A stretch of 32,667 nt of DNA from NCBI GenBank assembly GCA_015521465.1, contig WAOD01000005.1, forward strand, positions 1 to 32,667, written 5' to 3'. Shown here piece after piece: positions 1 to 32,667 of the stretch (within the stretch, counting starts at the first letter, position 1; the number at the start of each line of letters is the position of its first letter). The notes under the pieces are model-generated. The model ran no database searches. It was given only the letters and a program-made list of their open reading frames with translations, and was not told the origin of the DNA. This DNA is from DHVE2 group archaeon. GTDB taxonomy: Archaea > Thermoplasmatota > Thermoplasmata > Thermoplasmatales > Aciduliprofundaceae. The translations under genes and the position numbers were made by a program.

Positions 1-374
1 ATTACATGGTCTCCGGAATTTATGAATATCTTCGCAAGAAGGTATAAAGCCTGTTGGGAACCTGCAGTTATCAAAATATTATCCCTTTTAATTTTTACAT
101 GGTATCTATTATTAACAAATTCTGAAAGGGTATCTCTAAAACTGTTGACTCCCTCTGTGGAACCGTACTGGAGAACAGATGCCCCCTCTTTTTTAAGAAG
201 TTTTTCCACTATTGAATTTATTTTTTCTACAGGAAATGATTTTGGATTTGGTAATCCACCCGCAAAAGATATAATGTCTGGCTGCTGGGTAAACTTCAGC
301 AGCTCTCTAATCTCGGAAGCTTTAAGGTTTTTCGCTATTTCGGAAAACTCCTCTTCGTAGTTCAAAGATATCAC
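1..374 (-). CDS. PLP-dependent aminotransferase, class I/II (5' part only)
   Basis: This is the N-terminal part of a fold-type I aminotransferase; the rest lies beyond the left edge. The reverse strand reads through a segment ISFAGGLPNPKSFP, then LQYGSTEG, then ILITAGSQQALYLLAKIF and GDHV. These are the substrate-loop, tyrosine and cofactor-phosphate regions typical of the 2-aminoadipate/aromatic/multisubstrate aminotransferase group (LysN/AraT-like). The exact amino acid substrate cannot be told from this part. The chosen start is GTG at 374-372. An ATTAATAT box at 399-406 lies 24 nt upstream, which fits a leaderless transcript, and a TAA closes the frame further upstream. A TTG at 365 is the alternative. 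It follows kptA on the same strand but seems to have its own promoter in the 38-nt gap. Confidence 0.85.
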   Translation of the reverse strand, partial: MISLNYEEEFSEIAKNLKASEIRELLKFTQQPDIISFAGGLPNPKSFPVEKINSIVEKLLKKEGASVLQYGSTEGVNSFRDTLSEFVNNRYHVKIKRDNILITAGSQQALYLLAKIFINSGDHV

Positions 375-398
375 CGAAGAGGAGAATGTTGAATTAGG

Positions 399-406
399 AT
401 ATTAAT
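399..406 (-). promoter_or_regulatory. TATA-like box for the aminotransferase
   Basis: The reverse strand reads ATTAATAT, 24 nt before the GTG at 374. That distance would place transcription initiation at or next to the start codon, as seen for the other first genes in this window. It is an inference from spacing only. Confidence 0.45.
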
Positions 407-412
407 GTTACC

Positions 413-1186
413 TCACTCTTCCTCTTCTCCATACTTCTTCATACGCTCCCTTTCCCTCTCCAATTTTTTCTCCCTTCTTCTCTTTTCTTCCTCTATCTTC
501 TCCAGTTCTTCCGGAGGGAGTTCTAACTCTCTCTTTTCAGCTACTTTTATAAACTGAGGTGGTATTTCATTTGATATAAATACTTTTGGGGAGGATACAT
601 ATATTGGATTTCCATTTTCTATGGCATTTTTTGCATTTATCTCCAGTATAACAGGATCTTCAACCCTGTGTCTTCCTGCAATGTATGCATCTTCGTATGT
701 CTTGCTTAAATGTACCCATTTTCTATCTCCTGGCTTTAGACCCATTTCCTGGATAAACTCAAGCTCTTCCTGTGTGGTCGGATAGTACAGAATATCAGGT
801 ACCCCCTCCGTTGGAAGGTCACTCAGATCTACTTTTATGGAATGTCCGTATGTTGCCCTTATTCTCTTATTCTCCATATCCAACTGGTATCTTCCCTTCT
901 CGTCAGTGAGAACGATGGCTTCTATATGCTTTATTTTTAGCCATCTAAAGCGCCTATGTCTGCGCTTTATTCCTTTTACAATGTCGTATAAATTTGCCCA
1001 TCCATGCTCATCTAAACGCACTCCAAACTTTTCAGGAAAGTGCCTTAATATGCCTGTGAGCATTCTGCTCAGAGCGACTAATTCCCAATCGTTTAGTATG
1101 AACGTGCCCTCTTCCCCGCATATTGGACAAGTATCCCCCCGAAACGGACCATGCTTTTCACACCATCTTACCTGCACCATATCCAT
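413..1186 (-). CDS. kptA: RNA 2'-phosphotransferase, KptA/Tpt1 family
   Basis: KptA/Tpt1 enzymes move a splice-junction 2'-phosphate from RNA to NAD+, giving ADP-ribose 1'',2''-cyclic phosphate; in archaea the physiological substrate is uncertain. The protein starts with a zinc-knuckle CEKH...CPIC (about residues 7-24). The KptA core follows: LSRMLTGILRHFPEKFGVRLDEHGWANL, then IRATYGHSI, WVHLSKTYEDA and the Arg/His-containing AGRHR stretch. The last ~40 residues are a highly charged Glu/Arg/Lys tail with no assigned fold. The open frame extends upstream to 1240 with a hydrophobic stretch, but a TATA-like box at 1209-1217 lies 22 nt before the ATG at 1186, so I take that start (an ATG at 1180 also fits). 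The frame upstream is probably untranslated promoter DNA, not a membrane anchor. Confidence 0.93.
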   Translation of the reverse strand: MDMVQVRWCEKHGPFRGDTCPICGEEGTFILNDWELVALSRMLTGILRHFPEKFGVRLDEHGWANLYDIVKGIKRRHRRFRWLKIKHIEAIVLTDEKGRYQLDMENKRIRATYGHSIKVDLSDLPTEGVPDILYYPTTQEELEFIQEMGLKPGDRKWVHLSKTYEDAYIAGRHRVEDPVILEINAKNAIENGNPIYVSSPKVFISNEIPPQFIKVAEKRELELPPEELEKIEEEKRRREKKLERERERMKKYGEEEE

Positions 1187-1208
1187 CACGGTGAGGAATA
1201 ACATTCCC

Positions 1209-1217
1209 AATATAAAG
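1209..1217 (-). promoter_or_regulatory. TATA-like box for kptA
   Basis: The reverse strand reads CTTTATATT with 22 nt to the ATG at 1186. It supports a leaderless kptA transcript and argues against the longer start at 1240. Confidence 0.55.
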
Positions 1218-1229
1218 ATTACCCATACT

Positions 1230-1238
1230 CTTAAATAC
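1230..1238 (+). promoter_or_regulatory. TATA-like box for the DUF59/MIP18 gene
   Basis: CTTAAATAC lies about 21 nt before the ATG at 1260 and back-to-back with the kptA box. The two genes are thus divergently transcribed from a 73-bp interval. Confidence 0.5.
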
Positions 1239-1259
1239 ATACTCTATTATTCCTCACTC

Positions 1260-1559
1260 ATGCTCACGGAAGATGATGTAAAAAGAGTCCTCAAAACAGC
1301 TGTTGATCCTGAATTTGGAGTTAGCGTCGTTGATTTGGGATTGATATACGACCTGAAAATTTATGACAACAATAAGGTGTACATCAAAATGACACTTACC
1401 ACACCCACTTGTCCATTGGCAAATGTAATAGTAGCCGATGTTTACCAGAAGGTAAAAGAGATTCCGGATGTGGAAGATGTGGATATAGAATTAACATTTG
1501 ACCCGCTATGGAGTCCCGATATGATGACCCCTGAAGCCAGAAAACTTTTGGGATTATAA
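1260..1559 (+). CDS. MIP18/DUF59 family protein (SufT/PaaD-like, iron-sulfur cluster assembly)
   Basis: A 99-residue single-domain DUF59 protein. It begins with the usual helix LTEDDVKRVLKTAVDPEFGVSVVDLGLIYDL, followed by the strand VYIKMTLTTPTCPLANVI, where the conserved Cys sits in TPTCPLA. It ends in a strand DVDIELTFDPLWSPDMM. Members act in maturation of iron-sulfur proteins (SufT, human CIAO2/MIP18) or are fused to or near oxygenase assembly genes (PaaD). The open frame extends far upstream through antisense kptA, but the ATG at 1260 has a TATA-like box at the leaderless distance. It stands alone here and converges on the next gene with a 3-nt gap, so its specific partners are not shown by context. 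Confidence 0.9.
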   Translation: MLTEDDVKRVLKTAVDPEFGVSVVDLGLIYDLKIYDNNKVYIKMTLTTPTCPLANVIVADVYQKVKEIPDVEDVDIELTFDPLWSPDMMTPEARKLLGL

Positions 1560-1562
1560 TTA

Positions 1563-2216
1563 TTATTTATTTGCAAGGGCAAATGTGGATACTATCCCAA
1601 AAATCATAAGTGATGTTTCCACTATGGGAAATATACGGCCTATAAGTATTATTGTTATTGCATTGATAAATCCTCCAATTATGACTATTGAGAGTGCTAT
1701 TACGAATATACCAATTTTTGTGCGAGTTGCGCCTTTCTCTAATTTTCTGTAGATATATATAAATATACCAAGTGCCGCTGTAACGTAAGATAGAGCATAA
1801 ATAGAGTATATTAAGTGATATGTCTCGTGATAAACTCCTGTCCAACCGTAGGGTCCCATGGAAACATCTATAATCATTACTGTAAATACCATATATGTTA
1901 TGAAAATCACCGGTATGAAGGACAAAATAATGAACAGTTTGTTGAAACCTTCTCTGAAATAATCTGCAAAAATCAAGAGAAAATATGCACCTATTGAAAG
2001 GGAACTTAAATCATATTTTAACAGATGATACGCACGATACGCACTTCCTGTGAATTCAAAAAATGCCATGGTTTCTGAAAATCCGAGTGAGACGAGAGCA
2101 CCTATAAATAGAAAGTGGGATACATTTTTATTTTTACGAGTAGCTATGTATATTGCGAGCACGTAATATATTATCGCACCTCCTATACTGAAAGCTGCCC
2201 CGAAATCGCTGTTCAT
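1563..2216 (-). CDS. Seven-helix integral membrane protein, function unknown
   Basis: A 217-residue protein that is almost entirely hydrophobic, with seven likely transmembrane segments separated by short loops (for example around residues 10-25, 35-55, 70-87, 92-115, 135-156, 165-188 and 192-214). Short charged loops include TRKNKN, DYFREGFNK and YRKLEKGATRTK; the last two are probably cytoplasmic. There is no kinase or other soluble domain, so it is not a full sensor kinase, although the layout resembles seven-helix receptor modules. I do not recognise the family. The ATG at 2216 follows a GGGGGT stretch. The gene ends 3 nt from the convergent DUF59 gene. Confidence 0.75.
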   Translation of the reverse strand: MNSDFGAAFSIGGAIIYYVLAIYIATRKNKNVSHFLFIGALVSLGFSETMAFFEFTGSAYRAYHLLKYDLSSLSIGAYFLLIFADYFREGFNKLFIILSFIPVIFITYMVFTVMIIDVSMGPYGWTGVYHETYHLIYSIYALSYVTAALGIFIYIYRKLEKGATRTKIGIFVIALSIVIIGGFINAITIILIGRIFPIVETSLMIFGIVSTFALANK

Positions 2217-2254
2217 ATGACCCCCTTCGCCTAAATAATAATAGGGATAAAAGT

Positions 2255-3025
2255 TTATCTACTTTTTGCTTCATTTATTTGGTTGAATAACGACTTGAAA
2301 ATGTAGTACCCGTCACCTTTATCCCTAGGATTTCTTGTCCAGTCAGGATGATGAAATGGGAAATACGCGCGCTCTGGATGCGGCATTATTCCAAACACAT
2401 TACCGTATGAATTCACAATGGCTGCTATGTCGTTGATGCTACCGTTTGGATTCCACGGGTATTCCGGCTCTGTGGCATCTGGAGAAATGTACCTGAATAC
2501 CACCTGGCCGTTATCCTCTATCTTTTTAATAATATCCTGCGTTGCAAAAAATTTACCTTCTGCGTGGGCTACAGGAAGCATTATTTTATTTGGAGCATCT
2601 CTGGAAAACATGGTATCTTTAGTTTTCTTTAAGTGCACCCATCTACACTCAAATCGGTTGCTGTTATTGGTCATGAGCGCTGCTTGAGGTACTTCGCTTA
2701 TTCCATCGGTTCCCGGTAAAAGTCCCAGTTCAATGAGTACCTGAAACCCGTTGCACACACCCATCACGGGCTTTCCAGATTCTACAAAGTCAACTATGTC
2801 TTTCCACACCTTTGCCTTTAGCCTCGCAGCGAATACCGCACCTGCTCTTATGTAATCTCCTGCTGAAAAACCCCCTGGTATGAAAATCATGTCGTAGGAT
2901 TCAAGCATACCCTCGGTTAGATTGTTTATGTGCAAATACTCTGGATTTGCTCCTGTTTCTTTGAATGCAATGTATGATTCTTCCTCGCAGTTTGTTCCTT
3001 CCATTTGCAATATTGCAACTCGCAC
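2255..3025 (-). CDS. purQ: Phosphoribosylformylglycinamidine synthase subunit PurQ (glutaminase)
   Basis: PurQ hydrolyses glutamine and passes ammonia to PurL in the FGAR-to-FGAM step of purine synthesis. Class I amidotransferase marks are all present: the nucleophile Cys in GVCNGFQ, an upstream oxyanion/ligand loop IPGGFSAGDYIRAG, and the His-x-Glu pair in MPHPERAYF. The length (256-259 aa) is normal for archaeal PurQ. The frame can start at a GTG at 3034 that overlaps the purL TGA (GTGA). I prefer the GTG at 3025, because GAGGTGA lies 8 nt before it and the product then begins MRVAILQ, a normal PurQ amino end. It is the last gene of purS-purL-purQ. Confidence 0.96.
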   Translation of the reverse strand: MRVAILQMEGTNCEEESYIAFKETGANPEYLHINNLTEGMLESYDMIFIPGGFSAGDYIRAGAVFAARLKAKVWKDIVDFVESGKPVMGVCNGFQVLIELGLLPGTDGISEVPQAALMTNNSNRFECRWVHLKKTKDTMFSRDAPNKIMLPVAHAEGKFFATQDIIKKIEDNGQVVFRYISPDATEPEYPWNPNGSINDIAAIVNSYGNVFGIMPHPERAYFPFHHPDWTRNPRDKGDGYYIFKSLFNQINEAKSR

Positions 3026-3030
3026 TCGAA

Positions 3031-5334
3031 TCACCTCAGATATTTTTCAAGGGAACCTCTCCAAATTTTCCTCATGGTGGCCACATCAACGTTAAAGAGC
3101 CAGCGCTCTCCGTCCCTGACTTTAAGGCGCTCTCCATCAACCACACCTATGTGCTTTCCCTCAACATGGGATTCAAATTTTTCAGCATTTTCCGGTTGAA
3201 CTTCGCAAACCCATCTGGTTGGGCTCTCTGAGAACAGTTTTATGTCCGACCTGAAATGCTCCATATTCTTCAAATCAATTTCTGCACCAAGGTTTCCACC
3301 GATGGACATCTCCGCGATAGTTACACCTAAACCACCATGAGAAATATCGTGGCATGATTCCACAAGTCCTTTTGAAATTGCAGAAAGCAGCTGTTTGCTC
3401 AGCAATTTTGTTCTTTCCACATTTACCCGGGGGACGATTGTACTTGATGCGTTCAGCATAGAGTAGTATTCGCTGCCACCCATTTCGCCGGTGGTTTTTC
3501 CTATGGTATAAATGTAGTTTCCCTCCTTTTTAAAATCTGAAGTTATGGCATTTCTGATATCGTCGATTATACCCACAGCCATTAACACAGGCGTGGGTGG
3601 TATATTTTTTCCAAATGCTTCATTGTAAAAACTCACGTTTCCAGAGACGTAAGGAATACCCAGGGCACGGGCAGCGTCGCCGAGACCTCTGCAAGTTTCC
3701 ACAAACTCACCCATTATTTCAGGACGCTCAGGATTTCCAAAATTGAGTCCGTCGGACATGCTGCTTGGCATGGCACCAACAGCTACGAGATTTCTAACTG
3801 CCTCATCCACTGTGTACAATGCCCCGAGGTATGGATTTAATTTGGATATGTGCGGGTTTGATACTGTTGTTATTGCTATGCCTTTCCATGAATCATGCAA
3901 TGGTTTCAATACCGCCGCGTCTCCGTGGCTTTCATATCCAACAATACCATGCATGGGTTTTATAACTGTTCTGCCCTGTACCTCGTGGTCGTACTGTCTT
4001 ATTACCCATTCCTTACTTGCAATATTGTAAGAGGACAATAATTTAAGGAAAACGCTCCGGTAATTTGGCTCAGGAGGTATTTCCTGCATCTCCTGTACTC
4101 TGCGTACAGTGTAATCTCTTTCGTATTCTACTCCTGCAGTTATGAATTCAAGGGGCATATCAAGAATTTTGTTCCCGTGCCAGAATATGCGCAGATTCTT
4201 CTGCTCAATAGTCTCACCTATAACGCTCATTTCAATGTCCCACTTTTCGCACAATTTTTCAAGAGTTTGTAAATTTTTATCTTCAATTGCCAAGAGCATA
4301 CGCTCCTGAGACTCGCTAACCCATATTTCCCATGGTGCCATATCTCCCTCTTTTAACAGCACCTTATCAAGATACACATTTGCTCCAACGCCTCCTGCAT
4401 GGCACATCTCCCCAACCACGCTTCCAAGGCCACCCCCTCCAAGATCTTTCATTCCGTGAATTATACCCCGTTCGTTAGCTTCCAAAACAAGGTGAATTAA
4501 AGGCTCTTTTAGTATTGGGTTTCCAAGCTGAACCGCCTGCCGCTCCTCCTCGCTTTTTTCATCTAAAATTTTTGAGGCAAAATTTACACCATGGATGCCG
4601 TCTCTCCCTGTTCTACCACCTACCATTACAAGTTTTATTCCAGTGCTATAAACTGCGCTCCTCACAATTTTATCTTTTTTTACTATTCCGAGACAACCTG
4701 CGTTTACGAGCACGTTATTTATGTAATCCTCATGAAAGTATGTGATCCCAGCTACCGTGGGGATTCCCACCCTGTTTCCATAATCGCGAATACCAGAAAT
4801 CACTCCGTTGATTAAAAATAATGGGTGTTTTACGCCCTTGTTTAACTTGCCGCTGTAATCTGGTGGGCCGAAGAATAGCGGGTCCACGAGGGCAATGGGT
4901 TTTGCACCCATGTTAAGAACATCCCTAATTATACCACCTACCCCCGTAGCTGCGCCACCATATGGTTCAACTGCGCTTGGGTGGTTGTGGCTCTCTATTT
5001 TGAATACATAGGCATATTCATCATCAAATTCCACAACTCCGGCATCATCTTGCATCACGATCATGGTGTGTTCCGAGGGTATTCCAAATATGTACTTTCG
5101 CAGAACTGGTTTAGATGATTTGTATGAGCAATGTTCACTCCAACCCTGTGCAATTGCATGAATCTCCAAATCTGTGGGATTTCTCCCCATTTCTCTGAAA
5201 AAATCCCTTATCTTTTTCATTTCCTCTACGCTTAGTGCGAGTCCCATGGTGTTGTTAATTTCATGTAATTCCTCATCGGTAGCATCAATTATGTTCACTT
5301 CATAAACCCCATCTTCTATTTTTTTCAATTTCAT
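3031..5334 (-). CDS. purL: Phosphoribosylformylglycinamidine synthase subunit PurL
   Basis: PurL is the ATP-dependent FGAM synthetase of the purine pathway. At 767 aa it is the small, separate-subunit type that works with PurS and PurQ, not the fused large enzyme. Visible marks are WSEHCSYK (residues 65-72), the nucleotide/Mg loop ESHNHPSAVEPYGGAATGVGG (from 114), the Gly-rich KDLGGGGLGSVVGEM, and in the second half VSGNVSFYNE and HDISHGGLGVTIAEM. The two AIRS-like halves are therefore complete. Its ATG (5334) overlaps the purS stop as ATGA with GGAG just before it, so the three genes are translationally coupled, consistent with a fixed subunit stoichiometry. Confidence 0.98.
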   Translation of the reverse strand: MKLKKIEDGVYEVNIIDATDEELHEINNTMGLALSVEEMKKIRDFFREMGRNPTDLEIHAIAQGWSEHCSYKSSKPVLRKYIFGIPSEHTMIVMQDDAGVVEFDDEYAYVFKIESHNHPSAVEPYGGAATGVGGIIRDVLNMGAKPIALVDPLFFGPPDYSGKLNKGVKHPLFLINGVISGIRDYGNRVGIPTVAGITYFHEDYINNVLVNAGCLGIVKKDKIVRSAVYSTGIKLVMVGGRTGRDGIHGVNFASKILDEKSEEERQAVQLGNPILKEPLIHLVLEANERGIIHGMKDLGGGGLGSVVGEMCHAGGVGANVYLDKVLLKEGDMAPWEIWVSESQERMLLAIEDKNLQTLEKLCEKWDIEMSVIGETIEQKNLRIFWHGNKILDMPLEFITAGVEYERDYTVRRVQEMQEIPPEPNYRSVFLKLLSSYNIASKEWVIRQYDHEVQGRTVIKPMHGIVGYESHGDAAVLKPLHDSWKGIAITTVSNPHISKLNPYLGALYTVDEAVRNLVAVGAMPSSMSDGLNFGNPERPEIMGEFVETCRGLGDAARALGIPYVSGNVSFYNEAFGKNIPPTPVLMAVGIIDDIRNAITSDFKKEGNYIYTIGKTTGEMGGSEYYSMLNASSTIVPRVNVERTKLLSKQLLSAISKGLVESCHDISHGGLGVTIAEMSIGGNLGAEIDLKNMEHFRSDIKLFSESPTRWVCEVQPENAEKFESHVEGKHIGVVDGERLKVRDGERWLFNVDVATMRKIWRGSLEKYLR

Positions 5335-5576
5335 ATCTCCTCAACCCGTATGTCGTATGAATGTATTACTGGGTTTACAAATAACTTTTTAACCATCTCT
5401 TCAGCCATATTTTTTCCCTCCTCTGGATTGCAGTTTACATATATTACATACTGCTTAACCACTTTTACTTCAGCGATACCATCAAAACCCAAAAGCTCCA
5501 ACGATCTCCTTATGCTTTTTCCCTCTGGATCGTCGATTCCCTCTTTCAATTTAACTGTAATTGTTGCTTTAAGCAT
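5331..5576 (-). CDS. purS: Phosphoribosylformylglycinamidine synthase subunit PurS
   Basis: PurS is the small (81 aa) subunit that bridges PurL and PurQ and helps form the ammonia route. The sequence shows the typical ferredoxin-like pattern: LKATITVKLKEGIDDPEGKS, the helix SLELLGFDGIAEVKVVKQY, a strand with CNPEEGKN, and the C-terminal NPVIHSYDIRVEEI. It is the first gene of the operon. A GTTAAAAGG box at 5602-5610 lies 25 nt before the ATG, fitting a leaderless start, and purL overlaps its stop codon. Confidence 0.96.
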   Translation of the reverse strand: MLKATITVKLKEGIDDPEGKSIRRSLELLGFDGIAEVKVVKQYVIYVNCNPEEGKNMAEEMVKKLFVNPVIHSYDIRVEEI

Positions 5577-5601
5577 GGGTAGATATGGATTTAATACTTA
5601 A

Positions 5602-5610
5602 CCTTTTAAC
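5602..5610 (-). promoter_or_regulatory. TATA-like box for the purSLQ operon
   Basis: The reverse strand reads GTTAAAAGG, 25 nt before the purS ATG. It lies in a 76-bp interval shared with the divergent TPR gene promoter. No operator-like repeat for a purine repressor was evident. Confidence 0.5.
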
Positions 5611-5620
5611 CCGTGAAAAA

Positions 5621-5628
5621 CTTTAAAA
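5621..5628 (+). promoter_or_regulatory. TATA-like box for the TPR gene
   Basis: CTTTAAAA ends 24 nt before the ATG at 5653. The spacing supports that ATG over the GTG/ATG pair at 5629-5634, which would sit right next to the box. Confidence 0.5.
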
Positions 5629-5652
5629 GTGATGAGCATATATTATCTTTCA

Positions 5653-6504
5653 ATGTCCGAGTTTGAAGAAACAAAGCGGATGATTGATGCTATGTTTGCT
5701 GAAAGGGATTATGCGTCTGTTATTGAATTTATAAATAAAAAAATGGCAGAGACCACGGACAAGGCTTTTCTCTCTCTTCTTTTGTACGAAAAGGGGAAAG
5801 TGTTGTATTACATGGGCAAAATTGAAGAATCGCAGGAACTTTTGGATGAATCACTTTCCCTTCTTGATAACCTGAGCACTGATTTGCAAGGAGTTATTCT
5901 ATTCAGTATAGCAAGCGTGTACCTTGTCATGGGTGAGGTTCATAACGCTGAGATGCTGTTTAGGAAGACCCTAGAGATTCTTCCAGAGACAGATCATCAT
6001 TATATTGCTGCTCTTAACAATCTTGGAGATATGTACAAGAGGCAAGAAAAATACAGTGAAGCTGAGAACTACTTTAAAAAGTGTTATCATCTATCACTGG
6101 CAACAAGCAATAATTTTATGGCTGCCTATTCAAGCGAAGGTCTTGCAGGGATATATGCTGTGCGTGGGATGAAAAGTGAAACGAGGGAATTGCTGGAAAG
6201 GGCATTAAAATATTCGCGGGATGCAGGAGATACGAGGCTTGTAAGGCTCTTAGAAATAACCCTTAAAATGTTAAATGGCACCCCTATTGATGTTGTTAAG
6301 AGAGAATCAATGGATTTTATGAAACTGGGCACATACAGGGCGCACGATATTGCTGATGCATTTATGATATACTCTTCTCTTCTCCCATCTAATGAGCAGA
6401 AGGTGTACTTGAGAGAGGCAATAAACATCTATTCTGATGTTGGAGACGTATATATGGAGGGAAAGGCCATTAAAAGGTTGGAGAGTTTGAATCGAAGGCT
6501 ATAA
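5653..6504 (+). CDS. Tetratricopeptide-repeat protein
   Basis: A 283-residue all-helical protein without signal peptide or membrane segment. Helix-turn-helix repeats with TPR spacing run through the first two thirds. The clearest are ALNNLGDMYKRQEKYSEAEN, GKVLYYMGKIEESQELLDES and LFSIASVYLVMGEVHNAEML. The C-terminal third is helical but less regular, ending YLREAINIYSDVGDVYMEGKAIKRLE, another TPR-like pair. Such proteins are scaffolds for protein-protein contacts; no catalytic motif is visible and the partner is unknown. It lies just upstream of the L15e gene, whose promoter overlaps its 3' end, so the two may be transcribed separately. The start is the ATG at 5653; the open frame reaches a GTG at 5629. 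Confidence 0.85.
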   Translation: MSEFEETKRMIDAMFAERDYASVIEFINKKMAETTDKAFLSLLLYEKGKVLYYMGKIEESQELLDESLSLLDNLSTDLQGVILFSIASVYLVMGEVHNAEMLFRKTLEILPETDHHYIAALNNLGDMYKRQEKYSEAENYFKKCYHLSLATSNNFMAAYSSEGLAGIYAVRGMKSETRELLERALKYSRDAGDTRLVRLLEITLKMLNGTPIDVVKRESMDFMKLGTYRAHDIADAFMIYSSLLPSNEQKVYLREAINIYSDVGDVYMEGKAIKRLESLNRRL

Positions 6505-6508
6505 ATAT
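6499..6508 (+). promoter_or_regulatory. TATA-like box for the L15e gene
   Basis: CTATAAATAT overlaps the last codons of the TPR gene. With usual spacing the transcript would begin near 6531, giving a leader of about 42 nt, unlike the leaderless genes elsewhere in the window. Confidence 0.5.
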
Positions 6509-6529
6509 CCTTACTCTTTTACGATGGTA

Positions 6530-6564
6530 GGGGAGATGTCCCGCTGAGGAGAATCCCCAGGAGG
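6530..6564 (+). promoter_or_regulatory. Possible leader hairpin and Shine-Dalgarno site of the L15e gene
   Basis: GGGGA (6530-6534) can pair with TCCCC (6554-6558), or its GGGA part with TCCC (6539-6542), giving two mutually exclusive hairpins. A GGAGG (6560-6564) follows, 8 nt before the ATG at 6573. A box D-like CTGA (6544-6547) lies between. Whether this leader binds a ribosomal protein is speculation. Confidence 0.3.
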
Positions 6565-6572
6565 AATGATGT

Positions 6573-7172
6573 ATGTATAATCTTCCTAAAAAGAAAGCGA
6601 AAAATATGTACGGTTATGTAAAAAATGCATGGAAAGAGATGGACAAAACGTACGTTCATGATATACAGTGGGAAAGAATGATTGAGTGGCGAAAGGGCCC
6701 TGCAATTGCGAGGGTTAATAGGCCGACGAGGATTGATAGGGCAAGAGAATTGGGTTATAAAGCGAAGCAAGGCTATGTGGTTGCAAGGATAAGGGTGCGT
6801 CGCGGGAATCTCCAGAGGCGCAGAATCAAAGGTGGAAGAAGACCTAAGAGAAAGGGTATGCTGAGGATACCCATGAGGAAGAGTATTCAAAGGATTGCAG
6901 AAGAGAGAGTTTCCCGCAAGTATCCAAACTTGGAAGTTCTTAATTCATATTATGTTGGTGAAGATGGTAAGCACAAATACTATGAGGTTATACTTGTTGA
7001 CCCGCATCACCCTGCTATTATGAAAGATCCTAAGATAAACTGGATTTCAAGTGGTAAGCACAAGGGAAGAGCATTCCGTGGCTTGACAAGTGCTGGCAAG
7101 AAGGGAAGAGGATTGAGGAATAAAGGAATAGGTGCTGAAAAAGCCAGGCCCTCAAGAAGGGCAAATCTTTAA
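6573..7172 (+). CDS. rpl15e: 50S ribosomal protein L15e
   Basis: L15e is a basic protein of the archaeal/eukaryotic large ribosomal subunit that binds 23S rRNA. The 199 residues match the usual length of the archaeal protein. Recognisable blocks are [43 protein letters not shown], the Arg-rich [22 protein letters not shown], a central [20 protein letters not shown] and the C-terminal [16 protein letters not shown]. The start is fixed by a GGAGG 8 nt upstream. Ten bases separate it from the COG1325-type gene that often follows L15e in archaea. Confidence 0.97.
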
Positions 7173-7182
7173 TTTTTTTATT

Positions 7183-7617
7183 ATGAAAAAGGTAATTGAT
7201 GGCATCTATTTGAGATGCCTTGTTCATTCTACAGAGGATGTCGAGAAAGTAAAAAAGGCAATGCAATTTATTTCAGGGTATGAAAAATTTAGTGAGGAGA
7301 CCATTAAGGGTTATCATGGGAATGTCCTAATCGTTTTGTCTTTAACTCTAACTAAAAATCAGGATATATTACGATTTATGAAAAGATTGAATGAGCTTGG
7401 TATAACAGAGCTTATTGTGGAAAATATAACTTCCCTTATGGACAATGACGGTGAAATACACATTCGATTTGACAAGCAGGAAGCATATATGGAACGCATT
7501 GCACTTACTTCAGGTGGAGATGTCATTACCCTGAAAATAAAAGTGCTTAGCTATCCAAAAAGAAGGGAAACAGCCATTAAAAATTTTAAAAGTTTCATTG
7601 AGATGATTCAATCTTAA
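7183..7617 (+). CDS. RNA-binding protein of the COG1325/DUF54 type (proposed exosome/RNA-processing accessory)
   Basis: A 144-residue protein placed directly after L15e, the normal archaeal position of COG1325 proteins, which are predicted to be RNA-binding and linked to exosome/RNase P genes. The sequence shows an alternating strand/helix pattern: IDGIYLRCLVHSTEDVEKVKKAM, GNVLIVLSLTLTK, a helix DILRFMKRLNELG, then DGEIHIRFDKQEAYMERIAL and DVITLKIKVLSYPKRRETAI. The similarity is recalled from family features, so the assignment is moderate. The open frame runs in from 7132 inside L15e, but the ATG at 7183 begins the family-like sequence. Its 3' end overlaps the convergent FKBP gene by 23 nt. 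Confidence 0.75.
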   Translation: MKKVIDGIYLRCLVHSTEDVEKVKKAMQFISGYEKFSEETIKGYHGNVLIVLSLTLTKNQDILRFMKRLNELGITELIVENITSLMDNDGEIHIRFDKQEAYMERIALTSGGDVITLKIKVLSYPKRRETAIKNFKSFIEMIQS

Positions 7618-8419
7618 CGACAGTAACCACAAAGAACAGGGTTTTTCCTGCAACTTCTCTGTTGAAGTTAATCCTGAAATGGTCTTTGTACACTGCATCA
7701 ATTAATCCGCCACTTGGTAGCAGTATCGGTATGCTTTTTATTATGTAGTGGAAGTATATCCTTCCATTTTTTATGCTTTCCACATGTATTATGAGCGATT
7801 GCGTCTTAAATGGCTGGTAATCCGCATTTACATCTGGATTGTTCTGTATGGTGACTATGTTCTTGGAAGGGTTCACGTAAAGAACTAGGACTTTCCACCC
7901 GTACATTTTATCTGTGTAAACTGAGTTTATGGTTGGATTTGCGTGTGCGAATCTCTGATAGAACTCGTTTATGGTTAGATTCTCTATTATTGAGACGCTC
8001 TGGTAATACGACTCGTTGGTTACTTTCTTCCATGAAAACGGATAACCCTCATTAGGTGGTACAACAATAGTCTTTGTTTCGTTTAGTTTCATTCCCTGTA
8101 CTCCCTTATCGAATCCTTTAATCATAGACCCAGATCCAACGGTGAATGTGAGTGGTTTGAAGTTTCCGGACCATTTGTATGTGAGCGTCTTCGGGTACGT
8201 AACATTATCGTTTGCAACTTCCTTAATATTCGTGTCAAATACTCTTCTCTCTCCTCCGTAATATATGTATCCGTAATATTTGACAGAAATCTTATCGCCT
8301 ATTTTTACCACAGGCACACTCTTACTTGGCCCGTTGGTGTATGCGAAATACTCGTAAGCTCCGACAGAGACCCCTACCATTATTAGGAGCAGCACTGTCG
8401 CATATACCCACAACTTCAT
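7595..8419 (-). CDS. Membrane-anchored FKBP-type peptidyl-prolyl cis-trans isomerase
   Basis: FKBPs speed proline isomerisation and act as folding helpers. Residues 5-24 form one transmembrane segment (signal anchor), so the catalytic part should be outside the membrane, helping exported proteins fold. The FKBP core reads VKIGDKISVKYYGYI, then FDTN, FTVGSGSMIKGFDKGVQGMKLNETKTIVVPPNEGYPF, matching the archaeal long-type FKBP with an inserted-in-flap domain. About 130 further residues follow, as in archaeal FKBP26/SlyD-like proteins. NxS/T sequons (NVT, NET, NES, NLT) suit an N-glycosylated extracellular protein. The ATG at 8419 is chosen because TTATATATC (8442-8450) lies 22 nt upstream; the frame also opens at 8437. 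The end overlaps the COG1325 gene by 23 nt. Confidence 0.92.
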   Translation of the reverse strand: MKLWVYATVLLLIMVGVSVGAYEYFAYTNGPSKSVPVVKIGDKISVKYYGYIYYGGERRVFDTNIKEVANDNVTYPKTLTYKWSGNFKPLTFTVGSGSMIKGFDKGVQGMKLNETKTIVVPPNEGYPFSWKKVTNESYYQSVSIIENLTINEFYQRFAHANPTINSVYTDKMYGWKVLVLYVNPSKNIVTIQNNPDVNADYQPFKTQSLIIHVESIKNGRIYFHYIIKSIPILLPSGGLIDAVYKDHFRINFNREVAGKTLFFVVTVVKIESSQ

Positions 8420-8441
8420 AATCCGGCGAATACTCACGTTA

Positions 8442-8450
8442 GATATATAA
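8442..8450 (-). promoter_or_regulatory. TATA-like box for the FKBP gene
   Basis: The reverse strand reads TTATATATC, 22 nt before the ATG at 8419, in the gap after the methyltransferase stop codon. Confidence 0.55.
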
Positions 8451-8451
8451 C

Positions 8452-8976
8452 TTACGCTTTTTTAAGCTGACAAACATATATCTCGTGGAAGGCAAGTTTT
8501 AGCGATGCTATTCTTGTGAATTTATATGGAAGAGATTTGATAAGGGGTATTCTGTTATGGGATGATAGAATAATATATATTTCTCCATTTTTTTTGAGAT
8601 GGCTATATGCCTCTTCTAAAAATTTCATTACTATTTCATCTCCGAAGTCTCCTCCACCTGCCCACTGCAAGTCCTTAATATTTTTTGAATCTCCTGGTAA
8701 ATATGGTGGATTAAATATAATTGTATCAAAGGTACCATTAACTTTCTCGAACAAATTGGACTTTTTGAAAATGATAGATACGCCCTCTTCTTCTGCTCTT
8801 TTTTTTGCGTAGTTTATTGCATCCTCATCAATGTCTACTGCAACCACCCTGCTCCCCCTTTTTGCACATTCTATTGCAATATACCCGCTGCCTGTTCCTA
8901 CCTCCAAAACATAATTGCCGCATTTTAAGTTATCAAGTAAAAGAAGCGTGTCTTCTGCAGGATAGTACACATCCAT
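8452..8976 (-). CDS. HemK-related N5-glutamine methyltransferase-like protein (archaeal Mtq2 type)
   Basis: A 174-residue class I SAM-dependent methyltransferase. It opens with VYYPAEDTLLLLDNL, then motif I LEVGTGSG (residues 24-31), the acidic VVAVDID ribose-binding strand, and the catalytic NPPYLPG (89-95) that marks HemK/PrmC/Mtq2 enzymes acting on glutamine or exocyclic amines. The length fits the archaeal HemK-related family, whose eukaryotic relative Mtq2 methylates release factor eRF1 with Trm112 as partner; aRF1 is thus a plausible substrate, by inference. The open frame continues to 9459 antisense to the next gene and is not real there. Its own TATA-like box is in the 9001-9011 stretch, 23-25 nt upstream. 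Confidence 0.9.
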   Translation of the reverse strand: MDVYYPAEDTLLLLDNLKCGNYVLEVGTGSGYIAIECAKRGSRVVAVDIDEDAINYAKKRAEEEGVSIIFKKSNLFEKVNGTFDTIIFNPPYLPGDSKNIKDLQWAGGGDFGDEIVMKFLEEAYSHLKKNGEIYIILSSHNRIPLIKSLPYKFTRIASLKLAFHEIYVCQLKKA

Positions 8977-9000
8977 GAAAAAAGTTATATGTATGTAGTA

Positions 9001-9011
9001 CATTATAATTT
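9001..9011. promoter_or_regulatory. Shared AT-rich promoter element between divergent genes
   Basis: CATTATAATTT can be read as a TATA-like box in both directions. On the reverse strand it lies about 24 nt before the methyltransferase ATG at 8976. On the forward strand it lies 12-20 nt before the ATG at 9023, a little close for the canonical leaderless distance. Confidence 0.35.
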
Positions 9012-9022
9012 CGGGGAGAAAT

Positions 9023-9607
9023 ATGCCCGAAGATAACATCATTGAAGAACTGGAGGAAATTTCGCAGTTAGTGGAAGAGTCAAGTGGAAGTGAGAAACCG
9101 GAAGATGTTAAGAAAGAGCTTGAAGAAATAGAAAAAATTGCTGCTTCTGCCGAAGATAAAAAAGATGAAAACAAAGGCTCTGTAGCTGCGTCTGCTCCGG
9201 TGGCTGCTGCAACTGCAAAGAAGACATCTGAAAAGAAGGAAGAAAAGAAGAGTAAAGGGGAGCAGAAAGCGGAGAAAGAGGAAAAGAAGAAAGAAGAGAA
9301 CAAGGAGGAGAAACCTTCAGAAAAGCAGTTAGAGGAAAAGAAATCAGAAGGGCAGAAACCGGAAGTAAAACCAGCTCCTGAGGTTAAGCAGATGAAATCC
9401 CCGGAAAAAGCGATCCACGGAAGCGGGTTCAAGTTCGGTGCAGGCTTATTGGTTATCATAGGGATAATTATCTACTCTGCGGCCTTCTACCTGCGCTGGG
9501 AAGGTTGGCACATAATATCTCATCCTCCGTCATCTGTGATTGCTCTCACCGGCACTTTGCTAATACTTGCTGGTGGAGAAGTGTACTACCGGGGCAAAGC
9601 AAGGTAA
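9023..9607 (+). CDS. Lys/Glu-rich low-complexity protein with two C-terminal membrane helices
   Basis: A 194-residue protein in two parts. Residues 1-130 are very rich in Lys, Glu, Ser and Ala, with a predicted helical start (NIIEELEEISQLVEE) and then a probably disordered or coiled-coil charged stretch. Residues about 134-155 and 165-187 are two transmembrane segments (FGAGLLVIIGIIIYSAAFYL and SSVIALTGTLLILAGGEVYY), joined by a short loop with WEGWH. The tail is likely cytoplasmic, with a membrane hairpin. The family is not recognised and similarity on the Lys/Glu part would be non-specific. The ATG at 9023 has GGGGAG 5 nt upstream. The stop overlaps the next small ORF as TAATG. Confidence 0.75.
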   Translation: MPEDNIIEELEEISQLVEESSGSEKPEDVKKELEEIEKIAASAEDKKDENKGSVAASAPVAAATAKKTSEKKEEKKSKGEQKAEKEEKKKEENKEEKPSEKQLEEKKSEGQKPEVKPAPEVKQMKSPEKAIHGSGFKFGAGLLVIIGIIIYSAAFYLRWEGWHIISHPPSSVIALTGTLLILAGGEVYYRGKAR

Positions 9608-9747
9608 TGTTGATTTATAAAGATGACATAATTTTCCACTCTTTTAAAATTTTTAGTTATTTCGAGGAGAATGAGATCAAGGATCCAAAATTATTGGTGA
9701 TGCGTGCTTTAAAAGAAATAGAAAATTTATGGGGTATTATCTCTTAA
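9607..9747 (+). CDS. Small hypothetical protein (46 aa), coupled to the preceding gene
   Basis: The ATG overlaps the preceding stop as TAATG, so reinitiation would couple the two. The product is 46 residues, soluble, with IIFHSFKIFSYFEENEI followed by a helix DPKLLVMRALKEIENLW. It ends at the TAA that forms TTAA with the convergent aif6 stop. No family is recognised; the arrangement and reasonable composition make it a candidate real gene, not more. Confidence 0.45.
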   Translation: MLIYKDDIIFHSFKIFSYFEENEIKDPKLLVMRALKEIENLWGIIS

Positions 9748-10406
9748 TCTATAATATCTAACCCGTTTTCAATCCTGTCTATCTCTACAGAGCTAGTGTT
9801 CTCACCTACAATGGCCCCGTAATCATTGGCAACCACTCCTGCTCCCACATACTTGCTTCCATAGTTGGCAGTGGTAAGATACACAGGCACACCGAATAGA
9901 TTCTTTAAGAAATTCACCTCGCTTTCCTTTGTCTCTGGATGCACGAGCATACCTTTGTTGGTGAGAACTGCAGCAGTGCCCACTGTCTTTATTCCTCCTA
10001 TTTTACCCTTGACCACTTCCACATCCAGAGCATCTTCTATCATTTTTACTGTTTCTCTGTCAAAGTCCACGTGAACCAGAGCAGCTTTATCGTTAGTTAT
10101 AATGTCGTTTCCCACGGCGTTGATTTTGTCTTCTATGAAAAGCACGTTTAGTTTATCTTTCAGAAATAAAATATCACGCTCATCTGCAAAGTTGGTTATT
10201 ATTGCACCCTTATTGTTCATGACCATCAAACTGCCTATTAAAGAGCTTCCATCCAGCATGGTCTCAAAAACATCAACACTTAGCGTTTTCTCAATTTTCC
10301 TTTTTTTATCTTGAGAGATGCCCTTGGGCACAATGGCAAATGAGTTGTTGACTGCAACATATACGCTAATATACGGGCTTCCAAAAATTGAGAGTTTGGA
10401 TATCAT
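9744..10406 (-). CDS. eif6: Translation initiation factor 6 (aIF6)
   Basis: aIF6 binds the large ribosomal subunit and stops premature joining with the small subunit. The 220 residues show the five-fold repeated pentein pattern of the family: SIFGSPYISVYVAVNNSFAIVP, GSLMVMNNKGAIITNFAD, NAVGNDIITNDKAALVH, TVGTAAVLTNKGMLVHP and VGAGVVANDYGAIVGENT. The length is normal. It begins 2 nt after the L31e stop and is the last gene of the S19e–PDCD5–L39e–L31e–aIF6 group. The L18a/LX, prefoldin and ftsY genes that often follow in other archaea are missing here; the strand converges on the small 46-aa ORF instead. Confidence 0.97.
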   Translation of the reverse strand: MISKLSIFGSPYISVYVAVNNSFAIVPKGISQDKKRKIEKTLSVDVFETMLDGSSLIGSLMVMNNKGAIITNFADERDILFLKDKLNVLFIEDKINAVGNDIITNDKAALVHVDFDRETVKMIEDALDVEVVKGKIGGIKTVGTAAVLTNKGMLVHPETKESEVNFLKNLFGVPVYLTTANYGSKYVGAGVVANDYGAIVGENTSSVEIDRIENGLDIID

Positions 10407-10408
10407 TA

Positions 10409-10672
10409 TTACTCGGGCATGAGAACCTCTACGCTTTCTTCCTCTTCAAACCTGACCGCTTTTACGGTTATTTTGCTCGGTGGTTTCTCTATCCCGCGTT
10501 TCCAAATCTCCTCGTTTACCCTGTTGTCAATCCACACGTTCTCTTCTGGAACGTTCATATGCCGTGCTACAAAATTACGCACCAGTTTCACAGCATAATT
10601 TGCTCGTCTGCTGCGAGATATGTTCTTGACCCTACCGAGTGGTATGTTGAAAATCATCTCTCTCTCTGCCAT
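10409..10672 (-). CDS. rpl31e: 50S ribosomal protein L31e
   Basis: L31e is a small protein at the large-subunit exit-tunnel region. The 87 residues show the family pattern: REMIFNIPLGRVKNISRSRRANYAVKLVRNFVARHM, then VWIDNRVNEEIWKRGIEKPPSKITVKAV. GAGGTGA lies just upstream of its ATG, in the 10-nt gap after L39e. Position between L39e and aIF6 agrees with the conserved archaeal order. Confidence 0.96.
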   Translation of the reverse strand: MAEREMIFNIPLGRVKNISRSRRANYAVKLVRNFVARHMNVPEENVWIDNRVNEEIWKRGIEKPPSKITVKAVRFEEEESVEVLMPE

Positions 10673-10682
10673 CTAAATCACC

Positions 10683-10838
10683 TCACACCTTTAGCTTGCT
10701 TCTGCGCCAGTTCCTTCTGTGCGGATGCATCTGGAATTTCCTCTGAGTGCGCATAACGACCCACGCAGGGACTCTCCTGTTCTGCTTTACTTTCTGCATC
10801 AAACGATACTTCCTTGCAACATGCTTGTTTCTCGACAT
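10683..10838 (-). CDS. rpl39e: 50S ribosomal protein L39e
   Basis: A 51-residue basic protein that lines the ribosomal exit tunnel. Reverse-strand translation begins [20 protein letters not shown] and goes on through [15 protein letters not shown] and [14 protein letters not shown], the typical L39e sequence with its Pro-Ala-Trp and Arg-Asn-Trp-Arg-Arg marks. It is easily overlooked because of its size. It begins 2 nt after the PDCD5-family stop and ends 10 nt before L31e, so it is cotranscribed. Confidence 0.96.
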
Positions 10839-10840
10839 GT

Positions 10841-11167
10841 TTATCGCCTCACAATTCTTATCTCCCTTTTTTGAGAGGTTAACCTTCTTAATATTTCTTT
10901 AAGTTCTCCATCACTAATTTTTTTGTAAACCCTACCACTCTGGGCAAGGAGTATTAGCTGGTTCTCAACAGCCTGAGCCAAATCTGGCCTGGCAAGCTTT
11001 AAATTGGCCAGGCGTTCGCGAGCATCAGGTTCGAGAATCTGCCTCAATATATTTTGCTTGGCAATTTCTTCCTCTTTTTTAATCTCCTCTTCTTCAGGAG
11101 CCTGTTGAGACATCAATTCCATCATTTTTCTTCGTTTTATCTCCTCAAGCTCCTTATCCTCACTCAT
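10841..11167 (-). CDS. PDCD5-family DNA/nucleic-acid-binding protein
   Basis: A 108-residue protein of the archaeal/eukaryotic PDCD5 (TFAR19) family. It has an N-terminal charged helix ([17 protein letters not shown]), an acidic linker, and the conserved triple-helix core [37 protein letters not shown], ending with [15 protein letters not shown]. Archaeal members bind DNA in vitro, and their place between S19e and L39e points to a ribosome- or translation-related role that is not settled. Six bases separate it from S19e. Confidence 0.95.
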
Positions 11168-11173
11168 ACTACA

Positions 11174-11626
11174 TCACTTCTCATATTTTTCAAGCTCTTT
11201 GTGCTCTACTACAAGTGAGTCCATGACCTTTTTTGCAATTCCATCCATGAACTTTTGGCCTTCGGGTGTTATTACCCTCCCACTTTTATCCTTCTTAACA
11301 TATCCAAGTGCTTCCAGCTGCTGTAGTGCTTTTCTTATCACCGAACGGCTACCTTTCCTTGCTTTGTACCTTTTTGAGCCGCGGTCTTCTTTTCCTCCAT
11401 AATGGGCTGCGAGCCTGGATGTGCCTATTGGTCCATATACGTAAATCTTTCTGAGTACTGAAGCCAAGCGAATATACCACCAGTCTTCCTGTTCTGGACC
11501 CCGCTCTTTATGTACGCCGGTGGTGACCCACATGGCCCACTCAGGTGGGGTGATCTCTTTCTCTTTAAGCGCATTTGCAGCCTCGTTAATTATCTTATCC
11601 GGTGGAACATCGTACACGGTGACCAT
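11174..11626 (-). CDS. rps19e: 30S ribosomal protein S19e
   Basis: S19e is a small-subunit head protein shared by archaea and eukaryotes. Family marks: VTVYDVPPDKIINEAANAL, PPEWAMWVTTGVHKERGPEQEDWWYIRLASVLRKIY, GPIGTSRLAAHYGG and the winged-helix end IRKALQQLEALGYVKK..GRVITPEGQKFMD. It is the first gene of the translation operon. The open frame reaches a TTG at 11638, but CTTATATAG (11655-11663) would start the transcript about 6 nt before the ATG at 11626, and MVTVYDVP is the usual amino end, so that start is preferred. Confidence 0.96.
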   Translation of the reverse strand: MVTVYDVPPDKIINEAANALKEKEITPPEWAMWVTTGVHKERGPEQEDWWYIRLASVLRKIYVYGPIGTSRLAAHYGGKEDRGSKRYKARKGSRSVIRKALQQLEALGYVKKDKSGRVITPEGQKFMDGIAKKVMDSLVVEHKELEKYEK

Positions 11627-11654
11627 ATCTATCGCCAACCGCCCTATACATTAC

Positions 11655-11663
11655 CTATATAAG
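11655..11663 (-). promoter_or_regulatory. TATA-like box for the S19e–aIF6 operon
   Basis: The reverse strand reads CTTATATAG, 28 nt before the ATG at 11626. This predicts a leader of only a few bases. Confidence 0.5.
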
Positions 11664-11667
11664 AGTT

Positions 11668-12117
11668 TTACTCCTTCCACGCTTCAATTTTCATACGGTT
11701 CATTGTTTTTCCGTTGAACCAGAACTCTCCTTTGAATTTGAGTTTATCTATAACCAATGGCAGCCAGTATCTATCATCTTCCCACATGTTGTTGTATGGT
11801 ATATTTTCTATGTTAAACCACTTGGGTATCGACTCATCGCTTTCCTGTGGCACACCGTCCAATTCCGCCCGAAAAACCCATACATGCCAGTCCACATCGC
11901 TTACATCGTAGAAGAAAAGCTCGCCAACTTGTTTTATATTCTTTATGTTAGCTCCCATTTCTTCCCTTGCCTCTCTTATGGCACATTCCTCTGGTGTTTC
12001 ACCCACCTCTATTTTTCCACCTACCCCGTTCCAGTATCCCATACCGTGACCCCTTTTCTTGTAGTGGAGCAATATTTTCCCATTTTCGATGATGTGCACT
12101 ATCACCGCCTGAATCAT
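11668..12117 (-). CDS. Nudix hydrolase (MutT/8-oxo-dGTPase-like)
   Basis: Nudix enzymes cleave nucleoside diphosphate-X compounds. The complete Nudix box GX5EX7REUXEEXGU lies at residues 34-56 (GKIEVGE, then REAREEMGA), so the metal site is intact. The flanks, IQAVIVHIIENGKILLHYKKRGHGMGYWNGVGG and WHVWVFRAELDGVPQESDES, resemble the MTH1/8-oxo-dGTP diphosphatase group, but the substrate cannot be fixed from sequence. At 149 aa it is a single domain. The transcript appears leaderless from GTTTAATAA. That promoter overlaps the dead 3' end of the antiporter pseudogene upstream. Confidence 0.93.
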   Translation of the reverse strand: MIQAVIVHIIENGKILLHYKKRGHGMGYWNGVGGKIEVGETPEECAIREAREEMGANIKNIKQVGELFFYDVSDVDWHVWVFRAELDGVPQESDESIPKWFNIENIPYNNMWEDDRYWLPLVIDKLKFKGEFWFNGKTMNRMKIEAWKE

Positions 12118-12137
12118 AGGGGAATAAAGGAAAGGGA

Positions 12138-12146
12138 TTATTAAAC
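12138..12146 (-). promoter_or_regulatory. TATA-like box for the Nudix gene
   Basis: The reverse strand reads GTTTAATAA, 20 nt before the ATG at 12117. It contains the TAA stop codon of the antiporter pseudogene. Confidence 0.45.
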
Positions 12147-13332
12147 CGTTGCCTCCCCCACCTTCTTAACTGCGTATTGCGTCCCCAAAGGAGAGACTAT
12201 CTGGAATATGGTCGTCGTGACGGCTATGGGGTAATAATTATCGCTTCTAAGTGAGACGAGTAGATCTCGTTAGCCGCATGCGCAGCTAAACCCACGGCTA
12301 CACCTGCTTGATTCAATAATACAATTCCCAAATACTTTTGGAGCTTCGTTTCTGCTTTATCTATTAGGGAGCCCATACCACAACCTATACTCTTTCCCAC
12401 TGTTCTTCAGATACTAAACTATAGCCACGGCCCAAAGTGCTTCGAGGTACTGAAAATTGATTTCCATTCCTATTGCTCCGAGGAAAAGGATGTAGATGTG
12501 ACATTATATTGTCTATAAAGCGATAACTGCTTAATCCGATGTCGCCGTTAAGATTTATCGAGGTCATGCCAATTGCCATTGTAGTTAGGATGTTGGAAAC
12601 ATGAACGGTGTGGGCCAATCCCCAGCCTATTAATGCTATGGCAATTCCAATCACCAATTGGAGGTCTGAGTTACCTCAACTTTTTTACTGGCGTAGCTGA
12701 AAGCGAGGCCAATTCCTCCCTCAAGGAGAAATGCTCCTAATATCGCCCTTGTGGCAGTAATTGCGGAAGTTACAATAGATACATGATAACCTAAAAGGCT
12801 CTTGGTCCATATTATTCAGATTACATAAATGATAATTCCAGCTGCGTCATTAAAGCCCACAACAGCAGTTGCCACGTCGGTAAGAATGCCATGCGATGAT
12901 AAAGAGCGAAAAACGGCTATTGTTCTAGCCAGCGCGGTGTCAGGGGCTAAAGAATCCGAGAGGGCGGATAGAGTCATATCTCCTGTGAATAGGTAAACAA
13001 AGAGCGTTACTGTAAAGGAAGTGGCGATAACTTCAACAGTGAGAATAATCATAACTTTTTTTGCTCATTTTCTTCAGGAAATTATAGGAGAAACTTAGAC
13101 CAACAATGTATCCTCCGAGGGCCAGTGTGACACCAGTAATGGTGGAAAAGAACGATTGGGGTGCTTTAAATCCTAAGATTGAGATGAGCAGTCCTGCAAA
13201 AAGATAGGCTAAAACTTCGGTGAGATGTATTTTTCTAAATATGAACCAAAAAAATAAGCCCAGTATGAGAATTAGCGAAACTATGAGATAAGAGCTCCCT
13301 TGCCCTGTTAAGATACCACTAATTGTTATCAT
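12141..13332 (-). pseudogene. Decayed cation/proton antiporter (CPA2/KefB-like)
   Basis: A 1.2-kb remnant of a monovalent cation:proton antiporter. Reading the reverse strand in shifting frames recovers an ordered antiporter. It starts ITISGILTGQGSSYLIV, then HLTEVLAYLFAGLLISILGF. A frameshift near 13040-13050 leads into SDSLAPDTALARTIAVF and LTDVATAVVGFNDAAGIIIYV, the ion-binding Asn/Asp-Asp region. An in-frame TGA follows at 12818-12816, after which TKSLLGYHVSIVTSAI and LEGGIGLAFSYASKK continue in the same frame. More shifts give LVIGIAIALIGWGLAH, LFLGAIGMEINFQYLEALW, a TAG, GKSIGCGMGSLIDKAETK, LNQAGVAVGLAAHAANEI, then a last shift to PIAVTTTTIFQIVSPLGTQY. At least four frameshifts and two stops rule out a working protein or a single sequencing error. 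Confidence 0.88.
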
Positions 13333-13400
13333 TGGGAGAAGGAAAATATATTGATTAACTTAAAACTTTTTAAAAATCTTAAAATGGTTAGAAAACCGAT

Positions 13401-13410
13401 AAATTATTAA
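13401..13410 (+). promoter_or_regulatory. TATA-like box for the SemiSWEET gene
   Basis: AAATTATTAA ends 23 nt before the ATG at 13434, again the leaderless distance. The 100 bp between the pseudogene start and this gene hold nothing else obvious. Confidence 0.5.
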
Positions 13411-13433
13411 TACCATGCGCCATTGAAAAGCTC

Positions 13434-13685
13434 ATGCTTGAAGATATATTGGGTTTCGCAGCGGGAACTTTGACCACGATAGCCTTCGTCCCTCAATTCC
13501 TAAAGGCATGGAAAACCAAGAGCACCAAGGATATTTCACTCTTCATGTTTCTCATTTTCACCATCGGTGTGGCGCTATGGCTCATTTACGGAATAATGAA
13601 ATTAGATTATCCTATTATCGCAGCAAACGCCATCACGGTGACCCTTGCCTCTATGATTTTAGCGATGAAAATTAAATACGGGTGA
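13434..13685 (+). CDS. SemiSWEET-type PQ-loop transporter
   Basis: An 83-residue three-helix membrane protein. The PQ motif (Pro20-Gln21 in AFVPQFLKAWKTKSTKDIS) and the later helix SLFMFLIFTIGVALWLIYGIMKLDYPI with the conserved Trp/Tyr-Gly match SemiSWEETs (MtN3/saliva family half-transporters), which dimerise to move sugars or similar small solutes. The length is normal for a SemiSWEET. It is monocistronic and followed 64 bp later by the zinc-ribbon/SPFH operon. The transported solute is unknown. Confidence 0.93.
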   Translation: MLEDILGFAAGTLTTIAFVPQFLKAWKTKSTKDISLFMFLIFTIGVALWLIYGIMKLDYPIIAANAITVTLASMILAMKIKYG

Positions 13686-13712
13686 CAAAATTCAGCGATT
13701 TTTAGGAAAAAG

Positions 13713-13720
13713 TTAAATAA
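13713..13720 (+). promoter_or_regulatory. TATA-like box for the zinc-ribbon/SPFH operon
   Basis: TTAAATAA lies 29 nt before the ATG at 13750, predicting a leader of some 5-8 nt. It is the only promoter-like element recognised ahead of the six-gene run, and the remaining gene junctions overlap or nearly abut. Confidence 0.45.
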
Positions 13721-13749
13721 AACACCCACATTAATGCATTGGGATAGCT

Positions 13750-14490
13750 ATGGTTACCATGAATTGTCCAAAGTGTGGGGCACCTTTTGAGTATGAGCCA
13801 GGAATGCGATTCAAAAAGTGCGATTATTGCGGAACAATGATATACATTGATAAAAGCCAAGTGATGTTTTACTACATAATTCCATTTACCATCGATTCAA
13901 AGCAGGTAATTCAGGTATTCAGGAGGTGGGCTTCGGGGCCTAAAATGGAAAAAGGCTTGGAAAATTCCCGTATAAAAAATGTGAAGGCAATGTACTTTCC
14001 GGTGTATCGCTTTGTACGGGATGTTGATGGAAAAGAAGAAGTTATGGTGAAACCCGCAAAGACCACCTTGTTGCCTGGATTAAGTAATTTGAAGATACCT
14101 CCTGGAGATATGAAGATATTTGATTCTTCTTTTAAAGTTGGAAACGTGAATGTTATTCATCCAGACTTGACCATGGATACCTACCAGAAAAATTTGCCTG
14201 GAATTGGGAAAGAGCAGGAAATAGTTTATTTCCCTATTTATGAGATAAGATACGAGTTTCAGGGTAAGGAGTACAGTGTGGTCGTGGATGGTTCTGCAGG
14301 AGAGATTTTTACATCGTATTATCCTCCAAGGTCATCGGTGCCATACCTGTCTATTGCTATGCTAACGTTCTTTTTAACAGCTGTTGGTGCGGCGGTAGGA
14401 ACAATGGTTTCGGCTTCCGGGTGGCTCCTAACTATCGGGGGCTTATTAGCGGGAATTGGAGGTGGTTATTATATTGCAAAAAAGTACTGA
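13750..14490 (+). CDS. Zinc-ribbon protein with C-terminal membrane hairpin (operon gene 1)
   Basis: A 246-residue protein. Residues 6-27 form a zinc ribbon with CPKC and CDYC. A soluble domain with mixed strands follows (about 40-190), including AMYFPVYRFVRDVDGKEEV and IVYFPIYEIRYEFQGKEYSVVVDGSAGEIF. The second of these, a strand pair with VDG-x-x-G, also occurs in the next gene (YYPVWIIRYDYKGKMYFLTVDGVTGRV), so the two are paralogues. Residues about 198-219 and 224-242 are two membrane helices. The ribbon and domain are probably cytosolic. Function is unknown. The layout resembles bacterial YdjG-type zinc-ribbon membrane proteins linked to SPFH proteins. Start is the ATG at 13750; a second ATG three codons on is possible. 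Confidence 0.82.
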   Translation: MVTMNCPKCGAPFEYEPGMRFKKCDYCGTMIYIDKSQVMFYYIIPFTIDSKQVIQVFRRWASGPKMEKGLENSRIKNVKAMYFPVYRFVRDVDGKEEVMVKPAKTTLLPGLSNLKIPPGDMKIFDSSFKVGNVNVIHPDLTMDTYQKNLPGIGKEQEIVYFPIYEIRYEFQGKEYSVVVDGSAGEIFTSYYPPRSSVPYLSIAMLTFFLTAVGAAVGTMVSASGWLLTIGGLLAGIGGGYYIAKKY

Positions 14491-14499
14491 GGTGGTTTT

Positions 14500-15483
14500 A
14501 TGAAACTTACTTTTGGTCTCTCATGCCCAAGCTGTGGAGGTCGCGTGGATTTAAAAGAAGGGGACAAGGTGGCTATTTGTCCATACTGCCACACTGTTTC
14601 AATTGTGAAGGGTGAGGATGATGTAAAGACCCTGGCTTATAAGATGGTTGTAAGTGAGAGTGCCGCTGTTAAAGTGGCAAAAAAATGGTTCAGGAAAGGC
14701 CTTAAAGCGAGAGATTTGAAAAAAGTTGCAAAGATAGTGGAAATTTATCCAGCGTACCTGCCTTTTTGGAAGTATCATGCAATAGGCCTTGGTATAATTT
14801 GCGGGTACAACTACGAAACACGCACTGACGCTAATGGAAACACTCACCGGGAGAAAGTGTACAAGGAGAAACAGATACGTAAGGATTATTTGTGGAATAA
14901 AATAGCGTGTGATGCGGGAGATATCGGTATTGAGCATTTGAAAAACACCCGTGGTGAGGTGATACCTCTACCGGAAGATGTGCCAGTATATGAGGCCACT
15001 ACTTCCAAAGATGATGCAAAGTCAGAGGGGGAAATTGCCATAAGAAAGTGGATTTTGGGAGAAGCGGGAATAGAAAATGTGACATTTCACAAAGAATTTG
15101 TCATACCCAAAGATTTCGTTCTTCTCTACTACCCTGTTTGGATAATCAGGTACGATTACAAGGGAAAAATGTATTTTCTCACGGTAGATGGGGTAACTGG
15201 CAGGGTTCTCTCTGGTAGGGCACCTGGAGATCCAGTTTGGCAAGCTTTGGCAATAGGAACGGGAGCGACTATAGGCGGGGTACTGACGGGTTTGACTCCG
15301 GTGGGGATGGAGTACGATTATCGTGTGGGCATAATCTTGTTTTTAACAGGATTGGCCGTGTTTGGTGCCTCATATTACTTCTTCAGGTATGGCTCCGAGA
15401 TAGTTGAAGGTGACCTTCCAAAGCCGTACAAGTTCGTAAGAATTGAAAAAATGAGCGCTCTTGGAAGGGGGGTATTGAGATGA
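14500..15483 (+). CDS. Zinc-ribbon protein with C-terminal membrane hairpin (operon gene 2)
   Basis: A 327-residue paralogue of the preceding gene. The zinc ribbon has Cys9, Cys12, Cys27 and Cys30 (CPSCGG and CPYCHT). The middle domain is longer, with YPAYLPFWKYHAIGLGIICGYNYETRT and an acidic, variable insert. It then has the strand unit YYPVWIIRYDYKGKMYFLTVDGVTGRV shared with gene 1. Two membrane helices follow (about 243-262 and 270-292), then a 35-residue tail. GAGGTGG lies upstream of the ATG, 9 nt after the gene 1 stop. The stop overlaps gene 3 by ATGA. No catalytic motif is seen; I infer a structural or sensory role at the membrane. Confidence 0.82.
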   Translation: MKLTFGLSCPSCGGRVDLKEGDKVAICPYCHTVSIVKGEDDVKTLAYKMVVSESAAVKVAKKWFRKGLKARDLKKVAKIVEIYPAYLPFWKYHAIGLGIICGYNYETRTDANGNTHREKVYKEKQIRKDYLWNKIACDAGDIGIEHLKNTRGEVIPLPEDVPVYEATTSKDDAKSEGEIAIRKWILGEAGIENVTFHKEFVIPKDFVLLYYPVWIIRYDYKGKMYFLTVDGVTGRVLSGRAPGDPVWQALAIGTGATIGGVLTGLTPVGMEYDYRVGIILFLTGLAVFGASYYFFRYGSEIVEGDLPKPYKFVRIEKMSALGRGVLR

Positions 15484-16067
15484 GTATAAAGCTTGTTCCT
15501 CTAAAATGTCCTCATTGCGGCTCGATTTTAAAATCAGATAGGAAGGACCTGCTTTACATGTGCGATAATTGTGGCACTTTTGTGTATGCGCCTACAGAAG
15601 CGGTAGTGAATGTGAAAATACTTGATTTTGAAGTTCTTCGAAATTCCAAGAAGTACTACATGCCAGTGCTGACTTATCTAACAAATGTGGAAATATACAG
15701 TGAGGAGGTTAGGGGATTCTTTAAGGAACGAGGCATGGGTGGCCGTTGGCTCACATATATCCCGGCTGGTGGCTCTCTTCCCGCCGAGGAGGTTGTAAGG
15801 CTTAGTAAGATGCTAACTTCCAATCCCCCTCAAGATAGCAAAGAAATAGATAGTTTCAGAGATGCAAGGCCACTACCTATGGAAATAACTATCGAAGAAG
15901 GGGCTGAACTGGCGGAGTTTGTATTTTTATCTTATGAAGTGGACAGGCCGGGAATACTTCAGGGAATCAACTACAGCTTTTCAGCGAATTTTAATGGGAT
16001 AGTCTATATCCCTGTTTATTACGAAGGTGGTTACCTTATTGGATTGAGAAGGTACGGGGGAAGATAA
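15480..16067 (+). CDS. Zinc-ribbon protein without membrane segment (operon gene 3)
   Basis: A 195-residue protein with an N-terminal zinc ribbon (Cys10, Cys13, Cys28, Cys31; CPHCGS and CDNCGT), the same spacing type as in genes 1 and 2. A soluble domain follows, with KKYYMPVLTYLTNVEIYSEE, then a loop GGRWLTYIPAGGSLPAEEVVRLSKML, and a C-terminal strand pair NGIVYIPVYYEGGYLIGLRRYG that again recalls the repeated strand unit of genes 1-2. It has no membrane helix and may act as a soluble partner. ATGA overlap with gene 2, and it abuts gene 4 directly (TAAATG). The family is not recognised. Confidence 0.8.
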   Translation: MSIKLVPLKCPHCGSILKSDRKDLLYMCDNCGTFVYAPTEAVVNVKILDFEVLRNSKKYYMPVLTYLTNVEIYSEEVRGFFKERGMGGRWLTYIPAGGSLPAEEVVRLSKMLTSNPPQDSKEIDSFRDARPLPMEITIEEGAELAEFVFLSYEVDRPGILQGINYSFSANFNGIVYIPVYYEGGYLIGLRRYGGR

Positions 16068-16385
16068 ATGAATGGGGATGATAAAAAGTTTTACGGGGTT
16101 TGGGGAGGGGTGCTGATCCTTGCAGGGATTGCGTCTGCTTTCTCCCTTTACGGATTGTGGGGTGATGCTGCTTTAATATTTTTTGGAGGCGTTGGTGTAG
16201 CTTTAATCGCTGTGATGGGAAGAGATAACATGAAACTATTTGGGGGAATTTCATTCATAATATTGGGGATTGTCATGTACTCTGCGTTGAATGGAGTGAG
16301 CATTGTATATGGGGTTGTAGCCTCCGTTATCGTTGCAGGAGGTCTGGTTGTATGGTATGGAATAAGAGGTGGTAGAAATGAATGA
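16068..16385 (+). CDS. Small integral membrane protein (operon gene 4)
   Basis: A 105-residue, Gly-rich, very hydrophobic protein with about four membrane helices: VWGGVLILAGIASAFSLYGL, DAALIFFGGVGVALIAVMG, LFGGISFIILGIVMYSAL and VVASVIVAGGLVVWYGI. The short ends carry charge (MNGDDKK and RGGRNE). Its ATG directly follows the TAA of gene 3. Size and topology are reminiscent of the small membrane partners (LiaI/PspB/PspC-like) seen in membrane-stress loci, but I see no sequence motif to prove it. Confidence 0.75.
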   Translation: MNGDDKKFYGVWGGVLILAGIASAFSLYGLWGDAALIFFGGVGVALIAVMGRDNMKLFGGISFIILGIVMYSALNGVSIVYGVVASVIVAGGLVVWYGIRGGRNE

Positions 16386-16896
16386 TATTCAGGATGTAGT
16401 GAAAAATGATAGGAGTTTCTTAAAGAAGATAGAGCTTGCAATTCCCGGGTTTAGGGGTTACAGGAAGCGAGAGGATATCAGAATAGCGGATAGTATGCTC
16501 AGGGATTACGTGGCAGGGATACTTGATGATGTGGAGAGGTATGCGAAAGATATTCGTGATACTGTCTCTGATGCTATGCTAATTGATGAAATTGATGATG
16601 TTGGTGAAATTGTGAATAAAGTAAGTGAAATAGTGAGCGAGGTGCGCCATGCTGAGCAGGGATACATGGGTTTGGTTGGAGATTACCGGGTAAATGATGA
16701 GCAGCTTAACAGGTTGTACGAGTTTGATTATGCTCTGATTGAAGATGCAAATGCCCTCAGAGCTCTTGTCAAAAGTATATCCTCCCGCAAACCTTCTGAG
16801 ATGATACAAATGCTTCCAGAGCTAAGTTTAAGGCTCAAAGATTTCGAGTCAAAGTTTAGGAAAAGACGCGATTACATGCTGGAGGTGTTCAAATGA
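16378..16896 (+). CDS. All-helical cytosolic protein (operon gene 5)
   Basis: A 172-residue protein predicted to be wholly helical, without membrane segments or Cys. It starts DIQDVVKNDRSFLKKIELAIPGFRGYRKREDIR. A long acidic helix bundle follows (DYVAGILDDVERYAKDIRDTV and EIVNKVSEIVSEVRHAEQGY), and it ends in KDFESKFRKRRDYMLEVF. The start ATG at 16378 has GAGGTGG 6 nt upstream; the open frame reaches a GTG at 16369 inside that site. It overlaps gene 4 by 8 nt and gene 6 by ATGA. Its place next to an SPFH gene is where PspA-type coiled-coil proteins sit in bacterial loci, but the sequence is shorter than PspA and not clearly homologous. Function unknown. Confidence 0.78.
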   Translation: MNDIQDVVKNDRSFLKKIELAIPGFRGYRKREDIRIADSMLRDYVAGILDDVERYAKDIRDTVSDAMLIDEIDDVGEIVNKVSEIVSEVRHAEQGYMGLVGDYRVNDEQLNRLYEFDYALIEDANALRALVKSISSRKPSEMIQMLPELSLRLKDFESKFRKRRDYMLEVFK

Positions 16897-18077
16897 TTTT
16901 AAGGAAGGAGAAAACAAGCAATTTGGAAGGAGCGGACGCACGCAACACCTATTTCTGGGTTGACCAGTACAAAGGGGAAAACGTGATGTGGAGATTACCT
17001 CATAACATAAAGTGGAACGATAATGTAGTAGTGAGAGAAGATGAATATGCGGTGTTCTTCCGAGACGGAAAAGCGCTTCACGTGTTCGACCGGCCTGGTC
17101 GCTATGCGCTTACCACAGAGAACGTTCCCGTTTTGGGAACAATCGTAAAGAAGGTAACTGGAATTCAGCAGATTGGCGAAATATACTATCTTCAGAGGAG
17201 AGAGCTACGGGGCAAATTCGGAACCTCCGAGCCGCTTTCATTCAGAGATCCGGATTTTGGAGTGGTGAGGATTCGTGCCTTCGGGCAATTCGCCTACAAA
17301 GTCGTAGAGCCAATGGTATTTATTACGGAATTCGTGGGCACGAAGGGATACACCACGAGCAAGGAGGTAATCGAATGGCTCAAAGACCAGATTGTTATGG
17401 ATCTCAACGACACAGTGGGTGAATTAAAGCTCAAGCACAACATGAGCATACTCGACTTGCCCGCTTATCTACAGGAAATTGAGCAGATGGTTCTGGCAAA
17501 GCTCAAAGACGACACAACGCGCTACGGACTGGAAGTAACTAAAATCGCAGGGCTGAATCTCAATCTTCCGGAAGAAGTGCAGGAAGCGATAGATAAGAGA
17601 GGAGCAATGGCCGCTCTGGGCGTGAATTACATGCAGTACCAAACCGGAAAGGCAATCGAAGATTTCGGAAAAGGCGCAGCCCAAGGAGGCGGGGGTACTG
17701 GAATGGCGGAAATGGGAGCCGGAATGGGCGCGGGATTCGCCATGGCCAACGCCATGGGACAGGGGATGCAACCAATGCAGGGAATGCAGCAACCCGCACC
17801 TCCGGGGCCGCAGGTGGGAATGAAGAAATGCCCCAACTGCGGGAAGATGGTACCCAGCGACGCTCAATTTTGTCCCTATTGTGGCTACAAATTCGAAGAG
17901 AAAAAAATGAAGAAATGTGTTAAGTGCGGCCGAGAGATTCCTGCTGATGCGAAATTCTGCCCGTACTGCGGTGCGCCCCAGCCAGAAAAATCAGGAACAA
18001 TACACTGTCCTAACTGCGGAAAGGAAATTCCGGCGGACGTGGCGTTCTGTCCTTACTGCGGGTACAAACTCAAATGA
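16893..18077 (+). CDS. SPFH/stomatin-like protein with three C-terminal zinc ribbons (COG4260/YdjI type)
   Basis: A 394-residue protein, last in the operon. An SPFH-type core spans about residues 25-250: the N-terminal VDQYKGENVMWRLPHNIKWNDNVVVREDEYAVFFRDGKALHVFDRPGRYALTT pattern, then RIRAFGQFAYKV and a long amphipathic helical part. A Gly/Met/Ala-rich linker (about 255-309) follows. Residues 310-394 hold three zinc ribbons of the form CPxCG-x9-FCPYCG, evenly spaced. The family (COG4260, B. subtilis YdjI) is thought to assemble on membranes; no N-terminal membrane helix is visible, so attachment may be peripheral. It overlaps gene 5 by ATGA. Codons here look richer in G/C than in genes 1-5. 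T-rich DNA follows the stop. Confidence 0.88.
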   Translation: MILRKEKTSNLEGADARNTYFWVDQYKGENVMWRLPHNIKWNDNVVVREDEYAVFFRDGKALHVFDRPGRYALTTENVPVLGTIVKKVTGIQQIGEIYYLQRRELRGKFGTSEPLSFRDPDFGVVRIRAFGQFAYKVVEPMVFITEFVGTKGYTTSKEVIEWLKDQIVMDLNDTVGELKLKHNMSILDLPAYLQEIEQMVLAKLKDDTTRYGLEVTKIAGLNLNLPEEVQEAIDKRGAMAALGVNYMQYQTGKAIEDFGKGAAQGGGGTGMAEMGAGMGAGFAMANAMGQGMQPMQGMQQPAPPGPQVGMKKCPNCGKMVPSDAQFCPYCGYKFEEKKMKKCVKCGREIPADAKFCPYCGAPQPEKSGTIHCPNCGKEIPADVAFCPYCGYKLK

Positions 18078-18090
18078 TTTTTCTTTTTTC
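18078..18090 (+). terminator. T-rich terminator after the SPFH operon
   Basis: Directly after the TGA the coding strand reads five T, C, six T, C: the oligo-T type of archaeal termination signal, with no strong hairpin before it. Confidence 0.5.
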
Positions 18091-18183
18091 ATTTTCTATC
18101 TGCAGTTTGTATTTAGCAAGAAATAAATCAATTATCCTATCATTGGCATACGAGTAATATAAAAGTCAACAAAATTTTCCTAT

Positions 18184-18205
18184 AAAAAAGCAAAATGGAA
18201 AAAAA
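18184..18205 (-). terminator. T-rich terminator after the DUF35 gene
   Basis: On the reverse strand, runs of seven T (18199-18205) and six T (18184-18189) follow within 25 nt of the DUF35 stop codon. With the opposing T-tract at 18078, this makes the 130-bp convergent interval a two-way termination zone. Confidence 0.5.
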
Positions 18206-18207
18206 TT

Positions 18208-18612
18208 TTACTTCTCGTCCGGCACGAATTTGTACCCGTACTGGATAATGCCCGCCTTGCCATCCTCGGCTATTCTTCTAAAAACGGCATGCACTGGCAT
18301 GCCTATGTGCACCTTCTCAGGGTCCACATCAACGATTTGCCCTGTGATCTTCGGGCCCTCGGGAGTCTCTATGATTGCCATCACATAGGGCTTTTGATAT
18401 TTGTATCCAAGAACGTTCTGATGCACCACGGTGTACGAGTACACTTTACCCTTACCGCTGAGCTGCACCTCTTCCATCTTACCAACGCTTTCACGACCGC
18501 ATTTGGGGCAGACATCTCGAGGTGGGAAATAAACGGTGCCGCAAACAGGGCAGCGTGTTCCTATTAGCGAGTATCTGTATCTTCTTTCTCTCCAGAATCG
18601 TGGTACTACCAT
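18208..18612 (-). CDS. DUF35 OB-fold/zinc-ribbon scaffold protein of the thiolase–HMG-CoA synthase complex
   Basis: A 134-residue DUF35 protein. It opens with a helical RFWRERRYRYSLIGTR, then a rubredoxin-like zinc ribbon (Cys21, Cys24, Cys35, Cys38), then an OB-fold with GKGKVYSYTVVHQNVLGYKYQKPYVMAIIET and ITGQIVDVDPEKVHIGMPV. In archaea this protein holds acetoacetyl-CoA thiolase and HMG-CoA synthase together so that the unfavourable thiolase product is passed on directly (shown structurally for a methanogen complex). It begins 1 nt after the thiolase stop. Its position in the trio makes the assignment secure. Confidence 0.95.
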   Translation of the reverse strand: MVVPRFWRERRYRYSLIGTRCPVCGTVYFPPRDVCPKCGRESVGKMEEVQLSGKGKVYSYTVVHQNVLGYKYQKPYVMAIIETPEGPKITGQIVDVDPEKVHIGMPVHAVFRRIAEDGKAGIIQYGYKFVPDEK

Positions 18613-18613
18613 T

Positions 18614-19780
18614 TTACATCACCTCCACGATGTGAATTATGCTGGAAGTCATAGTTCCTCCAACATTATGGGCGAGGCCTACCTTTGCATCTGGTACCTG
18701 TCTCTTTCCAGCTTCGTTGCGTAACTGCTTAACTAATTCTACGACCTGTCCAACTCCCGTGGCTCCGACAGGATGACCCTTCGCTTTCAATCCGCCGGAT
18801 ACATTGTACGGTAGGTCTCCATCGTAGTACAACTGGCCTTCTTCTGCAAGCTTTATTCCCTCGCCTTTCTTCGCAAATCCCAGGTCTTCAATGCCCAAAA
18901 GTGCTATTATGGAAAACGCATCGTGGATTTCCGCAAGGTCAATATCCTTCGGCTCTTTCTTTGCCATCTTGTACGCTTTCTTGCCAGCTTCCACGGTGGA
19001 TTTGGAAACTGTTAGCGACTCTCTCTCATGCAAAGAGATGTAATCGTTCGCAGCAACCGATGCACTTATCTTTATGGGCGAATCGGTGTATTTTCTGGCT
19101 ATATCTGCAGATGCTAAAACCACAGCTGCGCCGCCGTCGCTCACCGGCGAGCAGTTCATTATGGTCAATGGATCTGCTACCATGGGGGCATTTAGAACCT
19201 GCTCCACGGTAACTTCCCTCTGGAAATGAGCATCGGGATTCATCGCACCGTGCTTGTGAGCAATAACCGGAAGAAGGGCCATCTGCTCCCTCGTAAGCCC
19301 ATACTCGTGCATATAGCGGCGTGCCATCATGGCGCCCAGCGCAGGGAAAGTGGCTCCAAAGAACACTTCCCATTCTCGATCGGCAGCACCGGCCAAGATG
19401 TTGGTGACCATATCCCCGGGGAGATCGGTCATCTTTTCCACGCCGCCCACTAATACTATATCGTAGAGCCCGGAGGCAACAGCCATGTAACCTGAATGAA
19501 GAGCAGCCGCACCGCTTGCGCAGGCTGATTCGACCCTTATTGCAGGCACATTGTGTTCAGTCAATCCGGCAAAATCAGCGATTAAAGCGCCCACATGGTC
19601 TTGGCCTACGAAACTGCCAGCGCTCATGTTACCACCGAATATGGCCTGAATATCCTCCGCGCCTATGTTCGCATCTTCTATTGCCATCAAGCCGGCTTCC
19701 ACCGCTAAATTCCTGAGACTCTTCTCCCAGTGCTCTCCATACTTGGTCTCGCCGGCACCGATTATTGCAACATCTCTCAT
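18614..19780 (-). CDS. Acetyl-CoA C-acetyltransferase (archaeal SCP2-thiolase-like)
   Basis: The enzyme joins two acetyl-CoA into acetoacetyl-CoA, first step of the mevalonate pathway. The 388 residues contain the nucleophile Cys87 in RVESACASGAAALHSG, the NCSPVSDGGAAVVLAS loop, the EIHDAFSI block, and the C-terminal His in LKAKGHPVGATGVGQV. The last catalytic region reads AHNVGGTMTSS instead of the CxG of classical degradative thiolases, which is usual in this archaeal branch. It abuts HMG-CoA synthase (no gap) and DUF35, so the three should be made together. Confidence 0.95.
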   Translation of the reverse strand: MRDVAIIGAGETKYGEHWEKSLRNLAVEAGLMAIEDANIGAEDIQAIFGGNMSAGSFVGQDHVGALIADFAGLTEHNVPAIRVESACASGAAALHSGYMAVASGLYDIVLVGGVEKMTDLPGDMVTNILAGAADREWEVFFGATFPALGAMMARRYMHEYGLTREQMALLPVIAHKHGAMNPDAHFQREVTVEQVLNAPMVADPLTIMNCSPVSDGGAAVVLASADIARKYTDSPIKISASVAANDYISLHERESLTVSKSTVEAGKKAYKMAKKEPKDIDLAEIHDAFSIIALLGIEDLGFAKKGEGIKLAEEGQLYYDGDLPYNVSGGLKAKGHPVGATGVGQVVELVKQLRNEAGKRQVPDAKVGLAHNVGGTMTSSIIHIVEVM

Positions 19781-20824
19781 TTAATCCACCTCCACAATCA
19801 TCCTTCTGAATTTGAGATATGTGGCGTAATCTATGTACTTCGCCCTGTTCACCATGTCCATAACCTTCGGAGCAGCATCTCTATTGTAGGAATCCATTTT
19901 ATCGGTCACAGTGATATCAAAAGCATCGCTCCCCGCGCCGCTTCCAAAGGATACAGCGATTATTCTATCACCGGGCTTTGCAATATCCAGAACTGCGCTC
20001 AATCCCGTGGGCGTTCCCCCGGAGTACGTGTTGCCTATGTATGGAGATATGAGCCCGGACTTTATCTGGTCATTGCTGAATCCCAATCTCTTTCCAACGC
20101 GGTAAGGGAACTTGCCGTTGGGCTGGTGAAACACCACGTAATCGTAATCTTCTGGCTTCGTGCCTGCTTTTTCCATGAGCATCTTGGCCGAGGACATCAC
20201 GTGCTTGAAATACGCCGGCTCTCCTGTGAATCTTCCACCGTGCGATGGATATCTCTGACCTTCGCGGCGCCAGAAATCCGGGGTATCGGTTACGAATGAA
20301 ACTGTGTGATTAATCTCCGCGATTACGTCCTCTTTTCCGATTATATATGCGGTTCCGCCAGCGGAGGCGGAATAATCCAACGCATCTCCCGGTTGTCCTT
20401 GCGAGGTGTCCGTTCCTATTGCTATGCCGTAATCAATCATTCCAGCTTTGACCATGGCGTACACGTTCTGCATTGCCGCCGTTCCAGCTTTGCATGCAAA
20501 TTCGAGGTCTGCGGCATGCGCTTTATACGCACCAACAACCTCAGCAATAAGAGAGGCCGTCGGTTTAACCGCATAGGGATGCGATTCGCTACCAACAAAA
20601 ATCGCGCCAATCTTCTCGCCGGGTATGTTCTTCCTTTTTAGCGCGTTTCGAAGCGCTTCCACAGCTATAGTTGCGGCGTCTTCGTCGTATCCAGGTACTG
20701 ATTTTGCTAAAAGTCCAAGGCCTTTTTCAGGATGTTCCGGTTTGTCACCCCACATCTTTGCAATCTCTGCAGTTTTTATTCTGTAAATTGGTATATAACT
20801 ACCATAGGTAACTATACCAGTCAT
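19781..20824 (-). CDS. Hydroxymethylglutaryl-CoA synthase
   Basis: HMG-CoA synthase condenses acetyl-CoA with acetoacetyl-CoA for archaeal lipid isoprenoids. The 347-residue length is typical of archaeal enzymes. Catalytic residues are visible: Glu80 in [12 protein letters not shown], the nucleophile Cys111 in [12 protein letters not shown] and His233 in [11 protein letters not shown]; the [11 protein letters not shown] loop and [11 protein letters not shown] motif near the C-terminus are also present. It is the first gene of the trio. AAGGTGAG lies 3 nt upstream of the ATG and a CTAAATAG-like box at 20857-20864 about 32 nt upstream, so this transcript seems to have a short leader. Confidence 0.97.
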
Positions 20825-20856
20825 AATCTCACCTTCAAGGCCTCAAAGTTGAACAG

Positions 20857-20864
20857 CTATTTAG
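20857..20864 (-). promoter_or_regulatory. TATA-like box for the HMG-CoA synthase operon
   Basis: The reverse strand reads CTAAATAG, placing initiation about 8-10 nt ahead of the ATG at 20824. It coincides with the final stop codon of the interrupted Toprim reading frame. Confidence 0.4.
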
Positions 20865-21247
20865 TCTTTACCGTTGTTCAATTCGTCAATGGTCGTATAT
20901 TTAAAAAGCATAACTCTTCTACAGATCTTATGTGCGGGACTTTTTTTTATAAATGCGTCTCTAAACTCGTGATGTATGTAAATATTGTACCCATCTAAAA
21001 GTCTATTTAATCTTTTTGTTAGTTTCCAACCTTTCTTATCTCAATTCATAAGTAAAATGACTTCTTTGTATGTATTTGCCACCATGTCAGCGAATTCTAC
21101 GATTGTTATGCCAGTGTTAATTTTCAGGATCTCCCCTTTCAAACCAAGGTTACGCAGAGTTTCAACATCACGCTCTCTTTCTACAATTACTGGAATTGTG
21201 CAATTCAAAGTTTTCAGCTCTTCTATGAATTTATTTAATTTTCTCAA
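20861..21247 (-). pseudogene. Toprim-domain protein interrupted by an in-frame TGA
   Basis: This is a small stand-alone Toprim protein (DnaG/RNase M5-like fold). The 5' part reads CTIPVIVERERDVETLRNLG and LKINTGITIVEFADM, then KEVILLMN, and stops at TGA (21043-21041). The same frame goes on without another stop for 59 codons, DKKGWKLTKRLNRLLDGYNI and IYIHHEFRDAFIKKS, to TAA at 20863-20861. Together this gives about 128 residues from the TTG at 21247, the usual size. In the family the interrupted spot is the acidic metal-binding motif, commonly (T)DWD; here it is N-stop-D. So TGA replaces what is usually Trp, and the first Asp is Asn. I call it a probable pseudogene; a sequencing error at one base is the main alternative. 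The start overlaps the DUF167 gene by 17 nt; the frame is open to 21325. Confidence 0.7.
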
Positions 21248-21545
21248 GTCTTTCTTTGATAATTTCTGTGGCTTGTTCAGTTGAAACACCGCGTATAAAA
21301 ATTGTTTTATGGGGATTTTTCTCACCTGAAATAATTGAGACTTTTTCTTGAGAAACGTGAAATAGAGATGAGAAGAAAGATACGATTTCCCTATTTACCT
21401 TAAATTTTTCTGGTTTTTCTTTCATTGAAACGATTATCCTCTTTCTCCATTCGTTGTATCCTTTAATTTCCTCTGTCTTTGAATTTGGAGAAACTTCTAT
21501 GTCTATCGCAACCCCATCTTTTTGTTTTCTTATTCCTTCAATCAT
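21231..21545 (-). CDS. DUF167/YggU family protein
   Basis: A 104-residue protein of the DUF167 (UPF0235) family, known from structures as a small alpha/beta fold with no settled function. It shows the family opening DGVAIDIEVSPNSKTEEIKGYNEWRKRIIVSMKEKPEKFKVNREIVSFFSSLF and ends SIISGEKNPHKTIFIRGVSTEQATEIIKERL. The ISGxKNPHKxIxI block corresponds to the conserved ..SGxxSRxKxVxI motif. Its ATG overlaps the upstream methyltransferase stop as ATGA, and its end overlaps the Toprim gene, so it sits inside a tight four-gene run. Confidence 0.88.
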   Translation of the reverse strand: MIEGIRKQKDGVAIDIEVSPNSKTEEIKGYNEWRKRIIVSMKEKPEKFKVNREIVSFFSSLFHVSQEKVSIISGEKNPHKTIFIRGVSTEQATEIIKERLEKIK

Positions 21546-22249
21546 AATGCTCTCATCATTACTGCTATAATTCTATCGCTTTCCTCTTTGAATTCTGACA
21601 TGTCATAATCTCCGTAAACTTCCAGTATTTCCAGTTCTGCCTCCTTTGCCTCCTTTTCTAAATCTTCAAGGTAAACCGGGTAAATTTTTAATGAGGCATA
21701 TTTCCTGTGCACGATGTTGTGTATCACCGTGTCGTAGAAATAAAGTATGTTCCAGTGGTCATTTTCCCAGCGTGGAACAAAGAAGCGGGAATAGTAGTTT
21801 CCATCTTTTTCAATTGTGTCCCCATGATGAACAATTCCTTCTACCATCAGATATGGATTGAGTAAATCAACAATAATGATTCCATCTGAGCTCAGATGTT
21901 TTGCCGATGATTTTAAAATGGCAATTCTTTCATCTTTGGGAAACATCAACAGAGAATTTATGCCAATTATTATCAAGCAAAACTCTTCTCCAAGGTCAAA
22001 ATTTCTTGCGTCTGCTTTAATTAATTGTACATTTCTACCTTTTAAATTTTCCTTGGCTTTTGAGAGCATTCTATCATTTATGTCTAACCCAGCACCGTAC
22101 TCTGGATTTAGGTAGTACAGTATTCTCCCTGTTCCCGTGAACAGTTCTAAAACTTTTGGACACAGATACTTCCTGTAAATTGGGATATCCTTGGTGCTCG
22201 AAAAATAGAACAAATCGTAGAAATCCGATTCTACATCGTAGAATTTCAT
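21542..22249 (-). CDS. Class I SAM-dependent methyltransferase
   Basis: A 235-residue methyltransferase. It starts [14 protein letters not shown], then motif [12 protein letters not shown] (residues 33-43), the acidic GLDIND (54-59) that should hold the SAM ribose, [21 protein letters not shown] as motif III/IV, and [11 protein letters not shown] later. The C-terminal part is a beta-rich substrate region ([25 protein letters not shown]). The layout resembles the UbiE/small-molecule group, but the substrate is unknown. ATGA overlaps join it to the adenosine-specific kinase upstream and DUF167 downstream. Confidence 0.85.
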
Positions 22250-22731
22250 AGTTTATACCCTATCTTTCTTAGAAATTCTTTTCTTTCTTTTTTCTCGTCC
22301 TTTCCTTCCACTCCTAACGGTGGATATCCATCAATCACCCCTATTATTCCTTTGCCCTGCTCTGTAGAAGCAACAATCACTTGAAGTGGGTTAGCGCTGG
22401 CTGCAAGAATTCTCGTAATCTCCTGAACATTTTTGAGTGTATTAAGAACATTTATGGGGTATGCATTCCTTATCAATATTATAAAAACATGCCCTGCACC
22501 TATTTTTTCACAGTTATCTACTGCGTACTTGATTAACTCATTATCATTTCCTTCGTGTCTTATCAATCTCGGGCCGGATGCCTCACAAAATGCTATCCCG
22601 AATTTAATTCCTGGAACACTTGTAACTAATGCCTCGTATATGTCTTCTGCAGTTTTTATAAAGTGGCTGTATCCTAATATCACATTTATGTCTTCTTCGG
22701 GTCTGCTGATGTTTACAACTTCCATGTTCAT
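22246..22731 (-). CDS. Adenosine-specific kinase-like protein (COG1839/DUF355)
   Basis: A 161-residue protein closely fitting the DUF355 family: [80 protein letters not shown] and [29 protein letters not shown]. Members are annotated as adenosine-specific kinases from a crystal study of a Pyrobaculum protein; the cellular role is not well defined. It is the first gene of the run DUF355–methyltransferase–DUF167–Toprim. An AATTTAATTTT box lies about 21-31 nt upstream of the ATG, so a leaderless start is likely. Confidence 0.93.
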
Positions 22732-22751
22732 ATGGCGTAATTGTGGAATAC

Positions 22752-22763
22752 AAAATTAAATTT
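22752..22763 (-). promoter_or_regulatory. TATA-like region for the DUF355 operon
   Basis: The reverse strand holds AATTTAATTTTG at the leaderless distance from the ATG at 22731. The 194-bp interval up to 22925 also carries the divergent aglB promoter; no other feature is obvious in it. Confidence 0.4.
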
Positions 22764-22890
22764 TTCCTTTTTCAATCCTTTTAAATTTGTAATGTTGCGT
22801 CTAAATCACTTTTTCCCTTATCTTTCTTTCATTACTCTGAACCTATCTTTACCGGTGTTTTTTGAAATCCATCCACAATTCGGCGATAAG

Positions 22891-22900
22891 TTTTTTATAA
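22891..22900 (+). promoter_or_regulatory. TATA-like box for aglB
   Basis: TTTTTTATAA ends 25 nt before the GTG at 22926, which supports that GTG as a leaderless start. ATG codons at 22935 and 22950 are the alternatives. Confidence 0.5.
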
Positions 22901-22925
22901 GAAATGTGATACCGCTACTGTTCTG

Positions 22926-25900
22926 GTGAGCACTATGCGAGGGTATAAAATGAGTGAAATAAACTGGGAAAAATTGCGGATTCCCCTACTGATAACACTC
23001 TTGGTGGCATTTGCTTTCTTTCTGAGAGTGTACTGGGCAGTGGGGCCATCTATTGAGTACGGATATGCAGTGTCTGGAGGTTCTGATTCGTATTATCACG
23101 AGAGAATAATAAATTATATACTCTCCACAGGCCACCAGCTACTTAATGACCCTATGCTCAACTATCCTATTGGCATGGATAACCCCAGACCTCCCCTGTT
23201 TCACTGGGGTATAGTGATGTTAAGTTTTGTTTTCAGGCCGTTTATGAGCGCTTGGGATGCTGCAGTTCTCGGCTTAATTATATTCCCTGCTATATGGGGA
23301 TCTCTGATTCTCATTCCAATCTACTTACTTGGACGGGAAGCTTACAACAAGAAAGTGGGTATCTTAGCGGCGTTTTTCTTTGCAATAATGCCCGGTGCAA
23401 TCGGTAGAAGCGTGGCCACACAGGCGGACTGGGATGCCTTTGACCTGTTTTTCATAGCTTGGACGTTTTATTTCTTCCTTAAAGCGCTCAAGCTTGTGAG
23501 GTACAAATACTGGATAAAGGACTGGTTCGACAAGACGCAGGTAAAAACAGGCTTGAAAGAGTTTTTCGGAGAAAACAAAGAGGCAGTTATTTATTCGGCT
23601 CTTTCTGGTGCGGCAATGGGCTCTCTAGCACTTGCTTGGAAAGGTTATACTTATGCTCTTACAATTCTGGCCATATATCTATTTGTGCAGGTGTTCATAA
23701 ACAGGTTCAGAAATAAGTCAAACTTGCATATGGTTGTATTTACTGGGATGTTCGTCCTGTTTAGCTTTGGTATGTCTTTCCCGTGGTATTACATTACAAA
23801 TAGGATCTCTGAGTGGTATGCAATACCCTTAGTTGTTATTGCTGGTGTGTTTCTAATTGCTCTATTCCTTGAAGTTACCGGTAAGTATCCGTGGCCATTT
23901 GTATTTACCGTGGCCTCTGGTATTATTGCTATGGGTCTGCTAATTATAAATATATTCCTTCCGGATATGTGGCAGTTGCTCGTTAGCGGTCAGGGATATT
24001 TCGTTAAGAGCAAATTATACAGTACTATCGCGGAGGCGCAACCTGCGTCTCTGGGGTACCTTGCAATGTCATTTGGGGTAGCCATATTCATACTTGCATT
24101 TGGGGGGATTGTTCTTCTGCTTTTAAAAATGCGTAAAGATAAGAACGAGTATTACCTGTTCTTCGTGTTCTACTCAATAATTGCTATATATATGGCTCTT
24201 TCTGCGGCGAGGTTCATATTTAATGCAACGGTACCTTTTGCACTTATGGCTGCTATAGCAGTCATATGGCTTATTGAAGTTCTTAAATTTAGAGAGTCTA
24301 TAGAAGAATACAGGAAGTACAGTGGAAGCGTATGGAAGAAGTTAAAATCTACAGTAAAGTTCTCTCAGGTGGCTCTTGTGCTGGTCATTGCGTTTTTGCT
24401 TGTTGTTCCTACTGTGTGGAGTGCTGTGGATGCTGGGATACCCTATGAAGAGAAAAAGAAATTTGATAAGCAGATTTATGACATAATGCCATCTTTCATG
24501 AGGCCAAATGAAACAACTTATAAGAAGTCCTCCCCGTGGTACCTCGGTGCATTTGGATATTCTCTGCCAAAACCGGATTATCCATGGGAGCGTGCTTGGA
24601 AATGGTTAAGGGAGCAGGACAACTCTACTCCTCCTGAATACCGGCCTGGATTTGTTTCTTGGTGGGATTACGGATTCTCTGCAATACGCCAGGGGCAGCA
24701 TCCAGCAATTGCTGACAATTTTCAGAACGGTTATCAGATGGCTGCTCAGATAATAACTGCTCAAAACGAGAGCGAAGTAATATCTCTATTCATAATCAGG
24801 CTTATGGAAGGTGATTATTACTCGCATAACAAGTCATTCTCTCCAGGAATGCTTGATATTCTTCATCATTATTTTACTGATGCAGATGTAAAGCACATCA
24901 AAGAAGCATTTAAAGACCCTGAACTGTTCAAGGATACTGTGGTAAATAACCCAGATTACTATGGTGTTTATGAGAGCGATATATCTGGGAAGAATTTAGA
25001 GTACGCATATCTTAAAGGTATGTTTGCTCACAGACCTGAGAGCAAGCTTATTTCCCTGTACGATGCTGTTAGAAATTACACCCATCATGATATCCGTTAT
25101 TTTGCGGTTGACTATCGCTTGTTCCCGTTCTCGGGTAGGAATACGGGTATATTCTACGCTCCTGCTAAATTGGGTGATAGGAGAGTTCACCAGTACGGTG
25201 GCACAGTGGTTCCTTACGATTTTTACGTTCTTAAAGCCGTGGATCAGTATGGAAACGAGTACGACTTGAACAAGGTGCCTGTGAAGGTTAGAATTGTTAA
25301 TTATAAGATTGAGTACAAGCCCATGTTTTATGATAGTATGCTTTATAGAACTTTCATAGGTTATTCAGGTAAAGAAGTTGGTGCTGTGGATGGTATCCCG
25401 GGGATATCTCCTGGTTTGTATAATTATTATCCTATGCAGGCATGGGATATGGCACATTTCAAGCTGGTTTACAGAACTGCATACTGGAATCCTTACAAGG
25501 ACTATAAGAATCATACAAATGCATGGAAACCTATTCCGATAGAACAGGCACTTAAATATGCAAAGGAGAACAAGGGCGTTGTAGAATTAAATCCTCCGGC
25601 ATATCAGGTGTTACCAAATGACGTGGTAATCGTAAAGTTTTACGAGGGGGCAATAATAGATGGTACTGTAAAGTTAACCGATGGTGAGCCTCTAAAGCAC
25701 GTGAGGGTTACTTTGCTGGATGAGTATGGTATACCTCATGTGTCTGTTTATACTGATTCTCATGGACATTTCAGGATTCCAGCAGTTGCGGGAAATTTGA
25801 CTCTTGTTGTCTCTACAAATGGTGGTTTAAACAAGTTAAAATTGGTTGAAAAGACAGTTCTTTACAGGGGAACCATAAACGTGTCGGATGAACAGGCCAT

Positions 25901-28900
25901 GCGTCTAAAGCCAAATTATATAATTAATAAGAATATTGTGGTCAAACCATCTAACTTGGATGGTATTGTTTATTTTGATTTAAACCAAAACAACAAATTT
26001 GACAATGGGGATCTCCGCGTAAATAGTGGTGTACTTGTGCTTAGGAACAACACGTATGGATTCAATAAAACATGCGAAATTGTTAACGGTCTTTATCACA
26101 TAAACAACATACCACCTCATAAATACACTGCTGACTTAATACTCAATGGAAGATACTTTGCAGATGCTGCCAATATATCCATTGGGGGCAATCAAAACCT
26201 TACGAAGGATATAGGTATTGTTCCCTCCAAGATTCATGGTGAGGTTACTTATTCTAATGGTGCTCCAGCATCAAATGCTACTGTTGTTTTAAGAGGAGTA
26301 TATGCAAGCTATAAGGTGAGGACTGCTAATAATGGGTCGTATAGTGTGTATGTGGTTCCTGATAATTACACTGTTTATGCACATATGGGAAATTACGTAT
26401 CTCACAAGGATACTGTTATTGTCAATTTGTGGAATTATACTACTTCAGATAACCTGACATTGAGACATGCGTTTATTATAAATGGTTTTGTAGAGTATAA
26501 TGGAGTACCTGTTTCTCATATCCCCGTAAAAATTACATCAGAGTTGCTTCCTCACGATATTTACATTGTAACTACAGATAAAGAAGGTCGATTTACCCTT
26601 GAAGTGCCTGGGGGGTTATATAGTATTTATTCCACATCATATGTTGGCACAACTCGTGTAGCATATGTGGGCTTTTTGAATCTGGATAGTAACAAAAACT
26701 TGGTGCTGCGCATGGCAAAAGGATACAGTGTGAGTGGATATGTCAATGCGCCTAAGCATGTAAAAAATATTGAGATAGGGATATATGGCAATGGTGTTTT
26801 CTACCGCACATTCGTTAATAATACTGGCTATTACGAGGCGTATTTGCCAGAGGGTAAGTATGTTGTAGGTGTGCTTGGATTTGGAGAAAAAAGCGCTCCT
26901 TATTTTGCCAGGGAGATTATTCATCTGTCTGCGCCTCTAACAGTGGATATCGAACTTCATCGGGCATATAATGTTACAGGTGTGGTTTATTTTGACAGAA
27001 ACGGTAACGGAATGGTGGATGAAAACGAAATAATTCGCAATGGTTTGGTGTGCCTTTATGATTCCCATGGTATATATGAAATTAGAAACATTCCTCCTGA
27101 TGGGCGATTTGTTCTGCCAACCAATGTGAATTATCATGTTAAGGTAATTCTCTGGGGATACAGTGTTAGAAATATCGCATATCACGGAAACATTGTGCGT
27201 GTGACGGTCAACTCGTCTCTTGTTCACGTTGCTGGATATCTAAAAACGCAGGGACATATCAATACTATTCCTGTAAATATGCGCTTTATAGAGCACTATG
27301 GGAATTATACTCACGTGTATGAAGTCTCCGGGGTAACCTCCTACTATTCCACATATTTGCCTCCTGGGAACTACACAGTTGAATTTTATGGATACAATCG
27401 CACGTATCGCCTTAATAACTACAGTTTTGTGGTGCCAAGGGGTTTTGCTAATTACTGGTTCAACGTTAGTTTCATTGCTTATGCGCATATTACGCTGATA
27501 ACACAGGGAACTGGGGCCATATGGTTCTTGCATGGGCATAACTACACTTCTGGAAAGACGGTAACCCTACCAATTAATACATATACACTATATGTTTACA
27601 ACAGAACATCCTCCAATGTACTTTCAATAAATGTAGAACACAATGACACGATTGAAGTACCTATATATCTCTCGTACTATGTGGGCTTTGATATTACTAA
27701 TTACACGGAAAGGGCAGAAGTTCATGTGTACGCAGGTAATATGTCTTTAACAGTCTCTGGGGCTATTAAGTTGCCAGAGGGCTCTTATGATTTTGTGGTC
27801 AATGATACTCGTCGCGAAGGTGAAAGCTATTACAATTACTTTGCAGAGAACAGGAGTTTTGTAAACAGTGATACTGTTATAACATTGCATGTGATTAAGA
27901 GGAAAGTAGATACACATCTTGTAGGATATGTTTTGTCCCAACATGGTGCAATTGCAAACTGCATAGTGCATTTTTATTCTCTAAATGGCTTTGGTAATTT
28001 CACGGTGATTACTGATTCTAATGGGAAATACACAGTGGACCTCACTCCTGGTAGATACATGGTGTACACCTCATTTATATTCGGCTCTGAGAAATACGCA
28101 AACATAAGTTTTGTGAAGTTATATAAAGGTTTACGGGAATACGACATACACATGGTTCCAGGGTATTATATTCGGGGAGGCACGTTTTTAAACGGTATTC
28201 CTGTAAGCACGGTGGTCAATTTTGGATTTAATGGTGGTGTTATCAAGGTACTGTCTTCAGGATATTACTGGGTTATATTGCCTTCAGGAAATTATACTGT
28301 TACTTCTGAGCAGAGCCGGGAAGAGTACGGGCTAAATGTGGGGTATTCTTACAATGGGCATTTAAATGTAACCACCCATGATGTTGATCTCAACATATAT
28401 TTGATGAGAGACAACTATCATTTAGTGACTGGCAGAGTCATTGCTGTCGATGAGCAGGTGTCCCCCAATTCTACTATGGGCGTTAGTGTGTTGTTGAAGA
28501 ATGGCGGTAATTCACCGGAGGAAGTTAGGCTGGAAGGCGTTGGTGAGTGGAGTGTTATTGGAAACCATATTTTCAAGATGAATCCTGGAGATACCAAGAC
28601 CGTCTCTCTGAAGGTACATGTGCCCTACAATGCGAGATATGGAGAAGATAGCTTCAAGATTCGCATTTTGTTCTCAAAGTACTCTAGGGATATTATTGTC
28701 CATACAAACGTGTCGGAAGTTTTCAGGGCAGAGCTTTCCGAATCTCTTAATGGGTGGAGCAACAATTCTCTCGTGTATACCGTTACTATCCACAATGAGG
28801 GGAATACTGCCGTAAATTACACTCTTAGCATTTTAAATTCAGAGGAACTTACTGCAAAGGGCTGGGAAGTTCATGTGGAGATGGACAAGCATACAGTTGG

Positions 28901-29192
28901 CTATGTGAATGTTCCTGCAAACGATTATCGCAAAATCAAGGTTATTGCCGTGGCAACTAAAGATGTTCCCTCTACTGTGGTGCCCATTACTCTATCAGTG
29001 TTTGGTGGCAGGGAGTATACCATTCATTTGTCTCTTTATCATCCCGAGGTATCTCATAATAGCCTTTATGTTAAGGGAGAGAACGTGCAGAATTATTCAG
29101 GAGTGTCTATTGGTAGTTATACATACGCAGTTTGGATATTGGCGGCTGTTATTGCAATTGTTATCCTGTGGATAGGGAGGTATAGGAAATGA
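22926..29192 (+). CDS. aglB: Oligosaccharyltransferase AglB/STT3 with a giant extracellular C-terminal extension
   Basis: AglB transfers the lipid-linked glycan onto Asn of NxS/T in exported proteins. Residues about 18-480 carry the multi-helix membrane core, with the first acidic motif in SGGSDSYYHERI and the second in ATQADWDAFDLFF. The catalytic WWDYG lies at 579-583, followed by FSAIRQGQHPAIADNFQNG. The STT3 part ends near residue 905. About 1,180 residues follow: ten or so beta-sandwich repeats of carboxypeptidase-regulatory/transthyretin-like type (DGxVKLTDGEPLKHVRVTL, HGEVTYSNGAPASNATVVL and so on). Two EF-hand-like loops start near 1016 (FDLNQNNKFDNGD) and 1356 (FDRNGNGMVDENE). Two NEW3/CARDB-like domains follow from about 1831, and a last membrane helix (about 2064-2084) is followed by RYRK. 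Usual archaeal AglB is 800-1,000 aa. NxS/T sequons are dense in the extension. Coupled to the next gene by ATGA. Confidence 0.95.
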   Translation: MSTMRGYKMSEINWEKLRIPLLITLLVAFAFFLRVYWAVGPSIEYGYAVSGGSDSYYHERIINYILSTGHQLLNDPMLNYPIGMDNPRPPLFHWGIVMLSFVFRPFMSAWDAAVLGLIIFPAIWGSLILIPIYLLGREAYNKKVGILAAFFFAIMPGAIGRSVATQADWDAFDLFFIAWTFYFFLKALKLVRYKYWIKDWFDKTQVKTGLKEFFGENKEAVIYSALSGAAMGSLALAWKGYTYALTILAIYLFVQVFINRFRNKSNLHMVVFTGMFVLFSFGMSFPWYYITNRISEWYAIPLVVIAGVFLIALFLEVTGKYPWPFVFTVASGIIAMGLLIINIFLPDMWQLLVSGQGYFVKSKLYSTIAEAQPASLGYLAMSFGVAIFILAFGGIVLLLLKMRKDKNEYYLFFVFYSIIAIYMALSAARFIFNATVPFALMAAIAVIWLIEVLKFRESIEEYRKYSGSVWKKLKSTVKFSQVALVLVIAFLLVVPTVWSAVDAGIPYEEKKKFDKQIYDIMPSFMRPNETTYKKSSPWYLGAFGYSLPKPDYPWERAWKWLREQDNSTPPEYRPGFVSWWDYGFSAIRQGQHPAIADNFQNGYQMAAQIITAQNESEVISLFIIRLMEGDYYSHNKSFSPGMLDILHHYFTDADVKHIKEAFKDPELFKDTVVNNPDYYGVYESDISGKNLEYAYLKGMFAHRPESKLISLYDAVRNYTHHDIRYFAVDYRLFPFSGRNTGIFYAPAKLGDRRVHQYGGTVVPYDFYVLKAVDQYGNEYDLNKVPVKVRIVNYKIEYKPMFYDSMLYRTFIGYSGKEVGAVDGIPGISPGLYNYYPMQAWDMAHFKLVYRTAYWNPYKDYKNHTNAWKPIPIEQALKYAKENKGVVELNPPAYQVLPNDVVIVKFYEGAIIDGTVKLTDGEPLKHVRVTLLDEYGIPHVSVYTDSHGHFRIPAVAGNLTLVVSTNGGLNKLKLVEKTVLYRGTINVSDEQAMRLKPNYIINKNIVVKPSNLDGIVYFDLNQNNKFDNGDLRVNSGVLVLRNNTYGFNKTCEIVNGLYHINNIPPHKYTADLILNGRYFADAANISIGGNQNLTKDIGIVPSKIHGEVTYSNGAPASNATVVLRGVYASYKVRTANNGSYSVYVVPDNYTVYAHMGNYVSHKDTVIVNLWNYTTSDNLTLRHAFIINGFVEYNGVPVSHIPVKITSELLPHDIYIVTTDKEGRFTLEVPGGLYSIYSTSYVGTTRVAYVGFLNLDSNKNLVLRMAKGYSVSGYVNAPKHVKNIEIGIYGNGVFYRTFVNNTGYYEAYLPEGKYVVGVLGFGEKSAPYFAREIIHLSAPLTVDIELHRAYNVTGVVYFDRNGNGMVDENEIIRNGLVCLYDSHGIYEIRNIPPDGRFVLPTNVNYHVKVILWGYSVRNIAYHGNIVRVTVNSSLVHVAGYLKTQGHINTIPVNMRFIEHYGNYTHVYEVSGVTSYYSTYLPPGNYTVEFYGYNRTYRLNNYSFVVPRGFANYWFNVSFIAYAHITLITQGTGAIWFLHGHNYTSGKTVTLPINTYTLYVYNRTSSNVLSINVEHNDTIEVPIYLSYYVGFDITNYTERAEVHVYAGNMSLTVSGAIKLPEGSYDFVVNDTRREGESYYNYFAENRSFVNSDTVITLHVIKRKVDTHLVGYVLSQHGAIANCIVHFYSLNGFGNFTVITDSNGKYTVDLTPGRYMVYTSFIFGSEKYANISFVKLYKGLREYDIHMVPGYYIRGGTFLNGIPVSTVVNFGFNGGVIKVLSSGYYWVILPSGNYTVTSEQSREEYGLNVGYSYNGHLNVTTHDVDLNIYLMRDNYHLVTGRVIAVDEQVSPNSTMGVSVLLKNGGNSPEEVRLEGVGEWSVIGNHIFKMNPGDTKTVSLKVHVPYNARYGEDSFKIRILFSKYSRDIIVHTNVSEVFRAELSESLNGWSNNSLVYTVTIHNEGNTAVNYTLSILNSEELTAKGWEVHVEMDKHTVGYVNVPANDYRKIKVIAVATKDVPSTVVPITLSVFGGREYTIHLSLYHPEVSHNSLYVKGENVQNYSGVSIGSYTYAVWILAAVIAIVILWIGRYRK

Positions 29193-29971
29193 GAACGGTA
29201 GTTGCTTTTGCAATGTTATTGCTTGTCTTTATGCAGTTGCTATTCGTGGCGCCCCAGGTGGAAGGTGTGACCTCAGCGGGCATGCATATTGAGGGCCCAT
29301 CCGTAATTGCAACTAATTCAACGGTTCATTATAGGGTTATTGTCAGTGCTGGTTTTGACAAGTACATGTGTACCCTGCTGATCGGTGGTGAGAACCTTAC
29401 TGGTTTGAGCCCTGTTAATCAGACTATGCAGGAAAATACAAGAGGTGTATTTGATTTCAGCGTCCATGCGCCTAATGTAACTCAGTCACTTTATCTCAGT
29501 TTCAAGGCATATGGCATCATAAATTCCACAGGAAAAATAAAAGTTTACGAGAGAACTTTATACGTTGAGGTAAAAAAGGCTTATACTGTGATTGCATCTA
29601 TTAAGAATACAGAGAATTATACAGTATCAAACGTAACGGTGAATTTTTACGTGGATAATAGATATATAGGAAATGTTACTGTGGATAAAATATCTCCAAA
29701 CTCTACTAAAAAGGTTACGTACTATTGGGTCCCAGACGTGGGGAATGGTGTGCATAATTTAAAAATGACTATTGATGCACCAGGAGTGGTTTTTGGAGGC
29801 ACCAATGCGAATTCATATGCAAGGGATATTTACATCGGTAAATTACCTAACTATGGCTGGATTTATTATCTTGGAGTGGCAACTCTCAGTGTTTTAGTGG
29901 TTGTACTTATATTTCAGCTACTTTTCGGTAAGAAAGGCCATAGAGAGCGATCGCCCAAATGGAAAAAATGA
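29189..29971 (+). CDS. Membrane-anchored extracellular protein with CARDB-like domain, coupled to aglB
   Basis: A 260-residue type I membrane protein. Residues 1-26 are a signal peptide (TVVAFAMLLLVFMQLLFVAP). The ectodomain is beta-rich: HIEGPSVIATNSTVHYRVIVSA near the start, then a CARDB/Ig-like module YTVIASIKNTENYTVSNVTVNFYVDNRYIGNVTV and YYWVPDVGNGVHNLKMTIDA. A transmembrane helix (about 225-246) and a short basic tail RSPKWKK close it. The ectodomain holds many NxS/T sequons. Its ATG overlaps the aglB stop (ATGA), so it should be made with AglB; I infer an accessory or surface-display partner. It resembles the NEW3/CARDB end of AglB in build. The exact role is unknown. Confidence 0.85.
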   Translation: MRTVVAFAMLLLVFMQLLFVAPQVEGVTSAGMHIEGPSVIATNSTVHYRVIVSAGFDKYMCTLLIGGENLTGLSPVNQTMQENTRGVFDFSVHAPNVTQSLYLSFKAYGIINSTGKIKVYERTLYVEVKKAYTVIASIKNTENYTVSNVTVNFYVDNRYIGNVTVDKISPNSTKKVTYYWVPDVGNGVHNLKMTIDAPGVVFGGTNANSYARDIYIGKLPNYGWIYYLGVATLSVLVVVLIFQLLFGKKGHRERSPKWKK

Positions 29972-29972
29972 G

Positions 29973-30536
29973 TTAAATATGCATCTCTGTGAAATATTCT
30001 CTGATTTTTTTTATGTGCTCATCTTTTTTGTCAAGAGGAAGTGCAAGATAGCCGGTTAGCTGGTGATAACTTTTAAACACGTTGATTTGCTTTGCATCTA
30101 CAAATCCCAATCTACTGTAAAATTCTTTTGCTTTCTTTGTCAGGGGTTTGGTTATCATGTATTCAGGGGTAAGATATATTCCCAACAAAAACATTTTGTA
30201 TCCTATTTTTTCTCCACGTAGTGATTCACTTGTTTCCTGCGCTCTTAATACATTTGCAACTAATGGTAATTCTTCCCAGTGATCAATATATACAAATGCT
30301 GTAACTGTTCTATCCTTGACTCCAAGTATAAGCAGAGGTCTTGGGAACTTTCTAAGCCACATTTTGAATGTTTCTAAATAGTCAACTATTCCATATAAAT
30401 GAAAGAAAGAGAGTTTTCTAACATCAAAGGAATCCAATTCTGTAGCTTCATCTATTAGATAATATCTGTAGTTGCTGTCTGAAGAAAGTAAAATCAAAAA
30501 AATCCCCCACTTTACTGCGTGGGGTAGACTATCCAC
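29973..30536 (-). CDS. GNAT-like acetyltransferase-fold protein
   Basis: A protein of up to 187 residues. The C-terminal half shows GNAT features: KIGYKMFLLGIYLTPEYMI, then KPLTKKAKEFYSRLGFVDAKQI, whose FYxxLGF is the usual last-strand mark of the fold. The first half has RYYLIDEATELDSFDVRKLSFFHLYGIVDYL and LILGVKDRTVTAFVYIDHW. The acetyl-CoA loop (Q/RxxGxG/A) is not clear, so catalytic activity is uncertain. The open frame begins at GTG 30536, but that lies inside the preceding gene and upstream of a hairpin-T-tract; translation may instead begin at a TTG near 30502 or further in. It ends at 29973, one base from the aglB-partner stop (convergent). Confidence 0.65.
   Translation of the reverse strand: MDSLPHAVKWGIFLILLSSDSNYRYYLIDEATELDSFDVRKLSFFHLYGIVDYLETFKMWLRKFPRPLLILGVKDRTVTAFVYIDHWEELPLVANVLRAQETSESLRGEKIGYKMFLLGIYLTPEYMITKPLTKKAKEFYSRLGFVDAKQINVFKSYHQLTGYLALPLDKKDEHIKKIREYFTEMHI
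30496..30524 (-). terminator. Hairpin plus T-tract at the end of the tandem-paralogue operon
   Basis: The reverse strand has CCCCAC, an 8-nt loop GCAGTAAA, GTGGGG, then GA and seven T. The stem is six G-C-rich pairs. The TAA stop codon of the upstream gene (30514-30512) lies in the loop. It looks like a textbook intrinsic terminator, which is uncommon in archaea where T-tracts alone usually suffice. Confidence 0.6.
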
Positions 30537-31138
30537 ACTCCTGCGTTGTTTCTAAGTATCATGTTCATCTGCGTCCTTGTGATATTTGCCTTCTCTAATA
30601 GTATTGGTAACCACTCTTCTGGCGCAATTTTTTTGGAGCCATCTGGTGAAACTGTTGCTATATGCGCAACATTTACTTTCTTTCCCTCAACGGTAATTTT
30701 TTCAGCTGCAGCTTTTCGGTATGTCTGAATTATTATGTCCCCTGTCTCTATTGCGGTGGGAGTAGTCCTTGAGTTGTAGTATTCAGCGACATCTTTGTGT
30801 ATTTTTGGAAATTCACCTATGCGCTTGGTGTATTCTTTCCAGCCTCTCAAAAATGGACTCTCCACAGTTACCATGCAGTATTTTGACACTGCGTTAACTT
30901 TTTCAAATGCAGACAGTATGGATTCTCCTTTCACTATTGCTTCCACAAAGCTATCCCAATCTGTGTATTCCTCTTCCGGCATGCTTCTTGCTAGTGAATA
31001 CGCGAGGCTCATTAAGTAGTTGTTCATTCCTGCGGCTCCCTGTTTATCTGCGATGTCTTCCAAGAATAAATATGTGGCAATATCTACCATTGGATTGTCC
31101 AGGAGATCCTCTTTTCTCTCAATTTTTCTCTGAATCAT
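30512..31138 (-). CDS. Hypothetical protein, tandem paralogue 2
   Basis: A 208-residue soluble protein without signal or membrane segment. Its first half is helical (VDIATYLFLEDIADKQGAAGMNNYLMSLAYSLARSM, then EEYTDWDSFVEAIVKGESI). The second half is mixed, with FPKIHKDVAEYYNSRTTPTAI, a strand GDIIIQTYRKAAAEKITVEGKKVNVAHIA and a final helix-strand TRTQMNMILRNNAGVWIVY. The same order and several identical positions occur in the gene just upstream, so the two arose by duplication. Unlike the upstream copy it has only one Cys (in KYCMVTV). I do not recognise the family. The ATG overlaps the upstream stop (ATGA) with GAGGTGA before it; the stop lies in a terminator hairpin. Confidence 0.8.
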   Translation of the reverse strand: MIQRKIERKEDLLDNPMVDIATYLFLEDIADKQGAAGMNNYLMSLAYSLARSMPEEEYTDWDSFVEAIVKGESILSAFEKVNAVSKYCMVTVESPFLRGWKEYTKRIGEFPKIHKDVAEYYNSRTTPTAIETGDIIIQTYRKAAAEKITVEGKKVNVAHIATVSPDGSKKIAPEEWLPILLEKANITRTQMNMILRNNAGVWIVYPTQ

Positions 31139-31764
31139 TCTTCACTCACCTCTCCTTTCAAGCGTGCTCCTTTCATTACGAGTGCAAATACACATGCATA
31201 GTTTCTTAGAAGACTTCTTACATATTCTTTGTTGATTCCTATCTTGTTCAGATTTTCCTCATCTATTTTTGTATCTCCTGTGAAGCCCCTGTTTGCTAAA
31301 TGAAGTGCTTCTAATGGCTGCCCGGCAATTGTTATGTTTTTGGCGACTTCCTCCCTGAACTTTACATGTATTATGCAAAAATTGCAAACAGCTATATTTC
31401 TGTATGTTATGTTGTATTCATCAGCTATTTGCTTATCTGCTCTTGGAAGTTGGCCAACACTGTATCTAACTCTCAGTATTGTAGGTTCAAAAACGCATTT
31501 TTCAAGAGCATATATATATCCAACAACATCACCATCCACGTCGGTAATGGCAAGATCTGTTAGCGCTGCCACATTTCCCTCTATTGAAAATGCAGTTCTT
31601 CCCTCGCGCAGAGCTACATTAAAAGATGGCCATCCCATATACGCTTCCTTTCCCATTCTCTTCGCCAGATTTTCACCAACTCTTATCCAGTACTGTATTG
31701 TTCCTTCCACTCCCGCTTTTTCACTCATATCTTGTATGAGTGATACTAATGCTATATCTAACAC
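31135..31764 (-). CDS. Hypothetical protein, tandem paralogue 1
   Basis: A soluble protein of about 209 residues, paralogous to the following gene. Shared elements are LDIALVSLIQDMSEKAGVEGTIQYWIRVGENLAKRM, WPSFNVALREGRTAF, then LPRADKQIADEYNI, EEVAKNITIAGQPLEALHLA and NKEYVRSLLRNYACVFALV. Four Cys are present, including a CNFC pair absent from the other copy. No family is recognised. The frame opens at GTG 31773 inside the Shine-Dalgarno AGGAGGTGA; the GTG at 31764, 8 nt downstream of GGAGG, is the better start. It follows the ATP-cone gene with a GTGA overlap, so the three form one operon. Confidence 0.8.
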   Translation of the reverse strand: MLDIALVSLIQDMSEKAGVEGTIQYWIRVGENLAKRMGKEAYMGWPSFNVALREGRTAFSIEGNVAALTDLAITDVDGDVVGYIYALEKCVFEPTILRVRYSVGQLPRADKQIADEYNITYRNIAVCNFCIIHVKFREEVAKNITIAGQPLEALHLANRGFTGDTKIDEENLNKIGINKEYVRSLLRNYACVFALVMKGARLKGEVSEE

Positions 31765-31769
31765 ATTTT

Positions 31770-32667
31770 TCACCTCCTTTTATATTTTCTTCCTTTCCCA
31801 TATTTTTTCTCTTCCAAAATTTCATCATTTTTCATCCATTCCAGTACGGTTAGAAGTAAATCTTTTTCGTATCCTGTTATTTTAATGATTTTTGATAAAC
31901 TTGCTCCATCTTCACCTACCGCTCTTAGTATTTCTTTTTTAACCTTTGAAACATCATATATCTTGTTATCCATTAACATGATATTTCCTTTACTTACTTC
32001 TTCTTCAATGAAATTCTCAACGATTTTTCTTGGATATTGTAAATCATTTTTATCTATTCCTTCTGGAGGTATGTCATTTCTCAGCTTTTCGTGAACATCC
32101 TTGTGCAGAAAATTCATATAGGGGGTTATTGAATCAATAATACTGTATATTCTATCAATTTCGTCTTTTATTGTGTTAATTTCATCAGATAATTTTTCCA
32201 TTTTTTCAAGGTATTCTCTGTTTTTTTCTTCAATATCCATCTCTATTAATTTTTTTGTTTCACTTATATCTTCTCGAAGCGCGTTTTCCATGTATGCCAT
32301 GTTTCCCTGTAGGTTTTTTACACTTCTCTCTATCATCTCTATTCTTAACCTATTCTCAGTTGTGTTTTCTATTGCGTATTCCTGCCCTTTAGTTCTGAGC
32401 AGTGATGCAAAATTTTTGGGAATGTATCCCGGTAAATACTCTTTAATGCTGTTTATTATTTCGATATATGTTAAATGTATTTGTTTTGGAGAGATAAGCT
32501 TCTTTTTTATTGCAATTTCTATGTCCCTTGCTTCTATTTTTCCGTTTTTTAACTTGAATAGTTCCGTGCCACTTGTTTTAGTTCTCACACTAGTAAGAAC
32601 ATCTTCTATTATTCTCTCAGCATCGTTGGGACCCACGTATTTTCTTAAGGTGATGATGGCGTCGTTG
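31770..32667 (-). CDS. ATP-cone / coiled-coil / winged-helix protein (5' end beyond the window)
   Basis: The reading frame is open to the right edge. The visible N-terminal part, AIITLRKYVGPNDAERIIEDVLTSVRTKTSGTELF then IEARDIEIAIKKKLI, has the spacing of the second half of an ATP-cone (NrdR/ribonucleotide-reductase type nucleotide-binding domain). A coiled coil follows (about 95-170 of the visible part: ERSVKNLQGNMAYMENALREDISETKKLIEMDIEEKNREYLEKMEKL). The C-terminal part is a probable winged helix: SKVKKEILRAVGEDGASLSKIIKITGYEKDLLLTVLEWMKNDEILEEKKYGKGRKYKRR. This suggests a nucleotide-sensing DNA-binding regulator, by inference. A GTG at 32636 could be a start but would cut the ATP-cone. 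It is first in the run with the two paralogues. Confidence 0.72.
   Translation of the reverse strand, partial: NDAIITLRKYVGPNDAERIIEDVLTSVRTKTSGTELFKLKNGKIEARDIEIAIKKKLISPKQIHLTYIEIINSIKEYLPGYIPKNFASLLRTKGQEYAIENTTENRLRIEMIERSVKNLQGNMAYMENALREDISETKKLIEMDIEEKNREYLEKMEKLSDEINTIKDEIDRIYSIIDSITPYMNFLHKDVHEKLRNDIPPEGIDKNDLQYPRKIVENFIEEEVSKGNIMLMDNKIYDVSKVKKEILRAVGEDGASLSKIIKITGYEKDLLLTVLEWMKNDEILEEKKYGKGRKYKRR

Follow-up and report, generated by a model that had tools for sequence, protein, structure and literature searches.

A conserved archaeal operon combines genes for zinc-ribbon membrane proteins, a helical protein and a YdjI-type SPFH protein

The window analysed here, 32,667 nucleotides from an Aciduliprofundum-like archaeon of the DHVE2 group (contig WAOD01000005.1), contains six open reading frames in the same direction at positions 13750–18077 (+ strand, as for all coordinates below), and both the operon and its coordinates were verified. 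A TATA-like promoter box with a TTAAATAA core lies ∼30 nt 5′ of the first gene (13712–13723), and judging from sequence its position is kept in DHVE2 relatives (L069–L074), where TTAAATAA is found upstream of g1 in 5 of 6 cases and TTTATATA in the remaining one. This agrees with the first-pass annotation, which had placed one promoter-like box ahead of the six genes. A T-rich tract 3′ of g6 (18077–18102), with similar tracts in several relatives, is the likely archaeal terminator. Genes g1 and g2 are separated by 9 nt, g2 and g3 share a 4-nt ATGA overlap, g3 and g4 abut with a 0-nt gap, g4 and g5 overlap by 8 nt, and g5 and g6 again share a 4-nt ATGA. The original description of all junctions as ATGA overlaps or gaps of 0–9 nt applies to most of them but not to g4/g5, where the overlap is not ATGA. 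The start of g5 is an ATG at 16378, while a longer variant beginning with GTG at 16369 is possible. The operon lies among housekeeping genes. A recombination breakpoint falls within it, and the segment from g6 to HMGS and the semiSWEET gene has its origin in another lineage; we rejected an import of g1–g5 as a cassette, as the opposite is seen and g1–g3 and g5 fit the genome backbone.

Three of the encoded proteins carry a single N-terminal zinc ribbon, as had been read from their CxxC...CxxC motifs, and the four ribbon cysteines of each are kept in at least 97% of homologues. In g1 (13750–14490, 246 aa) the ribbon is followed by a beta domain and a C-terminal hydrophobic hairpin, and in g2 (14500–15483, 327 aa) by a C-terminal TM hairpin and a long beta domain that holds an additional conserved Cys pair (C101 and C137). 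These two proteins, both ending in membrane segments, are indeed paralogues (hhalign 99.6%). A more distant relative of g2, g3 (15480–16067, 195 aa), combines its ribbon with a soluble domain and has no TM segment. The g1/g2 profiles match “TFIIB-type zinc ribbon” proteins (YdjG/YdjI kind) encoded 3′ of the same SPFH family in bacteria, with best hmmsearch E-values of 1e-20 to 1e-24 for three proteins encoded after Band_7_1 genes and hhalign values of 98.6–98.9%, and the suspected kinship to the bacterial SPFH/zinc-ribbon/membrane kind thus holds at the profile level. By comparison with these bacterial proteins encoded after Band_7_1 genes, both g1 and g2 count as YdjG-type (zinc-ribbon/YpeB-like/TM) proteins. 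In g2 there is a weak Pfam match to PepSY/YPEB, and a Foldseek search with its model returns YpeB at E 0.95 at best. Resemblances of this model to beta-pore proteins were dismissed as long-strand artefacts (TM-scores ≤0.14 to the query, none at E ≤ 0.001). The fourth gene, g4 (16068–16385, 105 aa), encodes a small, fast-changing membrane protein that precedes g5 in other archaea too. It had been described as having four helices; it is indeed a small multi-TM protein, but only three segments are clear in the window copy and four in relatives. No Pfam match was found for g4, and TPM is not among the Pfam matches listed for the other genes of the operon.

The last gene, g6 (16893–18077, 394 aa), encodes a cytosolic protein with a Band_7_1 domain (2e-45; 155 bits, with the gathering cut-off at 24), a Gly/Met low-complexity linker, and three C-terminal Zn_Ribbon_1 domains, which bears out its assignment as an SPFH protein with three zinc ribbons. 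All twelve ribbon cysteines are kept in at least 96% of homologues. The missing TM segment, the low-complexity linker, and the C-terminal zinc ribbon are traits of YdjI, the B. subtilis protein described as soluble, dependent on YdjG and YdjH to reach the membrane, and able to bind PspA (PMC8581546). The SPFH homology of g6 would also suit a quality-control cage, in which an enclosure like that of HflK/C or flotillin sequesters membrane proteins, g5 acts as a chaperone or as an adaptor for substrates, and clients are recognised by the ribbons, all without any sensing of damage. Client recognition fits zinc ribbons and a helical adaptor, and Band-7 proteins have been proposed to act as chaperone-like assemblers near PspA (PMC11237479); however, the operon encodes neither a protease nor an AAA+ ATPase, and g6, unlike HflK/C and flotillins, has no TM segment. 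We regard such a cage as conceivable but on the unlikely side. Considerably more improbable is a metal or redox relay, in which the clustered ribbons would sense zinc or oxidants and alter the SPFH scaffold. While six ribbons per operon, their near-invariant cysteines, and the extra Cys pair of g2 speak for it, zinc ribbons in general mostly stabilise structure or mediate interactions, and the operon has no metal transporter or redox enzyme.

Between g4 and g6 lies g5 (16378–16896), whose 172-aa product had been classed as an all-helical cytosolic protein. Its AF2 model is a compact four-helix bundle (pLDDT 88.5), and a PGxxGYRxxEDxRxAD motif is nearly invariant in the family. NCBIfam NF047596, the LIMLP_15305 family of Leptospira with “function unknown”, matches the window g5 over nearly its full length with 48 bits (1e-12) against a curated cut-off of 210, and is matched by 16/16 g5 proteins in our alignment (best 6e-20). 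By profile similarity, g5 is a relative, not a member, of this family. The structure prediction and the comparison with PspA/Snf7 profiles that the first-pass annotation had suggested for g5 both point away from PspA: none of the 16 family members matches Pfam PspA or Snf7, and the model does not have the PspA fold. It has no PDB match at E ≤ 0.001, the 50 structure matches listed include no ESCRT-III protein, and PspA is represented among them only by a phage protein (E 1.3). An identity of g5 as PspA/ESCRT-III is ruled out by profile (no match) and by fold (a compact bundle without a long helical hairpin). Pfam matches of g5 to LXG, Vps5, COG6, and others are scattered over one or two members apiece and were set aside as coiled-coil noise.

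PspA is missing not only from the operon, as had been noticed, but from the whole genome, with no match to PF04012 (PspA_IM30) in g5 or elsewhere. One rival reading is that g5 replaces PspA functionally, as a non-homologous helical effector that the SPFH scaffold brings to a leaky membrane. In such a model the position of g5 next to a YdjI-type SPFH gene would be expected, and among 145 Thermoplasmatota genomes PspA is present in 1, while g5 is counted in 51 (40 in the co-occurrence count below). However, 4 of the 16 g5-bearing Halobacteriota genomes carry PspA as well, with no significant avoidance (p = 0.19), and g5 lacks the long ESCRT-III/PspA hairpin and has no demonstrated amphipathic membrane helix. 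Because the four genomes carry both, a simple substitution of PspA by g5 is not supported, and we think a functional replacement unlikely. The earlier picture of an unrelated-looking helical protein in the place of PspA is consequently upheld as regards homology and fold, but not as a simple takeover.

Across 84,980 species genomes, a narrow g5 alignment, which reaches archaeal but not bacterial family members, detected g5 at 74 archaeal loci in two phyla, Thermoplasmatota and Halobacteriota, and the gene set is thus conserved outside its source genome, a point on which the original proposal hinged. In 71 of these loci g6 lies directly 3′ of g5, and in the remaining three a contig end interrupts the locus (71/71 testable). 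The trio g1-g2-g3 is found near g5 in 31/74 loci in three orders (g5-g6-g1-g2-g3 in 19, g1-g2-g3-(g4)-g5-g6 in 9, and divergent in 3), and its retention despite reshuffling suggests a shared function. The complete set also occurs in Halobacteriota genomes on long single contigs. None of g1–g3 is nearby in 19/74 loci, among them short contigs, and as g1–g3 are absent from many g5-g6 loci these proteins may be dispensable or replaced. In the 145 Thermoplasmatota genomes, g5 and SPFH genes occur together in 39, g5 alone in 1, SPFH alone in 3, and neither in 102, with g5 within 400 nt of 38/43 SPFH genes. The module is dispensable, since g2, g5, and the SPFH gene are all absent from G034 and G068, the two nearest complete genomes within the family. 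Together, the recurrence of the g5-g6 pair and of the g1–g3 set across tens of archaeal genomes is far beyond chance. Rather than an orphan, g5, which is related to an NCBIfam family without assigned function, is obligately linked to the SPFH gene.

The patchy distribution and the breakpoint within the operon could hint at anti-viral defence or mobile-element cargo, but we give this very little credence: the genes are under strong purifying selection (dN/dS = 0.04–0.10 against the nearest relative, where computable), their surroundings are housekeeping genes, and the only PADLOC match, Cas11b to g5 (0.0013), is at chance level. No g5 was found in viral contigs or plasmids, and no SPFH domain in phage records.

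We favour a model, with about an even chance of being correct, in which the six genes specify a single scaffold complex docked to the membrane, with g5 as the partner of g6, most likely maintaining or sensing the state of the membrane under envelope stress. In the physical complex and topology we infer, g6 would be a soluble SPFH protein that oligomerises like other SPFH proteins and is unable to bind the membrane alone. Its anchors would be g1 and g2, aided by g3 and g4, with the C-terminal hairpins of g1/g2 keeping ribbons and beta domains at the cytosolic face and thereby tethering, perhaps gating, g6. Always encoded right before g6, g5 would serve the SPFH assembly in the cytosol as a constitutive partner or effector, likely docking through its conserved basic/aromatic loop. 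The stress function is inferred by analogy with YdjG/YdjH/YdjI, according to which the complex would keep or sense membrane state in a phylum nearly without PspA. A more speculative extension, which we consider doubtful, is that g5 represents an undescribed class of SPFH-dependent helical effector, wide in euryarchaea and distantly in bacteria, acting on membranes where PspA is absent, and that such membrane-repair machinery has its conserved core in the SPFH scaffold and not in PspA.

Little is known of envelope-stress systems in archaea. Surveys have been built around PspA and PspC, and searches organised in this way would miss a PspA-free module. The operon brings to light a strictly SPFH-linked protein family without assigned function, and its conserved gene set lends itself to testing in Methanomicrobium and Methanosarcina, genera represented by long or cultivated genomes. 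If the analogy is true, an SPFH protein with a zinc-ribbon membrane anchor would be the transferable core and the helical partner would vary, from PspA in B. subtilis to g5 in archaea and perhaps TelA in some bacteria.

With the B. subtilis pspA-ydjGHI system (PMC8581546, PMC9239133, PMC11237479) the archaeal operon shares a soluble, TM-less Band_7_1 SPFH protein with a C-terminal zinc ribbon, a YdjG-type membrane protein bearing a zinc ribbon, and further membrane proteins in one operon. In contrast to that system it has neither PspA nor the TPM-domain protein YdjH, and it has g5, a pair of YdjG-type proteins, a third ribbon protein that is soluble, and a protein with four TM segments. In bacterial pairs of SPFH and TFIIB-type zinc-ribbon genes (for example in Comamonas, NZ_CP083452, and in Paracoccus, CP038202, with TelA and DUF2927) the SPFH gene is likewise followed by one for a zinc-ribbon protein homologous to g1/g2, but the bacterial protein has two ribbons and g1 and g2 one each; g5 is present in 0/6 of the loci read. 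Finally, while the Meth_adaptin archaeal ESCRT loci (PMC11188069) contain Vps4, adaptin-appendage, and ProX genes that this operon does not have, they too tie an archaeal zinc-ribbon SPFH protein to membrane remodelling.

The six co-directional open reading frames (ORFs) at 13750–18077 of the forward strand have the order and tight junctions of the single operon proposed by the first-pass annotation, and its zinc ribbons, membrane proteins and SPFH protein are likewise found, with ribbons in g1, g2, g3 and g6 and transmembrane (TM) segments in g1, g2 and g4. Our ORF reading of the window gives an 8-nt overlap at the g4/g5 junction; a TATA-like box ∼30 nt 5′ of g1 recurs in six of six close relatives (TTAAATAA in five, TTTATATA in one), and a T-rich sequence lies 3′ of g6. 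The ribbon proteins g1 and g2 are paralogues (hhalign 99.6%, E 2e-24), in each of which a single ribbon and a beta domain are combined with a membrane hairpin at the C-terminus. The third, g3, combines one ribbon with a soluble domain and shows distant similarity to g2 (hhalign 97.6%, with the ribbon accounting for much of it), its similarity to g1 being confined to the ribbon. Outside its ribbon g2 carries an extra cysteine pair, C101 (14800–14802) and C137 (14908–14910), kept in 94–97% of g2 homologues and possibly a disulfide or second metal site. The small four-TM protein g4 (16068–16385) had no match in a Pfam search, and four-TM ORFs at the same position in other archaea look homologous to it (hhalign 94–98% versus 0.2% for a semiSWEET control, although hydrophobic proteins inflate such scores).

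The final gene, g6, encodes a protein lacking TM segments, in which a Band_7_1 SPFH domain (2e-45) is accompanied by three zinc ribbons. Its upstream neighbor g5 matched no Pfam family; 16 of 16 homologues match the NCBIfam family NF047596, which is based on Leptospira and has no assigned function, with the window g5 itself well below the cut-off. The AF2 model of g5 is a four-helix bundle (pLDDT 88.5, pTM 0.84) without significant match in the PDB or a viral structure library, and its conserved residues cluster in an N-terminal loop (PGxxGYRxxEDxRxAD), the H91–G98 region and Y114/D117.

The first-pass annotation had set conservation beyond the source genome (1.5 Mb, 108 contigs, 96% complete) as a test, and both g5–g6 and g1–g3 recur in other archaea. 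Scanning 84,980 species genomes for g5 gave 74 loci, which fall in Thermoplasmatota, Methanomicrobiales and Methanosarcina, the nearest relatives of the source genome being DHVE2-group archaea; further loci may exist because the scan used short conserved peptides. With gene calls in relatives made mechanically, g6 lies directly 3′ of g5 in 71 of the 74 loci, the remaining three ending at a contig edge. The g1–g2–g3 genes are near g5–g6 in 31 loci (19 after, 9 before, 3 divergent), and 20 others have a g2-like match alone; two of these g2-like proteins, from loci of Thermoplasmatales type and read at full length, have two ribbons each, as in the bacterial protein. In some genomes (G005, G017 and G055) g1–g2 and g5–g6 are separate, on the same or different contigs. 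As the two sets are joined in some loci and apart in others, the module consists of two submodules, g5–g6 and g1–g2–g3, repeatedly joined. Among 145 Thermoplasmatota genomes, 39 combine a close g5 with a full SPFH gene, 1 has g5 alone and 3 have SPFH alone (Fisher p 1e-30, without correction for phylogeny). Among 247 Halobacteriota genomes g5 is present in 16, in several of which one long contig carries the complete set. g5 belongs with the SPFH protein.

Distant g5 relatives in loci L178 and L181 are followed by genes for 400–485 aa proteins ending in a zinc ribbon (L178:7480–8682 and L181:909–2366); their starts are SPFH-like by eye, a Pfam Band_7 match is absent, and they are possibly a diverged SPFH family. 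Second, divergent g5-like genes occur in two Halobacteriota genomes (L167 and L174), adjoined by a CheW gene and not by an SPFH gene, and 3′ of g3 in one Thermoplasmata genome (L100:5861–6373).

Most window genes compared have ∼90% DNA identity to genome G148 and near 70–76% to G397 and G396. In contrast, the tract at 16.9–20.9 kb (16900–20890: g6, an OB-fold zinc-ribbon gene, thiolase and HMG-CoA synthase) and, as a separate tract, the semiSWEET gene (13434–13685) are ∼88–91% identical to G397 and less so to G148. GC3 is 0.50–0.57 in these tracts versus 0.33–0.46 in most other window genes, the NUDIX gene (0.51) excepted. A recombination breakpoint falls near the g5/g6 border, and g4 shares only 44% protein identity with its G148 copy, versus 92% for g3, 86% for g5 and 86–97% for neighbors. 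Together the tracts, the breakpoint and the g4 divergence indicate that exchange between lineages cuts through the operon. g4 (16068–16385) is hypervariable, yet its copies in G148 and G395 look nearly the same. The 98% identity of g6 to its G397 counterpart suggests that the SPFH protein may well be interchangeable between lineages.

Searching for PspA (PF04012), with recovery in E. coli, B. subtilis and others as control, showed it to be absent from the source genome and over the cut-off in 1 of 145 Thermoplasmatota genomes. PspA is present in 108 of 247 Halobacteriota, including 4 of the 16 with g5 (p 0.19); g5 is thus not PspA, nor is it plainly a substitute for it.

Building on the established gene set, homologies, obligate g5–g6 linkage, ribbon conservation and g5 fold class, we propose a model, to which we give an even chance, in which the C-terminal hairpins of g1/g2 would hold the ribbons on the cytosolic side, g1/g2 would tether the SPFH assembly, g5 would dock onto it, and the whole would maintain or monitor membrane state. 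The main competing explanation is a pure quality-control scaffold.

The tethering proposed for g1/g2 can be set beside bacterial systems. In Comamonas and Paracoccus replicons a Band_7_1 gene is followed by one annotated as a zinc-ribbon or TFIIB-type zinc-ribbon protein, and in Vibrio and Tsukamurella by a hypothetical protein alignable with these. The g1/g2 profiles find the Comamonas, Paracoccus and Vibrio proteins with best E values of 1e-20 to 1e-24, and an alignment of all four bacterial proteins matches g1/g2 at 98.6–98.9% in profile–profile comparison; g2 also has a weak PepSY/YPEB match, located in the matching region. On the Paracoccus plasmid (L145:2671–6101) TelA and a DUF2927 protein precede the SPFH/zinc-ribbon pair, possibly as another helical partner at the PspA position. 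Given the bacterial profile matches and the PepSY/YPEB match, we regard the SPFH and anchor homology as tested. Published work assigns YdjG two ribbons together with a YpeB-like domain and one TM segment (PMC11237479). The bacterial protein following Band_7_1 has two ribbons, whereas g1 and g2 have one each. In B. subtilis, soluble YdjI depends on YdjG and YdjH for membrane localization and is required to bring PspA to the membrane (PMC8581546). Of the earlier proposal of an archaeal relative of ydjFGHI without PspA, the SPFH and anchor homology stands at the profile level, as does the lack of PspA, and a membrane-stress function would be carried over from B. subtilis by analogy.
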